From assembly GCA_945957395.1 (NCBI GenBank), contig CAMFKE010000002.1:248001-312000 (forward strand): a stretch of DNA of 64,000 nucleotides. Reading direction: 5' to 3'. The position numbers were made by a program, and so were the translations under genes. The notes beneath the pieces were generated by a model that searched no databases, was not told the origin of the DNA, and was given only the letters and a program-made list of their open reading frames with translations. The DNA is from an uncultured Opitutia bacterium (GTDB lineage: Bacteria; Verrucomicrobiota; Verrucomicrobiia; Opitutales; UBA953). This document shows, piece after piece, positions 1 to 64,000 of the stretch; positions within the stretch are counted from its first letter, which is position 1, and the number at the start of each line of letters is the position of its first letter.

Positions 1-560
1 TCCAGCGCCTCGGCCATGTCGGCGGCGCCCAACCGGCGAGACAGGGCGATGTCGCGCGGGTCGTCCGTCAGGAAGCCGCGCTCGTCAAGGTGCCCGATGA
101 GAGCGTGAAGGGCGGCGAGCACGCCCTGAGTGCGGGCCACATCGCGCGCCTGCTCGGACAAGCGGGCATGGAAGGAGACCTCGCCCGTGTGGCTCTCAAA
201 AAGGTTTTCGCGCCGCTCGGCGTCCTCGGCGGTGTAGGACTGGGTGCGCTGCTCGTCGTAGTAGCTCTCGCGCCAGTCGTCCTCCATGCGCCGCAACGCC
301 GAGAAATCGCCCTCCGTCACCGTCAGTTCGCCGGTCGGTTCGCCCTCGTCGCCGGCGGAGAAATCGGCGTCCAGCGAGGCGTCGCGCGCCACCTCCGGCT
401 CGACCTCCTCCAGCACCGGGTTGGCCGCCAGTTCAGCGGAGAGCTCGGAGCGCAGTTCGGCCGAGGGCACCTGGAGCAGCTTCAAAGCACGCTGCAGGCG
501 GGGCGTGATGGCCGTCGTCTGGGCGAGTTTTTGGGAGGACTGGAGGCTGTTGGAAGGCAC
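1..560 (-). CDS. rpoN: RNA polymerase sigma-54 factor, N-terminal part (cut by window edge)
   Basis: This is the first 186 codons of sigma-54, the sigma factor that directs RNA polymerase to -24/-12 promoters and depends on AAA+ activators. The start region carries the region I signature: SLQSSQKLAQ, then a helix with TPRLQRALKLLQ, then an acidic stretch (ELAANPVLEEVEPE) as in RpoN region I. The following acidic linker and the segment ending DERGFLTDDPRDIA fit the start of the core-binding domain. The start is a GTG at 558-560; no ATG is available in frame at this point, and a TTG four to eight codons upstream is an alternative. The C-terminal RpoN box is outside the window. It lies 90 bases downstream of the GH3 gene on the same strand. 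Confidence 0.9.
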   Translation of the reverse strand, partial: MPSNSLQSSQKLAQTTAITPRLQRALKLLQVPSAELRSELSAELAANPVLEEVEPEVARDASLDADFSAGDEGEPTGELTVTEGDFSALRRMEDDWRESYYDEQRTQSYTAEDAERRENLFESHTGEVSFHARLSEQARDVARTQGVLAALHALIGHLDERGFLTDDPRDIALSRRLGAADMAEAL

Positions 561-650
561 CGGTGAGCGTGCGCAAGGCAACGCCGTTTCCGCCAAGGCG
601 AAAGGCAAAAGTGCCCGGGGTGAAAACGGAGGGGAACCCGGCCCGCGCTA

Positions 651-3113
651 TCACCGCGCCGATTCGCCGCCGGCCTGCGTCGGGCGGGACTCGCCCACGA
701 ACACCTCGGCGAACTGGCCGGAGCGGGAATCCGCGGAGATCCAGACGCGATAGGGCCCCTCGGGCGACGCCGACGAACCGTTCACCGCGCCGAGCCGGGC
801 GAACGCGCTCGCGGGCACCTCGAAGGTGACACGACGCGCCTCGCCGGGCTCCAGCCGCAGTCGGCGGAAGTCGCGCAACTCGCGCACGGGACGAACGCCG
901 ACCCGGTCGCCCAGGCAGCGGATGTAAAGCTGCGCGACCGTTTCCCCGGCGCGTTGGGAGGTGTTTCGAATGTGCGCGGAAACCGTCACCGTCTCGTCGC
1001 CGGCGATGGCGCGCGAGGACACATGCGTCGGCGAATAGTCGAAGTCGGCGTACCCGAGGCCGAAGCCGAACGCGTAGAGCGGCGAGGACGGGGCGTCCTT
1101 GTAGTCGGTGTACTGCGGGCGTCCGGTGTTGGCGTGGTTGTAGTAGAGCGGGCATTGGCCGGCGCTGCGCGGCCAGGTCATGGCGAGCCGCCCGGTGGGC
1201 TCCGCCACGCCGAGCAACAGATCCGTTATCCCGGGCCCGGCCTGCACGCCGGGATGCCAGGCGAGAAGCACCGCCGCGGCGCGCTCCTGCACAACGGGAA
1301 CGGCCAGCGGGCGGCCGCTGAACAACACCACCACGACCGGCTTTCCCGTTTCCGCCACCGCCTCGAAAAGCGCCTGCTGCCGGCCGGTCAGCGAAAGCTC
1401 CGTGCGGCTGGCGTTTTCGCCGCTCCAGCCGCGCGGTTCGCCCAGGGCCATCACCACGACATCGGCCGAACGCGCTACGGACACCGCGTCCGCAATCTCG
1501 CGAGCGCTGCCCGATTCGGCGTCGCCCACGATGACCACCGAACCGTCGGTCTTCGTGCGCGTCTTGACCGTCTCGATAAGCGGGCAACCGCGGGCCACGA
1601 CGACCTTTTCGGCGCCCAGGGCGCCGCGAAGGGCGTCGGCGAGGTTCACGACCTCGTGGGCGCGCCCCTGCCCCTGCCAGGTGCCCAGCATCTCGTCGGA
1701 GGCCTCGGCGAGCGGCCCGATGAGCGCGAGTTTCCCGATTTTGGAAGCCTCCAGCGGGAGCGACCCGGGCGAGCGTTTCACCAGCACGCACGACTTGCGC
1801 ACGGATTCGCGCGCGAGCGTCACGGCGTCGGGCCGCAGGAAGGCGTCGGCCACGAGCGTCTCGTCGGCATAGGGGCGATCAAAGAGGCCCCGTTCGAACT
1901 TCACGCGCAGGATGCGCCGCACCGCCTCGTCCACCGAGGCTTCCGGCACGCCGCCCTCGGCGAGCAGGCGAGGCAGCATGTCGGCGTAGCAGGCGGAGAC
2001 CATCTCCATGTCCACACCCGCCAGCAGCGCGAAGCGCGCGGCGTCGGCGGCGTCGTAAGCGTAGCCGTGCGGGATGAGCTCGGACACGGCGGTCCAGACG
2101 CTGACCATGAGCCCGTCGAAGCCCCACTCGCGGCGCAAAACGCCGGTCATGAGCTCGCGGTCGGCGGCCAGGGGCACGCCGTTGTTGGAGTGGAAGGCGC
2201 ACATGAGGGTGCGCACGCCGGCCTCGACGCCGGCCCTGAAGGGGGGCAGGTAGACATCGCGCATCGTGCGCGGGGAGATTTCCACCGTGTTGTAGTCGCG
2301 ACCGGCCTCCGCCGCGCCGTAACCGACGAAATGCTTCAGGCAGGCGACGACCCGGGCGGGGTCGCCCGGGCGCTCGCCCTGAAAACCTTTCACCGAGGCG
2401 GCGACATAGCGCGAAACCAGCCAGGGATCCTCGCCGAAGCCCTCCGCAACGCGCCCCCAGCGCGCATCGCGCGCGATGTCGCACATGGGCGCGAAAATCC
2501 AGTCCACGCCGGCCGCCGCGCTCTCGCGGGCGGCGATGGCCGAAGTGCGTCCCGTGAGCTCGGGTTCCCAGGCGCAGGCCTGGGCGAGCGGGATGGGAAA
2601 AACCGTCCGGAAGCCGTGGATGGTATCGAACCCCATCATCAGCGGTATGCCGTGCGGCGATTCCTCGCACGCGATGCGCTGGAGGCAGTTGCGCAGCAGC
2701 GGGTCGTTCGCCACCGGCGCATCCGGCAGCACGGCGCCCAGGTCGCCGCGCATCAGATCGGCCCGGTAACGCTCGATGGCGTCGGACGACATGAGGCGCT
2801 GGTTGAGCTGACCGAGCTTGTCGGCGCGGCTCATGCGCGAGAGCAGGTCGGCCACGCGGCGCTCCACGGGCAAAGCCGGGTCCTCGTACGGATCCATCCT
2901 CCCGTTGCGGTTCGCATCGCGCCACGACGCCGACGCCGGCACGGCCGGGGCGGCGACAATCGCGCCTGCGGCGGGCTCGAGGACGATGGCGCAGGACGGC
3001 GCGGGAGCGACGACGACGCTCGGAGCGGGAGCCTCCGGCTCGGCGTAAGAGGAAAGTGCAGCCGCAAAAGGCGCCAGGGCGAACACGCGAATAAAACCGG
3101 ATAGGCGCGGCAT
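651..3113 (-). CDS. Secreted GH3 family beta-glucosidase-like protein with substituted nucleophile
   Basis: An 820-residue three-domain GH3 glycoside hydrolase of BglX type. The N-terminus (about 1-24) is a signal peptide, so it is exported, followed by a low-complexity Pro/Ala/Val stretch and a DANRNGRMDPYED motif common at the start of such enzymes. The (beta/alpha)8 domain shows KHF near residue 260 and the C-terminal alpha/beta sandwich has SGENASRTELSL, where the acid/base Glu of this subfamily lies; a fibronectin-III-like domain ends the protein. In the usual position of the nucleophile (VSDW/VSDH in relatives) the protein reads MVSVWTAVSEL, so the Asp is Val339 (codon 2097-2099, GTC instead of GAC). 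Family assignment is firm; activity is doubtful. The ATG at 3113 precedes the signal peptide directly and lacks a Shine-Dalgarno sequence. Confidence 0.92.
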   Translation of the reverse strand: MPRLSGFIRVFALAPFAAALSSYAEPEAPAPSVVVAPAPSCAIVLEPAAGAIVAAPAVPASASWRDANRNGRMDPYEDPALPVERRVADLLSRMSRADKLGQLNQRLMSSDAIERYRADLMRGDLGAVLPDAPVANDPLLRNCLQRIACEESPHGIPLMMGFDTIHGFRTVFPIPLAQACAWEPELTGRTSAIAARESAAAGVDWIFAPMCDIARDARWGRVAEGFGEDPWLVSRYVAASVKGFQGERPGDPARVVACLKHFVGYGAAEAGRDYNTVEISPRTMRDVYLPPFRAGVEAGVRTLMCAFHSNNGVPLAADRELMTGVLRREWGFDGLMVSVWTAVSELIPHGYAYDAADAARFALLAGVDMEMVSACYADMLPRLLAEGGVPEASVDEAVRRILRVKFERGLFDRPYADETLVADAFLRPDAVTLARESVRKSCVLVKRSPGSLPLEASKIGKLALIGPLAEASDEMLGTWQGQGRAHEVVNLADALRGALGAEKVVVARGCPLIETVKTRTKTDGSVVIVGDAESGSAREIADAVSVARSADVVVMALGEPRGWSGENASRTELSLTGRQQALFEAVAETGKPVVVVLFSGRPLAVPVVQERAAAVLLAWHPGVQAGPGITDLLLGVAEPTGRLAMTWPRSAGQCPLYYNHANTGRPQYTDYKDAPSSPLYAFGFGLGYADFDYSPTHVSSRAIAGDETVTVSAHIRNTSQRAGETVAQLYIRCLGDRVGVRPVRELRDFRRLRLEPGEARRVTFEVPASAFARLGAVNGSSASPEGPYRVWISADSRSGQFAEVFVGESRPTQAGGESAR

Positions 3114-3324
3114 CGGGGGAAAGTGGTCTGGCGGTGAAGAGAGCCCGGCTTGAGTCGGGAAGCGAATCGTCGCCCTTGCGGGGCGGCCTCGTCGCGCAAG
3201 CTACACCGAACCGAGCGCACCGTAAAACCCAAAGCCGGAAAGGCGCCCCGCCGCCCGAAATATGACGGTCGCGAAACATGCGCGGCACCCGCGGACGAAC
3301 TCCGGCAGGGTGGACACGGAAAGA

Positions 3325-3358
3325 CCCCGAACCCTGACGATAAATCAGGGATTCGGGG
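3325..3358 (-). terminator. Probable terminator of tmRNA (hairpin)
   Basis: Arms CCCCGA-A-CCCTGA (3325-3337) and TCAGGG-AT-TCGGGG (3345-3358) form a long stem with a 7-base loop, about 20 bases beyond the tmRNA 3' end. T-runs occur on both sides, stronger on the plus side, so it could act in both directions. Confidence 0.65.
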
Positions 3359-3378
3359 CCTTTTTGATTCTTTGAAAG

Positions 3379-3802
3379 TGGTGGAGGTGAGGGGAGTTGA
3401 ACCCCTGTCTCCCAACCCGTTGGAGGCGACTTCTACACGCTTAGCCGTCCGTATGGGTTTTTGTCACACTTGGGGCGGCGGCGCCCGGTGTGCTTGAGCC
3501 GCGTCTTTCCTTTTTATCCTCAAAAGATCCGGCGAGAAAGGGAGGGTTACCTGCTGTTTTGTCAGCGTGGTCACTCAGCAGGCGTCGGTGAGCATCGCTG
3601 TGTCGCAACTGTGGCGACAATTTTGCCGTTAGGCGTCACTTTCGCTCAAACTGCTTTAGGCAGCGAGAGCGAGGGAGGGACGCTGGAAGGCGATGACGTT
3701 GGATTTGCCAGTTATCGTCGTGATCCGTGATTAAGGAGGCCAAGGATCATCCTCCGCGTGCCATCGCGACCGCTTGATCGGGATCGAATCCGGAACACCC
3801 CC
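3379..3802 (-). ncRNA. ssrA: tmRNA (transfer-messenger RNA)
   Basis: The 424-nt gene rescues stalled ribosomes together with SmpB and tags the nascent peptide. The 3' end (read on the minus strand) has a T-arm of AGGGG, loop TTCAACT, CCCCT, then CACCTCC, discriminator A and encoded CCA at 3379-3381. The 5' end GGGGGTG (3796-3802) pairs with CACCTCC over 7 bp with one G-U pair, which fixes both ends. An internal open frame ends in TAA at 3656-3658; starting from GGC at 3707-3709 it encodes GKSNVIAFQRPSLALAA, with the ALAA end typical of degradation tags. The resume codon is inferred from the reading frame, not proven. One-piece, not permuted. Confidence 0.93.
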
Positions 3803-4032
3803 GTGATGGCGACCGCGCGCGCCTAGCGGCACGCGTGTTCGAAAATGGGGATTTCCCGGCGCCGTTTACTTTCCGAGGAAAGGTTCCGGCGGTCGGTCGC
3901 CCGCGGTTTGCGCCGCGGGGCGTTTGTGTTAGTCACACCTTTCAAAGAACACCTTGCAGGGTTGCCCCCGGCGCCCCCCCTGTCAAGCGCGCCGCCCGCA
4001 AAAAACCTGCGATTCCCGGCACGGCGCGGGCG

Positions 4033-5832
4033 TCAGTAGAGGCGGGCGATGAGCGACTCGCGCTCGCAGGTGAGCTCGCGCGGCAGGTGCTCGGCGAACT
4101 TGAGGAACAGTTCCTCGTGCTGGAGCGTGGCGAGGCGCAGCCGGTCGCGGTCGAGCGACATGAGCTCGTTCCAGGAGCCCTCGGGGAAATCCAGGCCTCG
4201 CCAGTCGAAGTCGGCGTAGCGCGGGAGCAGCCCGAAGGCGGATTCGCGGGCGCCGACGCGCCCGTGCACGCGGTCGACGACCCAGCGCAGCACGCGCATG
4301 TTGTCGCCGTAGCCGGGCCAGAGGAATTTGCCGTCGGCGCCCTTGCGGAACCAGTTCACATGGAAGACCGGGGGCGGCTCGGCGAGACGGCGGGCGAACT
4401 TGAAGTGATGGCGCAGGTAGTCGGCCATGTTGTAGCCGCAAAACGGCAGCATGGCCATGGGGTCGCGCCGCAGATCGCCCACCCTGCCCTCGGCGGCCGC
4501 GGTCTGCTCGGATCCGAGCGTGGCGCCCAGATACACGCCGTGGGACCAGTTGAACGCCTGGGCCACGAGCGGGATGTCGCTCATGCGCCGGCCTCCGTAA
4601 AGGATGGCGGCGACGGGCACGCCCTCGGGGTCGCACGCCGACGCGTCCAGACACGGGCAATTCGACAGCGGGGCGGTGAAGCGCGAATTGGGGTGCGCGG
4701 CGAGGCGGCCGCAACCGGGCGTCCAGTCGTGCCCCTGCCAGTCGATGAGGTGCGCGGGCGGCTCGTCCGTCATGCCCTCCCACCACACATCGCCGTCGTC
4801 GGTGAGCGCGACATTCGTGAAGAGAGAGCCGTGCGAGCAGGCCGCCATGGCGTTGGGGTTGGTGCGCACCGAGGTGCCCGGAGCGACGCCGAAGAAGCCG
4901 GACTCGGGGTTGATGGCGCGCAGCTCGCCGGCCGGGCCCGGGCGCATCCAGGCGATGTCGTCGCCCACGGTGGTCACCTTCCAGCCGTGCATGGACGCCG
5001 GAGGCACGAGCATGGCGAAGTTGGTCTTGCCGCAGGCGCTGGGAAATGCGGCCGCCACATAGGTCTTTTCGCCCGAGGGGGCCTCGACGCCGAGGATGAG
5101 CATGTGCTCGGCCAGCCAGCCCTGGTCGCGCCCGAGCACCGAGGCGATGCGCAGGGCCAGGCACTTCTTGCCCAGCAGGGCGTTGCCGCCGTATCCGGAA
5201 CCATACGACACGATGTAGCGCTCCTCGGGGAAATGCGCTATCACCGTCTCCTCGGGGTTGCACGGCCAGGCCGAGTCGGTCTCGCCCGGGGCGAGGGGGC
5301 GCCCCACCGAGTGTACGCAGGGCACGAAGAAGCCGCGCTCGCCGAGGTCGCGCAGCACATCGCGGCCGACATGGGCCATGATGCGCATGCTGACCACGAC
5401 ATAGGGCGAATCGGTGATCTGCACGCCGGTGATGCTCATGGGGGAGCCGGCGGGGCCCATGCGGAAAGGGATCACGAACATCGTGCGGCCGCGCATGCAG
5501 CCAGCCATCAGCCGCTCCAGCCGCGCCTTCATCGCCTCGGGCTCCACGAGGTTGTTGGTCGGGCCGGCGGCGTCCGCCGATTGCGAACAGACGAAGGTTC
5601 GGCTCTCCATGCGCGCCACATCGCGCGGGTCGGAACGGAACAGGAAACTGTCCGGACGCTTCGCGGGGTTGAGCCGGATGGCGGCGCCGCGCCCGACGAG
5701 CTCCGCCAGCAGCGCTTCGGACTCGGCCTTGGAGCCGTCGCACCAGTGAACGGCGTCGGGCTTGAAAAGGCGCACGGACTTGTTGACCCAGCGCAGCAGG
5801 CGCGAGTTCCGGGTGGGGGGATTTTCCATCAT
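4033..5832 (-). CDS. pckG: Phosphoenolpyruvate carboxykinase (GTP)
   Basis: A 599-residue GTP-type PEPCK, which converts oxaloacetate and GTP to phosphoenolpyruvate, GDP and CO2 in gluconeogenesis or the reverse in fermentative CO2 fixation. The P-loop FPSACGKTN lies at about 263-271, followed by the metal-binding region around [32 protein letters not shown] and the C-terminal [23 protein letters not shown] block are hallmark stretches of the GTP form rather than the ATP form. Two adjacent ATG codons (5832 and 5829) begin the protein; longer in-frame extension upstream would run into the hsp20 leader and shows no family similarity. It is monocistronic by position, divergent from hsp20. Confidence 0.95.
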
Positions 5833-6092
5833 GGTCGAATGGGGAGGGATGAGGTTGCGCAAACTATCGGCGCGGCGCCCCCGCGACAAGCCGCCCGTTC
5901 GCCCGGCCGCCTCACGCCGGCCCAGCACCGGTCTTGGCCGCGGGGCTCGGGGCGTTTGAAAAACCCGGTAAACCCGGCGACACCCCCGCGCACGGAGGCC
6001 CGGGTCGCTTGCGCGAGGAAAGGCCACCGCTCCCTGTTGCCCCAAGGCGCCGCCCCGATTTGCGCGTTGCCGAACAACCCCATACCCCGCTC

Positions 6093-6587
6093 ATGAAAAT
6101 CACCCCTAAGAAGCATGCGGCCTCGCCGAAGCGCCGCACCCCCTCGAAACCCGCCTCGCGCCGGCCCCGGTCGGCGCGCCAACTGCCGTCCGTGCGCACC
6201 GAGGACCCGTTCGACGGGTTGCCCGAAGTGTTCCGCCCCTGGACCGGCTTTTTCGACGACTTCATCCTGCCCGAGCCGCTCTCCGGCATCGCCCTGCCCG
6301 ACACCGAGGTGACGGAGGAACCCGACGCCTTCCTGGTGAAACTCGATGTGCCCGGCGTGACCAAGGACAACATCGAGGTGTCCGCCGAAGGCGGCATGCT
6401 CACGGTGAGCGCCCACCGGCACACCAAGACCAAGACGAGCGAAAGCACGCTGGAGTACCGGCGCGCGCTGAGCCTGCCCGACCATGTGAAGCCCGACGGC
6501 ATCGAGGCCTCCCTGGAGCACGGCATCCTCACGCTGCGCGTCCCCAAGGACAAGTCAGCCAAGACGCACAGGATCTCCGTAAAGTGA
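6093..6587 (+). CDS. Small heat shock protein, Hsp20/alpha-crystallin family
   Basis: A 164-residue ATP-independent holdase. The N-terminal 30 residues are very basic and Pro/Ser-rich, then EDPFDGLPEVFRPWTGFFDDF as in many bacterial Hsp20 proteins. The alpha-crystallin domain spans about 66-160: TEEPDAFLVKLDVPGVTKDNIEVSAEGG near its start and the closing LEHGILTLRVPK. The last residues (HRISVK) provide an IxV-type tail motif used in oligomer assembly. The open frame extends 53 codons upstream without similarity, so the ATG at 6093 is preferred. It is divergent from pckG; no CIRCE element was found. Confidence 0.92.
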   Translation: MKITPKKHAASPKRRTPSKPASRRPRSARQLPSVRTEDPFDGLPEVFRPWTGFFDDFILPEPLSGIALPDTEVTEEPDAFLVKLDVPGVTKDNIEVSAEGGMLTVSAHRHTKTKTSESTLEYRRALSLPDHVKPDGIEASLEHGILTLRVPKDKSAKTHRISVK

Positions 6588-6611
6588 GCGCCTCGCCCCA
6601 AGGCGAGGCCG

Positions 6612-6646
6612 AGGGCGCCCACCCGGACGGGGGGCGCCCTTGATTT
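6612..6646 (+). terminator. Probable terminator after hsp20
   Basis: Inverted repeat AGGGCGCCC (6612-6620) and GGGCGCCCT (6632-6640) followed by TGATTT, just after hsp20. A second perfect hairpin (GCCTCGCC/GGCGAGGC) lies immediately before it. The T-tract is short, so termination efficiency is uncertain. Confidence 0.5.
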
Positions 6647-6767
6647 GCCCGGTCGGGGCGCCCGGCGCGCGAAACCCGCGCTTTTGAATTCCGAAACGCC
6701 ACGCGCCGGGCACAGTGCGCGCACGCCGCCCGACCCCGGGACCACCCATCCACCGACCGCCACCGCC

Positions 6768-8126
6768 ATGTCCGCCATCCCCGAATCCCTCATCCGGAAG
6801 TATAACACGGCGGGCCCTCGCTACACCTCGTACCCCACGGCGCTTCGCTTCCGCGACGACATCGCGCCGCAGGAGCGCCCCGCGGTGTTCGCGCCGGCCG
6901 ACGGTCTCATCTCGCTGTATGTGCACATCCCGTTCTGCCCGTCGCTTTGCCGCTACTGCGGGTGCAACACGGTGATCACCACGCTCAAGGGCGTCTCCGA
7001 AACCTACCTCGACCACCTCGAAAAGGAGATCGCGCTGTGGCGCCCGCGCCTCGCGCCCGGCACCCGCGTCGCGCAGCTGCACTTCGGCGGCGGCACCCCC
7101 TCCTACCTCACCGCCCCCGAGATCGACCGGCTCGCCGCCATGCTGCGCGCCGCGTTCACCTTCACGAGCGACGCCGAGATCTCCGTGGAGCTCGACCCGC
7201 GCCGGCTCGACCGCGAGCGCGTGGAGGCGTTCAGCCGGCTTGGCTGCATACGCGCCTCGCTGGGCGTGCAGGACTTCGACCCGAAGGTGCAGAAGCTGGT
7301 CAACCGCGTCCAGAGCTTCGACATCACACGCGACTCCGTGACCTGGCTGCGCGAGAGCGGCTACGCCTCGGTGAACCTCGACCTCATCTACGGCCTGCCT
7401 CACCAGACGGTCGAGTCCGTGGACCGCACGCTGGACCGCGTGCTGGAGCTCAACCCCGACCGACTCGCCGTCTTCAGCTACGCGCACATCCCCTGGCTCA
7501 AGCCGGCCCAGAAGATTCTGGAAAACTCCGGCGCGATGCCCGCGGCCGAGCGCAAACTGGAGCTGTTCCAACGCATTCTCGACCGCCTCACCGCCGCAGG
7601 CTACGCCGCCATCGGCCTCGACCACTTCGCCAAGCAGGACGACGAGCTCGCCATCGCCTTCCGCGACGGGCGCCTCCAGCGCAACTTCCAAGGCTACTCC
7701 ACGCACCCGGAGCTGCCCATGCTCGGCCTCGGCGTCAGCTCCATCTCGCAGACGCCGGAGGCGTTCCACCAGAACGAGAAGGAGCTGCCGGAATATTACG
7801 CCGCGATCGAAGCCGGACGGCTGCCGGTGGCCAAGGGCCTGCGGCTCACCGAGGAGGACCGCCGCCGCGCACACATCATCCGCACGCTCATGTGCGAGCT
7901 CACCCTCGACTACGCCAAACTCTCCTCCGCGCTCGGCCTCGACTTCGCCGCCACCTACGCCGCCGAGCTCGCCCGACTGGAGCCCCTCGCGAAGGACGGC
8001 CTCGTCGAGATCGGCGAGCACGCCGCGCGCGTGACGCCCACCGGACGGTTCTTCCTGCGCAACCTCGCCATGGTGTTCGACCAATACCTGGAAACCGCCG
8101 CCAACCGGCATTCCAAGACCATCTGA
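6768..8126 (+). CDS. hemN: Oxygen-independent coproporphyrinogen III oxidase
   Basis: A 452-residue radical-SAM enzyme that decarboxylates coproporphyrinogen III to protoporphyrinogen IX without oxygen, in heme synthesis. The cluster motif is CPSLCRYCGC, with Cys57, Cys61 and Cys64 as the 4Fe-4S ligands and the extra Cys66 typical of true HemN. YVHIPFC before it and LHFGGGTPSYL after it are also characteristic, as are YKNTAGPRYTSYPT-like residues at the start (here KYNTAGPRYTSYPT) that separate HemN from HemW. The C-terminal HemN domain is complete. An in-frame ATG 41 codons upstream has no family similarity. Presence of the anaerobic enzyme suits an anaerobic or facultative life. Confidence 0.95.
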   Translation: MSAIPESLIRKYNTAGPRYTSYPTALRFRDDIAPQERPAVFAPADGLISLYVHIPFCPSLCRYCGCNTVITTLKGVSETYLDHLEKEIALWRPRLAPGTRVAQLHFGGGTPSYLTAPEIDRLAAMLRAAFTFTSDAEISVELDPRRLDRERVEAFSRLGCIRASLGVQDFDPKVQKLVNRVQSFDITRDSVTWLRESGYASVNLDLIYGLPHQTVESVDRTLDRVLELNPDRLAVFSYAHIPWLKPAQKILENSGAMPAAERKLELFQRILDRLTAAGYAAIGLDHFAKQDDELAIAFRDGRLQRNFQGYSTHPELPMLGLGVSSISQTPEAFHQNEKELPEYYAAIEAGRLPVAKGLRLTEEDRRRAHIIRTLMCELTLDYAKLSSALGLDFAATYAAELARLEPLAKDGLVEIGEHAARVTPTGRFFLRNLAMVFDQYLETAANRHSKTI

Positions 8127-8292
8127 CACCCCGCCGACGCCCGCCGCAAGCGGGCCTGCGAAGCCGCCCCGGCGCGCCGAATCCGGTTGCGAAACCGCTC
8201 GACCGAACCGGGCCGGGTGGGGAGAAAGGAGAACCGGCGCCAAGGCTTCCCCGCCCGCCCGCGACGCGAATAACTCACCCCGCATCCTCCCC

Positions 8293-9366
8293 ATGTCCGT
8301 CACCACCACCCCCTTCGGCACCGTCCCCGGCATCGGCGCCGCCTCCCTGTTCACGCTGCGCCTGAAATCCGGCGCCACGCTCACGCTCACCGACCTCGGC
8401 GCCACCTGGGTCGGCTGGTCCGTGCCCGACCGCGACGGCCGTTTCGCCGACATCGTGCAGGGCTTCGATGACGCCGCCGGCTACGCTCGCCAGACCGGCT
8501 CGTTCGGCGCCACCTGCGGCCGCGTGATCAACCGCATCGCCGGCGGCAAATTCCGCCTGGACGGCAAGGACTACAGCCTCGCCGTGAACAACGGCCCCAA
8601 CCACCTGCACGGCGGCCCCGCCGGCTTCAGCCGCCGCCTTTGGAAGGCCGAGATCGGCGGCACGCCCGAGGCTCCCGCCGTCGCCTTCTCGCGCCGCAGC
8701 GCGGACGGCGAGGAAGGCTACCCCGGCAACCTCGACATCACCGTCACCTACACCTTCGAGTCCGACGCCTCGGTGCGCATCGACTACCGCGCGACCACCG
8801 ACGCGGCCACCCCGGTGAACATCGCCAACCACGCGTACTTCAACCTCGGCGGCCACGACCACGACACGATCCTCGACCACACCCTGAAGATCTTCGGCAA
8901 GCACTACCTGCCCGCCGACGAGAACAGCATCCCCACGGGCGAGATCGTCCCCGTGGCCGGCACGCCGCTGGACTTCCGCGAGCCGCGCCTGATCGGCGAG
9001 CGCATCGGCGACAGCCACGACCAGCTGCGCTTCGGCCGCGGCTACGACCAGAGCTTCGTCGTCGGCGGCACGCCCGGCGAGCTGCGCCCGGCCGCCGAGC
9101 TTTCGCACCCGAAGTCCGGCCGTATCCTGTTGGTGGAGACGACCGAGCCCGACATCCACCTCTACTCCGGCAACTGGAATGTGGAGTGCGTGAACGGCGC
9201 TCCCGGCAAGGGCGGCGCCACCTACGGCTTCCGCTCCTCCGTCTGCTTGGAGGCGCAGAAATTCCCCGACGCCGTGAACCAGCCCGCCTTCCCGACCATC
9301 GTCCTGCGCCCCGGCGAAACCTACCGCACCACCACCGTGCACCGACTGCGCCTCGCCAAGGCCTGA
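8293..9366 (+). CDS. galM: Aldose 1-epimerase (galactose mutarotase)
   Basis: A 357-residue cytoplasmic mutarotase, interconverting alpha and beta anomers of aldoses before the Leloir pathway. The beta-sandwich signatures are in order: GRVINRIAGGKF near residue 77, NNGPNHLHGG with one substrate-contact His, NIANHAYFNLGG carrying the second catalytic His, and SVCLEAQKFPDAVN carrying the catalytic Glu. The length and the closing VLRPGETYRTTTVHRL match the family. No signal peptide is visible. No gal genes are adjacent, so it appears to stand alone between hemN and the convergent trpB. Confidence 0.95.
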   Translation: MSVTTTPFGTVPGIGAASLFTLRLKSGATLTLTDLGATWVGWSVPDRDGRFADIVQGFDDAAGYARQTGSFGATCGRVINRIAGGKFRLDGKDYSLAVNNGPNHLHGGPAGFSRRLWKAEIGGTPEAPAVAFSRRSADGEEGYPGNLDITVTYTFESDASVRIDYRATTDAATPVNIANHAYFNLGGHDHDTILDHTLKIFGKHYLPADENSIPTGEIVPVAGTPLDFREPRLIGERIGDSHDQLRFGRGYDQSFVVGGTPGELRPAAELSHPKSGRILLVETTEPDIHLYSGNWNVECVNGAPGKGGATYGFRSSVCLEAQKFPDAVNQPAFPTIVLRPGETYRTTTVHRLRLAKA

Positions 9367-9392
9367 GCCGCCGCGACCGCATGAAAGCCAAA

Positions 9393-9424
9393 ACGCCACC
9401 CGAGCCCCGGGTGGCGTTTTTGTT
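9393..9424. terminator. Bidirectional terminator between galM and trpB
   Basis: Perfect stem ACGCCACCC (9393-9401) and GGGTGGCGT (9409-9417), then TTTTGTTGTT on the plus side and a T-run (TTTTGG) on the minus side. Positioned to terminate galM and possibly the convergent trpB. Confidence 0.85.
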
Positions 9425-9562
9425 GTTCGAGCCGACGGATGCATCCGCCGAATCACACGGCTCAGAGCGCGCGCTTGCGCGTGCCGACACGCCCGTCGAT
9501 GCCCGGCAGACGCAAGCGTCCGCCCTACGGGGAATCCCCGATGGCGTCGGCCAAGGCGCGAC

Positions 9563-10804
<1,242 letters not shown>

Positions 10805-11038
10805 GGGGCGCGCACGCTGCCCGCGGTAGGGGCGGCTGTCCACCCCGAGGGCCGCTCGGCCCCGGCGTATGAATGAGGCTTATCCGCATCATAAAAAAGT
10901 CGGCTGCGCAGAGAAATCCCGCGCGCGGACGGCGCACGACGCGAGGCGGCCCAATCCTTTGTAAATTTCGGCAGGTCCCGCGCGCGGGGCGCCGGCGCTG
11001 TTGCCGAAAGCGCAGCGGGATGAGAGACCACGCCGCCT

Positions 11039-11680
11039 ATGAAACGCCCATCCGCCCCCCTATCCTCCGGTCTTCTCTGCCTCGCCGCCGCCGCGGCAAC
11101 GGCCCTGTGCCCCGCCTCCCTGCAGGCCAAGGAGGCCGACGGCGCCTGGATCGAGGTGGGCCCGGCCTACGCCTGGCTGGAGACCGGCCCGGCCCGCACG
11201 GAGCTCGCCGGGGTGCACGTCGGCGCCCAGACCGACCTGGCCACGCTGGCGATGTTCGAACTGTCGGCGCGCGCCGGATACACCTACCTGGAATCGGTCG
11301 AGGCCGGCGCGCTGCACCGCCACGCCGGCGGGGCCGACCTGCTGCTGTCCGGCTCGCTGCTGGGCATCCTCACCCCGTACGCCGGCCTCGGCGTCGGCGT
11401 CGTGCAATCCAACGGCCTCGCTTACACCGGCACCGAGGATGCGCAGGCGGGCGGCACGGTGGAGGCCGGACTCGGCATCACCGTCGTGCCGGCGCTGCTC
11501 CAACTGACCCCCTCGGTGCGCTACTTCCGCGCCGACAAGCTGGAGACGGCCACCTACTCGCTCGACGCCCAACTGCACCTGTCGTTCCTCGGCGTCGGCG
11601 TTCGCGGCGAATACGAGGACAACCTCTCCCGCGACGGCAACCTCACCACCGTCATGGCCTACGCCACCCTGAGATTCTGA
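11039..11680 (+). CDS. Small outer-membrane beta-barrel protein, function unknown
   Basis: A 213-residue exported protein. Residues 1-30 are a classical signal peptide ending near LQAKEADG. The rest alternates hydrophobic and polar residues in about eight short strands (for example AYAWLETG, ARAGYTYLES, PYAGLGVGVVQ, TPSVRYFRAD, HLSFLGVGVRGEY) and ends in Phe (MAYATLRF), the C-terminal signal recognised by the BAM complex. This is the shape of an 8-stranded OmpA-like or OmpW-like barrel, but no specific family could be named. It is transcribed alone, divergent from trpB with about 235 bases between the starts, and followed by a strong terminator. Confidence 0.75.
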   Translation: MKRPSAPLSSGLLCLAAAAATALCPASLQAKEADGAWIEVGPAYAWLETGPARTELAGVHVGAQTDLATLAMFELSARAGYTYLESVEAGALHRHAGGADLLLSGSLLGILTPYAGLGVGVVQSNGLAYTGTEDAQAGGTVEAGLGITVVPALLQLTPSVRYFRADKLETATYSLDAQLHLSFLGVGVRGEYEDNLSRDGNLTTVMAYATLRF

Positions 11681-11708
11681 CCGCACCGCCCCCTCGCCGA
11701 AAAACAGC

Positions 11709-11746
11709 AAGGCCGCCCGGAGAGAATCCGGGCGGCCTTCTTGTTG
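11709..11746. terminator. Bidirectional terminator between the barrel gene and ftsK
   Basis: Perfect 12-bp stem AAGGCCGCCCGG (11709-11720) and CCGGGCGGCCTT (11728-11739), followed by CTTGTTGTT on the plus side and TGCTGTTTTT on the minus side, between two convergent genes. Confidence 0.88.
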
Positions 11747-11821
11747 TTCGGGAAGCGGGCGGGCCGCCCGCGCTCACGGCGGAGGGCACGCCGTTAGAAG
11801 TTCCGCGTTCCGAGTTTGGCT

Positions 11822-14680
11822 TCAGACCTCGCGGAGGATTTCGCGGGGGGAGGAGCCGTTTTCGGGGCCGACATAGCCGCGCTCCTGGAGGATGTCCATG
11901 ATGCGCGCGGCGCGGTTGTAGCCGATGGAGAGACGGCGCTGGAGCATGGAGGTGGAGGCGCGCTTGGTGCTGCGGATGATGTCCCAGGACTTTTGGATCA
12001 TGGGGTCGTCGTCATCGTCGCCGGTACCTTCGGTGGGGGTCTTGTCGTCATCGGAGTCCTCCATGGCGGCGAGCTCGATGGCCTCCTGCACATCGTCGGC
12101 AAATTCGGGGTCGCCGTTCTGGGCGTTGATGTAGTCGACGAGGCCGGAGATTTCCTCCTCGGAGACATAGGCGCCCTGGGCGCGCACGAGGGCGGCGGCG
12201 CCGGGGGGGATGAAGAGCATGTCGCCCTTGCCGATGAGGGTCTCGGCGCCCTTGCAGTCGAGGATGGTGCGCGAGTCGACGGAGGAGGTGACCTTGAAGG
12301 CGATGCGGCAGGGCAGGTTGGCCTTGATGACGCCGGTGATGACATTCACCGAGGGGCGCTGGGTGGCCAGAATGAGGTGGATGCCGGCGGCGCGGGCGAG
12401 CTGGGCGAGGCGGGCGATGCCGGTCTCGATGTCGGCGGGGGCGACCATCATCAGGTCGGCGAGCTCGTCGATGATGCAGACGATGTAGGGGAGCTTCTTT
12501 TCGGGAATCTCCAGCACGCCATCGTCGCGCGCGACGGAGACGGCCTCGCGTGCGGCCTGGCGCTCCTCGGGGGAGAGGGAGAGGTCGAGCTGGGAGGCCT
12601 TGGCGGCGGCGTCCTTGTCCTTGGATATCTTGGCGTTGAAGCCGGCGATGTTCTTCACGCCCGAGGCGGCGAACACGCGGTAGCGGCGCTCCATCTCGGA
12701 GATGAGCCACTTGAGGGCGCCCGGGACCTTTTTGCACTCGGTCACCACGGGGATGAGCATGTGCGGGAGCTTGTTGTAGATCTGCATCTCCACGACCTTG
12801 GGGTCGACCATGATGAAGCGCAGGTCGTCGGGGCTGGCGTGGTAGAGGAGCGAGCCGATGATGCCGTTGATGCACACGGACTTGCCGGAGCCGGTGGAGC
12901 CGGCGATGAGGGCGTGCGGCATCTTCGCGAGGTCGGCGACGATGGGCTTGCCGGTCACATCCTTGCCCAGGACGACGGGGATGTCGCACTTGTTGTCGTC
13001 CCACACCTTGGACTCGATGATCTCGCGCAGGCAGACGGGCTTGGGGCGGCGGTTGGGGACCTCGACGCCGACGGTGCCCTTGCCGGGCACGGGGGCGAGC
13101 ACGCGCACGGACTCGGCCTTGAGGTTCATGGCGAGGTTGTTGGCCAGTCCGGCGATCTTCTCGACGCGCACGCCGGGGGCGGGAAGTACCTCGTAGCGCG
13201 TGATGACGGGACCGGACTGCACATCGCCCATCTGCACCTTGATCTTGAACTCGCCGAGGGTGCGCACGAGCGCCTCGGCGCGTTCCTCGTAGTTCTCGGC
13301 GGGGCCGGCGGCGGCGGCGGGCGGCTCGTTGAGGAGGGTGACGGGCGGGAAGCGGTAGTCGCCGCGCAGCTTGGGCGTGAGCGAGCCGGCCACTTTCTCG
13401 ACCTGTTCGGCCTCGACGATGGTGAGCTTGCCGGAGGCGGTCTGCGGCACCGCCAGCGGGGAGGCGGGCAGAACGGCGCGGGGGGCCGGCGGGCTGGAGG
13501 GCGTGTCGGCCACGGGCTTGGCGTCCACAATCGGCGCGCCGCCCACAGCGGGCAGCGCGGCGATCTCGCCGTCGGCGGCGGTCATGGGGCCGGGACGGGG
13601 GGAGGCAGCAGGCTCCATGACGCCGAACACGGGACGCGTGGAGGCGGCGGCGGGGGCGGAAAGCGGGGCGGTGCCGGCGCGGGCGGCGGGCTCGCCGAAC
13701 TCGTCGCTGCCGGAGGCGGCCTCGTCGTCGGCGACTTCGGAGGAAGCGGGGGCCTCGAGGGAGTCGGATTCGGGGGCTTCGTCGGAGAGAGGCGCGCCCA
13801 CCTCGTCCACGGCGGCGGCGGTGGAGTCGGAGGAGCCGGCCAGGGCGGCCGCGGAGGCGGCCTTCTCCTTCTTGGAGGACTTAGCGGCGGGCTTGTCGGT
13901 CTTTTCCAGAACGACGGCGCCGCCCTTGGCCTTGGCCTCGGCGATCTTCTTGCGGGCCTCGGCGAGCGCCTCGGCCTGCTTGCGACGCACCTCGAGCATG
14001 GCCTCGCGGCGGATGCGGCGCTCCTCGCGCATGTTTTCAAGGCGGGCGCGCAGGGCGTTCATGAGGTCGGTGACGACCACGCGGGGATCCTCCACGAAAA
14101 CGCCGCAAAGCGAGATGCCGTAGACGAGGCTGAAGGCGATGCCGGTGCCGGTTCGACCGAGCAGGTCGCCGAAGATTTTCTCGTAAAGGAAGCGGCCGAT
14201 GCCGCCGCCGATGCCGGAGGGCGAAAGCCGGTCGGCGCCCCACTCCGCGACCGTTTGCAACTGGTGCAGCAGCACGGTGGCGGAGAGGAAGGTGAGCGTG
14301 AGAAACACGGTCTTCCACGGGAAAATGGTGTGCGCGCGGTGAAACAGCGCGTAGAGGCCGAACACGCCCAGTCCGAACGGCAGGAAGAACGCCGCCCACC
14401 CGGCGCCGTTGAGCGCCAGCACGGCGAAGGTGGCGCCGACCATGCCCAGCGAATTCGCCTCGGTGCGGGCCGAGTTGAGCTGGAACCGGCTGAGCGCGCC
14501 CTGCTCGAAGAGGAAGGGCTGAAGCGGGGAGTAGTCGACCAGCGCGAGAAACGCGCAGAAGGCGGCCAGGAAGAGCCCGAGCGCGAGCAGCGGACGCGAG
14601 TCGCTGCGGCGCGGCGCAAACATCGTCATCTCCTCGGCGGGTTTGGGCGCTTCAAGTCGCCCGTACTGTTTGGCGGACAT
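11822..14680 (-). CDS. ftsK: DNA translocase FtsK/SpoIIIE
   Basis: A 952-residue divisome protein that pumps chromosome ends through the septum. Four hydrophobic segments lie in the first 185 residues; a charged and Pro/Ala-rich linker (about 190-470) follows. The motor begins with the FtsK alpha domain and has Walker A in AGSTGSGKSVCINGI near residue 592 and Walker B in YIVCIIDELADLMM near 735, followed by HLILATQRPSVNVITGVIKAN. The last 65 residues form the winged-helix gamma domain (SMLQRRLSIGYNRAARIMD) that reads KOPS sites. The ATG at 14680 follows a leader without Shine-Dalgarno sequence. It is convergent with the barrel gene and divergent from prfA. Confidence 0.95.
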   Translation of the reverse strand: MSAKQYGRLEAPKPAEEMTMFAPRRSDSRPLLALGLFLAAFCAFLALVDYSPLQPFLFEQGALSRFQLNSARTEANSLGMVGATFAVLALNGAGWAAFFLPFGLGVFGLYALFHRAHTIFPWKTVFLTLTFLSATVLLHQLQTVAEWGADRLSPSGIGGGIGRFLYEKIFGDLLGRTGTGIAFSLVYGISLCGVFVEDPRVVVTDLMNALRARLENMREERRIRREAMLEVRRKQAEALAEARKKIAEAKAKGGAVVLEKTDKPAAKSSKKEKAASAAALAGSSDSTAAAVDEVGAPLSDEAPESDSLEAPASSEVADDEAASGSDEFGEPAARAGTAPLSAPAAASTRPVFGVMEPAASPRPGPMTAADGEIAALPAVGGAPIVDAKPVADTPSSPPAPRAVLPASPLAVPQTASGKLTIVEAEQVEKVAGSLTPKLRGDYRFPPVTLLNEPPAAAAGPAENYEERAEALVRTLGEFKIKVQMGDVQSGPVITRYEVLPAPGVRVEKIAGLANNLAMNLKAESVRVLAPVPGKGTVGVEVPNRRPKPVCLREIIESKVWDDNKCDIPVVLGKDVTGKPIVADLAKMPHALIAGSTGSGKSVCINGIIGSLLYHASPDDLRFIMVDPKVVEMQIYNKLPHMLIPVVTECKKVPGALKWLISEMERRYRVFAASGVKNIAGFNAKISKDKDAAAKASQLDLSLSPEERQAAREAVSVARDDGVLEIPEKKLPYIVCIIDELADLMMVAPADIETGIARLAQLARAAGIHLILATQRPSVNVITGVIKANLPCRIAFKVTSSVDSRTILDCKGAETLIGKGDMLFIPPGAAALVRAQGAYVSEEEISGLVDYINAQNGDPEFADDVQEAIELAAMEDSDDDKTPTEGTGDDDDDPMIQKSWDIIRSTKRASTSMLQRRLSIGYNRAARIMDILQERGYVGPENGSSPREILREV

Positions 14681-14857
14681 TTTTCAGGAAAAGAGGCTTC
14701 GGGAAAAGGTTGGGCAGCCTCGACTGCGGCCTCGGGAAAGGCTTGCGGCGGGCCGGGGTTGAACCATGCAGACAAACCCCTTTGCGCCGGCGCGCCAGCC
14801 CGTTTACCGGCCCGAGGGCTCCTTTTTTCAAAGCCCCGCATCCTCCCTCGCCTCTTC

Positions 14858-15964
14858 ATGGACGGACTCCCCGACATCACCCCCTTCCGCCGCCGCCTCG
14901 CCGAACTCGAACAGGCCATGTCCTCGTCCGACTTCTACTCCGACCGGCGCAAGTCCGCCGAACTCTCCGGCGAGGCCAACCGCTGCCGCTCCATCGTGAA
15001 CACCACCGAGCGCCTCGAGTCGCTTCGCAGGAGCATCGCGGAGAACGAGGAGCTGGCGAACGACCCCGACCTGGGCGAACTGGCCCGCGAGGAGCTGCCC
15101 GCCCTGCGCGCCGAGGCCGAGGCCGCCCGTGAAACGCTGCTGCGCGCCATGGTGCCCCCGGAACCCGAGGACTCGCGCAACACCATCATCGAAATCCGCG
15201 GCGGCACCGGCGGCGACGAGGCCGGCCTCTTCGCACGCGACCTGTGCGGCATGTACTGCCGATACGCCGAAAACCGCGGCTGGAAGTGGGAGATGCTCGG
15301 CGGCAGCGAGACCGATGTGGGCGGCTACAAGGAAGTCTCCGTGCTCATCACCGGCACCGACGTGTACAAGGTCCTCAAATACGAGGCCGGCGTACACCGC
15401 GTGCAGCGCGTGCCCAAGACCGAGACCCAGGGCCGCATCCACACCTCCACCGCCACAGTGGCCGTGCTCCCCGAGGCCGAGGAGGTCGATGTGAAGCTCA
15501 ACCCCGCCGAAATCGAGGAGACCGTGGCGCGCGCCGGCGGCGCCGGCGGCCAGCACGTGAACAAGACGGAATCGGCCGTGCAGCTCATCCACAAGCCCAC
15601 CGGCGTGATGGTCTACTGCGCCGACGAGCGCTCCCAGCACAAGAACCGCGCCAAGGCCTACAAGGTCCTCCTGTCCCGTCTCTACGAGCGCAAGCGCGCC
15701 GAGGAGGCCGCCGCCTACGCCGCCGAGCGCAAGTCGCAGGTGGGCACCGGCGACCGCTCCGAGCGCATCCGCACCTACAACTTCCCGCAGGACCGCATCA
15801 CCGACCACCGCATCGGATTCACCCGCCACGGCATGCCCGCCCTCCTCGCCGGCGACTTCCAGGACCTGCTCGACGCCCTCGCCGAGAACGACCTGCGCCG
15901 GCGCCTCGCCGCCCTCGGACTGGCCGACGCGCCCGACGCGGTGGCCGACGACAGCGCCGACTGA
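14858..15964 (+). CDS. prfA: Peptide chain release factor 1
   Basis: A 368-residue class I release factor that reads UAA and UAG and triggers peptide release. The catalytic GGQ motif is in AGGAGGQHVNKTESAV near residue 231. The N-terminal helical domain, IIEIRGGTGGDEAGLFA, and the closing RIRTYNFPQDRITDHRIGFT block are standard for RF1. The reading frame is open far upstream antisense to ftsK, but similarity starts at the ATG at 14858. The length matches RF1 rather than RF2 and no programmed frameshift is seen. Confidence 0.95.
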   Translation: MDGLPDITPFRRRLAELEQAMSSSDFYSDRRKSAELSGEANRCRSIVNTTERLESLRRSIAENEELANDPDLGELAREELPALRAEAEAARETLLRAMVPPEPEDSRNTIIEIRGGTGGDEAGLFARDLCGMYCRYAENRGWKWEMLGGSETDVGGYKEVSVLITGTDVYKVLKYEAGVHRVQRVPKTETQGRIHTSTATVAVLPEAEEVDVKLNPAEIEETVARAGGAGGQHVNKTESAVQLIHKPTGVMVYCADERSQHKNRAKAYKVLLSRLYERKRAEEAAAYAAERKSQVGTGDRSERIRTYNFPQDRITDHRIGFTRHGMPALLAGDFQDLLDALAENDLRRRLAALGLADAPDAVADDSAD

Positions 15965-16118
15965 CCCGCCCGGCGTACACCCTCGCCCCCACGGCGCAAA
16001 GCAGTCCCGGCGCGCCCGGGCGGGAGACTTGGGTCTTGCCCCGATTCCCCGCCGATTCATACTTCTGAAAGCAGGCGTGCGCCCGGCACGCGCCCCCACC
16101 CCACGGCATCCCATTCCC

Positions 16119-18182
16119 ATGACCCAATTCCGATCCTCGATGTCTCCCGAAGAGCAGCGGGAATTTTTGACCCACACGCGCCTGTTCCTCTCCAAGGACA
16201 TTAAGCGAACCCTTTGGAGCAAGGAGGTCTATGTCCTCAAGCACACGCCCACGGCCAGATATCTCCATATCTCCTCCGATGAGCTGTTCGTGCTCGGGTG
16301 CTTCGGCCGCGGATCCACCGTCGCCGAGCTCGTGCCGCACCTGATCATGAACAGGCGCTGCCCTCCCCTTCGCGACCTCTACGAACTCATCCTGCAGGCC
16401 CGCGACGCCAACATCCTCAACGAACACCGCGACGAGGAGTTCGCGCCCAACTACCCGCCCCGCTGGTGGCCCTCCGTCGACCGCGAGGCCGCACAGGCGG
16501 TGTGGTGGCTGTCCTTCTTCGCCGGCATCGTCGCCTTCTTCCTCTGGCACAAGCCCTACGGCGGCGTCTCCGACGCCATCGGCATGGCCTGGTGGGGCTA
16601 CCCGGTCATGTGGCTGCTTCTGGCGTCCTGCGCCTCGCTGGGCAGTCTGCTCGCCTCCGCCTATGTGCATCGTATCGGCGGCGAAGTGCAGCGCCCCACG
16701 CTCCTTTGGAGAACCCTTCTGCCCAGAATCAGTTGCGATTGGAGCGACTGCGTCATGGGCGGCCCCGAGGCGGCCGTGACGGTGGCCAAACTGCGCATCA
16801 TCCCGTTCCTGCTTCTCGCCGGCCTCTGCGCCGCCGTGCCCGGCATGCATGATTGGGCGGCGATCGCCATGCTCGGCCTGCTCTGGCGCATCGCCCCCTT
16901 CCCCGGCGGCCCCGCGGCCCAGTGGATGGAGGCGCGCCACCGTGAGCCGCTGCTCTCGGTGGTTCGCGGAAGTTTCTTCTACCACACGCCCAAGTCCTTC
17001 TCCTGCAAGATTCTCGCTGAAATGCGCGCCACCCAGTGGCCGTATGCCATCTGGCAGGGCGTCTATTCGGCGTTCTGGACCGTCCTGTGCATCTGGTTCT
17101 CCGCCACCCTCGTGACCGGCTTCTGGCTGGACGCCCTGCGCGAACAATCGGGCAAGGCCGCCGCCAAGGCGATGGTGGCGCCGACCGACATCATCCAGGA
17201 AATCTTCTCCGCCGACTCCCTCGAACTGCTCCAAGTGTTCAGCATGGGCGCGGCCGTCCTGGCCGCCACGCTCCTCGGCGTGCTCGTCTTCGCCTGGTTC
17301 AAAGTCAGGCGCGAGGAAGCCGCGTTCGGCCACACCGCCCAGCCCCACCCCGAAGGCAAGGCCGGCGGCGTGCTCGACACCTTCGACGAAAGCCTGCTCT
17401 TCCGTGAACTGCCCGTCGAGGTGCGCACCGAACTCGCCGCCCTCGCTCGCACCGTCAGCGTGCCCGCCGGCACCAATGTGGTGGGCCTCGGCGAACGCGG
17501 CGAAGACCTTTACATCGTACAATCCGGCGAGTTCGACATCGTCGGCCGCCGCACCAAGGGCGGAGAAAGTGTCATCGCGAGACTGCACCGGGGCGACGCC
17601 TTCGGCGAACTCTCGTTCTTTGGCGACCTATTCAGATCGCAGAACCTCAGAGCCAAGGGCCCCGGAACGCTCATCGCGCTCTCCGCACCCGACCTTGAGC
17701 AGACGCTGAAGCGCCACCTGAGCATCCCGGCCATCGAGGAGATCGTGCAGAAGCGCACCTTCATGCGCCGCATACCGCTCTCCGCCGGATGGGAACCGCA
17801 CTCCGTGGCGAAATTCGCCAAGTGCGCGCGATTCGAAAGCATGAAGGAAGGACAGATCATCATCGGAACGGGCCGCGAAAACCGGTTCTTCTACCTCGTC
17901 CATTCCGGCGACCTGGAAATCCGTCAGCGCGGCCGCAGGCGCGGCACCGTACGAGGCGGCGAGTTCTTCGGGGAAATCTCACTCATGCTCAACAACCTCG
18001 CCACCGCCGATGTCATCGCGGTCGAACCCAGCCGATGCCTGGTGCTTCAAAAATCGGACTTCCTCTCGCTCATGGGTCAGGACATCGAGCTGGCGCTTCA
18101 GATGGAACACATCGCCTCGCGGCGCCTCGGCCGCCCGGTCTTCCCCTTCCAAGGTTCCTCCATCGAAGCCATCGCCAACTGA
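16119..18182 (+). CDS. Membrane protein with PqqD-like start, degenerate M50-like core and two cyclic-nucleotide-binding domains
   Basis: A 687-residue protein. Residues 30-105 resemble the PqqD-like module in front of some M50 metalloproteases (LHISSDELFVLGCFGRGSTVAEL). Residues 125-395 hold about six membrane segments whose order recalls the YydH-type M50 peptidase: YVHRIGGEV after a helix, LPRISCDWSD, and LLWRIAPFPGGPAAQW where active relatives have NPLLRFDGYY. The zinc motif HEXXH is absent. Two cNMP-binding domains follow (about 425-545 and 550-665) with cassette motifs GDAFGELSFF and GEFFGEISLML. The first keeps a downstream Arg (FRSQN); the second reads LATADV where Arg is expected. 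The M50 relationship is inference from motif order; the cNMP domains are firm. Next gene starts 19 bases downstream, so they are probably co-transcribed. Confidence 0.78.
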   Translation: MTQFRSSMSPEEQREFLTHTRLFLSKDIKRTLWSKEVYVLKHTPTARYLHISSDELFVLGCFGRGSTVAELVPHLIMNRRCPPLRDLYELILQARDANILNEHRDEEFAPNYPPRWWPSVDREAAQAVWWLSFFAGIVAFFLWHKPYGGVSDAIGMAWWGYPVMWLLLASCASLGSLLASAYVHRIGGEVQRPTLLWRTLLPRISCDWSDCVMGGPEAAVTVAKLRIIPFLLLAGLCAAVPGMHDWAAIAMLGLLWRIAPFPGGPAAQWMEARHREPLLSVVRGSFFYHTPKSFSCKILAEMRATQWPYAIWQGVYSAFWTVLCIWFSATLVTGFWLDALREQSGKAAAKAMVAPTDIIQEIFSADSLELLQVFSMGAAVLAATLLGVLVFAWFKVRREEAAFGHTAQPHPEGKAGGVLDTFDESLLFRELPVEVRTELAALARTVSVPAGTNVVGLGERGEDLYIVQSGEFDIVGRRTKGGESVIARLHRGDAFGELSFFGDLFRSQNLRAKGPGTLIALSAPDLEQTLKRHLSIPAIEEIVQKRTFMRRIPLSAGWEPHSVAKFAKCARFESMKEGQIIIGTGRENRFFYLVHSGDLEIRQRGRRRGTVRGGEFFGEISLMLNNLATADVIAVEPSRCLVLQKSDFLSLMGQDIELALQMEHIASRRLGRPVFPFQGSSIEAIAN

Positions 18183-18201
18183 CGCACCCACAAGCCTCCG
18201 C

Positions 18202-18606
18202 ATGCTCCCGGGAAAAGATTTCGAATACGAACGCCGCGTGGCGGTGGCCGACACCGACATGGTCGGCATCGCCCACTTCACCGCCTACCTGCGCTGGGTC
18301 GAGGAGGCCGAGAACGCCTTTTACCGCGCCGCGGGCATACCCTTCCTGGGTTCCGAACCGGACGGTTCCATCCTCGGATGGCCGCGGGTCTCGCTCAATG
18401 TCGAGTACCTCGGCCCGGTGCACTTCGACGACCAAGTGATTGTGGCGCTCTCCATTGTTCGCGACGGGCGCAGTTCCAGGGAGTGGAAATTCGACATCCG
18501 CCGCGCGGGCGCCGAGGCCGCGCCGGTGGCTCGCGGCACGATGAAAACCGTGAGGGCCGCCATCTCACGCGAGGGCAAAATAGCCTCGCGACCCATTCAA
18601 GGCTGA
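18202..18606 (+). CDS. Acyl-CoA thioesterase, 4HBT/YbgC family hot-dog protein
   Basis: A 134-residue single hot-dog domain. The motif VADTDMVGIAHFTAYLRWVEEAENAF matches the YbgC/4-hydroxybenzoyl-CoA thioesterase active site, with the catalytic Asp in DTDMVG. The second half gives the expected strands (VSLNVEYLGPVHFDDQVIVAL, then REWKFDIRRAG). Such enzymes hydrolyse acyl-CoA or acyl-ACP thioesters; in many bacteria one is linked to the Tol-Pal system, but no tol genes are present here. It follows the cyclic-nucleotide-binding protein by 19 bases and is closed by a terminator, suggesting a two-gene operon. The substrate cannot be predicted. Confidence 0.88.
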   Translation: MLPGKDFEYERRVAVADTDMVGIAHFTAYLRWVEEAENAFYRAAGIPFLGSEPDGSILGWPRVSLNVEYLGPVHFDDQVIVALSIVRDGRSSREWKFDIRRAGAEAAPVARGTMKTVRAAISREGKIASRPIQG

Positions 18607-18623
18607 CAGCCTTCGGCGACGAC

Positions 18624-18650
18624 AAGCCGGCCCCCGGGCCGGCTTTTTTG
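18624..18650 (+). terminator. Terminator after the thioesterase gene
   Basis: Perfect 10-bp stem AAGCCGGCCC (18624-18633) and GGGCCGGCTT (18636-18645) running directly into TTTT, a strong intrinsic terminator. Confidence 0.9.
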
Positions 18651-18709
18651 CGCGCGGCGCCGGGCGCGTTCGGCTTGCGCCGAACCAGCGACTCCCCGAG
18701 TTTGCGCGC

Positions 18710-21700
18710 ATGGAAAAGCTCCCCCCGGTTATCGCCGAAGGCGATTGGGCCCAAGTGTATGGCTGGACGGCCGTGCGCGCCGGCAAGGCGATGTCGGAAG
18801 CCAAGGCGGTTTCCGACATGACCTGGGAGTTCCCCACCCTCGCCGGCATCGTGCGGTCGCCGGAAGGCGAATTCCGCCCCGTGCTCAACCTGCGCTCTGC
18901 CGCGTTCACCGAAAACCGCTGCGCGTGCGCCGACGGACGCCGCGGCAAGTTCTGCGCCCACGCCCTGGCCCTTTATTTCTCATATTGGTCGAACCGTTTC
19001 GCCGCCACCGAGGCGAAGGTCGCCGCCCAAAAAGCCGCCGCCCGCTCCGCGCCCGAAAAGCCGGCGCAGGCCGCTCCCGCAGCCGGCAGGATCGGCAACG
19101 GACGCATCGCCATCATCCCCGCCGCTCCCGCCAAAACGCCGCCTCCGACCGCCAAGGCGGCCCCGGCGTCCGACGCCATACCGACGGAACCCAAATCCCT
19201 CGCCCTCGCCCCGGAGCGCGGCTTGCCCCTGACATTCCGCCTCCTGCTGCCGCCCGCTCCCAAGCTCGCCGAGGCCGCCGCCGGCGACTCCGTCATGGTG
19301 AAGCTCGAGGCGCTCATGCCCGACGGCAAACCCGCCGCTCCCGAGTTCCTCGACCGCGGACGCGCCTACAAGATGACGCCGCAGGACGCGCGTCTCGCGG
19401 CCCTTGTGGAGCACTGGTGCGGAGGGCGCCTGCACGGGCTCCTGCGCCTCACCCGCGAGCGTCTCGCCGCGCTCGCGGCCATCGCCGCCGGGCGCCCGAC
19501 CTTCGCCTACGCCGACGCCCCCCGAACCCCGATCGGATGGGACGGCGAACGGCTGCACGGCGTGCACGAGATACTCGCGAAAGCGGAACTCGAAACCAGG
19601 TGCGCGGAACAGGAAGCGCCCGCCAGCGCACCTTTTCCCAAGCGTTCTCCGGCATCCGTTCCGCATTCCACGCTTCGAGCTCCGAGTTCCTCGCTCCGCA
19701 GTCCGAGTTCGTCCCCCCAGCCCGCCGTCTCGCGCGACCCCTCGCGTCCGCTGCGCATCGAAGGCGCTCTCAACTGGCTCGCCGTGCGCCTGCCCTCGCG
19801 AGAAAGCGAACACTACGCCGGGGCGCGCGAGATGCTCGCGTCGTCAGGATTCCTCAACGACGCCACCTCGGGAGTCTGGCGGCTCACGGACCGGCACAAG
19901 GTGCTCTCCTTCCTCGCCGCCAACCTCGAGAAACTCGAATACGAATACGGCGCCGACTTCGCCGACGCGCTAGCGCAGGAGCTCGCCGTGAAGGTGAAGA
20001 CCGCCACCGCCTCCTGCTCCGCCACCGCCTCCGGCGACTCCTTCGAAATCGAGCTCAGGCTCGACACCCACGGCGCCGACCCGGCGGCCGTCAACCGCGC
20101 CCTCGCGCGCAACCAGCCGTATTTGGAAAACCATGACGGCAAGGTCGTCCTTCTGCCGCCCAAGGCGGTGAAACAGGTGGACGACGCCCGCCGCCGCCTC
20201 TGCGGCGATCCCGACGCGCCCCATGCCGGCCCCGTTTTCCGAAAAAAGCTCAGCGTCGCCGAGCTCGCCGACGCCGAGGCCACGCTCGACCCGCTCGCCG
20301 TCCCCTTCGACCCGCCCGAAACCTGGAAGAAGCGCGCCGGGGCGCTGCGCAACCTCTCCCGCCTCGAGCCGGCGCCGTGCCTGCCCTCGCTCAGGGACCG
20401 ACTGCGACTCTACCAACAGATCGGCGCGGCCTGGCTTTGGCACCTGCACCGAAACGCGCTCGGCGGCGTCCTCGCGGACGAGATGGGTCTGGGCAAAACC
20501 GTCCAGGCGCTCTCGTACCTCGACGGCGTGCTGCGCTCCGGCGGCCCCGAAGCGCGCGTCCTGGTGGTCTGCCCGGCGGCGCTCACAGAGAACTGGTTCC
20601 GCGAGGCCGACCGGTTCCTGCCGGGCCGCCCCGTGCTCAAGCACCACGGCGGCAACCGCGGCGCGCACGCCGAAGTGTTTTCCGGATACGACATCGTGGT
20701 GACCAGCTACGCCACGCTCGCCCGCGACTCCGAGCTTTTCGCCGAGGTCGAGTGGTCGGCGGTCGTGGCCGACGAGGCCCAGCACATCAAGAACCGCCGC
20801 TCGCTCAACGCTCAGGCGCTGCGGCGGGTGCGCGCCAAGGGGCGCGCCGTGCTCACCGGCACGCCCGTGGAGAACTCCCTCGACGACCTGCGCTCCATTT
20901 TCGACTTCCTCATGCCAGGCTACCTCGCGAAGCCGCCCGCCGGGCTCTCGCGAGAGGACCGCGCCTGGCACGACAACCGTCTGCGCGAGCAGTGCGCGCC
21001 GTACATCCTTCGGCGCTCCAAGAAACTCGTCGCCCCCGAACTGCCCGACAAGATCGAGCAGACCGTCTTCTGCGAGATGGAGCCGCAGCAGCGCAAGCTC
21101 TACGCCAAGTGGCTCGACGAGACACGCGCCGAGATCTTCAACCTCGAGGTCGGCGGCGCCTCCGAGGCGCGCGTGCGCCACGCCGCCTTCCGCCAGCTCC
21201 TGCGCCTTCGCCAGATCTGCGCCGACCCTCGCCTCGTCTCGACCGAGGCCTCCGAGGAGGATTCCGCCAAGCTGCGCGCGCTGCGCGAAATCCTCGACGA
21301 GGCCGCCGACGGCGAACACCGCGTGCTGGTGTTCTCCCAGTTCGTCGAGGCGCTCAAACTCATCCGCGAATCGCTGGAGCGCGACAGCGTCCCGTTCTGC
21401 TACATCGACGGCTCCACGCGCGACCGACAGAAGGAGGTGGACCGGTTCAACGCCAACGCCGACATCCCCGTCTTCCTCATCTCGCTGAAGGCCGGCGGCG
21501 TGGGCCTCAACCTCACCGGGGCCGACACCGTCGTGCACTTCGACCCGTGGTGGAACCCCGCCGCCGAGGCCCAGGCAACCGACCGCGCCCACCGTATCGG
21601 CCAGACGCGCAAGGTGACCGCCATCCGCCTCATCGCCGCCGGTACGGTCGAGGAGCGCGTCCTGGCCATCCAGGAGACCAAGGCGAAGCTGCTCGCCGAA

Positions 21701-21781
21701 CTGCTCGAGGCGGGCGACGAGGCCAACGCCTCGGTCTCCATGGGCGACATCAAGGACCTGCTCGGGCTGAACACCAAGTAG
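18710..21781 (+). CDS. SNF2 family helicase with N-terminal SWIM zinc finger
   Basis: A 1023-residue Swi2/Snf2 DNA translocase of the bacterial RapA/HepA-like type. The SWIM finger is Cys71, Cys73, Cys82, His84 in CACADGRRGKFCAH. A long middle region (about 90-540) of weak similarity includes a Ser/Pro-rich insert near residues 310-345. The motor has motif I ADEMGLGKTVQ (about 588), motif II DEAQHIKN (about 687), TGTPVENSLDDL, then the second lobe with VLVFSQF, LISLKAGGVGLNLTGAD and QATDRAHRIGQTRKV. These proteins remodel nucleoprotein or RNA polymerase complexes; the exact role is unknown. It stands alone, convergent with the minus-strand operon that follows. Confidence 0.9.
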   Translation: MEKLPPVIAEGDWAQVYGWTAVRAGKAMSEAKAVSDMTWEFPTLAGIVRSPEGEFRPVLNLRSAAFTENRCACADGRRGKFCAHALALYFSYWSNRFAATEAKVAAQKAAARSAPEKPAQAAPAAGRIGNGRIAIIPAAPAKTPPPTAKAAPASDAIPTEPKSLALAPERGLPLTFRLLLPPAPKLAEAAAGDSVMVKLEALMPDGKPAAPEFLDRGRAYKMTPQDARLAALVEHWCGGRLHGLLRLTRERLAALAAIAAGRPTFAYADAPRTPIGWDGERLHGVHEILAKAELETRCAEQEAPASAPFPKRSPASVPHSTLRAPSSSLRSPSSSPQPAVSRDPSRPLRIEGALNWLAVRLPSRESEHYAGAREMLASSGFLNDATSGVWRLTDRHKVLSFLAANLEKLEYEYGADFADALAQELAVKVKTATASCSATASGDSFEIELRLDTHGADPAAVNRALARNQPYLENHDGKVVLLPPKAVKQVDDARRRLCGDPDAPHAGPVFRKKLSVAELADAEATLDPLAVPFDPPETWKKRAGALRNLSRLEPAPCLPSLRDRLRLYQQIGAAWLWHLHRNALGGVLADEMGLGKTVQALSYLDGVLRSGGPEARVLVVCPAALTENWFREADRFLPGRPVLKHHGGNRGAHAEVFSGYDIVVTSYATLARDSELFAEVEWSAVVADEAQHIKNRRSLNAQALRRVRAKGRAVLTGTPVENSLDDLRSIFDFLMPGYLAKPPAGLSREDRAWHDNRLREQCAPYILRRSKKLVAPELPDKIEQTVFCEMEPQQRKLYAKWLDETRAEIFNLEVGGASEARVRHAAFRQLLRLRQICADPRLVSTEASEEDSAKLRALREILDEAADGEHRVLVFSQFVEALKLIRESLERDSVPFCYIDGSTRDRQKEVDRFNANADIPVFLISLKAGGVGLNLTGADTVVHFDPWWNPAAEAQATDRAHRIGQTRKVTAIRLIAAGTVEERVLAIQETKAKLLAELLEAGDEANASVSMGDIKDLLGLNTK

Positions 21782-21814
21782 CGAGCCCCCCGCGAGGCGA
21801 GGGAGCGCAGGCGA

Positions 21815-23107
21815 TCAGATGCGCACGGCGAAGTCGCAGGCGACATACCTGCGACCCGTGTTGAGCGTATGCAGGGCTACGACCCCGGGGCCGAGTTCGT
21901 CCGGCGAAAGCGTGTCGCTCGTTCGTTCGGAATAATCGGAGGGCGTAAGCAGGGTCACCTCGCGCAGCACGACCTTGCGCCCGTAGGCGCCGGCGCAATC
22001 CTGCGCCGGCCGGTACAGCCGGCCGTTGTGCGCGTAGGGGCGGCCGGCGCCCCGCGCGTAACGCGCGTCGGACACGACCGGATTGAGCGCATGGGGCGTC
22101 CACCGGCCCGAAAGCGGGTTGTCGGAGTAAAACAGGTGCAGGTCGTCGTCGGCCTTCGCGCCGGGCGCCGCCGCGATGTTGGCGAAGAGCCACCAGCGGC
22201 CGGCATGCTCGAAAACGCTCGGGTCGATGAGCGCGCCGTCGAAGATGCGCCGGCCTTCGGACCAGGCATCCGGCCAGCGGATACACTCGTAGGCGGTCAG
22301 CGCACCGGAGGAGGCCGCCTCGGCGATGAGGTGGGGACGCCCCTCGTACACGAAGACCTGGGGGAACGACAGGTGGTGCGCGGCGACCAGCGCCGGGCGA
22401 GTGTCGCGCAGCCGGACGCCGTCCCACACGCCCACGGCGATGCGCCCGCGCCGTTCCCGATAAAGCATCTCCTCGAAGAACACCCAGGTTTTGCCGTCGG
22501 CCTCGAAAAGGAACGGGTCGGCCCAGATGCGGTCGCGCGGGGGAGCCACGGGCGCGAGCCGCTCCGGCTCGGGGGCGCGGTCGAGGTTGTCCCCGAACAG
22601 GAGCCTCCACTGCTTGCGCGAGAACAGATCCTGCCGCAGCTCGCGCAGCAAGCGCCGCAGGTGCGCGACGGCGTCGGGCTTGCCCGGCGCCTTGGGCGGC
22701 GCATCGGACGCGGTGAGCGCGGCGTGCAGCCTGATATGCGCGAAAAACCTCTCCGGAGCGAGCCCGGCGGCCTTTTCCAGATACGCCGCCGGCAGTGCGG
22801 CCGCCTTGGCAGCCAGACGCGAGGCGGTGTCGCGAGCCGAGTGCGCGACCACGCCGCACACCGTGCGCCGCCGTATCGTCTCGCCGGCCGGAGTGGTCAC
22901 GACCAGGTGGAGCGCGACGGCGGAGGCGCCGCAGAGCACGGCGTGACGGGCGCAGGCGAGCGCGTCGGCATGCCCGCCCTCGTCTCCGTATTCGAGGCGC
23001 CACACGCCGAGCGCGGCGGGCACTGCCGGCATGACGACCGGCGCGGGCTCGCCTCGAGAGGCGGACCAAAGCGGCTCGAGCAGGAAAAGCAGACGGGCGA
23101 GATTCAT
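21815..23107 (-). CDS. Beta-propeller sugar-hydrolase-like protein related to GINT1 N-domain, with shortened formyltransferase-like front
   Basis: A 430-residue protein. Residues about 165-425 show repeated blades of five-bladed propellers: ADPFLFEADGKTWVFFEE, FPQVFVYEGRPHLIAEA, DGALIDPSVFEHAGRWWLFAN, LHLFYSDNPLSGRWTPHALNP and GRPYAHNGRLYRPAQDC. This pattern belongs to the domain named after plant glucosamine inositolphosphorylceramide transferase 1, which in bacteria usually follows a formyltransferase-like domain. The first 160 residues seem to be a shortened remnant of that front (GVWRLEYGD, then LPAAYLEKAAGLAPERFF). No signal peptide is evident. It begins 56 bases after the LolD-like gene and probably ends its operon. 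Activity unknown; a glycan or polysaccharide role is inference. Confidence 0.7.
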   Translation of the reverse strand: MNLARLLFLLEPLWSASRGEPAPVVMPAVPAALGVWRLEYGDEGGHADALACARHAVLCGASAVALHLVVTTPAGETIRRRTVCGVVAHSARDTASRLAAKAAALPAAYLEKAAGLAPERFFAHIRLHAALTASDAPPKAPGKPDAVAHLRRLLRELRQDLFSRKQWRLLFGDNLDRAPEPERLAPVAPPRDRIWADPFLFEADGKTWVFFEEMLYRERRGRIAVGVWDGVRLRDTRPALVAAHHLSFPQVFVYEGRPHLIAEAASSGALTAYECIRWPDAWSEGRRIFDGALIDPSVFEHAGRWWLFANIAAAPGAKADDDLHLFYSDNPLSGRWTPHALNPVVSDARYARGAGRPYAHNGRLYRPAQDCAGAYGRKVVLREVTLLTPSDYSERTSDTLSPDELGPGVVALHTLNTGRRYVACDFAVRI

Positions 23108-23163
23108 GCCGGTATCAGCTGTAGGGGCAATCCGGAGACGCCGCGCAGGCGCGGCGGCCGGGA

Positions 23164-23877
<714 letters not shown>

Positions 23878-23935
23878 GGAGCCGGAAGGTTTTCGGTTTT
23901 CTTGGAGCGGGTTTCGGCCGGAAGTTCGACAGGGG

Positions 23936-25129
23936 TCACGACGAGGTGCCGCGGATGATGTCGCCGGGCTCCAGCTGCGCGGCGCGGCGCGCGGGGAAAA
24001 GGGCGGCCAGCATGACCACCACGGCGGCGGAGGCGACGGCCGCAAGGTAGTGCCTGTAGTCCCAGTTCACCATGAAGTGGTCGGTGGAAAAGATGCCCCG
24101 GATGCGCAACGGCAGGCGCTCCACACCGAGCGTGAGGGCGGCGCCGGCGAGGCACCCGCACAACGAGCCGAGGGCGAGCACCACGGCGCCCAGCCACAGG
24201 AAAACGGCGGTGATGTCGGCCCTCGTGTAGCCCATCGAGCGCAGGATCGCGATCTCCTTAGTCTTCTCCATCACCAGCATCGCGAGCGTGTTGTACATGC
24301 CCAGCGCCGACACCAGAACGATGGTCATCACGGTGACGGCCGAGGACACGCGAAGCGCGCCGAACACATCCAGCCAGACCTTCTCGCGCCGCTGCCAGGG
24401 CGCCACGGCGTGCCCCAGGGCCTCCTCCATTCGCGCCGCCACGGCGGGGGCGCGGTCGGGTTCCTCCAGGTTGACCTGGATGTAGGAGCAGCCGAAGGGG
24501 CGCTCCAACAGGGCGCGCGACTCGGAAAGGTGAATGATGACGCGCACGCGGTCGATGTCGCCGATGCCGGTCTCATAAAGGCCGGCCACGAGAAAACGCC
24601 TGTTCTTGCCGTCACGCAGGAGCGAAACGGAGTCGCCCGGCCGGATGTTGGAACGGCGCGCCAGCTCGGAGCCCAGCAGCACGCTGTTGGGCTGGCGTCG
24701 GAAATCATCCAGCGACCCGGCGATGACCTGTGAGCCCAGGGAGGAGACGGCGAGAAACTCGGCGAGGTCGACGCCGAACAGTTGCACCTCCTGGCGGCGG
24801 AAATTGGAATCGAGCGTGGCGGAGCCCTTGAGCACCTCGGCGGCCCCGGTCACCTCGGCGTAACCGTGCAAGGCGGCCTTGAGCTCGCCGGGGTATTGCA
24901 CGCCCTCGACATATTTCTTGGCGGTCGAAGCCCCCTGAAAGCGGTCGGCCACGCGAAGCGCACCGTCGGTGCCGAGAATGGTGCGGATGAAGAACTGCTC
25001 GAAACCGGAGGTCTGCGCCTGGGTGAGCACGAAGAAGGCGATGCCAAAGGTGATGCCGGCCAGGGTCATCAGCATGGCTCGCCGTTTGGCCAGCAGGAAG
25101 CGTGTGGCGATGCGCAGGGTGGTGCTCAT
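23936..25129 (-). CDS. ABC transporter permease, FtsX/LolC-like
   Basis: A 397-residue inner-membrane protein with the FtsX layout: one membrane helix at about 18-40, a large periplasmic domain (about 45-265), and three helices near 275-300, 320-350 and 365-385. The cytoplasmic loop after helix two ([20 protein letters not shown]) is the conserved coupling segment that contacts the ATPase. Two further in-frame starts lie 10 and 34 codons upstream; the ATG at 25129 directly precedes the first basic residues of the membrane domain and was preferred. It is preceded by the P-type ATPase gene (106 bases) and followed by the LolD-like ATPase. Substrate unknown, probably lipoproteins or other lipids. 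Confidence 0.85.
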
Positions 25130-25235
25130 GCGGGCGATCGGAAATGGATTCACCGACATGAGGCGGGATGCGGGTGCGAATGTCACGCCAAGTTTCACGG
25201 CTGCGGAAGCGCCGCCGTGCGCCAGCCGCACGCCG

Positions 25236-27959
25236 CTAATGCCCTTCGACGCGCACCGCCCCGTCCGTCGGCCACCGTCGGCGCACCGCCACCTTGGCGA
25301 CCTCCATTACCGGAACGATGGAGAAGGCGACGGCCACGACGATGGCCCAATCCCACCAGGGAAGCAGCACGATGCCGAAGGCCGGATGCAGGACGGGCAG
25401 GTTCACCAGCCCCACGAGCAGGGCGACCTCCCACAGGATGGCCAGATTCAGCCAGCGGTTGGCGAACGGGCGCAGCAGGGTCGAATGCCTGTCGGAACGA
25501 AACACATACGCCTTCACGAACTGGATGATCACGAGGGTGGCGAAGGTCATGGTGCGAGCCTCCACCTCGGGCCGCCCGGAGTGGCACGCCCAAATGAAAA
25601 CACCCAGCGTGCTCAGCGCCGACCACGCGCCGCCCACCAGCATGAGAGCGATCACCGGAGGCGTGAAGATGCCCCGGCGCGGGTCGCGCGGAGGCCGTTT
25701 CATAAGGTCGCCCTCGGGTGGATCGAACGCCAGGGCCAGAGCGGGCAACCCGTCGGTGGCCAGGTTCACATAAAGAATCTGCACGGCGGTGAGCGGCAGC
25801 GGCAGCCCGGCGAGCGCGGCGCCGGCCATCAGTCCGATTTCGCCGAGATTGGAGGAAAGCAGGTACATCAGGTACTTCTTGATGTTGCCGAAGATGGCGC
25901 GCCCCTCCTCCACCGCCGACACGATGGACGCGAAATTGTCGTCGGTGAGCGTCATGGCCGCGGCCTCCTTGGCCACATCCGTGCCGGTGATGCCCATGGC
26001 CACGCCGATGTCCGCCTTCTTCAACGCCGGAGCGTCGTTCACGCCGTCGCCGGTCATGGCCACCACGCCCCCGCGCTTCTGCAGAGCGTGGATGACGCGC
26101 ATCTTGTGCGCCGGCGAAACGCGCGCGTACACGTCGATGCCGCCGACCTCGCGGTCGAACTCCGCCTCGCTCATCGCCTCCAACTGCGCCCCGGTCACGA
26201 CGCGGCCGCCCTTGATAAGCCCGAGCTCGCGCGCCACGGCCTCGGCGGTCACCGGGTGGTCGCCCGTGATCATGACCACGCGTATGCCGGCCTCGTCGCA
26301 GGTCTTCAGCGCCTCGCGCGCCTCCGGGCGAGGCGGGTCGATCATGCCGACAAGCCCCAGGAAAGTCATGCCGCCTTCGGCATTCTCCGGCGTGGCCTGC
26401 TCGCGCGAGGCCACCCCGAGCACGCGCAAGGCGCCGTCGGCCATCGCCCGCGCCGCCTCCAGCAGTTCGCACCGGGCCGCCTCGTCGAGCGCGACCTCAC
26501 CGCGCGCGGTGCGGTGCTTTTCGCAGGCGGAGAGAATCACCTCGGGCGCGCCTTTGGCGTAGGCGACAAGGCCGCCGTCGGGCCCCCGGTGCAAGGTGGT
26601 CATGCGCTTGGACTCCGAGGTGAAGGAAATCTCGTGCACCCGCGGGAATTCCGCCGCAAGCGCGTCGCGGTCGATGCCGGCCTTCGCGGCGGCCACGACG
26701 AGCGCACCCTCGGTGGGGTCGCCCCGTATTTCCCAAGCAGCGCCACCCTCGCCTCCTCGCACCAATCGCGCGTCGGAACACAGCACGGCCGCGCGCAGCA
26801 ACTCCAGAGGCGCGGCGGCCGGCTCGCCGCCGTCATCAGGAGTGAACTCGCCTTGCGGCGCGTATCCGGCGCCTGAAACCGCCCAACCTCGGCCTCCCGC
26901 ATGCACGCGACGCACGGTCATCTCATCCTTCGTGAGCGTGCCGGTCTTGTCCGAGCAAATGACGCTGGTGCTGCCCAGCGTCTCGACCGCGGGAAGCCGG
27001 CGCATGAGGGCGCGTCGCTTGACGAGCCGCTGCACGCCCATCGCGAGCGAGATGGTGACGACCGCCGGCAGCGCCTCGGGCACGACGGCCACGGCCAGAG
27101 CGATGCCGAACACGAGCATCTCCACAAAAGGCTGACCGCGCATCAGGCCCAACGCCACGATCACGAGCACCACCACAAATGCGGCGCGCGCCAGGCTGCG
27201 ACCAAGCCGGTCGAGGTTCTCCTGCAACGGCGTGCGCCCGGTCTCCACCGAGTGCAGCAGCCCGGCGATTTTGCCGAACTGCGTGCGCATGCCGGTGGCC
27301 GTCACGACCGCCAGCCCGCGACCGTGCGTCACCGCCGTTCCGGCAAACACCATATTGCGCCGGTCCCCCACCGGCAGCTCGCCGACGGGAAGCGCTCCGG
27401 TCGATTTCTCCACGGGCAGCGACTCGCCCGTGAGGGCCGCCTCGCGAGACTGCAGCGACGCGGCCTCCAGCAGCCGCGCGTCGGCGGCGACGATGTCGCC
27501 CGTGCGCAGCACGAGGATGTCGCCCGGGACGACCTCGCGCGCCGGCACCGCGGACTCGGCGCCGCCGCGCAACACGCGCGCGGTGGGGGCGGTCATCCGG
27601 CGCAGCGCCTCGATGGCGCGCTCGGCGCGGAACTCCTGAACGAACCCCAGGGAGACGGCGAACACCACGATGACCGTGATGGCCACCGCCTCGACGACAT
27701 GCCCGAGCGCCGCGGACAATGCGGTGGCCACGAGCAGGATGACGATGAGCACATTCGTGAACTGGGCGCGCAGGATGCCCCAGGCGGACACGCCCGCCTC
27801 GGCCTTCAGTTCGTTGGGCCCGTATTGCGCGAGCCGGGCGGCCGCTTCACCGGATTCCAGACCCGTGGCGCGGGAGGTTTCCAGCCCGGCGACAAGAGCG
27901 TCATCGGATAGCGAATACGCCTGTCGTTCGTTCACGGGTTCGGAAGCGTGGCCGTTCAT
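25236..27959 (-). CDS. Calcium-transporting P-type ATPase (P2A, PacL/SERCA-like)
   Basis: A 907-residue cation pump. The phosphorylated Asp is in ICSDKTGTLTKDEMT, the actuator loop in LTGESLPVEKS, the hinge in TGDGVNDAPALKKADIGVAMG. Residues that bind Ca2+ in SERCA are preserved: PEALP in helix M4, SSNLGEIG in M5, and NLATDGLPALAL in M6, so both calcium sites look intact. The N-terminal cation-ATPase domain is LSDDALVAGLETSRATGLESGEAAARLAQYGPNEL-like. It likely exports Ca2+ from the cytoplasm. The ATG at 27959 matches the family start. It heads the same-strand run with the FtsX-type permease and LolD-like ATPase, though 106 bases separate it. Confidence 0.93.
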   Translation of the reverse strand: MNGHASEPVNERQAYSLSDDALVAGLETSRATGLESGEAAARLAQYGPNELKAEAGVSAWGILRAQFTNVLIVILLVATALSAALGHVVEAVAITVIVVFAVSLGFVQEFRAERAIEALRRMTAPTARVLRGGAESAVPAREVVPGDILVLRTGDIVAADARLLEAASLQSREAALTGESLPVEKSTGALPVGELPVGDRRNMVFAGTAVTHGRGLAVVTATGMRTQFGKIAGLLHSVETGRTPLQENLDRLGRSLARAAFVVVLVIVALGLMRGQPFVEMLVFGIALAVAVVPEALPAVVTISLAMGVQRLVKRRALMRRLPAVETLGSTSVICSDKTGTLTKDEMTVRRVHAGGRGWAVSGAGYAPQGEFTPDDGGEPAAAPLELLRAAVLCSDARLVRGGEGGAAWEIRGDPTEGALVVAAAKAGIDRDALAAEFPRVHEISFTSESKRMTTLHRGPDGGLVAYAKGAPEVILSACEKHRTARGEVALDEAARCELLEAARAMADGALRVLGVASREQATPENAEGGMTFLGLVGMIDPPRPEAREALKTCDEAGIRVVMITGDHPVTAEAVARELGLIKGGRVVTGAQLEAMSEAEFDREVGGIDVYARVSPAHKMRVIHALQKRGGVVAMTGDGVNDAPALKKADIGVAMGITGTDVAKEAAAMTLTDDNFASIVSAVEEGRAIFGNIKKYLMYLLSSNLGEIGLMAGAALAGLPLPLTAVQILYVNLATDGLPALALAFDPPEGDLMKRPPRDPRRGIFTPPVIALMLVGGAWSALSTLGVFIWACHSGRPEVEARTMTFATLVIIQFVKAYVFRSDRHSTLLRPFANRWLNLAILWEVALLVGLVNLPVLHPAFGIVLLPWWDWAIVVAVAFSIVPVMEVAKVAVRRRWPTDGAVRVEGH

Positions 27960-28124
27960 GAAAATTCGGTTCGGATGATTATGTTAGCGCCACACAGGCG
28001 ATGCGCCGGCGGGCATGCGCGATTGTGGCCCCGGATGCCCCCGGGGCAACCGGAAGGGAATATGAAAAACGACCCCCATCGCCCCCTGCGACCCGCGACC
28101 TTTCGTTCCGCAAACGGCGCGAAC

Positions 28125-29303
28125 TCAGGCCGTGGCGACCAGCCTTCTGACAATCAGGATAAAAACGCCGGTGAGCAGGAGATTAACAGCCAGACTGAGC
28201 ACGGCCACGGTGATCATCGGGCCGCCCAACCCGTACCCCAGGCTCAACACCAAGATGCCGGCGCCCACCTCGCCTCGCGGCCACATCGCGACGGACAGCG
28301 CGAGCCGCTCGCGCCAGCCGGCCTCGTCGCGGTAACACAGGACGGGAAACATTTTGCCCAGATTGCTCAGCAGGGTGACGGCCGCCACATGCAACGCGAT
28401 CTGTCCGGCGGTCATCGCCGGCTGAGCGGCGCTCACCGCGCCCAACGCGAGCCCCTCCGGCGCGGAGGGATCGGCACCCGCCCCGATGAGCGGCATGCCA
28501 AGACCGACGAGGAAAATGAAGACACCTGATACGATGTCGGCGAAACGATGCTCCCGCGCGTCATGATGCCGGGCCGGATTGTCGACCAACACGCACCCGA
28601 GGATGAAAGCGGGCAGAAGCACCTCGATGTGAATGGGCACCTCCATGCCGCCCCGGAACGAGGCCCAATGGACCAGCTCGCTGACCGCGACAATCGCCGC
28701 CGAATAGCCCAGCACCGACAAGCGGTCGCAGGCCAGCCGGACGCACCGTAGGAAAACCCAGCCCAAGGCCACCTGCGCCGCCATGATCGCCACCACGACG
28801 CCCATGCCCCACGAGACGCCCACAATCATCATTTTCAGCGGGATGAGCAGCAGCACCGTGTCGAGGTCGTCGAAGATGGCCAGCACTCGCGCCTTGCGGA
28901 AGAGCCAGGTCGCGCCGAGCCCCGCAGCCGCCAACATCGAGAACAAGACGCCGGCGGATGTGGGCGCGGCGAAGCGACCGGCGAGCAACGACTCCTTCCA
29001 AGCCGCGCCGGCGGGCGCCGACTCGGGCAGCAAAACCCAGACAAAATAGGCGGACACAAACAGCCAGGGGAATCCCGCGGCGGTCGCCGCCACCAAGTAG
29101 TCCTTCGCGTAGGGGCGCAGGTTGCCCTTGTCCAAATCGAACTCCAGACCGACATGCACCATGATGAAGGCCAGTCCGACCATCGTCGCCAGACGAACAC
29201 CGAAGGAGACTTCCGGAAATGCCATGCCGAGCAGCCCCGGCAGCCATTGGGAAAAGGCCAGCCCCGTGACCAGCAGAAGCGAAAACAGCGCGACCTTACG
29301 CAT
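28125..29303 (-). CDS. Cation/proton antiporter, CPA family
   Basis: A 392-residue integral membrane protein with about 11-12 hydrophobic segments, of the Na+(K+)/H+ exchanger fold. A conserved acidic pair sits in AIFDDLDTVLLLIP near residue 145, the place of the ion-binding ND/DD motif in such exchangers, and SEL and AMWPRGEVGAGIL near the end resemble the CPA2/KefB consensus. No TrkA-N nucleotide-binding domain is attached. A GTG at 29327 would add eight residues; the ATG at 29303 has GGAA a few bases upstream and starts right at the first helix, so it was preferred. It lies between MscS and the Ca2+ ATPase on the same strand. Confidence 0.82.
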   Translation of the reverse strand: MRKVALFSLLLVTGLAFSQWLPGLLGMAFPEVSFGVRLATMVGLAFIMVHVGLEFDLDKGNLRPYAKDYLVAATAAGFPWLFVSAYFVWVLLPESAPAGAAWKESLLAGRFAAPTSAGVLFSMLAAAGLGATWLFRKARVLAIFDDLDTVLLLIPLKMMIVGVSWGMGVVVAIMAAQVALGWVFLRCVRLACDRLSVLGYSAAIVAVSELVHWASFRGGMEVPIHIEVLLPAFILGCVLVDNPARHHDAREHRFADIVSGVFIFLVGLGMPLIGAGADPSAPEGLALGAVSAAQPAMTAGQIALHVAAVTLLSNLGKMFPVLCYRDEAGWRERLALSVAMWPRGEVGAGILVLSLGYGLGGPMITVAVLSLAVNLLLTGVFILIVRRLVATA

Positions 29304-29432
29304 CGGTTCCAAAATCAAGGAATTCACGCATCACCATGGCCACGGCCTCGAATGCGGAGTATGCGAGCTCGCGGCATCGGACCGGAAGCCGAGCCGACAA
29401 AGTCATGCCGCATGGAGGCTGAGACAACCGCT

Positions 29433-31001
29433 TCATGAGGCGGGCGGCTTAGGCGACCCGATATCCGCGCGAAACGCAGGTTCGGCGTGACCGGGCGGGT
29501 GGTAAGCCGCCGGTACGGTGCTGGCACTGCCGTCTCTCACCGCCTCGTATGCGGGGGAAAGGATTTCGAAGCCCGCGGCGTTGCAGGCGTCCTGAATGTT
29601 TTCATGCAGGGCCGAATAGATGTTCTGCATGGCGTTGGGGTCGTCGGTGGCCACATTCAGTTCGTAGCTCACATGGAAGTCGTTGAGCGCCGTCTGACAG
29701 ACGAACGGGCGCGGCTGGGAAAGCACGCCCGGCGTGGCCAGTCCGGCCTTGATCAGAGTCTCATGCACCATGCGCCAGGGCAGCTCGTAGCCCAGGGTCA
29801 CCGTGGTATTCAGAATCAAATGACGCTCCCGGGTCACGGAGCTGTAGTTGATCATATGGCTGCTCATCACGAGGCTGTTCGGGATGGTCACATCCACATT
29901 CTTCGGGGTGCGAACCCGGGTGACCAGAAGCCCTTTCTCGATGACATCCCCTTGGGTGTCGGCGATGCGCACCCGGTCTCCGACACGGAATCCGCGCGTA
30001 TAGGTGAGCACCACGCCGGCCATGATGTTGCCGATGAAGGAGGTGGACCCCAGGGAAATGAGCAGACCGAAAAACACCGACATCCCCTGCAATGCCGGGG
30101 AGCTCGACCAGGGCAGGAACGGAAACGCCACGACCAACGCCAGCGAGAGTACAAGCACTCGCACCAGCTTGTAGGTGGGCACCGACCAGTCGGCGTAGAA
30201 CCCGGGTATCTCGATGGCGCCGCGTCGCACCTCGCCGGAGACGAAACGCAGCGCCTTGAGCGTCAGCCGGGCGAGCAGGGCGATAATCAGAAGATTGGCC
30301 AGGTTGGGCAGGTAGTCCCAAAAGCCGTCCAGCATCACCCGCAGGGCGCCCCATAGCGCCGCCAAGACCGACCCCACCCAGGACCGCGTAAAGGGAAACA
30401 GGCTGAACACGCCGCCGAGGTAGGCCACAAGAAGGGCCAGGCTCAACAGGAGTCGGCCGCCGCGCACCATGGCGTCGAGGAAGCCCACCATGCGCCGCAC
30501 CGTGGACGGCGTTATCATGCGCAGACGCCCGGGCGACTTCACGACCACTCGCTCGGGCAGCCCCCGCAACAGCCGCTCGAATAGCGATCCGACCAAAGAG
30601 ATGGCGCGGATGAGCGTCCAAGTAAGCAAAAGCACCACCGCGACATCGAACGCCACGATCACCGGGAGGGACTGCGCGAAGGCTTCGATATGCGGCACGG
30701 CTCGGGTGATGAAACCGTCGACAGCGGGGTGCAGCGTGACGACGGAGAACGCCGTGCGGGCCGCCAGCATGATCAACCCGAAACGCAACAGCACGGCGAC
30801 GACCCGCAGGTAGGGCCGGGCGTGAGTGGTGTCCATGCGCGCCATGAGCATGCGCCGCAGGGAGCGCGGGCCGGAGGCGAGCAGCAGGCGGCGGGCGACA
30901 AGGCGTCCGAGCCACCAGCCGGAGAAAATCAGGGCGACGCCCAGTGCGGCTGCTGCGACCCCGAACAAGGCGGATTCGGTCAAGGAGGAAGGCAGATTCA
31001 T
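29433..31001 (-). CDS. Mechanosensitive ion channel, MscS family
   Basis: A 522-residue channel that opens under membrane tension to release osmolytes. Several N-terminal helices (about 10-290) precede the MscS core: the pore-lining helix and beta domain contain SLGSTSFIGNIMAGVVLTYT and FRVGDRVRIADTQGDV, followed by VRTPKNVDVTIPNSLVMSSHMINYS, then the C-terminal alpha/beta vestibule. It is longer than E. coli MscS (286 residues) and belongs to the group with extra N-terminal helices. A TTG six codons upstream is the only longer start; ATG at 31001 is preferred. It is divergent from the Na+/H+ antiporter at 31260. Confidence 0.92.
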   Translation of the reverse strand: MNLPSSLTESALFGVAAAALGVALIFSGWWLGRLVARRLLLASGPRSLRRMLMARMDTTHARPYLRVVAVLLRFGLIMLAARTAFSVVTLHPAVDGFITRAVPHIEAFAQSLPVIVAFDVAVVLLLTWTLIRAISLVGSLFERLLRGLPERVVVKSPGRLRMITPSTVRRMVGFLDAMVRGGRLLLSLALLVAYLGGVFSLFPFTRSWVGSVLAALWGALRVMLDGFWDYLPNLANLLIIALLARLTLKALRFVSGEVRRGAIEIPGFYADWSVPTYKLVRVLVLSLALVVAFPFLPWSSSPALQGMSVFFGLLISLGSTSFIGNIMAGVVLTYTRGFRVGDRVRIADTQGDVIEKGLLVTRVRTPKNVDVTIPNSLVMSSHMINYSSVTRERHLILNTTVTLGYELPWRMVHETLIKAGLATPGVLSQPRPFVCQTALNDFHVSYELNVATDDPNAMQNIYSALHENIQDACNAAGFEILSPAYEAVRDGSASTVPAAYHPPGHAEPAFRADIGSPKPPAS

Positions 31002-31259
31002 GGGTATGATATCAGGCAAGGAATGCGCGAAGTCGCCGTCCGCACAGCCGCCGAATGCTCAACGGCAAGAGTTAGCAAAAGCATCAGACTCCGTGGGCGC
31101 ACCGCATGCGACCGAAAGAGTCCGCTGCGGAGGGGACGCCGGGGTGGATATCCGATGGGCCTTGCGCGACGGCCCGCCGGGAGTTGGCTTGTGCATAGCC
31201 GGCCGACAGGCGCTCGCGCCCCGCCGTGCCGGCTTCAATACCAGCCCGCTTCCCGAATC

Positions 31260-32732
31260 ATGGCCGCCCCCTTGTCCACCGCCTTCCCTCCTGACGCCGC
31301 CGCACTGCCGGTGCGCGACACGGTCCTCGAAACCCTTCTGGCCCGCGCCCAGGAGCACCCCGTGCTGCCCGCCGCCACCGCGCTGTTCCTGCTGGCCATC
31401 CTGCACACCTTCGCCGCCCCCAAGTTCCTGCACCTGGCGCACACGCTGGAACACAAGGCAGACGAGCAGGGCAAGCCGCCCGGCTTCGTCGCCGGCGCCT
31501 GCCACTTCCTCGGCGAGATCGAGGCGATCTTCGGCATCTGGGCGCTCGCGCTGTTCGGCATGCTCGCCTCGTGGCCCGGCATCGGATGGCGCGCCGCCTC
31601 CGAATATGTGGACGGGCGCAACTACGCCGAGGCGGTGTTCGTCGTGGTCATCATGGCCATGGCCGCCACCCGGCCGGTCGTCGCCTGGGCCGGCGCCGCA
31701 CTGGGCAAGGTCGCCGCGCTGGGCAAACGCACGCCGCTGGCCTGGTGGATGACGCTGCTGACCCTCGCGCCGCTGCTGGGCTCGTTCATCACCGAGCCGG
31801 CCGCCATGACGCTCGCGGCCATGCTGCTGCTTCGCCACTTCTACTCGCACCTGCCCTCCGACCGGCTCGCCTACGCCACGCTCGCGCTACTGTTTGTGAA
31901 CATCTCGGTGGGCGGCACCCTGACCAACTTCGCCGCCCCCCCGGTGCTCATGGTGGCTTCCCCCGCCGCATGGAACTGGACCACCACCGACATGGTCACG
32001 CACTTCGGATGGAAGGCGGCCGTGGGCATACTCGCGGCCAATGTCTCCATCGCCTTCCTTTTCCGCCGTGAGTTCAGGGCGATGGCGGCCCGCGCGGCCG
32101 AGACCAACGCCATCGCCGGCGACCACGACGACAACCGACTGCCCCCCTTCGGGCTGTTCCTCATCCATGCCGGATTCATGGCCTGGACGGTGATCATGCT
32201 CCTCAACCACCACACCGCGCTGATGGTGGCCGGCCTGCTCTTCTTCCTGGCCTTCGTGACCGCCACGCGCGAACACCAGCGCCCGGTTTCCCTCAAGCCC
32301 GCCCTGCTCGTCGGCTTTTTCCTCGCCGGCCTCGTGATTCACGGCGGCCTTCAGGCCTGGTGGATCGGCCCCGTGCTGGGCTCGCTCGGCAAGTGGCCGC
32401 TGTTCTTCGGCTCCGCCGGACTTACGGCGTTCAACGACAACGCCGCCATCACCTACCTGGCCTCGCAGGTGCCGGCGTTCTCGGGCTTCGACCCAGCGAC
32501 CGGCACCAAACTCACCGGAGACGCGCTCAAGGCGGTGGACGCCCTGCAGCACGCCGTGCTCGCCGGCGCGGTGACCGGAGGCGGCCTCACCGTCATCGCC
32601 AACGCGCCCAACCCCGCGGGCATGGCGGTGCTCAGCGCCTTCTTCCGCAACGGCATTTCCCCGCTGAAACTCTTCCTGTGGGCGCTTCCGGCCACGATCA
32701 CCGTGGGCGCCGCCATCATGCTGCTGCCCTGA
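31260..32732 (+). CDS. Putative Na+/H+ antiporter (Na_H_antiport_3 type)
   Basis: A 490-residue membrane protein with about 11 hydrophobic helices. The sequence GTLTNFAAPPVLMVASPAAWNW and FGSAGLTAFNDNAAITYLASQ, plus TGGGLTVIANAPNPAGMAVL near the end, match a family of putative Na+/H+ antiporters of the ion-transporter superfamily (Pfam PF07399, from memory). The two re-entrant-type segments with NF and NDN are probably the ion site. The ATG at 31260 was chosen over longer in-frame starts because those 190 extra codons are antisense to mscS and lack similarity. Substrate and direction are inferred from the family only. Confidence 0.82.
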   Translation: MAAPLSTAFPPDAAALPVRDTVLETLLARAQEHPVLPAATALFLLAILHTFAAPKFLHLAHTLEHKADEQGKPPGFVAGACHFLGEIEAIFGIWALALFGMLASWPGIGWRAASEYVDGRNYAEAVFVVVIMAMAATRPVVAWAGAALGKVAALGKRTPLAWWMTLLTLAPLLGSFITEPAAMTLAAMLLLRHFYSHLPSDRLAYATLALLFVNISVGGTLTNFAAPPVLMVASPAAWNWTTTDMVTHFGWKAAVGILAANVSIAFLFRREFRAMAARAAETNAIAGDHDDNRLPPFGLFLIHAGFMAWTVIMLLNHHTALMVAGLLFFLAFVTATREHQRPVSLKPALLVGFFLAGLVIHGGLQAWWIGPVLGSLGKWPLFFGSAGLTAFNDNAAITYLASQVPAFSGFDPATGTKLTGDALKAVDALQHAVLAGAVTGGGLTVIANAPNPAGMAVLSAFFRNGISPLKLFLWALPATITVGAAIMLLP

Positions 32733-32893
32733 CGCCGTTGCGCGTAGCCGGCACGCACATCGGGGGGGGGCAAAAAGGCCTCAGGCGGACGAAAAAAGCA
32801 CCTCAAAACAACGCCGCGGGCGGAGCCGTCGGTAAAAAGGAGGAACCATCCCGTCCCCGTCCGGTACATCCCACGACATCCCCCTAGCCGGAC

Positions 32894-34015
32894 ATGACCA
32901 CACCAGAAAAGCACGCCACGACAACCGCCACGGGGACGGGAAAGACCCACCTGCCGATTCTCGACGGCTTGCGCGGCGTCGCCGCGCTGATCGTCGTGGC
33001 CTACCACATCTTCGATTCCGACCCGGTCAACAGCGTCAACCACGGCTACCTCGCGGTGGACTTCTTCTTCATGCTGTCCGGCTTTGTGATGGGCTACGCG
33101 TATGACGACCGGTGGAACAGGATGTCCCTCGGCTCGTTCCTGAAACGACGCCTCGTTCGGCTGCACCCCATGGTGATCGTGGGTTCGGTCATCGGCGCGC
33201 TCCTGTTCCACTTCGGGGCATCCGAGCTATTCGGGAACATCGCCGGCACTTCGATGGGAATGCTCCTGCTTTCCCTGCTCCTCGGAGCCCTGCTGATACC
33301 CTCGCCGAAATCGCTGGAGGTGCGCGGATGGGGCGAAAGTTACCCGCTGAACGGCCCCGCTTGGTCGTTGCTTTTCGAATACATCGCGAATGTCGCCTAC
33401 GCGCTGTGGCTGCGCAAAGCCGGACTTCGCACACTGGCCCTCATCGCTGCGGCGAGCGCCGCGATCCTCGTGCCGATGACCGTCCTCGGGGAAACCGGGA
33501 CAGTTTCCTTCGGATGGCTGCCCACCGGTGAACACTTCGCCAAGGGCCTGGTTCGCGTGATATTCCCGTTCTCGGCAGGACTTCTCCTGTTCCGACTCGG
33601 CAGGACGATCACGATGCGCAACGCGCTGCTCGTCACCTCCGCCGCCCTGCTCATAGCGCTGCCGATGCCGCGCGTCGGCCCCGCCGACATGCCCTGGATG
33701 AACGGCCTCTACGAGAGCCTCGTCATCGTGCTCCTTTTCCCGATCCTTGTGCTCATCGGTGCGGGCAGCCGCCCCGCATCCCGCTTCGCCGAAAAAGCCT
33801 GCGATTTCCTTGGCCGACTCTCCTACCCGCTCTACCTCGTCCACTACCCCATCCACTACGTCTTCTTCGCCTGGCTCAGCGACCGGCACGCCTCCGCCGC
33901 GTCCAGCCTGCCGGCGGCCGCGCTGGTCTATGCGGCGTCGCTGGCGCTCGCCTGGATCGTGATGCGGTTCATCGACGAGCCGTTGCGCAAACGCCTCGCC
34001 ACGCTCACGCGCTAA
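32894..34015 (+). CDS. Membrane acyltransferase, acyltransferase_3 (OafA/YrhL) family
   Basis: A 373-residue protein with about 10 hydrophobic helices. The start ILDGLRGVAALIVVAYHIF carries the Arg and His diagnostic of acyltransferase_3 proteins, and YLAVDFFFMLSGFVMGYAYDDRW gives the second motif. The end LSYPLYLVHYPIHYVFF holds a further conserved block. Members O-acetylate or acylate surface polysaccharides, peptidoglycan or antibiotics; no glycan cluster adjoins here to suggest the acceptor. A hydrophilic 20-residue front (Thr/Lys-rich) precedes the first helix. It is convergent with the GntR-type regulator. Confidence 0.88.
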   Translation: MTTPEKHATTTATGTGKTHLPILDGLRGVAALIVVAYHIFDSDPVNSVNHGYLAVDFFFMLSGFVMGYAYDDRWNRMSLGSFLKRRLVRLHPMVIVGSVIGALLFHFGASELFGNIAGTSMGMLLLSLLLGALLIPSPKSLEVRGWGESYPLNGPAWSLLFEYIANVAYALWLRKAGLRTLALIAAASAAILVPMTVLGETGTVSFGWLPTGEHFAKGLVRVIFPFSAGLLLFRLGRTITMRNALLVTSAALLIALPMPRVGPADMPWMNGLYESLVIVLLFPILVLIGAGSRPASRFAEKACDFLGRLSYPLYLVHYPIHYVFFAWLSDRHASAASSLPAAALVYAASLALAWIVMRFIDEPLRKRLATLTR

Positions 34016-34059
34016 GCTCGGGGAAGCGCACCGGCCGCTCGAAAGCGGCACTCGTCGCC

Positions 34060-34096
34060 AAAAGCAAAGCCGGCCGACGGGGGAGCGTCGGCCGGC
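34060..34096 (-). terminator. Terminator of the GntR/LacI-type regulator
   Basis: Perfect 11-bp stem GCCGGCCGACG (34069-34079) and CGTCGGCCGGC (34086-34096); on the minus strand it is followed by TTTGCTTTT (34060-34068). Placed just after the minus-strand regulator. Confidence 0.75.
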
Positions 34097-34135
34097 GGAA
34101 ATGATGCGGCGAAAGGGATTCCTTTGCCAATGCCC

Positions 34136-35224
34136 TCAGCGAGGGGCGCCCATCGTGCCGGCCGCGACGAAATCGGGAGCCAGCAGACGAACCTCGTCGG
34201 TTCCGCGGCCTTCGGCCACATCGAGAATCAGGCGCGAAAGCCCCTTCACCTGCGCCAGGGCAGAGGCCCGGTAGCGGGTCACACCGGGCACGAGCAGGTC
34301 CAGCATCGGGTCGTCCGCCAGGCACACGAGCGAGAGCGAATCCGGAATGCGGATACCGAAACGCGCGCCCAGGCACGACATCAGAGCCGCCGTGAAGCGC
34401 GGACACACCGTGATCACCGCGCTGAAGCCGCCGGGCAGCAGCAGATCCGGCGCCAGCTTCGTGGCGATCCACTCCGCCCAACCCGATTCGTCCTCGGGGT
34501 GGCGCAACAGCGGAAACGCCGCCCCGTTGGCCTTGGCGAAGCCCTCGGCGGCCTCCATCTGGCCGGGCGAAAGATGCTCGGGCGCCAGGAAAAGGATGCG
34601 TCCGAAAACATGTCCCTTTTCGCGAAGCCGACGCACCGCGTCCTGCGCGGCGGCGGAAAGGTCGACCCCCAGGGCGGGCAGACTCACGCCGGGGGCTCGG
34701 GTTCCGGCCACCACGCAGCGGTGGCCGCCGCGCTCGAACCAGCGCTGCACCACCTCGGGCGCGTCGTGCAACACATGCACATCGGCGCCGGGACCGCGCA
34801 GCATGATCGGCGAATTCGCCCTCGAACGACTCTGACGGAAGAAGCCGCAGGTCTTGAAATCCAGCCTCAGGCCGCGCCGCGAAAGACGCTGCTCCACCTG
34901 GGAATAGGTCATCATCGCGCCGTGCGGCAGACGATGAAACGCGTGAGGCGACAAGAACGCCACGCGATGGTGGCGCAACGGCGCCGTTTCTCCCACCTCG
35001 GGCTCGGGGGCGGCGCAGGCGGTGCGCCCCTCCTCCGATTTGATCACCCCGGCGTCACGCAGTCGGGCCAGGGCGCTTCTCAAGGTCGGGCGGCTCACCC
35101 CGAACTCCGCTGCCAAGGCGCGCTCCGAGGGCAAAATCCCGGGATACATGCCGCGCTGGATGGCGTCTCTCAGGTGGCCGGCGACAGCGTCGGGAAGCGA
35201 AGTTCTGCGAAAAGGGGTACGCAT
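34136..35224 (-). CDS. GntR-type DNA-binding domain fused to LacI-type sensor (AraR-like regulator)
   Basis: A 362-residue transcription factor. Residues 8-75 form the GntR winged helix (LRDAIQRGMYPGILPSERALAAEFGVSRPTLRSALARLRDAG). The rest (about 85-350) has the order of a LacI/periplasmic-binding-protein fold: VAFLSPHAFH, HRCVVAGTR, a central AAQDAVRRLREKGH, FSAVITVCPRFTAALM and IPDSLSLVCLADDP. This architecture is that of arabinose regulator AraR and similar sugar repressors. The effector and target genes cannot be told; it is divergent from a second sugar-type regulator across an AT-rich spacer, so it may regulate that gene and itself. Confidence 0.86.
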   Translation of the reverse strand: MRTPFRRTSLPDAVAGHLRDAIQRGMYPGILPSERALAAEFGVSRPTLRSALARLRDAGVIKSEEGRTACAAPEPEVGETAPLRHHRVAFLSPHAFHRLPHGAMMTYSQVEQRLSRRGLRLDFKTCGFFRQSRSRANSPIMLRGPGADVHVLHDAPEVVQRWFERGGHRCVVAGTRAPGVSLPALGVDLSAAAQDAVRRLREKGHVFGRILFLAPEHLSPGQMEAAEGFAKANGAAFPLLRHPEDESGWAEWIATKLAPDLLLPGGFSAVITVCPRFTAALMSCLGARFGIRIPDSLSLVCLADDPMLDLLVPGVTRYRASALAQVKGLSRLILDVAEGRGTDEVRLLAPDFVAAGTMGAPR

Positions 35225-35256
35225 GGGGTATTTCGGTCTTCAGGGTTTTTAAAATT

Positions 35257-35267
35257 AACGGACCGTT
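35257..35267. promoter_or_regulatory. Candidate operator palindrome near the GntR-type gene
   Basis: AACGGACCGTT is a perfect 11-base palindrome around a central A, 32 bases before the GntR-type start codon, overlapping a TTGACA-like hexamer at 35266. Regulator binding is inference. Confidence 0.4.
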
Positions 35268-35311
35268 GACAAATGAACCCCCAAAAAATCTCTCTTCAAG
35301 GTCTCAAGATA

Positions 35312-35322
35312 ACCAAATTGGT
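35312..35322. promoter_or_regulatory. Candidate operator palindrome in the AT-rich spacer
   Basis: ACCAAATTGGT is a perfect 11-base palindrome in the middle of the 198-base spacer (35225-35422) separating two divergent regulators. The spacer is strikingly AT-rich compared with its surroundings and probably holds both promoters; no clear -35/-10 pair was fixed. Confidence 0.4.
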
Positions 35323-35422
35323 AATCAATAATTCCCATAAAGAACACAAATTGTCTCGATTTTGCCACTGAAGGGGAGAAAAGACCGCCCCTCCCCCTGA
35401 AAGAATTTCAGCCAACCTCACC

Positions 35423-36673
35423 ATGCCCCAGCGCACCTTCGCCGTGATCGCCGCGCAACCGCGCCCCGAAGTCCTTCGCGGGCTGGCAGAAGGGGCGGCC
35501 GCAATGGGAGGCGAACTCGACCTTGATGCGCTTGCCCCCGGTCAACGCCCTGAATACGAGCGCGGCGGAGCCCCGGCGGGCGTGTTCCTGTGCGGATTCG
35601 ACCTCGATGCGGAACTCCGCCTTGGCCGGCCGAAATGCCCCGTAGTGAGCATTTCGCCTGAGTTTTGCGACGACTCGCCCGCGCCCCTTGCCCCCGGCGC
35701 GCATGTCGGGTGCGACCGGCGCGCAGCCGGAGCCGCGGCGGCGGCACACCTGCTCTCACTGGGCAACCCCTCCTTCGCCTTCTGCCACTCCGGTACGGGA
35801 CGCGCGTCCGACACCCTGTGGGACGCCTTTGCGCCGCCGATCCTTGCGACCGGAGGGCGCGCCGAACGCGTCATCATTGAAACGACCTCCGCCACCACCG
35901 GAGAACGACTCCCTCGCGAACGCCGACTGGCTCGCCTCGCCGAAACGCTGGATACACTGCGCAAGCCGCTCGCCGTCCTGACGCAAAACATGGCTCTCGC
36001 CCTCGACATCGTCACCGTCGCCGGCCGTCGCGGGTGGGCGGTCCCCGGCGACATCGCCGTGCTCAGTCTCGGCGGCGACGCGAATCAGGAGGCCGTCTCG
36101 CCCGTGCCGATATCCGTCGTAACCGGCGACCTGCGTGCACTCGGCGTCAGGGCGGCCGGGATGATGGAATCCCTCCTGGCCGGAGCCCATGCCCCGGAGA
36201 CGCCGTGCGTCGCCGGCGCCGTGAAGATCATCGCGCGAGAATCCACCTCCACCTATGCGGGCAAAAACCGATTCGCCGGCGAGGCTCTGCGGCTGGCCCG
36301 AAAAGAATTCCGCAGCAGCGAACTCACCGCGGACACCGTCGCCAACAGGCTCGGCATCTCGCGTACAGGCCTGCAAAAGATCATGCTGCGCGAAACCGGC
36401 CGAAGCCTGAGCGAGGAGATTCGCCGTCTGCGCGTGGAGGAATGCTGCCGCCAGCTTTCCTGCGGCTCCCTCAAGCTCGCCTCCATCGCCGCCGAGTGCG
36501 GGCTCACCGACGCCAAAAACCTTTGCCGCGTCTTCCGAAAAGCCAAGGGCATGACACCCGCTCAATGGAGGCGCATCAGCGGCCGCCAAGCCGCCTCGCC
36601 CCGCCCCACCCCCGCCTACGCGCGCCCCTTGTCGGCGCGAATCCCGGGGGACTCCCGTTCAAAGTCCCGTTAA
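35423..36673 (+). CDS. XylR-like regulator: LacI-type sensor with C-terminal AraC helix-turn-helix
   Basis: A 416-residue protein. Residues 1-270 resemble a LacI-type ligand-binding fold (AGVFLCGFDLDAELR, VVSISPEFCDD, CDRRAAGAAAAAHLLSLG, IAVLSLGGDANQEAVSPVPISVV). Residues 285-385 form the AraC domain with two helix-turn-helix units: LTADTVANRLGISRTGLQKIMLRETG and LKLASIAAECGLTDAKNLCRVFRKAKGMTP. This matches XylR-type activators of pentose and other sugar genes, common in Verrucomicrobiota. The target is unknown; no sugar catabolic genes lie next to it in this window. Its divergent partner is the GntR/LacI hybrid. Confidence 0.88.
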   Translation: MPQRTFAVIAAQPRPEVLRGLAEGAAAMGGELDLDALAPGQRPEYERGGAPAGVFLCGFDLDAELRLGRPKCPVVSISPEFCDDSPAPLAPGAHVGCDRRAAGAAAAAHLLSLGNPSFAFCHSGTGRASDTLWDAFAPPILATGGRAERVIIETTSATTGERLPRERRLARLAETLDTLRKPLAVLTQNMALALDIVTVAGRRGWAVPGDIAVLSLGGDANQEAVSPVPISVVTGDLRALGVRAAGMMESLLAGAHAPETPCVAGAVKIIARESTSTYAGKNRFAGEALRLARKEFRSSELTADTVANRLGISRTGLQKIMLRETGRSLSEEIRRLRVEECCRQLSCGSLKLASIAAECGLTDAKNLCRVFRKAKGMTPAQWRRISGRQAASPRPTPAYARPLSARIPGDSRSKSR

Positions 36674-36733
36674 GAGTGCCCGCAGGCCGGGACACGCCTT
36701 GTCGCAAGCCCCCCGCTGCTCTACGCCACGCGC

Positions 36734-37663
36734 ATGGACTGCGAAAGACTCCCCGAGAAAATCCTCATCACCGGCGGCTCCGGCCTGGTCGGCACCGCCC
36801 TCAGGCACCGTCTCGCCGGTTGCGCCGTGCAAATCGTGGAGCTTTCCCATCGCCGTCGCCCCGGCGCCTTTGTCTGGAACCCCGAGTCCGGCGAGCCCCC
36901 TCCCGCGGAGGCCCTCGAAGGCGTGCGCGCGGTGGTCAATCTCGCCGGCGCCCCCATCGCCCGCCGGTGGACCGCCTCGGCGCGCCGCCACATCCACGAC
37001 AGCCGTGTCAACGGCACACGAGCCCTCGCCGACGCCCTTGCCGCGCTGCCCCCGGACGCGCGTCCGTCGGTCTTCGTGAGCATGACGGGCGTCGCCTTCT
37101 ACGGGATCAAACGCGCGGAGGAACGCCTCGACGAAACGGCGCGCCCCGCGCACCCCGGCGAAGGTTTCCTGTGCGACCTCGCGCGCGAATGGGAGGCCGT
37201 CGCGCACCCCGCCGCCCGCGCCGGCATCCGCACCGTCACCCTGCGCACCGGCGTCGTGCTGGCCCGCCGTGGCGGCGCCCTCGCCTCCATGCTGCCCGCC
37301 TACAAGACCGGCCTCGGCGGCCCCTGCGGCGACGGCCGCCAGCGGCTCGCCTGGATCAGCCTGGACGACCTGGTCTCGCTCATCTTTTTCGCGCTGCGCA
37401 CCCCGTCGGTTTCCGGCGCCATCAACGCCGTCGCGCCCAATCCGGTGACGCAGGCCGACTTCGCCCGACAGCTGGGCATGGCGCTCAACAGACCGGCGTC
37501 GCTGCGCATGCCGGCCTTCCTGCTGCGCCTGATTTTCGGCCGCATGGCCGACGAGACGATACTCTCCGACCTCGCGCCCTACCCCGCCAAGGCGCTCGCC
37601 GCCGGCTTCCACTTCAAACACCCGGAACTTCCCGAGGCCCTCGAATCCACGCTGCGTCCCTGA
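36734..37663 (+). CDS. NAD-dependent epimerase/oxidoreductase, SDR39U1 (TIGR01777/YfcH) family
   Basis: A 309-residue extended short-chain dehydrogenase-like protein. The Rossmann motif is ILITGGSGLVGTAL; VVNLAGAPIARRWTASARRHIHDSRVNGTRAL is the diagnostic stretch for the SDR39U1/YfcH family, followed by SMTGVAFYG, FLCDLAREWEAVAHPA, and RTGVVLARRGGALASMLPAYKTGLGGPCGDGRQRLAWI. The C-terminal DUF1731-like tail is complete (LAPYPAKALAAGFHFKHPEL). In active SDRs a YxxxK pair is used; this family often lacks it and its reaction is not known. It begins 60 bases after the XylR-like gene on the same strand. Confidence 0.92.
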   Translation: MDCERLPEKILITGGSGLVGTALRHRLAGCAVQIVELSHRRRPGAFVWNPESGEPPPAEALEGVRAVVNLAGAPIARRWTASARRHIHDSRVNGTRALADALAALPPDARPSVFVSMTGVAFYGIKRAEERLDETARPAHPGEGFLCDLAREWEAVAHPAARAGIRTVTLRTGVVLARRGGALASMLPAYKTGLGGPCGDGRQRLAWISLDDLVSLIFFALRTPSVSGAINAVAPNPVTQADFARQLGMALNRPASLRMPAFLLRLIFGRMADETILSDLAPYPAKALAAGFHFKHPELPEALESTLRP

Positions 37664-37769
37664 CCGGCGCCACGCCCGCCCCCTCCCCCTCGGGCGACGC
37701 GATTCGTCACACACCCGGCACCGACACGCCATCACAAGGCGACTTTCCCTCGGCAGCCTACCGCCCCCC

Positions 37770-39971
37770 ATGAAGAAGCCCGCCCGCCCCTCGCGCCCCC
37801 GCTCCAGCTCCGCGAAAACGACCCCGCCCGGCCCCCTCTTCTTCAACCGCGAAATCGCCTGGATCGACTTCAACCGCCGCGTGCTCGCCCTCGCGCGCAA
37901 CCCGGCCATCCCCCTCCTCGAGCGCGTCCGCTTCCTCACCATCGTCAGCTCCAACCTCGACGAATTCTATGAGATCCGGGTCGCCGGCCTCATCGGCCAG
38001 GTCGAATCCGGCGTGACGGAAAAGACGCCCGACGGGCGCACCCCGCGCGCCACGCTCGACGCCGTCGTCGAAGCGGCCCGGGCGCTCGTCAAGGACCAGT
38101 ACCGCTGCTGGAGCGAGCACCTCGTGCCCGCCCTGCGCCGTGAAAAGATCTTCCTCAAGTCGCGCGAACAGCTCACGCGCGCCGACCTCGCCCGGCTGGA
38201 GCCGGTCTTCGAGCGCGACATCCTCCCCGTGCTCACGCCGCTGGCCGTGGACGATTCGCACCCGTTCCCCCAGCTCATGAACAAGGGGCTCTACATCCTC
38301 GTGCTCCTCGGCGACGCCGAGGGCGACGCGGACGCCACGCCGCGCCTGGCCATCGTGCCCGTGCCCCGCATCCTTCCCCGCGTCTGGAAAGTCGACGCCG
38401 GAGACTCCCGCGAATCCGGCTCATTCACCTTCCTAGGCTACATCATCAAAAGCTTCGTCGGGCACCTTTTCCCCGGCGAATCCGTCCTGGGCGCCTGGGC
38501 CTTCCGCATCACGCGCAACAGCGACCTGTACATCGACGAGGACGAGGGCGGCAACCTGCTCAAAAAAATCGAGGAGGAGATCCGCAACCTGCGCAAGGGC
38601 GACCCCGTGCGTCTGGAAATCTCCTCCGGCGCCCCCGCCGAGGTCGTCGAATCGCTCCTGCGCTACCTGGGACTGGACGCCGAACATGTCTTCCGCGTGG
38701 ACGGCCCGGTCAACCTGCTGCGACTGGACGCCCTTCTGGACCTGCTGCGCCGTCCCGACCTCGGCTACAAGCCCTTCACGCCCGCCGCGCACGAGCACCT
38801 CTTCGCCCCGGAGCACATTTTCGAGCACATCGCCGAGGCCGACCGGCTTCTGCACCACCCCTACGACTCGTTCAACCCCGTATCCGATTTCATACGACAG
38901 GCCGCCAACGACCCGCGCGTCTTCGCCATCAAGCAGACGCTCTACCGCACCGCCGCCGACTCGCCCATCGTCGAGGCCCTTCGCGAGGCGGCCCTCAACG
39001 GCAAGCAGGTCACCGTGCTCGTGGAACTGAAGGCGCGCTTCGACGAGCTCAACAACATCTCCCGCGCCAAGCGGCTGGAGGAGGCCGGCGTGCATGTCGT
39101 GTACGGCCTCGTCGGGCTGAAGACCCATTGCAAGTGCTGCCTCATCGTGCGCCGCGAGGCCGACGGGCTCAGGCGCTACGCGCACCTGGGCACCGGCAAC
39201 TACAACCACCGCACCGCCAAGGTCTACACCGACCTGAGCCTGCTCACCGCCGACCCCGACATCACCGGCGAGGTGGCCGACCTGTTCAACCTGCTCACCG
39301 GCTCGGCGCGCAAACCCCGGTTCAGCCACCTGCTCGTCGCCCCCTTCAACCTGCACGCCGGCATCCTCGAGCGCATCCGGCGCGAGACCGCCAACGCCCT
39401 CGCCGGCAAGCCCGCCTACATCGTCGCCAAGGTAAACGCCCTCATCGATGTCGAGGTCATCAACGCCCTGTATGCGGCGTCGCGCGCCGGCGTGCGCATC
39501 GACCTCATCGTGCGCGGCGTGTGCGCCCTCGTGCCCGGCAAGCCCGGACTCTCCGACAACATCCGCGTGCGCAGCATTCTGGGCCGCTACCTCGAGCACA
39601 GCCGCATCTTCCTTTTCCGCAACGCCGACGGCGAACCGGACCTGCTCGCCGGCAGCGCCGACTGGATGACGCGCAACTTCGTGCGCCGCATCGAGTGCGT
39701 CTTCCCGGTGCGCGACCCCGCCGCGCGCAACCGCATCGTCAACGAGATCCTCTCCACGCTGCTCGCCGACAACCGCGGGGCGTGGGAACTGCTCCCCGAC
39801 GGCACCTATCGCCCCGTCCCGCGCGACGAGGCCTCGCGCCGCCACCCGCTCTGCGCCCAGGAAAAGTTCATGCGCCTCGCCACCAAGGCCGCCACCGTGG
39901 CCCTGCGCCGCATGGACGAGCCGGGCCCAGGCGCCGCCCACGGCAAGCCGACCGAAAACCCGCTGCCGTAA
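37770..39971 (+). CDS. ppk1: Polyphosphate kinase 1
   Basis: A 733-residue enzyme that makes long-chain polyphosphate from ATP. The N-domain starts FFNREIAWIDFNRRVL and has SNLDEFYEIRVAGL; the head domain has TPLAVDDSHPFP. The first catalytic PLD-like domain carries the autophosphorylated His near residue 453 in LKTHCKCCLIVRRE, and the second ends with ILGRYLEHSRIFLFRNADG and GSADWMTRNFVRRIECVFPV. The length is normal (E. coli 688). A basic Pro/Ser-rich 25-residue front precedes the N-domain. It may contribute to phosphate storage or stress tolerance. Start ATG at 37770 has no Shine-Dalgarno sequence. Confidence 0.95.
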   Translation: MKKPARPSRPRSSSAKTTPPGPLFFNREIAWIDFNRRVLALARNPAIPLLERVRFLTIVSSNLDEFYEIRVAGLIGQVESGVTEKTPDGRTPRATLDAVVEAARALVKDQYRCWSEHLVPALRREKIFLKSREQLTRADLARLEPVFERDILPVLTPLAVDDSHPFPQLMNKGLYILVLLGDAEGDADATPRLAIVPVPRILPRVWKVDAGDSRESGSFTFLGYIIKSFVGHLFPGESVLGAWAFRITRNSDLYIDEDEGGNLLKKIEEEIRNLRKGDPVRLEISSGAPAEVVESLLRYLGLDAEHVFRVDGPVNLLRLDALLDLLRRPDLGYKPFTPAAHEHLFAPEHIFEHIAEADRLLHHPYDSFNPVSDFIRQAANDPRVFAIKQTLYRTAADSPIVEALREAALNGKQVTVLVELKARFDELNNISRAKRLEEAGVHVVYGLVGLKTHCKCCLIVRREADGLRRYAHLGTGNYNHRTAKVYTDLSLLTADPDITGEVADLFNLLTGSARKPRFSHLLVAPFNLHAGILERIRRETANALAGKPAYIVAKVNALIDVEVINALYAASRAGVRIDLIVRGVCALVPGKPGLSDNIRVRSILGRYLEHSRIFLFRNADGEPDLLAGSADWMTRNFVRRIECVFPVRDPAARNRIVNEILSTLLADNRGAWELLPDGTYRPVPRDEASRRHPLCAQEKFMRLATKAATVALRRMDEPGPGAAHGKPTENPLP

Positions 39972-40071
39972 GGTGGGCGCAGCGGCCGAGACGACACCAA
40001 CGCCCCGGGCACGCTCGAATTCACCTTGGCAGAGAGGCGCGGCGGGACAGTCCTGTGCGCGTTCCTATCCG

Positions 40072-41550
40072 ATGCTCAATCGTCGTTCCGCCCTATTCGC
40101 CGCCGTCGCGATCGCCGCGCTGCTCGCCGCCGGCACCGCCTACCTGGCGCTGCGCCCCGCGCCGCACATGCCGACCTTCGAGCCGCCATCGAAGCTCAAG
40201 CCGGAGGAGTATGAATCGAAGTCCGAGGCCGAGCTGCTCAAGCTGGCCGAAGCCGGCGACTGGGGCGCCCTGAAGGCGATAGATCCACTGGTTTGCCCCG
40301 ACAATGGCAATGCCGCTGGGCGCCTGCTACGCCGCTACGCCGACCAAGGTTACGACGAAGCCCGGTTCCGACTCGGGACGATTCACCTCTATAACTCCCC
40401 AAGGGCAACCGAACTCTTCGAGAACACCGACTTTCGCAACGAACCGATTGAATCATGCCGACGGGTTCTCGAAAACTACCGGGAGCAAACGAAACAAGAC
40501 GACTTCGCCAGCATCTCAAAGGCTCTCACGCTGCTTAATCTGGCCGTAAAAGGCGGCCACCCCGGAGCGCAAAGCGTGTTGGGCAACCAGCTCTTGAAGG
40601 AGGAAAAGGGTAGCCCGCGAAACATTCCGCGCGCCCTGGACCTTTTGGAACGAGCAGCACGCGCCGGCGAAACACAGGCGGCCGGCGTGCTGTGCCGACT
40701 GTATTACCAGGGCAGGCTGGTACAGCGCGACGACGCCAAGTGCCTGGAATATGCGCGAATGACCAAGAACCCGATCATCCCGGCGGCACTTCTCGTTCTC
40801 AACGGTCGCGGCGACCCTGCCGCCATCCCCAGCGACCTCCAAGCTTTCAACGAAGCCATGAAAAAGGTCGGGACGGATTACTGGTATCTGAAGTTCGTTC
40901 TGGCCCGATTAGAACTGCGCACCCGAAACCCCGAACGCGCTTCCGAATGGGCGTCGCAGCGACTCGACGACGACACGATAGTTCATGACTACGATGAGCA
41001 ATGCCGAGGTGAGTCCGCTGTCTGGTTCGAAGACGACCCCATCAACACCGGCTATCTTTATGCACATATGGAACCTGCCGGGATGCGTTCAAACTATGAT
41101 AGCACTGGGGCCTGCCTCAACGACGCCCAGTCCGGTGATAAAATAGCCCAATATGCGCTGGGCTGCTCCAGGCTGCTAATTCACGGCGACGATTCCCAAT
41201 CGTGGATTTGCGACGCCAACGGCAGGCGTATCTTTACCCCAGCGGCGACGGACGAAGACAAGGCCGAAGGCGTGGAGTGGCTGCGGAAATCGGCCGGGCA
41301 GGGTTTTCACGCGGCGATGGGCAAGCTGGGCGAATGCCTGCTGCGCGGCGTTGGCGTGAAGGCCGACAAGGTCGAGGCCGCCTATTGGCTGGCCCGCGCC
41401 ACCACCGACATCCACACGCGCTACGCGAAACTGCGCGACGAGGCGCTCGCCGCGCTCACCCCGGAGGAGCGTGCCGGCGTCCTGCGCCGGGTGGACGAAG
41501 CGCGGGCGAAGATTGCCGGGAACAAGTCAGCCGAGAGCCCGAAGCCGTGA
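40072..41550 (+). CDS. Exported Sel1-like repeat protein, copy 1
   Basis: A 492-residue protein with an N-terminal membrane anchor or signal (about 4-27, ALFAAVAIAALLAAGTAYLAL). Helical repeats of Sel1/TPR style are spaced along the chain: SKSEAELLKLAEAGDWGALKAI, GRLLRRYADQGYDEARFRLGTIHLY, LLNLAVKGGHPGAQSVLGNQLL, LLERAARAGETQAAGVLCRLYYQG, and near the end WLRKSAGQGFHAAMGKLGECLLRGVGV. Such solenoids mediate protein contacts; no enzyme motif is seen. It is the first of two tandem copies. N-terminal and C-terminal thirds are nearly the same in both, but the middle (about 200-370) is strongly diverged. Longer in-frame starts upstream have no counterpart in copy 2. Confidence 0.85.
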   Translation: MLNRRSALFAAVAIAALLAAGTAYLALRPAPHMPTFEPPSKLKPEEYESKSEAELLKLAEAGDWGALKAIDPLVCPDNGNAAGRLLRRYADQGYDEARFRLGTIHLYNSPRATELFENTDFRNEPIESCRRVLENYREQTKQDDFASISKALTLLNLAVKGGHPGAQSVLGNQLLKEEKGSPRNIPRALDLLERAARAGETQAAGVLCRLYYQGRLVQRDDAKCLEYARMTKNPIIPAALLVLNGRGDPAAIPSDLQAFNEAMKKVGTDYWYLKFVLARLELRTRNPERASEWASQRLDDDTIVHDYDEQCRGESAVWFEDDPINTGYLYAHMEPAGMRSNYDSTGACLNDAQSGDKIAQYALGCSRLLIHGDDSQSWICDANGRRIFTPAATDEDKAEGVEWLRKSAGQGFHAAMGKLGECLLRGVGVKADKVEAAYWLARATTDIHTRYAKLRDEALAALTPEERAGVLRRVDEARAKIAGNKSAESPKP

Positions 41551-41805
41551 GGCGAGCGTAGCGCCTGCGACGACACCGACGCCCCGTACACGCTCGGATT
41601 CGCCCGGCATGCGTGAGCGGCAGCGTTCGACGAACCCCCGCGTGCCGGATTTCCCTGTGCTCGCGGGCGCAGGCAAGACTGCGCCCCTACGACCGGAAGG
41701 CGGGACGAAAAGGGCCGCCCGGCACCGGCGAGCGACTACGCCCCGGGCTGGGATTCGCCTTGGCAGAGAGCCGCTGCGGGACAGTCCTGTGCGGCCTCCT
41801 ATCCG

Positions 41806-43284
41806 ATGATCAATCGCCGTTCCGCCGTATTCGCCGGCCTCGCGCTCGCCGCGCTACTCGCCGCCGGCACCGCCTACCTGTCGCTGCGCCCCGCGCCGCA
41901 CATGCCGACCTTCGAGCCGCCCTCGAAGCTCAAGCGGGAGGAGTATGCCTCGAAGTCGGAAGCCGAGCTGCTCCAGCTGGCCGAAGCCGGCGACTGGGGT
42001 GCATTGAAGGCGATAAACCCAATGATTTCCACCGAACAGAGTAACGCAGCGGGGCGCCTACTGCGCCGTTACGCCGCCCAAGGCTACGATGAGGCGCGAC
42101 TCCGACTCGGCGAAATTCACCTCTGGAACTCCGTCTGGTATCCCGACCTCTTCGATAACACCGACTTTCGCAGCGAACCGATCAAGTCTTGCCGGCAAGT
42201 TCTCGAAAACTTCCAGGAACGGAGGGAATTCAAACACGACTTCGCCAGCCGCAAAGAGGGACTCACGCTACTGGAGTTGGCCGTGCAAGGCGGTCACCCC
42301 GCTGCGCAAATCGTGTTGGGCAAACACTTTTTAAAAGACGAAAAAGACAGTCCCCGTAACATCCCTCGCGCACTGAATCTGTTGGATCGAACCGCACGCG
42401 CCGGCGAAACGCAGGCCGCCGCCGTGCTCACGCGATTGTATTATCAGGACACGCTGGTACCGCGTGATGACTCCAAGTGCCTGGAATACGCACGGCTGAC
42501 CAAGAACCCGCTCATCCCTGCGGCGCTCCTCGCCCTCAATAAGCGGGGCGACCAATCCGCCCTGTCGGAAGCCCTGAGAGCCTTCACCGAGGCTGAGCGA
42601 AAAGATCCATATTCGCATTACGCGCCTCCGATCATCCGATCGCGCCTCGAAATATGCCTCAAGCCGGCGGAGCACTCCGACGAGTGGGCTTCAGAGCGCC
42701 TCCAAGACACCATCCTTGTCTCCGAATACGATCAGCAGTGTCGAAGCGGCGGGGCCGCCTGGTTTGAAGAAGACCCGATGCGCGACTGGGTAATTGAGGC
42801 CAAGACGAGCCCCGCAGGGATGGGCTCAAACGACAATAACGCCGGGGCCTGCATCGCCGACGCACAGTCGGGAGACAAAATCGCCCAGTATGCGCTGGGC
42901 TGCTCCAGATTGCTTCTTCACGGAGACAAGTACCAGACTTGGATTAGCCGACAGGGGAAAGTCCAAGTCACTCCGGAATCGACAGACGAGGACAAGGCCG
43001 AGGGCGTGGAGTGGCTGAGGAAATCGGCCGGGCAGGGTTTTCATGCGGCGATGGGCAAGCTGGGCGAGTGCCTGCTGCGCGGCGTGGGCGTGAAGGCCGA
43101 CAAGGTCGAGGGCGCCTACTGGCTGGCCCGCGCCACCACCGACATCCACACGCGCTACGCGAAGCTGCGCGACGAGGCGCTCGCCGCGCTCACCCCGGAG
43201 GAGCGTTCCGGCATCCTGCGCCGGGTGGACGAAGCGCGGGCGAAGATTATCGGGAACAAGTCAGCCGAGAGCCCGAATCCGTGA
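41806..43284 (+). CDS. Exported Sel1-like repeat protein, copy 2
   Basis: A 492-residue paralogue of the preceding gene with exactly the same length. It has the same anchor (AVFAGLALAALLAAGTAYLSL), the same PHMPTFEPPSKLK linker and the same Sel1-like repeats, including WLRKSAGQGFHAAMGKLGECLL. The last 98 residues differ from copy 1 at about five positions, whereas the middle differs at more than half the positions in places (for example around YSHYAPPIIRSRLEICLKPAEH). Function is unknown; a periplasmic scaffold role is inference. The ATG at 41806 follows the duplicated leader CTATCCG. Confidence 0.85.
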   Translation: MINRRSAVFAGLALAALLAAGTAYLSLRPAPHMPTFEPPSKLKREEYASKSEAELLQLAEAGDWGALKAINPMISTEQSNAAGRLLRRYAAQGYDEARLRLGEIHLWNSVWYPDLFDNTDFRSEPIKSCRQVLENFQERREFKHDFASRKEGLTLLELAVQGGHPAAQIVLGKHFLKDEKDSPRNIPRALNLLDRTARAGETQAAAVLTRLYYQDTLVPRDDSKCLEYARLTKNPLIPAALLALNKRGDQSALSEALRAFTEAERKDPYSHYAPPIIRSRLEICLKPAEHSDEWASERLQDTILVSEYDQQCRSGGAAWFEEDPMRDWVIEAKTSPAGMGSNDNNAGACIADAQSGDKIAQYALGCSRLLLHGDKYQTWISRQGKVQVTPESTDEDKAEGVEWLRKSAGQGFHAAMGKLGECLLRGVGVKADKVEGAYWLARATTDIHTRYAKLRDEALAALTPEERSGILRRVDEARAKIIGNKSAESPNP

Positions 43285-43440
43285 GGCGGGCATAGCGCCT
43301 GCGACGACACCGACGCCCCGGCGCGCTCGGATTCGCCCGGCATGCGTGAGCGGCAGCGTTCGGCGAACCCCCGCGTGCCGAATTTCCCTGTGCTCACGGG
43401 CGCAGGCAAGACTGCGCCCCTACGACCGGAAGGCGGACAA

Positions 43441-43477
43441 AAAAAGCCTCCCGCCGGATGAGGACGGGAGGGGTTTT
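43441..43477. terminator. Bidirectional terminator between copy 2 and htpG
   Basis: Stem CCTCCCG (43447-43453) and CGGGAGG (43465-43471), with GGTTTT on the plus side and a run of seven T on the minus side, between convergent genes. The minus direction (htpG) looks stronger. Confidence 0.82.
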
Positions 43478-43520
43478 GCCTCTGCGAAGGCGGACGAGGG
43501 CGCCCGCGCTCCGGCGCGGA

Positions 43521-45386
43521 TCACTTGGAGAGCGACTCGAGGAGCTTGTTGAGGCGCGAGACCATCAGGCGCGGGTTGTCGAGCAGGCCGGCGGCGAGCA
43601 GGGCGTTGTCGTAAAGCTGCTCGGCCACCAGCTTGGCGCGGTCGGCGTCGCGCTCGCGCAGGGCGTCGAGCTGCTTCACGAGCGGGTGGCGCGGGTTGAG
43701 CTCGAGGCGCACCTCGGGGGCGAGGGGCGAGTCGTCCTTGCGCATGGCCTGAAGCATGCGGCGCATGCCGGGCGTGGCGAACTTGTCGGCGTTGAGCGCG
43801 GCGGCGGGGCTGCCCACCAGGCGGTCGCCGGCGCCCACGCTCTTGGGTCCGGAAGCGCCGAGCGATTCCTTGATCCAAGCGCAGAGGGCGTCGAGGCGGT
43901 CCTTGGCGAGCGGTTCGCCGTCGGCGGTGGGAGCGTCGCCAAGGTCGAGGCCTTCGCGGTCGCCGGAGAGGATTTCCTTGTCCTTGAACTTGCCGAGGTG
44001 GGAGAAGACGAACTCGTCGGCGCCCTCGTACACGAAGAGGACTTCGAGACCGCGGGCCTTGAAGGCTTCGAGGTAGGGGCCGGACTCGATGGAGGCGCGG
44101 TCGGCGCCGGCGAGGAAGTAAATGGCCTTCTGGTTGTCGCGCATGCGGCCGACATAGTCGTCGAGCGAGATGAGCGTGCCGGGCTCGGAGGCGGAGGACT
44201 CGAAGCGCAGCAGCGGCGCGAGCGCGTCGCGGTTGGCCTGGTCGGTGACGACGCCCTCCTTGATGAGGATGCCGAACTCGCCCCAGAACTTCTTGAACTT
44301 GTCGGCGTCGCGCTTGGCGAGTTCCTCGAGGTGCTTGATCACGCGCTTGGTGACCACGCGGTTGAGCTTCTGCACGAGCGCGGAATCCTGGAGGGTCTCG
44401 CGGGAGATGCTCAGGGGCAGGTCGGCGCTGTCCACGACGCCCTTGAGGAAGCGCGCCCAGTCGGGGAAGAGGCCCTTGGGGTCGGCCTCGATGAGGATCT
44501 TGCGGCAGTGCAGCGACACGCCGAGCTCGAGTCGGCCGAAGCCGAGCTTCTCCGGGTTGTGCGAAGGGAAGTACAGCAGCGCGTTGATCGCCAACGGAGC
44601 GTCGGCGGCGAAATGCAGGCGGTCGATGGGCTCGTCCCACGCGTGGCAGTGGAACTTGTAGAAGTCGTTGTACTCCTCGTCCTTGATCTCGGACTTGGAG
44701 CGCAGCCAGAGGGCGCCCTGGGTGTTCACGCGGTCGCCGTCGGCGGTGAGCGGGAACGGCACATACTTGGAGTGCTTCTCCAGGATCTCGCGCACGCGCT
44801 CCTTTTCGGCGAACTCCTTGTGCTCGTCGAGCAGGTGGATCACGAGGCGCGTGCCGCGCTCCTGCGAGGCGTCGCCGGGCTCGATGGTGTACGCGCCCTG
44901 GCCGTCGCTGGTCCACACGAGCGACTCGGCGCCGGGGCGCCACGAGCGCGTGTGGAACTCGACCTTCTTGGCCACCATGAAGACGGAGAAGAAGCCGACG
45001 CCGAAGCGGCCGATGAGGTTGTCGGTGTCGCCGGAGCCCTTCTGCTTCATGGCCTCCAGGAAGGCCTTGGTGCCGGAGTGCGCGACGGTGCCGAGGTTGT
45101 TGACGAGCTCCTCGTGGGTCATGCCCAGGCCGCTGTCGCGGATGACGATGGTGCCGGCGTCCTTGTTCGTCTCGATGGTGATGGCCAGCTCGGCGTCCGG
45201 GTTGTTCACGGCCGGCTCGGTGAGCTTGAGGTGGCGCAGCTTCTCGAGGGCGTCGGAGGCGTTGGAGACGAGCTCGCGCAGGAAGATCTCGCGGTCCTTG
45301 TAGATCGAGTGGACGACGATGTCCAAGATGCGGCGAACGTCGGCCTGGAAGGCGTGGGTCTCGGGCGTGGTGGTTTTCGTGGTCAT
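43521..45386 (-). CDS. htpG: Chaperone protein HtpG (Hsp90)
   Basis: A 621-residue Hsp90 chaperone. The GHKL ATPase domain is complete: FLRELVSNASDALEKLR, IRDSGLGMTHEEL, GRFGVGFFSVFM and RGTRLVIHL. The middle domain contains LPLSISRETLQDSALVQKL, and the C-terminal dimerisation domain ends with LLDNPRLMVSRLNKLLESLSK. The start ATG at 45386 matches the family (ETHAFQADVRRILDIVVHSIY follows); 27 codons upstream in frame are leader. It is divergent from the sialidase gene, sharing a 176-base spacer that includes an AT-rich patch near 45490-45505; no CIRCE repeat was found. Confidence 0.96.
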   Translation of the reverse strand: MTTKTTTPETHAFQADVRRILDIVVHSIYKDREIFLRELVSNASDALEKLRHLKLTEPAVNNPDAELAITIETNKDAGTIVIRDSGLGMTHEELVNNLGTVAHSGTKAFLEAMKQKGSGDTDNLIGRFGVGFFSVFMVAKKVEFHTRSWRPGAESLVWTSDGQGAYTIEPGDASQERGTRLVIHLLDEHKEFAEKERVREILEKHSKYVPFPLTADGDRVNTQGALWLRSKSEIKDEEYNDFYKFHCHAWDEPIDRLHFAADAPLAINALLYFPSHNPEKLGFGRLELGVSLHCRKILIEADPKGLFPDWARFLKGVVDSADLPLSISRETLQDSALVQKLNRVVTKRVIKHLEELAKRDADKFKKFWGEFGILIKEGVVTDQANRDALAPLLRFESSASEPGTLISLDDYVGRMRDNQKAIYFLAGADRASIESGPYLEAFKARGLEVLFVYEGADEFVFSHLGKFKDKEILSGDREGLDLGDAPTADGEPLAKDRLDALCAWIKESLGASGPKSVGAGDRLVGSPAAALNADKFATPGMRRMLQAMRKDDSPLAPEVRLELNPRHPLVKQLDALRERDADRAKLVAEQLYDNALLAAGLLDNPRLMVSRLNKLLESLSK

Positions 45387-45562
45387 GGTGTCTGCGTGGG
45401 TTGGGGAAAAATGGGAAATGTGGCTCTGGCGAAAAACGCACCGGGCGTTGCCCGACAAGAAAATCATGCGGCGAGCGGGCCATGTTGGTTCTAATATTTA
45501 ACCACAAAGGCGCGGCGGGAGAAAATTTGCGCCCCCCGGGGGCACACACTCACATCTTCGCC

Positions 45563-47629
45563 ATGCCCCGCCCCAACCTCTTCCGTTTCAGCGCTTTGCT
45601 TGGCGCCGCCTGTCTGTTCACAGCCACCGGCCTGCACGCCGCGACCGAGTCGTTCGACACCTTCGCGCAGACCACCTTCACCTCGCTGAACACCGCCGTC
45701 GGCACCCTCTCCGCCACCTCCGGCACGACGAGCATCACCACCGCCTCCGGCTCCGGCGGCATCGGCGCCTCGCCCAAGCTGCGCCTTCACGGCGGCGCCT
45801 CTCCCGGCACGGTCGCCACGCTCACGCCCGCATCCGCCTACGCCAAGGCCCAGGCGGTGACCTTCAACGCCGAGCGCTGGACCTCCACCAACCCGTTCAC
45901 CTTCAAGGTCGAGGCGCTCAACGCCTCCAATGTCGCCACGACCCTCTACACGGGCGACACCACCGTGGCCGTGGGCGCCAACACCGCGGTCTCGTGCCTC
46001 GCCCCGGCAGGCACGGCCAAGCTGCGCTTCACCTGCACCTCGCCCGCCAACACCGGGGTGCTCATCGACAACCTCGCCGTCGCCGACGGGCAGCCCTACA
46101 CGCTGACCGCGGTCGAGACCTACCAGCCGGTCGCCCCGGTGCTCATCCGCAAGACGGACAACCCGGTCGTGGCCATCAACATCAAGGTCAGCGCCCCGCT
46201 CAACGACGCGCCCAACGTGTCCACGGTGAGCGTGAACCTCGCCGGCACCACCGACCTGGCGGACCTGGCCAACCTGCGTCTGGTTTACACCGGCGCCACC
46301 AAGGACTATGTGGACGGCGCCACCGCCACCACCGCCTTCGGCGCCGCCCTGGCCCCCGCATCCACCCTGACCTTCGCGGGCAGCCAGAAGCTCGCCAACG
46401 GCGACAACTGGTTCTGGGTCATGGCCGAGCCGACCGCCACCGCCGACCTCGACCACCGCGTGGATGCGGGCATCGACTCGGCGCTGCTCAGCGACGCCAC
46501 CCTCGCCACGCCGACCACGCCCAACCCCGCCGGCACCCAGCGCATCGGATACGCCCTGCGCAAGCGCAACGACGACGGCTCGACCGCCTACCGCATCCCG
46601 GGCCTGTGCACCTCGCTCAACGGCACGCTCATCGCCGTCTACGACATCCGCTACAACGGCGGCGGCGACCTGCCCGCCAACATCGATGTGGGCGTGAGCC
46701 GCAGCACCGACGGCGGCCAAACCTGGTCGCCCATGGGCGTGGCCATGACCATCCCCGCCGACATGCGCGTGGGCTCCTCCAACGGCGTGGGCGACCCCAC
46801 CGTCTTCGTCGACAAGGTGTCCGGGCGCATCTGGGTCTCCGCCCTGTGGGCCTCCAACGGCAAGGCCTACAGCGCCTCCGCCCCCGGCATCGACCCCGCC
46901 GTGACCGGCCAGCTCGTGCTCGCCTACAGCGACGACGACGGCCTGACTTGGAGCCGCCCGTACTCCATCACGCCGATGGTGAAAGACCCGTCGTGGCGGC
47001 TGCTTTTCAACGGTCCCGGCTCGGCCATCACCAAGGCAGACGGCACCCTCGTCATGCCGGTGCAGTACCGCCTCGGCGACGCCGGAGGCACGGTGTATTC
47101 GTCCATCATATACAGCCGCGACCACGGCCTCACCTGGAGCATCGCCAAGGGCGCGATGCCGCGCACCAACGAGGCGCAGGTGGCCGAGCTCACCGACGGC
47201 TCGCTCTACCTGAACTGCCGTTCGGAAGCCGGCGGCGGGCTGCGCCGCGTGGCGACCACGAGGAACTTCGGCGCCACCTGGTCGGTGGTCACCCCGCGCA
47301 CCGGAGCCAACGCGGCCACCGACGCCTCGCTGCTCATCGAACCGACCTGCCAGGGCGGCCTCTTCCGTTTCGACCACCCGACCTACGGCCCCGCCTTCTA
47401 CTTCTCCAACCCCAGCTCGCAGTCGGGCCGCAACAACATGACCATCAAGGTCTCGCAGAACAACGGCCGCACCTGGCCCTACACGCTGCGCACCCTGTAC
47501 GATTACCGCACGCTCAACGGCTACTCCAGCCTGAGCAACATCGGCGACACGCACCTGGGCGTCCTCTACGAGGGCCGCACGGAAATCTGGTTCCTGCGCA
47601 TCCCGTTCTCCGAACTCCTCGGCAAGTGA
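45563..47629 (+). CDS. Secreted sialidase (exo-alpha-sialidase, GH33) with BNR-associated N-terminal domain
   Basis: A 688-residue enzyme releasing sialic acid from glycans. Residues 1-26 are a signal peptide (to LHAATES). Residues about 27-190 form a beta-rich region of unclear type and 200-325 resemble the domain found before BNR neuraminidases. The catalytic six-bladed propeller starts with YRIPGL near residue 343 (first Arg of the triad) and has Asp-boxes SRSTDGGQTW, YSDDDGLTW, YSRDHGLTW, RNFGATW and SQNNGRTW. NEAQVAELTDGSLYLNCRSE and GYSSLSNIGDTHLGVLYEG supply the Glu, Arg and Tyr of the site. No PEP-CTERM tail. The next gene starts 38 bases downstream and is probably co-transcribed. Suggests feeding on sialylated host glycans. 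Confidence 0.92.
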   Translation: MPRPNLFRFSALLGAACLFTATGLHAATESFDTFAQTTFTSLNTAVGTLSATSGTTSITTASGSGGIGASPKLRLHGGASPGTVATLTPASAYAKAQAVTFNAERWTSTNPFTFKVEALNASNVATTLYTGDTTVAVGANTAVSCLAPAGTAKLRFTCTSPANTGVLIDNLAVADGQPYTLTAVETYQPVAPVLIRKTDNPVVAINIKVSAPLNDAPNVSTVSVNLAGTTDLADLANLRLVYTGATKDYVDGATATTAFGAALAPASTLTFAGSQKLANGDNWFWVMAEPTATADLDHRVDAGIDSALLSDATLATPTTPNPAGTQRIGYALRKRNDDGSTAYRIPGLCTSLNGTLIAVYDIRYNGGGDLPANIDVGVSRSTDGGQTWSPMGVAMTIPADMRVGSSNGVGDPTVFVDKVSGRIWVSALWASNGKAYSASAPGIDPAVTGQLVLAYSDDDGLTWSRPYSITPMVKDPSWRLLFNGPGSAITKADGTLVMPVQYRLGDAGGTVYSSIIYSRDHGLTWSIAKGAMPRTNEAQVAELTDGSLYLNCRSEAGGGLRRVATTRNFGATWSVVTPRTGANAATDASLLIEPTCQGGLFRFDHPTYGPAFYFSNPSSQSGRNNMTIKVSQNNGRTWPYTLRTLYDYRTLNGYSSLSNIGDTHLGVLYEGRTEIWFLRIPFSELLGK

Positions 47630-47667
47630 CCGGAACCGCCGATCCCGAAAAAAACTGATACACGGTC

Positions 47668-48435
47668 ATGAACCGACTCGCCCTCCTTTGCGCCGCCGCG
47701 GCGCTCACCCCGGCCGCCTTCGCCGGCTTCACCATCGACCTCGTCGAGGACACCGCCTTCACCGCGCAGGAACGCGCGGGCATGGCCTACGCCAAGTCGT
47801 TCTGGGAAAGCCGCATCAACGGCTACGCCGCCAGCATCGACACCGGCGGGCTCACCAATCCGACCGGCCTCACGCTCTACGCCTCGTCGGGCGCCTTCGG
47901 CTCGTCGGTCGCCGGCTATGTGAACACCACCTACGGGGTCGAAGGCTCCGTGTACACGGCCGACACCGCCCTGCTGGAAATCAACTCCGCCTCGGTCTCC
48001 GGCATGATCTCGGCCGGCACCTTCAACAACGCGATGGTGCGCGCCTTCGGCCACGCCCTGGGCTTCGGCCATTATCGCGCGCTGGACGGACTGCTGATTG
48101 TCAACGGGCTCACGAGTTCCGCCACCGCCTACACCGGGGCGAACGCCTTGGCCGCCTACAACGACGAGTTCGGCGGCGCCGCCGGCTCCGTGACCATCGC
48201 CGGCAGCGACCCGAAGGGCTGGAACGCCACGGGCCTCTCCAACGACCTGTTCGCCGCCTCGCCGACCAACCTGGCCACCGCCACGCTCAGCGCCACCTCG
48301 CTGGCCGCCTTCCGCGACCTCGGCTACACCACGCTCACCGCGGTGCCCGAGCCCTCCGCCTACGGCGCCGCCGCCGGCACCCTCGGTGCGCTCGCCCTGA
48401 TCCGCCGACGCCGCAAGAGCGCCGGCCGGGCCTGA
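47668..48435 (+). CDS. PEP-CTERM protein with degenerate metzincin-like motif
   Basis: A 255-residue exported protein. Signal peptide 1-19 (LTPAAFAG cut). The C-terminus VPEPSAYGAAAGTLGALALIRRRR is a PEP-CTERM sorting signal: VPEP, hydrophobic helix, basic tail, processed by an exosortase. The middle has the layout of PEP-CTERM proteins that carry a zinc-protease motif, but the motif HEXXHXXGXXH reads RAFGHALGFGH at residues 125-135: the first His and the catalytic Glu are lost while His129, Gly132 and His135 remain. It is therefore probably not a working peptidase. The position 38 bases after the sialidase suggests one operon and perhaps a joint surface role; that is inference. Confidence 0.82.
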   Translation: MNRLALLCAAAALTPAAFAGFTIDLVEDTAFTAQERAGMAYAKSFWESRINGYAASIDTGGLTNPTGLTLYASSGAFGSSVAGYVNTTYGVEGSVYTADTALLEINSASVSGMISAGTFNNAMVRAFGHALGFGHYRALDGLLIVNGLTSSATAYTGANALAAYNDEFGGAAGSVTIAGSDPKGWNATGLSNDLFAASPTNLATATLSATSLAAFRDLGYTTLTAVPEPSAYGAAAGTLGALALIRRRRKSAGRA

Positions 48436-48464
48436 AGTAGCGCCGGCGAAAACGCCGAGAGCTA

Positions 48465-48497
48465 GGGGGCGAGCGGCACCGGCCGCCGCCCCTTTTT
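48465..48497 (+). terminator. Terminator after the sialidase operon
   Basis: Stem GGGGCG-A-GCGG (48466-48476) and CCGC-CGCCCC (48483-48492) with one bulged A and a 6-base loop, directly followed by TTTTT. Confidence 0.85.
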
Positions 48498-48637
48498 CGC
48501 GTCCCCGCGCCCCTCGGTTCGCGCATCGCGTATCTCGCCTTGCCCCGCGCACGCGCCACGCCCAACTTGCGCGCCCGAACACAAGCACGCGCACTCCTCG
48601 CGCCTAGCACCTCGCACCTTTTTTCGTCCGTCGTCCC

Positions 48638-50251
48638 ATGTCCTCCGCGAAGCCCTTCTACATCACCACCGCCATCGACTACGCCAACGGCAAGCCGCAC
48701 CTCGGCCACGCCTACGAGAAGGTGCTCACCGACACCATCGCCCGCTTCCGCCGCATGTCCGGCGAACCGGTGCACTTCCTCACCGGCCTCGACGAACACG
48801 GCCAGAAGGTGCAGCAGACCGCCGAGAAACTCGGACTCACCCCGCAGGAGAACTGCGACCGCGTGGCCGTCGACTTCAGGCAGCTTCTGGTCGACCTCGA
48901 CATCTCCAACGACGACTTCATCCGCACCACCGAGCCGCGCCACAAGGCGGTCGTGCAGAAGTACCTGCAGCAGCTCTTCGACGCCGGGCTCATCTACCGC
49001 GCGGACTACACCGGCTTCTACTCCGTGCGTCAGGAGCAGTTCGTGCTCGAGAAGGAGAAGCTCGAAAACGGCGCGTGGCCCGAGATCTACGGCGAGGTCA
49101 CGCAGGTCACCGAATCCGCCTACTTCTTCCGCCTCAAGAACTACAAGGACTGGCTCATCGGCCACCTCGAGGCGAACCCCGAGTGGATCTACCCGGCCTT
49201 CCGGCGCAACCAGGTGCTCGAGTTCCTCAAGGAGGACATCAACGACCTGTGCATCTCGCGCCCCAAGGCCCGCCTGTCATGGGGCATCGAGCTGCCCTTC
49301 GACCGCGAATTCGTCACCTATGTGTGGTTCGACGCGCTCGTGAACTATGTGTCCGCCGTGGAGGGCAAAGGACTGTGGCCGGCCGACGCGCATGTGATCG
49401 GCAAGGACATCCTCGTGCCCCCGCACGCCGTGTACTGGCCGTGCATGCTGAAGGCCCTCGGCCTCGAACTGCCCAAGAAGCTCGTCGTGCACGGCTGGTG
49501 GGGCATGGGCGGCGCCAAGATTTCCAAGAGCACCGGCGGCGGCGGCTCCATCCTGGACAACGCCCAACTCTACGGCACCGACGCCTTCCGCTACTACCTC
49601 ATCCGCGAGATGGTCGTGGGCAACGACGCCGACTTCAACCCCGACCAGCTCGCCATCCGCTACCGCGCCGATCTGGGCAACACGCTGGGCAACCTGCTCA
49701 ACCGCCTCCTCTCCATCGCCGGCAAAAACACCGCCGGCCTCGTGCCCGCCGCCGCCCTCGCCGGCGACGAGAAGGACGCCGCCCTGCGCGCCCTCTGGGC
49801 CGCCACCGCCCCGGCTTATTTGGATACGGCCATGGGTTACCGTTTCCACGAGGCGCTCGACACCCTGTGGGTCTTTGTCCGCGCGATGAACGCCTACATC
49901 GACGAACGCGCCCCCTGGAAGCTCGCCAAGTCCACCGAGCCGGCCGACCGCGAAAAACTCGAGGCCACGCTCGCGCACCTGGCCGAAGGCCTGCGCCTCG
50001 TGGCCGTGGCCATCGCGCCCATCATGCCCACCATCGCCAAGCGCCTGCACGAGTGCCTGGGCCTCGAAGCCCCCGCCACCTTCGCCGGCAATTTCGAATG
50101 GAGCGGCGTGACCGCGGGCAAGACGCTCGCCGCGTCCGCCATCCTCTTCCCCCCGGTCGTCACCCCCGAGGAAGCCGCCGCCGCCGAAGCCGCCAAGGCC
50201 GCCGCCACCGCGCCCAAGCCGGCCAAGCAGCCCAAGGGAGAGAAGAAGTAG
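48638..50251 (+). CDS. metG: Methionyl-tRNA synthetase
   Basis: A 537-residue class I synthetase. The HIGH motif is HLGH in NGKPHLGHAYEKV, the KMSKS loop is KISKS in GGAKISKSTGGGGS, and FVTYVWFDALVNYVSAV and WPADAHVIGKDILVPPHAVYWPCML mark the methionine-binding core. The connective peptide reads YTGFYSVRQEQFVLEKE, without the Cys pairs seen in zinc-containing MetRS, so it is of the zinc-free type. The anticodon-binding domain follows (about 365-500). The C-terminus ends in an Ala/Lys-rich tail without the EMAP-like tRNA-binding domain. Start ATG at 48638 has no Shine-Dalgarno sequence. Confidence 0.96.
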   Translation: MSSAKPFYITTAIDYANGKPHLGHAYEKVLTDTIARFRRMSGEPVHFLTGLDEHGQKVQQTAEKLGLTPQENCDRVAVDFRQLLVDLDISNDDFIRTTEPRHKAVVQKYLQQLFDAGLIYRADYTGFYSVRQEQFVLEKEKLENGAWPEIYGEVTQVTESAYFFRLKNYKDWLIGHLEANPEWIYPAFRRNQVLEFLKEDINDLCISRPKARLSWGIELPFDREFVTYVWFDALVNYVSAVEGKGLWPADAHVIGKDILVPPHAVYWPCMLKALGLELPKKLVVHGWWGMGGAKISKSTGGGGSILDNAQLYGTDAFRYYLIREMVVGNDADFNPDQLAIRYRADLGNTLGNLLNRLLSIAGKNTAGLVPAAALAGDEKDAALRALWAATAPAYLDTAMGYRFHEALDTLWVFVRAMNAYIDERAPWKLAKSTEPADREKLEATLAHLAEGLRLVAVAIAPIMPTIAKRLHECLGLEAPATFAGNFEWSGVTAGKTLAASAILFPPVVTPEEAAAAEAAKAAATAPKPAKQPKGEKK

Positions 50252-50300
50252 GCGCGCCCGCCGGTTTCGGGGCGAACCTCGATAAACGCAAAAGCTACGA

Positions 50301-50336
50301 AAAAGCCCCGCCCTTACCCGGCGGGGTTTTCGTTTT
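50301..50336 (+). terminator. Terminator after metG
   Basis: Stem CCCCGCC (50306-50312) and GGCGGGG (50320-50326) flanked by A-run and TTTTCGTTTTC. Confidence 0.85.
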
Positions 50337-50461
50337 CGACGGTCTGCGCTTCGCGCGAATACGAACAAGGACGGCGAAAAGGTGCGGGGCGTTTCTTATC
50401 CGCCCCGTCGGCTCCTCACGACCGTCGAGGTCGAATCACCACCCGACAAGCCAAAGGCTCG

Positions 50462-50764
50462 TCAGGGCCGGCGTTCGTCGTCGCGGCGCAGGGCCTCGGC
50501 CAGGCGGCGCTTGGCCTCCTCGGGCAGCGGCGGCAGAGACTTTTCCTCGCAGGCGATTTTCCCGAGGATGTTCAGCTGGCGCTCGTAGCGCTGGCACTCG
50601 ATGCACAGGAGGTTGTGCAGGCGCATGCTCAGCCGTTCCTTGCGCGAGAGCGGGCGGTCGCGCCCCTCCGAGACCAGCCGGTTGACCTCCATGCAGCTGC
50701 CCACCCCGCGACCGAACAGGGCGGTCACGATGCGGACGAACAGGGAACGAAGGGCTACTTTCAT
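50462..50764 (-). CDS. Small zinc-binding anti-sigma factor (ZAS-like), no membrane segment
   Basis: A 100-residue protein. Cys24, His50, Cys54 and Cys57 (SCMEVNRLVSEG, then MRLHNLLCIEC) give the Cys-His-x3-Cys-x2-Cys arrangement of zinc-binding anti-sigma domains. The protein has no clear membrane helix, only a weakly hydrophobic front (LFVRIVTALFG), so it would act in the cytoplasm or attach weakly to the membrane. The gene overlaps the end of the ECF sigma gene by four bases (ATGA), typical for a sigma/anti-sigma pair with coupled translation. Redox- or zinc-dependent release of the sigma factor is possible but inferred from the family. Confidence 0.8.
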   Translation of the reverse strand: MKVALRSLFVRIVTALFGRGVGSCMEVNRLVSEGRDRPLSRKERLSMRLHNLLCIECQRYERQLNILGKIACEEKSLPPLPEEAKRRLAEALRRDDERRP

Positions 50765-51339
50765 CGGTTGGAGCCTTTCCGAGCAAAGTGGTTTTCCTCA
50801 AGGCAACGGCGCAGCGCGGAGCGCGCGCGGTGAAGCATCACAAAGAGGTTGGATTCGGAAAGGCCGGTGAGCTGGCGGATCTCCTCGGTCTCGAGGGATT
50901 CGACTTCGCGCAGCATGAAGGCGCGGGCATGCGCGACGGGCAACTTGGCCATGCACAAATCCAGCGTTTCCCTGATTTCCAGACGGGCTCGCGAATCCGA
51001 TTCCGACGGCTCCTTCCACTTTCTCGGGCTGAAAGCGTCGTCCCAGTGCTCGACATGGTCGTACTCCTGGGGCGTCAGATTGGCCATCGGGTCGCCCACC
51101 CCGCGCTCGCGAAACACGCGCCGGTAGTGGTCGGCCAGCTTGTTCTTAAGCACCGTGCGCAGCCAGGGCAGACCGGGAGGTGCGCCGTCGGGCTGCTCGC
51201 GACGGGCGCGCCAGCCGGCGATGAGCGTCTCCTGCACGATATCGCGCGCCTCGTGCTCTCCGGACACCCGGCTTCTCGCTATTCGAAAAAGGGCGTCGGC
51301 GTGCAGGTTCACCCAATCGTCGGGAGAGGCCGGCGTCAT
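50761..51339 (-). CDS. ECF-type RNA polymerase sigma factor
   Basis: A 192-residue sigma-70 family protein with only regions 2 and 4. Region 2 is LHADALFRIARSRVSGEHEARDIVQETLIAGWRA; region 4 is LPVAHARAFMLREVESLETEEIRQLTGLSESNLFVMLHRARSALRRCL, with the helix-turn-helix in its second half. A longer segment between them (about 75-115) contains acidic and basic residues around VEHWDDAFSPRKW. The ATG at 51339 has AAGGA eight bases upstream; the ATG at 51366 (nine residues more) is an alternative. It overlaps the anti-sigma gene downstream by four bases and diverges from the sigma-70 gene at 51460. Confidence 0.92.
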   Translation of the reverse strand: MTPASPDDWVNLHADALFRIARSRVSGEHEARDIVQETLIAGWRARREQPDGAPPGLPWLRTVLKNKLADHYRRVFRERGVGDPMANLTPQEYDHVEHWDDAFSPRKWKEPSESDSRARLEIRETLDLCMAKLPVAHARAFMLREVESLETEEIRQLTGLSESNLFVMLHRARSALRRCLEENHFARKGSNR

Positions 51340-51459
51340 GTCCGAATCCTTCGTGGTCTTGGGCATGCGGGCAGCATGTGGCACGCCTCGGAAAGAGTGC
51401 CAAATTTTTTTTGTAAGAAACGGTACGGCATCGGCGACTTGCCTCGTGAAAGCACCGTC

Positions 51460-52515
51460 ATGATCGACTCCAACATCGCCTCCGCCGCCTTCGAAAAACA
51501 CGAGGACCTCCCGCAAGCCGACCGTATGGAAGGCGACTCGCGAGCGCTTTCCGCCTACCTCGACCGCATCGGCCGCGTGAAACTGCTCGAGCCCGCCGAC
51601 GAACTCAGACTCTCCAAGGCCGCCCGCGCCGGCGACGACAAGGCCGCCAAGGCCCTGGCCGAGGCCAACCTGCGCCTGGTGGTGCATGTGGCCACGCGCT
51701 ACTCGCAAAAGGGCGTGGCGCTGCGCGACCTCATCGCCGCCGGCAACATGGGCCTGATGCGCGCGGTGCAGACCTTCGAGGCGCGCCCCGATTCGCGCTT
51801 CGCCAACTACGCCGTCTGGTGGATCCGCCGCCACATGCTGCGCGCCCTCATGGAGGAAGGCCGCTCCGCCCGACTCCCCCTGCACCGACTGCCCCTGCTT
51901 TCCGCCGTGCGCCGCGAACGCACCGCCTACATGGAGAAGACCGGCCGCGAACCCTCCGCCGGCGAACTGGCCGAGATCCTCGGCGTGGCGCCCGCCAAGG
52001 TGCTTTCCCTCCTGGCCGTCGCCCGCCGCCCCTCGTCCCTCAACGCCCCCGTGGGCTCCGACCCCGCCTCGGAAGCCACCCTCGGCGACTTCATCGCCGA
52101 CGACGAGGCGCCGGATCCCGTGGCCAAGTGCCTGGGCAGCGCCTCCGCCACCGACATCAAGCGCCTGCTCGAGCGCCTCACCCCCCGCGAGGCCGATGTG
52201 CTCCGCCAGCGCTACGGCCTCGACGACGGCGAACCTCGCACCTGCGAGGAAATTGGCCGCCGCTACGGCCTGACCCGCGAGCGCGTCCGCCAGATTCAGG
52301 ACAAGGCCCTGCGCCGCCTGCGCAACGAGTACGAGGAACTGTCCCGCCCGCGCACCAAGGAGGAACGCCTGGCCGAAAAAGTCTCGCAGGCCCGCGAGAC
52401 CGTGATCGCCGAATTCGCCCGCAAGACGCGCGAGAAGCAGGCCGCCGTCCGCCGCAAGAGCTTCACCGTGGGCGAGGCCAAGACCTCCCGCGCCACCGCC
52501 AAGGCGGCCGCCTGA
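51460..52515 (+). CDS. Sigma-70 family RNA polymerase sigma factor (RpoD-like, group 2/3)
   Basis: A 351-residue sigma factor with regions 1.2, 2, 3 and 4 but no long region 1.1. Region 1.2/2: ALSAYLDRIGRVKLLEPADELRLS, NLRLVVHVATRYSQKG, LIAAGNMGLMRAVQTFE and FANYAVWWIRRHMLRAL. Region 4.2: TCEEIGRRYGLTRERVRQIQDKALRRLR, close to the primary sigma. A basic Lys/Arg/Ala-rich tail of about 50 residues follows region 4, which is unusual. The ordinary housekeeping RpoD is longer and bears a 1.1 domain, so this is more likely an alternative sigma, although a minimal primary sigma cannot be excluded. Divergent from the ECF sigma gene. Confidence 0.9.
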   Translation: MIDSNIASAAFEKHEDLPQADRMEGDSRALSAYLDRIGRVKLLEPADELRLSKAARAGDDKAAKALAEANLRLVVHVATRYSQKGVALRDLIAAGNMGLMRAVQTFEARPDSRFANYAVWWIRRHMLRALMEEGRSARLPLHRLPLLSAVRRERTAYMEKTGREPSAGELAEILGVAPAKVLSLLAVARRPSSLNAPVGSDPASEATLGDFIADDEAPDPVAKCLGSASATDIKRLLERLTPREADVLRQRYGLDDGEPRTCEEIGRRYGLTRERVRQIQDKALRRLRNEYEELSRPRTKEERLAEKVSQARETVIAEFARKTREKQAAVRRKSFTVGEAKTSRATAKAAA

Positions 52516-52541
52516 TTACGAGCAGCCCGCTCAAACGCCCC

Positions 52542-52584
52542 AAGCCCTCTTCGCCCTCCCCGGGCAAGAGGGCTTTGTCTTTCC
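52542..52584 (+). terminator. Terminator after the sigma-70 gene
   Basis: Perfect 10-bp stem AAGCCCTCTT (52542-52551) and AAGAGGGCTT (52566-52575) followed by TGTCTTTCC. Confidence 0.85.
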
Positions 52585-52682
52585 GCAAACCCGCACGCCA
52601 CGGCACGACGCAGCTCCATCCGCAAATTCTCACCGATTTCCATAGAGACCGGATTTCCGAATGAGCCCCCCCCTTCGCTCCA

Positions 52683-52973
52683 CCTGTGTTCATCCGTGTC
52701 CATCTGTGGAAAAAACCCGAATACGGTCCTCCCTCACCCCCTTCTCCGCGCCCTCCGGGCCTCCGTGGTGAAAACCCTACCGATTCAGGCCTCACGCCAA
52801 GCCGCCAAACACGCCAAGACTTTAGTCACGGATTCCACTGATTCTCACGAATCGATTCATCCGCACGCCGCCCCCCTCCGGAATCTGTACATATCCGTGT
52901 CCATCTGCGGCAAAACCCCGAATACGGTCCTCCCTCACCCTTCTCCGTGTCCTCCGTGCCTCCGTGGTGAAAC
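52683..52973 (+). repeat. Intergenic repeat cluster, locus 1 (partial plus full copy)
   Basis: A non-coding repeat of about 190 bases with the order: GATTCAGGCCTCACGCC, CACGGATTCCACTGATTCTC, ATATCCGTGTCCATCTG, AATACGGTCCTCCCTCACCC and CCTCCGTGCCTCCGTGGTGA. The 3' half occurs at 52683-52775 and a full copy at 52782-52973, same orientation. The rest of 52585-53008 holds no gene that I can support; open frames here cross the repeats and code for repeat sequence only. Confidence 0.85.
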
Positions 52974-53008
52974 CCTTCCCGCCCCTGTCCCAGCAACCGG
53001 CCGGAAAT

Positions 53009-53041
53009 AAAAAAGCGCCCCGAAGCCGAGCCTCGGAGCGC
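53009..53041 (-). terminator. Terminator of the first PEP-CTERM gene
   Basis: Stem GCGCTCCGA/TCGGGGCGC (53015-53023 with 53033-53041, one G-U pair), followed on the minus strand by TTTTTTA. Confidence 0.85.
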
Positions 53042-53068
53042 ACTCACTAAAGCCTGAACTGCAATGCC

Positions 53069-53851
53069 TTACGCCACCTTACCGGCTCGCCTGAGACGAC
53101 GGCGCACCAGGGCGGCCGCGGCGAGGGCTCCCGCCCCCATCAGGCCGTAGGTGGACGGCTCGGGCACAGGCGCGTAGGCGCCGCCGTCGACTCGGATGTA
53201 ATCGATGGAGTAGTCGCCGGAGATACTGGAGGAGTAATCGCCGATAAACACCGAGCCGGCGGAGCTCATATCGCTATTTCCCGGAGCGATCGGGGTGGCC
53301 AGATCGACATTCAGCAGCGTGCCGTTGATCCAGTAATAATAGCTGTTCGCCACCGAGTCGTGCGCGACGCGGATGGTGTTGTAGTCCGACGCCACAAAGC
53401 TTCCGGTCAGGAACTCAAGGTCCGTGGCCCCCTGCTCGATGACGACACGGTCGTCCTTCAGGTAGATGGCGCCGGAGTTGGCTTCACCGGCGGGGTCGGT
53501 GGCGATGCCAAACCAACCGTTGGAGCCCTGGGTGCCGCCCGTCTTGGCCACGCGAACCTCCAGCGTCCAATCGGCCGTGGTCGAGTTCGCGATGTTGCGC
53601 CAAAGCGAGCCTCCGAAGTCGCCGCGAAAGAGCTGATTGCCGGCGGTATTGGTCGCGAAGCCGCCGGAAACCGAAGGCACGCCGGTGCTGAACCAGTCAT
53701 TGGTCCCGTTGTTATCCAGGTCCTGGCCATGGGGGGCGGTATCCATCTCGTACTTGTACGCGAAGGCGGAGGAATCCACGGCGACGGTGATGGCCGCATG
53801 GGCGGTGGCGGAGACGGCAATGGCCGCGGCGGCGAAAAGCAATTTTGTCAT
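53069..53851 (-). CDS. PEP-CTERM exported protein with LamG/concanavalin-like fold (inferred)
   Basis: A 260-residue exported protein. Signal peptide MTKLLFAAAAIAVSATAHAA. The body (about 21-225) contains LWRNIANSTTADWTLEVRVAKTGG, GWFGIATDP, AIYLKDDRVVIEQ, NTIRVAHDSVANSYYYWINGTLL and SSISGDYSIDYIRVDG, a strand pattern as in LamG-like sandwich domains that bind glycans or proteins. The tail VPEPSTYGLMGAGALAAAALVRRR is a PEP-CTERM signal. Both its signal peptide and tail are close copies of those of the next PEP-CTERM gene, so the two share sorting partners. No enzyme motif is seen. Its exosortase is not in this window. Confidence 0.85.
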   Translation of the reverse strand: MTKLLFAAAAIAVSATAHAAITVAVDSSAFAYKYEMDTAPHGQDLDNNGTNDWFSTGVPSVSGGFATNTAGNQLFRGDFGGSLWRNIANSTTADWTLEVRVAKTGGTQGSNGWFGIATDPAGEANSGAIYLKDDRVVIEQGATDLEFLTGSFVASDYNTIRVAHDSVANSYYYWINGTLLNVDLATPIAPGNSDMSSAGSVFIGDYSSSISGDYSIDYIRVDGGAYAPVPEPSTYGLMGAGALAAAALVRRRLRRAGKVA

Positions 53852-53950
53852 GAAAGGGACGGTTCGGGGTTGTGGTTCCGTCCGCGCAAAAAGTGGCCGT
53901 AAAGCGTTCCTGCAACGGCGCTTACTTGGTAACTTTTAGTGCATATGACC
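53852..53950 (-). promoter_or_regulatory. Conserved leader of PEP-CTERM gene 1
   Basis: Elements shared with the leader of the second PEP-CTERM gene at fixed spacing (minus-strand reading): GTTACC (53928-53933), TTGC (53912-53915), CTTTTTGC (53886-53893) and GGAACC (53874-53879), in front of the ATG at 53851. Whether this is promoter, 5' UTR or both is not known. Confidence 0.55.
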
Positions 53951-54534
53951 AAATGCACTTATCGAAAAAAACCCTATTCCGGGCCATCGCCGCACCGCCA
54001 GCAGGGCCTTTGGCCTTAATCATCGAACTGAAACCGCCCCACCGCACGCCGACGCCCCGGCGTCCCGGAAACAGGCAGGCACGCAAAAAATCCCTTTATC
54101 CATCCACCTTGGGTGACAGCCCGGGACGCCGCATGGACCGAAACGCCGCACGAAGATGACCACCCCAAACCCGGCAACATCCCGGTTTAGGCGACTTAGG
54201 CACAAACCCATACCTCAATAGCCATCTTTCGATAGGCAAATACCCCCCAATCGCCCCTCCCGCCCCTTCCTCCGTGCCCTCTGCGCCTTCGTGGTGAAAC
54301 CCTTCCGATTCAGGCCTCACGCCGAGCCGCCAAGCGCGCCAAGACTTTAGCCACGGATTCCACTGATGCTCACGGATCGATTCATCCGCACGCCGCCCCA
54401 CGCCGAATCCGTGCATATCCGTGTCCATCTGTGGCAAAACCCGAATACGGTCCTCCGTCACCCTTTCTCCGTGCCCTCCGGGCCTCCGTGGTGAAATTCT
54501 TCCGCCAGACTCGTGGCGACTGTCCGTTTCTGAA
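53951..54534. other. Intergenic region between the two PEP-CTERM genes
   Basis: No gene was found in 53951-54249. A plus-strand frame of about 95 codons from 53872 crosses the leader and has no recognisable features. The region 54250-54495 holds repeat copies described separately; the end lies against the terminator of the second PEP-CTERM gene. Confidence 0.6.
54250..54495 (+). repeat. Intergenic repeat cluster, locus 2 (partial plus full copy)
   Basis: Same repeat family and orientation as at 52683-52973: a 3' piece (TTCCTCCGTGCCCTCTGCG, to about 54300) and a full copy from GATTCAGGCCTCACGCCGAG (54307) through CACGGATTCCACTGATGCTC, CATATCCGTGTCCATCTGTG, AATACGGTCCTCCGTCACCC to GCCTCCGTGGTGAAA (54495). 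Confidence 0.85.
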
Positions 54535-54571
54535 AATAAAAAAGCCGCCCCGGACCCCTCCGGAGCGGCTT
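54535..54571 (-). terminator. Terminator of the second PEP-CTERM gene
   Basis: Stem of 12 bp with one mismatch pairing G-U (54542-54553 with 54560-54571, AAGCCGCTCCGG on the minus strand), followed by TTTTTTA on the minus strand. Confidence 0.85.
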
Positions 54572-54632
54572 TGACTGACGGTTACTGGCGCCAACTTACC
54601 CCAAATGCGCCAACCCGTATGGAAACCGAAGC

Positions 54633-56654
54633 TTAGGCGACCTTGCCGGCCAGCTTGCGGCGACGGCGCACGAAGGCCATGGCGGCCAGCGCACCGGCAC
54701 CCATCAGACCGTAGGTGGACGGCTCGGGCACCGCGGTCACGACGACCGAGATGGTACCGTCGGTCAGGAAGTTCGTGGTGTCCCACTCGAGGCCGCCGGC
54801 GAGAGCCAGACCGGACAGGTCCAGGTCGCTGGCGATGTTGAAGCCCGACGCATTCAGCGTACCCCAGTCGAGCAGGTCGTAGGTGGTACCGGCGGTCAGC
54901 GTGGTGGTGTCGAAGCCACCGTAGGTGACCACGGCGATGGTGCCGTCGAGGGTCAGCGTACCGGTCACGGTGAGCGCATCGTAGGCGGTGCCACGAGCAC
55001 CGATGCCCGCGATCTCGAAGAGCGAGGCGGTCGAGGCGCTCAGCGTGGTGTCGCCGTTCACGGTGATCAGGCCGGGGCTGTTGCCGATGGCCAGAGTGCC
55101 GTTGACGGCGACATTGCCGTTGATGGTACCGGAGCCGGTGAGCGCACCGCCGACGGTGAGCGTCTGACCGTTCGTACCGACCGTGCCGGCGGTGCCGAGC
55201 GCGAGGTTGTTCACGGCGATGCCGGTGCCGGCGGAATTGGTCAGCGAACCGGTGCCGGAGAGCGTCACATCGTTGGCGATGGTGAAGCCGTTCAGGTCCA
55301 GCGCGCCACCGTTGACGGCGACAGCGCCGCCGCCCAGGGCGGTGGCGGTGCCGGCCTTCAGCGTGCCGGCGGTGACGGTGATGCCGGTGGCGGCATTGGC
55401 GCCATTGAGGGTGACCGTGCCGGTGCCGACCTTGGTCAGGCCGAAGGCGCCGGTGATGGCGCCGCCGAGCGTGATGTCGCCGGTGCCGCCGATGGAGGAG
55501 GCGGCGGCGAGCGCCACGTCGCCGGCGCGCGTCACCGCGGCGCCGGAATTGCCCAGCGTACCACCCGCGAGGGTGATGGCGTTGGTGACGGCGAAGCCTC
55601 CGAGTTCAAGCGTGCCGCCGTTGACGGCCACCGCTCCGGTGCCGAAGGCCGTGAGACTACCAGCCGCGAGACTGCCATTATTCACAGTGACGCCGCCAGA
55701 GAGGGTATTGCTTCCCGTAAGCGTAAGCTTTGCGCCGCCTTGCTTATTCAGGGCAAGACTACGGCCCCCGGTACCTTCATTGGAGAAGTTACCAGCAAAA
55801 GTGCCATCCACGCTCTGATTAACGACGAGGGTACGGGCAGCAGCAGCTCCGCCACCGATAGTGTAGTCGGTACGGATAATAGTACCGGAAGCACCGGAGA
55901 GATTGTTGATGGTAGTCGTACCATTGCTACCGATGGTCAGCGCACTGGTCGTCAAAGTTACAGAGCTTGCATTTGCTAGGCCGTTGAGGCCGATCGCGGT
56001 GCCAGAAGCCCCTGAGCCCTTGCTGACAAAGGCGCCCGTAAAGTTGGCATTATTGCCAGTGATTTCCAAGATTCCACTACCCAACTTGGTAATCGCACCG
56101 GTTCCGGTAATCGCACCTGCGAGCTTGGTAGTGCTGCCAGCAGCAAACAGATCAAGCGAGTTGCCAGCCAGGGTTATCGCACCGTTGACAGTGAGGGCGC
56201 GGGAGCTGGTGATCAACGACGCCGAATTCGCGGTGGGCGCGAGCACGATGCCGCTGTTCAAAACCAGAGAGGCACCGCTGCTGGAGTTCAACACGATGGC
56301 GGATTCATTGATAAAATTGGTCGTCGTGCCAATATTGGCGAGGGCGCGCGAGGCAGTGAGCGTCAGCGTGCTGCCGTTGCTGCTGCCGATGGTTTCGGTA
56401 CCACCCGCCGTGGCGGTGGCACGGTCCACACGAACCACCTGCCAAGTAAGGTTCGATGTGAAGTCATAGGTATTGCTGCCGGTACCGATGATCGAGGTGT
56501 CAAACTGCGCGATATCACCGGCCCCGGGAGCAACACCGCCGGTCCAGCTGGAGCCCAGCGAGAGGTCATCGGTGTTGTTGGCCTTAGTGATTGTCGCAGC
56601 GTGTGCTGAAGCGGCGACGGCGAGGGTCGCGGCGGCGAGTAGGAGTTTTGTCAT
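54633..56654 (-). CDS. Autotransporter-associated beta-strand repeat protein with PEP-CTERM tail
   Basis: A 673-residue exported protein, probably a beta-helix on the cell surface. Signal peptide MTKLLLAAATLAVAASAHAA. From about residue 150 Gly/Thr/Asn-rich repeats occur: GAITKLGSGILEITGNNANF, GGAKLTLTGSNTLSGGVTVN, and GLTKVGTGTVTLNGANAATG, the hallmark of autotransporter-associated strand repeats. Two longer copies are seen in FGTGAVAVNGGTLELGGFAV and LGGGAVAVNGGALDLNGFTI. There is no C-terminal barrel; instead VPEPSTYGLMGAGALAAMAFVRRRR forms a PEP-CTERM signal. The N-terminal half (56654 to about 55650) is visibly lower in G+C than the C-terminal half, suggesting mosaic origin. Function unknown; adhesion or matrix is inference. 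Confidence 0.88.
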   Translation of the reverse strand: MTKLLLAAATLAVAASAHAATITKANNTDDLSLGSSWTGGVAPGAGDIAQFDTSIIGTGSNTYDFTSNLTWQVVRVDRATATAGGTETIGSSNGSTLTLTASRALANIGTTTNFINESAIVLNSSSGASLVLNSGIVLAPTANSASLITSSRALTVNGAITLAGNSLDLFAAGSTTKLAGAITGTGAITKLGSGILEITGNNANFTGAFVSKGSGASGTAIGLNGLANASSVTLTTSALTIGSNGTTTINNLSGASGTIIRTDYTIGGGAAAARTLVVNQSVDGTFAGNFSNEGTGGRSLALNKQGGAKLTLTGSNTLSGGVTVNNGSLAAGSLTAFGTGAVAVNGGTLELGGFAVTNAITLAGGTLGNSGAAVTRAGDVALAAASSIGGTGDITLGGAITGAFGLTKVGTGTVTLNGANAATGITVTAGTLKAGTATALGGGAVAVNGGALDLNGFTIANDVTLSGTGSLTNSAGTGIAVNNLALGTAGTVGTNGQTLTVGGALTGSGTINGNVAVNGTLAIGNSPGLITVNGDTTLSASTASLFEIAGIGARGTAYDALTVTGTLTLDGTIAVVTYGGFDTTTLTAGTTYDLLDWGTLNASGFNIASDLDLSGLALAGGLEWDTTNFLTDGTISVVVTAVPEPSTYGLMGAGALAAMAFVRRRRKLAGKVA

Positions 56655-56752
56655 GAGGGTGGAGGTGGATTAGGGGTTCCACCCCCGCAGAAAGCGGAAG
56701 CTGATTTGACCCGCAAGGAGGCCGAGGTGGTAACTTTTTTTCATCATACTGT
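56655..56752 (-). promoter_or_regulatory. Conserved leader of PEP-CTERM gene 2
   Basis: Shares with the leader at 53852-53950, at identical spacing (minus-strand reading): GTTACC (56729-56734), TTGC (56713-56716), CTTTCTGC (56687-56694) and GGAACC (56675-56680). A TATGAT hexamer (56743-56748) ahead of an A-run could be the -10 element. No Shine-Dalgarno sequence precedes the ATG. Confidence 0.55.
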
Positions 56753-57320
56753 AAAATCTTCGCGACACACGCCGCCAAAGCCGCTTCAGTAATGAAGAAA
56801 CAGAGTGCTCATTTCCATAAAACGGCGGACATACCGGTCAACTAACCACTCCGGTAATCCAGCAAAAGAGCTGAAAGGACCCCCCGGCGTGAAATCGTTT
56901 GGACCAAATACCAAAAGGGAGCATATCCCCCGGTGCCCAATCGGGATGCGGGCCAAATGGCCGAAGATATCACCGCACCTGCGGAGTCGGTGCGGACGCT
57001 CCCCCTGACTCAACCGAACGGTCAGCACAGAAGGAGATCGGAAGCGCCCCTTGTGCCCTCGGAGGTGAAACCCGTACCGCTGCCGGTCGCACGACAAGCG
57101 CCAAGGCCGCCATCCACAGATTCTCACAGCCCGATTCAGCCGCACCTCGACGCCCCATCCGGTGTTCATCGGCGTCCATCTGTGGAAAAAAACGAATGCG
57201 GCCCACCGGCACCCGCCCTGTGCAAAACGCCGAAAACACCGCCAGGGAGAAGCCGACCCGCTTTCTCGCCTTGCGCGCGTGTTGCCGGAAAAGCTTTCTC
57301 GGGCCCAATCACTCCCCGCC
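56753..57320. other. Intergenic region before ilvD
   Basis: No supported gene. The first half is of lower G+C and contains no recognised motif; 57050-57203 is a degraded copy of the dispersed repeat; the last 115 bases are the ilvD leader. Open frames here are not conserved in structure and cross the repeat. Confidence 0.6.
57050..57203 (+). repeat. Degraded copy of the intergenic repeat, locus 3
   Basis: Recognisable pieces in the same order as the other loci: CTTGTGCCCTCGGAGGTGAA, CCACAGATTCTCACAGCCCG, GTTCATCGGCGTCCATCTGT and AAAAACGAATGCGG, but more diverged than loci 1 and 2. Confidence 0.65.
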
Positions 57321-59024
57321 ATGTGCTCCACCTCCCAATCGATCCGCGCCCACTCCGGTCTCATGCTGGACGGCCCCGACCGCGCCCCGTCCCGCGCCAT
57401 GCTCCACCCCGTCGGCTTCACCGACGCTGATTTCCAAAAGCCCATCGTGGGCATCGCCTCCACTTGGAGCATGGTCACCCCGTGCAACATGCACATCGAC
57501 CGCCTCGCCCTCTCGGCCCGCAACGGCGCCGACGCCGCCGGCGGCAAGGCCGTGATCTTCAACACCATCACCGTCTCCGACGGCATCTCCATGGGCACGC
57601 CCGGCATGCGCTACTCGCTCGTGTCGCGCGAGGTCATCGCCGACTCCATCGAGACCGTGGTGGGCGCCCAGGGCATGGACGGCTATGTCACCATCGGCGG
57701 CTGCGATAAGAACATGCCCGGCTGCGTGATGGCCATGGCGCGCATGAACCGCCCCTCGGTCTTCGTCTACGGCGGCACCATCGTGCCCGGCCTGCACAAC
57801 GGTAAGGCCGCCGACATCGTCACCGTGTTCGAAGCGGTCGGCCAGCACGCCGCGGGCAAGATCTCCGACAAGGAGCTGCACGAGATCGAGTGCGAATCCA
57901 TCCCCGGCGAAGGCTCCTGCGGCGGCATGTACACCGCCAACACCATGGCCAGCGCCATCGAGGCCCTCGGCCTCTCCCTCCCCGACAGTTCCGCCCTGCT
58001 CGCCAACTCCAAGGCCAAGCTCGAGGACTGCGAACGCGCCGGCGCCGCCGTGGTTGAACTTCTTAAGAAGAACATCCGTCCGCTGGACATCATGACCCGC
58101 AAGGCGTTCGAAAACGCCATCACCGTGGTCATCGCGCTGGGCGGCTCCACCAACGCGGTGCTGCACCTCATCGCCATGGCGCACACCGCCGGCGTGAAGC
58201 TCTCCCTCGACGACTTCACCGAGATCGGCAAGCGCGTGCCGGTCATCGCCGACCTGAAGCCCTCGGGTAAGTACAACATGGCGCACTTCGTGCGCATCGG
58301 CGGCCTCCAGCCCCTGCTCAAGATGCTGCTCGACGGCGGCCTCCTGCACGGCGACTGCCTCACCGTCACCGGCAAGACCGTGGCCGAGAACCTCGCCGGC
58401 GTGAAGCCGTACGAGTTCGGCCCGGGCAAGCAGGATGTCGTCTACCCGCTCGACCGCCCCATCAAGAAGGACAGCCACCTGCGCATCCTCTACGGCAACA
58501 TCGCCCCCGGCGGCTCCGTCGCCAAGATCTCCGGCAAGGAAGGCCTCGCCTTCACCGGCAAGGCCATCGTGTTCGAGTCCGAAGAGGCCGCGCTGCGCGG
58601 CATCCTCGAAGGACGGGTGCAGGACGGCCATGTGATCGTCATCCGCAACGAAGGCCCCAAGGGCGGCCCCGGCATGCGCGAAATGCTCGGACCCACCTCG
58701 GCCGTCATGGGCAAGGGCCTCGGCAAGACCGTGGCGCTCATCACCGACGGGCGCTTCTCCGGCGGCTCGCACGGCTTCGTGGTCGGCCACATCACGCCCG
58801 AGGCGGCGGTGGGCGGCCCCATCGCGCTGCTGCGCGACGGCGACACCATCACCATCGACGCCGTGAAGAACGAGATCAGCCACGGCGTGCCCGCGGCGGT
58901 GTTCGAATCGCGCAAGGCCGACTGGAAGCCCGCTCCGCCCAAGGAAACGCGCGGCGTGCTCGCCAAGTACGCCAAGCTCGTGTCGTCCGCCTCCGAAGGC
59001 GCGGTGACCGACAAGTACCTGTAA
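57321..59024 (+). CDS. ilvD: Dihydroxy-acid dehydratase
   Basis: A 567-residue Fe-S enzyme of branched-chain amino-acid and pantothenate synthesis, converting 2,3-dihydroxy acids to 2-keto acids. Cluster cysteines are in [12 protein letters not shown] and [66 protein letters not shown] and [21 protein letters not shown] are classical blocks. Length is that of the shorter (about 560 residue) class. The frame is open 53 codons upstream through the repeat region, but similarity begins at the ATG at 57321. No ilv neighbours are present. A terminator follows. Confidence 0.96.
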
Positions 59025-59092
59025 ACGGAACGAAGCGCGCGGGCGGCGACACCATCGCCGCCGCCCCGTCTGCTCAAACCGACAAACAAAGG

Positions 59093-59128
59093 CGCCGCCC
59101 GGATTAAAACAGGGCGGCGTCTTTGTTT
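59093..59128. terminator. Terminator between ilvD and the UDG-like gene
   Basis: Perfect stem CGCCGCCC (59093-59100) and GGGCGGCG (59112-59119), followed by TCTTTGTTTT on the plus side and CCTTTGTTTG on the minus side, between convergent genes. Confidence 0.85.
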
Positions 59129-59217
59129 TCCCCTTACATAGCCGGGAGCGTGGGCGGCCCGCCCGCAAGCGAAGTCGGCTTGAGCGCGGCGTGGCGCCGC
59201 GCCCGCGAACGCCGGCG

Positions 59218-60174
59218 TCAGAGGAAGTAACCGCGCTGCTTTTCGGAGACGGGCAGGGCGAGGCGCTCCATGACGGCCAGCATGTCCTCCCACACGATGC
59301 GCTTGGACTTGTTGGTGTTGTTGCGAATCAGATACGAGATGTGGTAGGTCGGCATGACCGGCACCCCCTCGTACTCGCGCCAGATGCCGCGCGACTTGGA
59401 GATGGCGTCGCACTTGCCGAACAGCGCCTCCTGCGCGCCGCCGCCGAGCGCGACGAGGGCGCGAGGTTTCACGGTGGCGATGAGCTCGCGAAGGAAAGGC
59501 AGATAGTAGGCGACCTCGTCGGGGAGCGGTTCGCGATGGTCGTAGCCGCCGGCGATTTCGGGCCGGTACGGCAGCAGGCTGGCCGTGAGCACCTTGGCGC
59601 GGGGCAACCCCATGGCCGCCACGATCTTGCCGTACAACTCGCCCTCCGCGCCGCCCAGCACGCGACCGTCGCGCGCATCGTCGGGACCGGGCATGTGAAT
59701 GAGGAAGAGCACCGGAGCGTCGGCGGGGCCGTCGAAGGCGACGAGCGACTTGCCCGCAGACACGCGCGTGAGCGCCGCGGGGTCGTTCAAAAGGCGTTCG
59801 CGCAGCGCGGCGAGACGGGCCGCGGCAGGGCCGGCGGGCAGGTCGAGCTTCGGCGGCACCGGCATGGGCGGAGCCGCCGGGGGCTTGGGCGCGCTACGCG
59901 AGGCGGGCGCCTTCGCGGGTTCGGACGCGGGCACGGAAACCGGTTCCCGCACGACGGGAGCGCGCACCGGCTCGGGTTCGCGCACGACGACTCGCGCCGG
60001 CTCCTCGCGGACCTCCGGCGCGGCGACCGGGGACGCTTCGGGCACGGCCGCCTTGGCGACGAGCGCGAGCGACTTGAGCGCCTCGAGCGAGGCGTCCGAC
60101 ACGGCCACGCGCGAAACGCCGTCGCGCTTGAGACGGCGCAATTCGGACACGAGGGCGTCGAGTTGTTCGCGCAT
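59218..60174 (-). CDS. Divergent uracil-DNA glycosylase superfamily protein with Pro/Ala-rich linker
   Basis: A 318-residue protein. Residues 1-38 form a helix-rich front as in family 4/5 UDGs (MREQLDALVSELRRLKRDGV), then about 70 residues rich in Pro, Ala, Val, Glu and Arg, then the UDG fold (about 125-310). Motif A, normally GEAPG, reads LIHMPGPDD; LLPYRPE replaces the usual KCRPP; ALVALGGGAQEALFG is conserved; motif B is TYHISYLIRNNTNKSKRIVWED. Only one Cys is left (GKCDAIS), so the 4Fe-4S cluster of family 4 cannot form. It may act on other bases or be inactive. It begins 23 bases after the ABC ATPase gene and is probably in its operon. Confidence 0.75.
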   Translation of the reverse strand: MREQLDALVSELRRLKRDGVSRVAVSDASLEALKSLALVAKAAVPEASPVAAPEVREEPARVVVREPEPVRAPVVREPVSVPASEPAKAPASRSAPKPPAAPPMPVPPKLDLPAGPAAARLAALRERLLNDPAALTRVSAGKSLVAFDGPADAPVLFLIHMPGPDDARDGRVLGGAEGELYGKIVAAMGLPRAKVLTASLLPYRPEIAGGYDHREPLPDEVAYYLPFLRELIATVKPRALVALGGGAQEALFGKCDAISKSRGIWREYEGVPVMPTYHISYLIRNNTNKSKRIVWEDMLAVMERLALPVSEKQRGYFL

Positions 60175-60197
60175 GGGCGACGATAGGGCCGGGCGAC

Positions 60198-61472
60198 TCA
60201 GGCGTTTTCGAGGTAAATTTCCTCGGCGTCGTCGTCGTAGTCGAAGATCTCGGCGGAACGGCCCCAGTTGATGATGTTGTCGATCATCGCGGCGTCGTCG
60301 CGAGCGATGTCCGGCTCCAGCCAGCTGGCGAGCTCCTCCAGTCCGGCGCGGCGCTCGGGCTTGCCGCGCAGCCCCATGAGCACGCGCGCGAAGATGGGCA
60401 GGCGCAGGATGCGCGCGGCCAGGACCTCCTTGCGCCCGAGAATGTCGGCGTCGGCGTAGTTGCGCCCCAGCGGCGTGAGGTGCAGGTCGGCGTCGATGAC
60501 GGAAATGAACCCGAGGAGTTCGGCGGACTCGATGATGGGCAGAAGGTCGTCGAGCTCCAGATGGAGTTCGGCGCCGATGCGGTGCAGCTCGGCGATGCCG
60601 CCCTCCCCCGCCAGTTTTTCCAGAAGACCGGCCACGGCGTTGGTGCGCAGCTGCGGCAGGGTGAACACGGGCACGAGCGCCGCGGGTTCCGCCAGGCGTC
60701 CGGTGATGGCGCCGTACACCTCGTCGGCGAGCTCCTGAAACTCGGCCGACTTCGGGCGGCGCGGGTGCGCCAGGCGCACGGGAATCTCGGCGATCACGCG
60801 CCCCGGGTCGCGCGCCATGACGATGATGCGATCGGCCATGGCCACCGCCTCCTCGATGTTGTGCGTGACCATGAGCACCGCCTTGGTGGGCAGCGACTTG
60901 GCGAGCCACAGCTCCATGAGTTCGCCGCGCAGGCCCTCGGCCGACAGCACATCGAGCGCGGAGAACGGCTCGTCGAGGCAGAGCAGTTCGGGCTCCATGG
61001 CCATGGCGCGCGCGAAGCCCACCTTCTGTCGCATGCCGCCGGAGAGCTCCCGCGGGTACGCCGACTCGAAGCCGTCCAGACCGACCGAGTCGATGAGCTT
61101 GCCGGCGCGTGCGGCTCGTCCGTCGGCCGGTACGCCGCGCGCCTTGAGCGCGAGCTCGACATTCTCGGACACGCTCAGCCAGGGGAAGAGGGCGAAGGTC
61201 TGGAACACGATCATCGTGCCCGGGTTCACGCCGCGCAGCGGCTCGCCATGGCGCAGCACGCTGCCTTCGGTGGCGATGTCGAGACCGGCCAGGATGCGAA
61301 GGAGCGTGGACTTGCCGCAACCCGACGGGCCCAGGAGGCAGACGAACTCGCCCGGGCGGATGTCGAGGTCCACGCCGCGCAGGGCTGTGAACACGCGGGT
61401 GCCCTTGTCATAACTGCGGCCGACGCCGCGCAGACGCATCAGAGGGGCTTCCGTTTCGGTGGGAGGGGTCAT
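60198..61472 (-). CDS. ABC transporter ATP-binding protein, nitrate/sulfonate/taurine type, with C-terminal AAA-associated domain
   Basis: A 424-residue ATPase. Residues 10-255 are an importer-type cassette: Walker [18 protein letters not shown]-loop in VFQTFALFPWLSV, signature LSGGMRQKVGFARAMA, Walker B PELLCLDEPFSALD, and the switch His in VLMVTHNIEEAV. Residues about 275-424 are the AAA-associated C-terminal domain (LPQLRTNAVAGLLEKLAGEGG through IDNIINWGRSAEIFDYD) found in some NitT/TauT-type ATPases, presumably regulatory. It follows the fused permease by 72 bases and precedes the UDG-like gene by 23 bases. The substrate cannot be told. Confidence 0.88.
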   Translation of the reverse strand: MTPPTETEAPLMRLRGVGRSYDKGTRVFTALRGVDLDIRPGEFVCLLGPSGCGKSTLLRILAGLDIATEGSVLRHGEPLRGVNPGTMIVFQTFALFPWLSVSENVELALKARGVPADGRAARAGKLIDSVGLDGFESAYPRELSGGMRQKVGFARAMAMEPELLCLDEPFSALDVLSAEGLRGELMELWLAKSLPTKAVLMVTHNIEEAVAMADRIIVMARDPGRVIAEIPVRLAHPRRPKSAEFQELADEVYGAITGRLAEPAALVPVFTLPQLRTNAVAGLLEKLAGEGGIAELHRIGAELHLELDDLLPIIESAELLGFISVIDADLHLTPLGRNYADADILGRKEVLAARILRLPIFARVLMGLRGKPERRAGLEELASWLEPDIARDDAAMIDNIINWGRSAEIFDYDDDAEEIYLENA

Positions 61473-61544
61473 GGTCCGGGAAAAGTTTGAGGATGGCGAG
61501 GGGCGTGACGAAGCGGGCTTTGACGGGGGTCGATTCCGCGTCGG

Positions 61545-63263
61545 CTACTCCATGCGATAGCGCTCGGCGGCCAGCCTGGACAGGCGTCCCCAGATGAAGC
61601 GGTTGATGAGCACCACGGTCAATGAAAGCAGGAGCGTGGCGGTGAACAGCAGGCGGTTTTGGCCGCTCGCCGTGGCCTCGGCGATGAGGGAGCCCAACCC
61701 GGGCGACGAATACACCCGGCCGCCCACCTCGACGCGCTCGGAGATGATGCTGGCGTTCCAGGCTCCGCCGCATGCGGTGACAGCGCCCGTCACGACATAC
61801 GGGAACACCGACGGCAGGTGCAGCACGCGCCAGCGGTCGAACCAGCCCAGGCCGAGCATGGCCGAGGTCTGGCGCAACTCCTGCGGCACGGCCGAAACGC
61901 CGGCGATGATGTTGAAAAGCAGGTACCACTGGGTGGCCATCAGCATGAGGATGACCGCCGCGATGTTGAGCCCGCCGGGGAAGTTCAGCAGCGCCACCAT
62001 GAACAGCGGGAATATCGCCGTGGCCGGGATGGACGCCACCACCTGGGTGACCGGCTGCACAGCGCCGGCAAGACGCGGTCGAGAACCGATGAACACGCCG
62101 AAGGGCACCGTCCACAGCAGCGCGATGAGCACGGTGAGCAGCACGCGACCGGTCGTGAACACCAGGCCGACGCCCAGATTCGCCCAATCCCTGGCCTCCA
62201 GCGCGACGAACGCGCGCAACGAGAAACCAACGGCGGCCATGGCGGCGAGCGAGGCGAGCGCCGGAATCAGCCACCCCGGCAGACGAGTCACAAGCGCAGG
62301 GCGCGACTCCTCCCGGGCCGGCGCGACACGCCGGGCTCGGGCGTCGAACCACTCGCCGAGCGGCGAGAGAACGCGCTCGTTCACGCGCTGCACGAGCGTG
62401 GAGTCGCCAAGCAGGTCAAGGAACCAGGAGGAGGGCGCCGCGCCGGATTCGCCGCCGTGTCGGAACTTGTCGGACCACGCCAAAAGGGGACGCCAGATGA
62501 ACTGATCCATGCACACGATGATGCAAACGAGAGCACCCAGCCCCATGAGCACGGCATGCGTGTCGCTCTCCTCCACCGCCTTGGCCAGGTACGACCCCAG
62601 CCCGGGCAGTCGGAAGTCGCGCCGGCCGACCTTGAAGCTCTCGGCCGCCATGAGGAAATACCAGCCCGCCGACCAGCTCATCACGCTGTTCCAGATCAGG
62701 CCGATGGCGGCGTGCGGCAACTCCAGAGTCTTGAACCTGCTCCACCCGTCCAGCCGCATCACCCTCACCGCCTCGCGCAGCTCGCGCGGCTGAGTGCCCA
62801 GCGACTGGTGGTAGCTGAAGGTCATGTTCCAAGCCTGCGAGGTGAAGATGAGCACGACGGCGGCGACCTCGGCGGCCACGCCTTCGGACATGAACACGCT
62901 GCACGAGAGCACGACGACCGGCAGGAACGACAGGATGGGCACGCTCTGGAGCACATCCAGCACCGGCAGAAGGAAGCGCGAGGCGCGCGCGGACTTGGCG
63001 GCGGCTCGCGCGTAGTAGATGCTGAAGAGCAGGGAGAGCGCGTAGGCGCCGGACATGCGCAGGACCGACTTCAACGCGTATCCTGGAAGCGCATACGCGC
63101 CGGTCGCCAGCTCGGGCCCCGCGTGCGTCTCGGGCGCGTTCCACGACAGGCCGGAAAGCCCCAGCAGCGCGCCGCCCAGAAGGCAAAGCACGACGATGTC
63201 CGCGCGCGACAGCCCGTACGGCATGTGCGGGGTGGCGAACAGGGAGGGGCGCGATTCGGACAT
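61545..63263 (-). CDS. ABC transporter permease with two fused permease domains
   Basis: A 572-residue inner-membrane protein with about 12 helices, equal to two binding-protein-dependent permeases in one chain. Each half has the EAA coupling loop: ELREAVRVMRLDGWSRFKTL near residue 175 and ELRQTSAMLGLGWFDRWRVL near residue 475. GLIWNSVMSWSAGWYFLMAAE and TGAVTACGGAWNASIISE follow each. A hydrophilic linker (about 275-330) separates the halves. The group is that of nitrate/sulfonate/taurine importers. A TTG four codons upstream is an alternative; ATG at 63263 is preferred. No solute-binding protein is encoded next to it within the window. Confidence 0.9.
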   Translation of the reverse strand: MSESRPSLFATPHMPYGLSRADIVVLCLLGGALLGLSGLSWNAPETHAGPELATGAYALPGYALKSVLRMSGAYALSLLFSIYYARAAAKSARASRFLLPVLDVLQSVPILSFLPVVVLSCSVFMSEGVAAEVAAVVLIFTSQAWNMTFSYHQSLGTQPRELREAVRVMRLDGWSRFKTLELPHAAIGLIWNSVMSWSAGWYFLMAAESFKVGRRDFRLPGLGSYLAKAVEESDTHAVLMGLGALVCIIVCMDQFIWRPLLAWSDKFRHGGESGAAPSSWFLDLLGDSTLVQRVNERVLSPLGEWFDARARRVAPAREESRPALVTRLPGWLIPALASLAAMAAVGFSLRAFVALEARDWANLGVGLVFTTGRVLLTVLIALLWTVPFGVFIGSRPRLAGAVQPVTQVVASIPATAIFPLFMVALLNFPGGLNIAAVILMLMATQWYLLFNIIAGVSAVPQELRQTSAMLGLGWFDRWRVLHLPSVFPYVVTGAVTACGGAWNASIISERVEVGGRVYSSPGLGSLIAEATASGQNRLLFTATLLLSLTVVLINRFIWGRLSRLAAERYRME

Positions 63264-63344
63264 GGGCTGCGGCAATTAATATAAACGCGGGACGGGAAAA
63301 ACGGGGCGCACGGCCCGGTCTACGGGGTCGGGCCGAAAGGGCCG

Positions 63345-64000
63345 TCACTTGAGGTCGAAGCGCTTGATGACCTCCTTGGCCAGCGCCTCGTAGGCGAGCG
63401 CGCCGGGAGACGCCGCGTCGTACTCGAAGATGGTCTTGCCGTGGCTGGGCGCCTCGCTGAGGCGGATGCTGCGCGGAATCATGGACTTCATGACGAGTTC
63501 CGGGAAGTGCTTCTTCACTTCCTGAAGCACCTGGCGGGAGAGGTTCGTGCGCACATCGAACATGGTCATGATGATGCCGCCCACGCTCAGGTTCGGGTTC
63601 ACGCCCGCGTCGCGCAGCTGGTCCACGACGCCGAGAATCTGCCCCAGTCCCTCCATCGCCAGATACTCGCACTGCAAGGCCACGAGCAGGTGGTCGGCGG
63701 CGGCCAGGCTGTTCATGGAAAGCATGCCGAGCGCCGGAGGGCAGTCGATGATGATGGCCTTGTAGCGCTCGCCGGTGCGCAGGGGCGCGAGCACCTCGCG
63801 CAGCCGCGCCAGGTAGTTCTCGCGCTGGAGCAGCTCGGCCTCGACGGCCGCCATGTCCACCTCGGACGGGATGAGGTCGAGGTTCTTCAGGCGCGTGACG
63901 ACGATCTTATCCTCCGCGCGACCGTCGCCGTGCAGGGGGCCGTAGAGCGACTTGCCGGGCTCCTTGGCGTGGCCGATGGCGCTGGTGGCATTGGCCTGCG
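63345..64000 (-). CDS. parA: ParA family partitioning ATPase (Soj), C-terminal part (cut by window edge)
   Basis: The last 218 codons of a ParA/Soj ATPase that moves chromosome origins with ParB. The visible part starts in QANATSAIG, the switch region after Walker A' (outside the window), then KIVVTRLKNLDLIPSEVDMAAVEAEL, Walker B IIIDCPPALGMLSMNSL, LVALQCEYLAMEGLGQIL, GGIIMTMFDVRTNLSRQV and IPRSIRLSEAPSHGKTI, all standard for chromosomal Soj. A parB gene, if adjacent, would lie outside the run of minus-strand genes here; downstream is the ABC permease gene. No parS-like site was noticed. Confidence 0.93.
   Translation of the reverse strand, partial: QANATSAIGHAKEPGKSLYGPLHGDGRAEDKIVVTRLKNLDLIPSEVDMAAVEAELLQRENYLARLREVLAPLRTGERYKAIIIDCPPALGMLSMNSLAAADHLLVALQCEYLAMEGLGQILGVVDQLRDAGVNPNLSVGGIIMTMFDVRTNLSRQVLQEVKKHFPELVMKSMIPRSIRLSEAPSHGKTIFEYDAASPGALAYEALAKEVIKRFDLK

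Follow-up and report, generated by a model that had tools for sequence, protein, structure and literature searches.

YydH, EpeP and TglG are M50 proteases of peptide maturation, and pseudo-enzymes of intramembrane proteases, such as the iRhoms and EGY3, are important regulators in eukaryotes. Some ribosomal peptides are matured by M50 proteases, and EpeP is thought to act in export as well (PMC10885120). In the M50B protease SpoIVFB, a C-terminal CBS module sits on a linker that engages the substrate (PMC11486902), which serves here as an analogy. The PqqD-M50-HlyD peptide metalloproteases (NCBI 'PqqD family peptide modification chaperone') carry a PqqD-like start followed by a membrane core. 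We found the same order in a protein of 687 amino acids that is encoded in a 64,000-nucleotide stretch of DNA from an uncultured Opitutia bacterium (hereafter the window). We searched the open literature for papers that combine cNMP domains with PqqD/M50 or C39 ABC exporters, and found none.

Gene context and distribution of the family

The gene and its downstream neighbour are located as follows:
16119-18182, plus strand: coding sequence of 687 amino acids with a PqqD/RRE-like domain, a pseudo-M50 membrane core and two cNMP-binding-type domains (ORF, Pfam, homologues)
18202-18606, plus strand: 4HBT-type thioesterase (Pfam 4HBT, E 2.9e-8), 19 nt downstream of the coding sequence

The reading frame begins with the ATG at 16119 and its stop codon ends at 18182. 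It is a genuine gene, with relatives of matching length and domain order in other genomes. When the whole protein was compared to Pfam, the two cNMP domains were the sole matches (PF00027, E 1.6e-33, in two stretches); NCBIfam returned only sub-threshold matches of the cNMP type, and the PDB sequence matches, which were regulatory domains of PKG and PKA as well as HCN channels, covered residues ~400-670. Residues 1-400 had no match in the Pfam, NCBIfam or PDB sequence searches. The core, too, had no Pfam or NCBIfam match, and both the PqqD-like start and the M50-like core fall under the Pfam thresholds.

Using residues 1-410 as the query, we detected the family in 49 of 373 Opitutales genomes, where its distribution is patchy, and a few members were found in other classes. 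The contigs carrying the gene include those of Cerasicoccus, Opitutus, Lacunisphaera, Rariglobus and other Opitutales. This search found no second copy in the genome of the window and no member in the other 36 genomes that belong to its taxonomic family. Relatives are mostly 640-720 amino acids long, have the same domain order and are 19-30% identical. Furthermore, a phylum-wide search with a full-length profile resulted in a sharp split between family members (E <1e-80) and proteins that share only the cNMP domains. For the comparison of residues we used an alignment of the window protein with 43 relatives (44 sequences). In the tree, the branching of the members mostly follows the taxonomic families, a pattern that suggests vertical inheritance and numerous losses. 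The window protein forms a long branch that is joined to another long branch, and its exact place is unsure.

In the window, the gene has prfA upstream and the thioesterase downstream, and a gene for an SNF2 helicase is a further neighbour. The thioesterase is probably co-transcribed with it, and the first-pass annotation had proposed that the two are coupled. This coupling is unsupported because the neighbour is not conserved: despite the 19-nt gap, no examined relative has this thioesterase beside the gene, and we rejected it as a functional partner. Likewise, none of the examined family members has prfA or the SNF2 gene as a neighbour, and prfA is also missing beside the thioesterase homologues of the window's taxonomic family. 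Within 8 kb of family members no conserved operon partner was found, and neighbours were shared only among closely related strains. Repeated neighbour 'families' that overlap the gene on its opposite strand or in other frames were discarded as shadow ORFs. In several genomes from two taxonomic families (L006, L048-L050), the family member is preceded by a ribulose-phosphate 3-epimerase-like gene.

We detected no sigma-70 promoter of the consensus type between 15900 and 18760. Just past the thioesterase gene, at 18625-18645, a GC-rich inverted repeat followed by a T run was noticed by eye (the terminator scan gave no report of it); it may end the transcript.

N-terminal domain and membrane core

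Two parts precede the cNMP domains:
16140-16442, plus strand: PqqD/RRE-like winged-helix domain, residues 8-108 (VIA Z and top Foldseek matches)
16464-17327, plus strand: six-helix membrane core, residues 116-403, with the site-2 protease (M50) fold in residues 116-330 (structure and profile comparison)

We modelled residues 1-412 with AlphaFold from 32 aligned sequences (mean pLDDT 85.2, pTM 0.81). In this model, residues 8-108 form three strands followed by three helices, as in the PqqD/RRE fold, and the structural matches of this part (VIA Z) are TigE with 11.0, ThcOx with 8.9, MccB with 8.3, TbiB1 with 8.2 and PqqD with 6.8. Residues 8-108 are a PqqD/RRE-like domain, for which leader-peptide binding by strand addition is a candidate function. 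A PqqD-like start had already been suggested in the first-pass annotation, and both the structure matches and the independent profile comparison described below bear it out.

For the membrane core, the highest structural similarities (VIA) among membrane proteins were found to SpoIVFB (Z 7.8 and 7.7), RseP (7.0 and 6.8) and MjS2P (6.5), where values below 8 can reflect a common arrangement according to the warning of the tool. Among membrane proteins, only site-2 proteases exceed Z 6, and the next unrelated one is ZnT1 with Z 5.2. As an independent test, we compared sequence profiles, using as the M50 reference set proteins from other Opitutales genomes that have a PqqD-like start and an HlyD-like C-terminus. 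With hhalign, the profile of the 43-sequence family matched the PqqD-M50-HlyD profile with a probability of 88 and E 2.8e-6, and the match extends colinearly over the PqqD-like domain and the core. The core alone gave a probability of 96.8 and E 3.8e-10. As controls we used a reversed M50 profile, two unrelated membrane proteins and five M50 profiles with shuffled columns; none of them scored better than E 0.14.

The clustering of all M50 entries together with the profile evidence argues that the core is of M50 descent, whereas the Z scores of 6.5-7.8 would be middling on their own. A chance resemblance to M50 might be suspected from these grey-zone scores and from the sequence identity of only ~10-15%. 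However, such a resemblance would have to produce a colinear profile match with clean controls, rank all listed M50 structures above any other membrane protein and leave the sister architecture described below as an intermediate, which we regard as extremely improbable. The pseudo-M50 reading of the first-pass annotation is thus supported by independent structure and profile evidence, and neither an unrelated membrane fold nor the lack of a PqqD-like domain was found.

In the full-length model (mean pLDDT 83.3), the long last helix runs into the two cNMP domains. We infer a topology with the N-terminus inside. With six helices in this orientation, the inner loops contain 3-6 Lys+Arg and the outer loops 1, 0 and 3; since the third outer loop carries three Lys+Arg, the loop charges favour this topology only slightly.

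Loss of the catalytic motifs

The places of the two M50 motifs were assigned from hhalign and family columns:
16632-16646, plus strand: ASLGS, residues 172-176, where M50 proteases have the zinc motif HEXXH in the second core helix; neither His nor the Glu remains
16893-16916, plus strand: APFPGGPA, residues 259-266, at the place of NPxxxxDG; the Pro is kept and the Asp zinc ligand is lost

HEXXH is absent from the window protein and from all 43 aligned relatives, as the first-pass annotation had noticed for the window protein. Across the family (n=44), the column of the Glu contains Ser or Thr in 41 sequences, and the columns of the His residues are mostly Leu/Ala/Val and Tyr/Ala/Ser. The protein also has no NPxxDG or NPxxxxDG with the Asp. 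What had been described as an NP..DGY-like block survives only in its proline, as Pro260 is invariant (44/44) but the Asn and the Asp are gone. The CDWSD block reported for the core is present at residues 206-210, and its last residue, D210, is 91% conserved.

Since the zinc ligands and the Glu are missing in all 43 relatives, their loss is a family trait. Judged from the sequences, cleavage by the M50 mechanism is excluded for the window protein, which has lost all zinc ligands as well as the catalytic Glu. By its defining motifs, this M50 descendant lies outside the peptidase family. It could be argued that a new catalytic set has arisen in the old M50 cavity and that the protein is an active enzyme or transporter; the conservation of the family across several Opitutales families does imply that the core has some function. 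However, we found no group of conserved His, Cys, Asp or Glu residues that could form another metal or catalytic site in the core of the 44 sequences, where D210 is the sole acidic, His or Cys column conserved to at least 90%, and we consider an active core very unlikely.

We also searched for relatives with the same architecture and an intact HEXXH, as the first-pass annotation had proposed. Neither the family profile, run against 388 genomes from the phylum, nor the sister profile, run against 179 genomes from a class, retrieved such a version with cNMP domains; the nearest are the sister proteins, which keep the Glu and have no His. A HELVH in a deep family member (L211:1513-3615, plus strand) lies further along, in the loop that corresponds to the second motif, and not in the pseudo-HEXXH helix, and is probably due to chance.

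A sister architecture

Via the tandem cNMP module we reached a second architecture (INTERMEDIATES) of 1010-1096 residues, which comprises a PqqD-like start, a pseudo-M50 core, extra helices and two C-terminal cNMP domains:
Members of the sister architecture: P0002; L185:10139-13372 (minus strand); L184:6958-10044 (plus strand); L203-L207

The domain order is the same as in the window protein. Unlike in the window protein, about 350 extra residues with further helices are located between the core and the cNMP domains, the motif Glu is kept in several members, and the cNMP cassettes of several members are near canonical. The profile of the sister core matches the window family with E 8.8e-21 and true M50 proteins with a probability of 99.1 and E 1.7e-17. 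At the place of HEXXH, several members have RELLR, RELVV, REMFL or KEVTR, and an example of the second motif is CPFLCNDLY; both His are gone, and the Glu, or the Asp of the second motif, is retained. At NPLLRFDGYYILSDL, several members have CPFLCNDLYVAIRDLLD or similar. On this evidence the sister architecture bridges the window family and true M50 proteins, and the motifs of both look like a stepwise decay of the protease.

Cyclic nucleotide-binding domains and cyclases

The C-terminal part of the protein contains:
17454-17717, plus strand: cNMP domain A, residues 446-533 (PF00027)
17601-17654, plus strand: phosphate-binding cassette A, residues 495-512, FGELSFFGDLFRSQNLRA, with E497, R506 and S507 kept (family columns)
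17796-18086, plus strand: cNMP domain B, residues 560-656 (Pfam and NCBIfam)
17967-18020, plus strand: cassette B, residues 617-634, FGEISLMLNNLATADVIA, without the phosphate-contact Arg (family columns)

We take Glu497, Arg506 and Ser507 to be the positions of CRP Glu72, Arg82 and Ser83. The phosphate-contact Arg of cassette A is thus present in the window protein (R506), and 29 of the 44 family sequences have it, whereas the cassette itself is atypical (FRSQN vs PRAAT). In cassette B the Arg is found in none of the 44 sequences, with A628 in this column of the window protein, so that its absence from the second domain, noted in the first pass, extends to the family; the Gly-Glu pair is retained in >95% of sequences. 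The deep relatives L210 and L211 have a canonical cassette A (PRTATV) and already lack the Arg in cassette B, and therefore the loss at site B is probably old in the window family.

One candidate source of a nucleotide was found in the genome of the window:
G000:C9:36404-36946 (L115): class III cyclase with a CHASE2 sensor domain, the sole class III cyclase found in this genome

This cyclase is a possible source of the nucleotide. Class III cyclases are present in 43 of 49 genomes with the family, compared to 121 of 324 others (Fisher p 1.4e-11, ignoring phylogeny and genome size), and absent from six family-bearing genomes; we regard the co-occurrence as supportive only. Sensing of a cyclic nucleotide, as proposed by the first-pass annotation, is plausible rather than proven, given the residues kept at site A and the cyclase in the genome, and so is signalling through it.

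A different reading is that both cNMP domains are degenerate and serve as protein-protein or dimerisation modules, and that the protein is a constitutive, nucleotide-independent scaffold, a membrane adaptor or inhibitor to which a protease substrate or partner binds, similar to inactive rhomboids. In line with this, the Arg is lacking at site B in 44/44 sequences and at site A in roughly one third, cassette A of the window is atypical, and class III cyclases are absent from some of the family-bearing genomes. It fits less well with the Glu, Arg and Ser at site A of the window protein, with the conserved Gly-Glu pair at site B and with the enrichment of cyclases among family-bearing genomes, and we consider it rather unlikely.

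Two N-terminal cNMP domains were also observed on C39-peptidase ABC exporters (L181:7092-10232, minus strand; L182:9294-12401, plus strand; L183:1835-4936, plus strand; L208; L209). In L181-L183, the exporter is followed by an HlyD-type gene and a gene for a sigma-54 activator-type ATPase (checked with Pfam in L181, with similar ORFs in L182 and L183). These three loci look like an operon for a cyclic-nucleotide-controlled peptide exporter.

The window protein could itself be an accessory of peptide export or maturation, descended from PqqD-M50-HlyD proteins, whose RRE-like domain captures a ribosomal peptide for a transporter under cyclic-nucleotide control. The RRE-like start, the closest profile homology being to PqqD-M50-HlyD proteins, the related tandem cNMP modules on exporters that are followed by HlyD, and the role of M50 proteases in RiPP maturation, with EpeP thought also to export (PMC10885120), are all in line with this. 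However, no precursor peptide, exporter or HlyD gene was found to be conserved beside family members, and the neighbours in the window are prfA, the thioesterase and the SNF2 helicase. We consider an accessory role clearly unlikely.

Proposed function

We propose that the 687-amino-acid protein descends from site-2 proteases (M50) and is now a membrane pseudo-protease that cannot cut by the M50 mechanism. The PqqD/RRE-like domain and the tandem cNMP module are predicted to be cytosolic and to flank the six-helix core. The RRE-type domain and the old substrate groove suggest that a peptide or membrane-protein segment may be bound without cleavage, and the cNMP module suggests second-messenger control: a cyclic nucleotide at site A would change the state of the protein, whereas site B is probably structural or an altered site. 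Our best explanation is a receptor or peptide binder in the membrane that has no catalytic activity and is gated by a cyclic nucleotide, and we see its chances as evenly balanced. Against it count the unusual cassette A (FRSQN), the absence of the Arg from roughly one third of family members, and the lack of a conserved gene partner that would hint at a pathway or peptide substrate. More tentatively, and at somewhat less than even chances, the Verrucomicrobiota family with its two architectures and its traceable decay from M50 may consist of intramembrane pseudo-protease receptors that unite an RRE-type peptide-binding domain, a dead site-2 protease core and tandem cNMP domains, and in which a second messenger controls the capture or release of a peptide or membrane protein with no cleavage involved.

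If true, this would be a bacterial site-2 pseudo-protease family tied directly to a second-messenger domain, and its intermediates would reveal the route of active-site loss. The family allows a direct test of cyclic-nucleotide control of a site-2-protease-type membrane core.

Comparison with known systems

When comparing the window protein to the PqqD-M50-HlyD proteins, we find that HEFGH and NPLLRFDG are intact in the latter, whereas all ligands are lost in the former; furthermore, the C-terminus is HlyD-like in the PqqD-M50-HlyD proteins and a tandem cNMP module here. The bacteriocin-type transport-associated protein TIGR03896 has a cyclic-nucleotide-binding-type domain in common with the window protein (residues 556-660 matched), which is not a member (45.2 bits vs a cut-off of 161.05). 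The plant chloroplast protein EGY3 is similar in being a site-2 protease homologue described as a pseudoprotease; unlike the window family it has been reported only in plants (PMC9355673), and the comparison made here covers its pseudoprotease status. Lastly, SpoIVFB and MjS2P share the membrane fold with the window protein (Z 7.8 and 6.5), but have an active zinc site and no PqqD-like start. As in the window protein, a C-terminal module of the nucleotide-sensing type lies past their last helix, which is CBS in these proteases (PMC11486902) and cNMP in the window protein.
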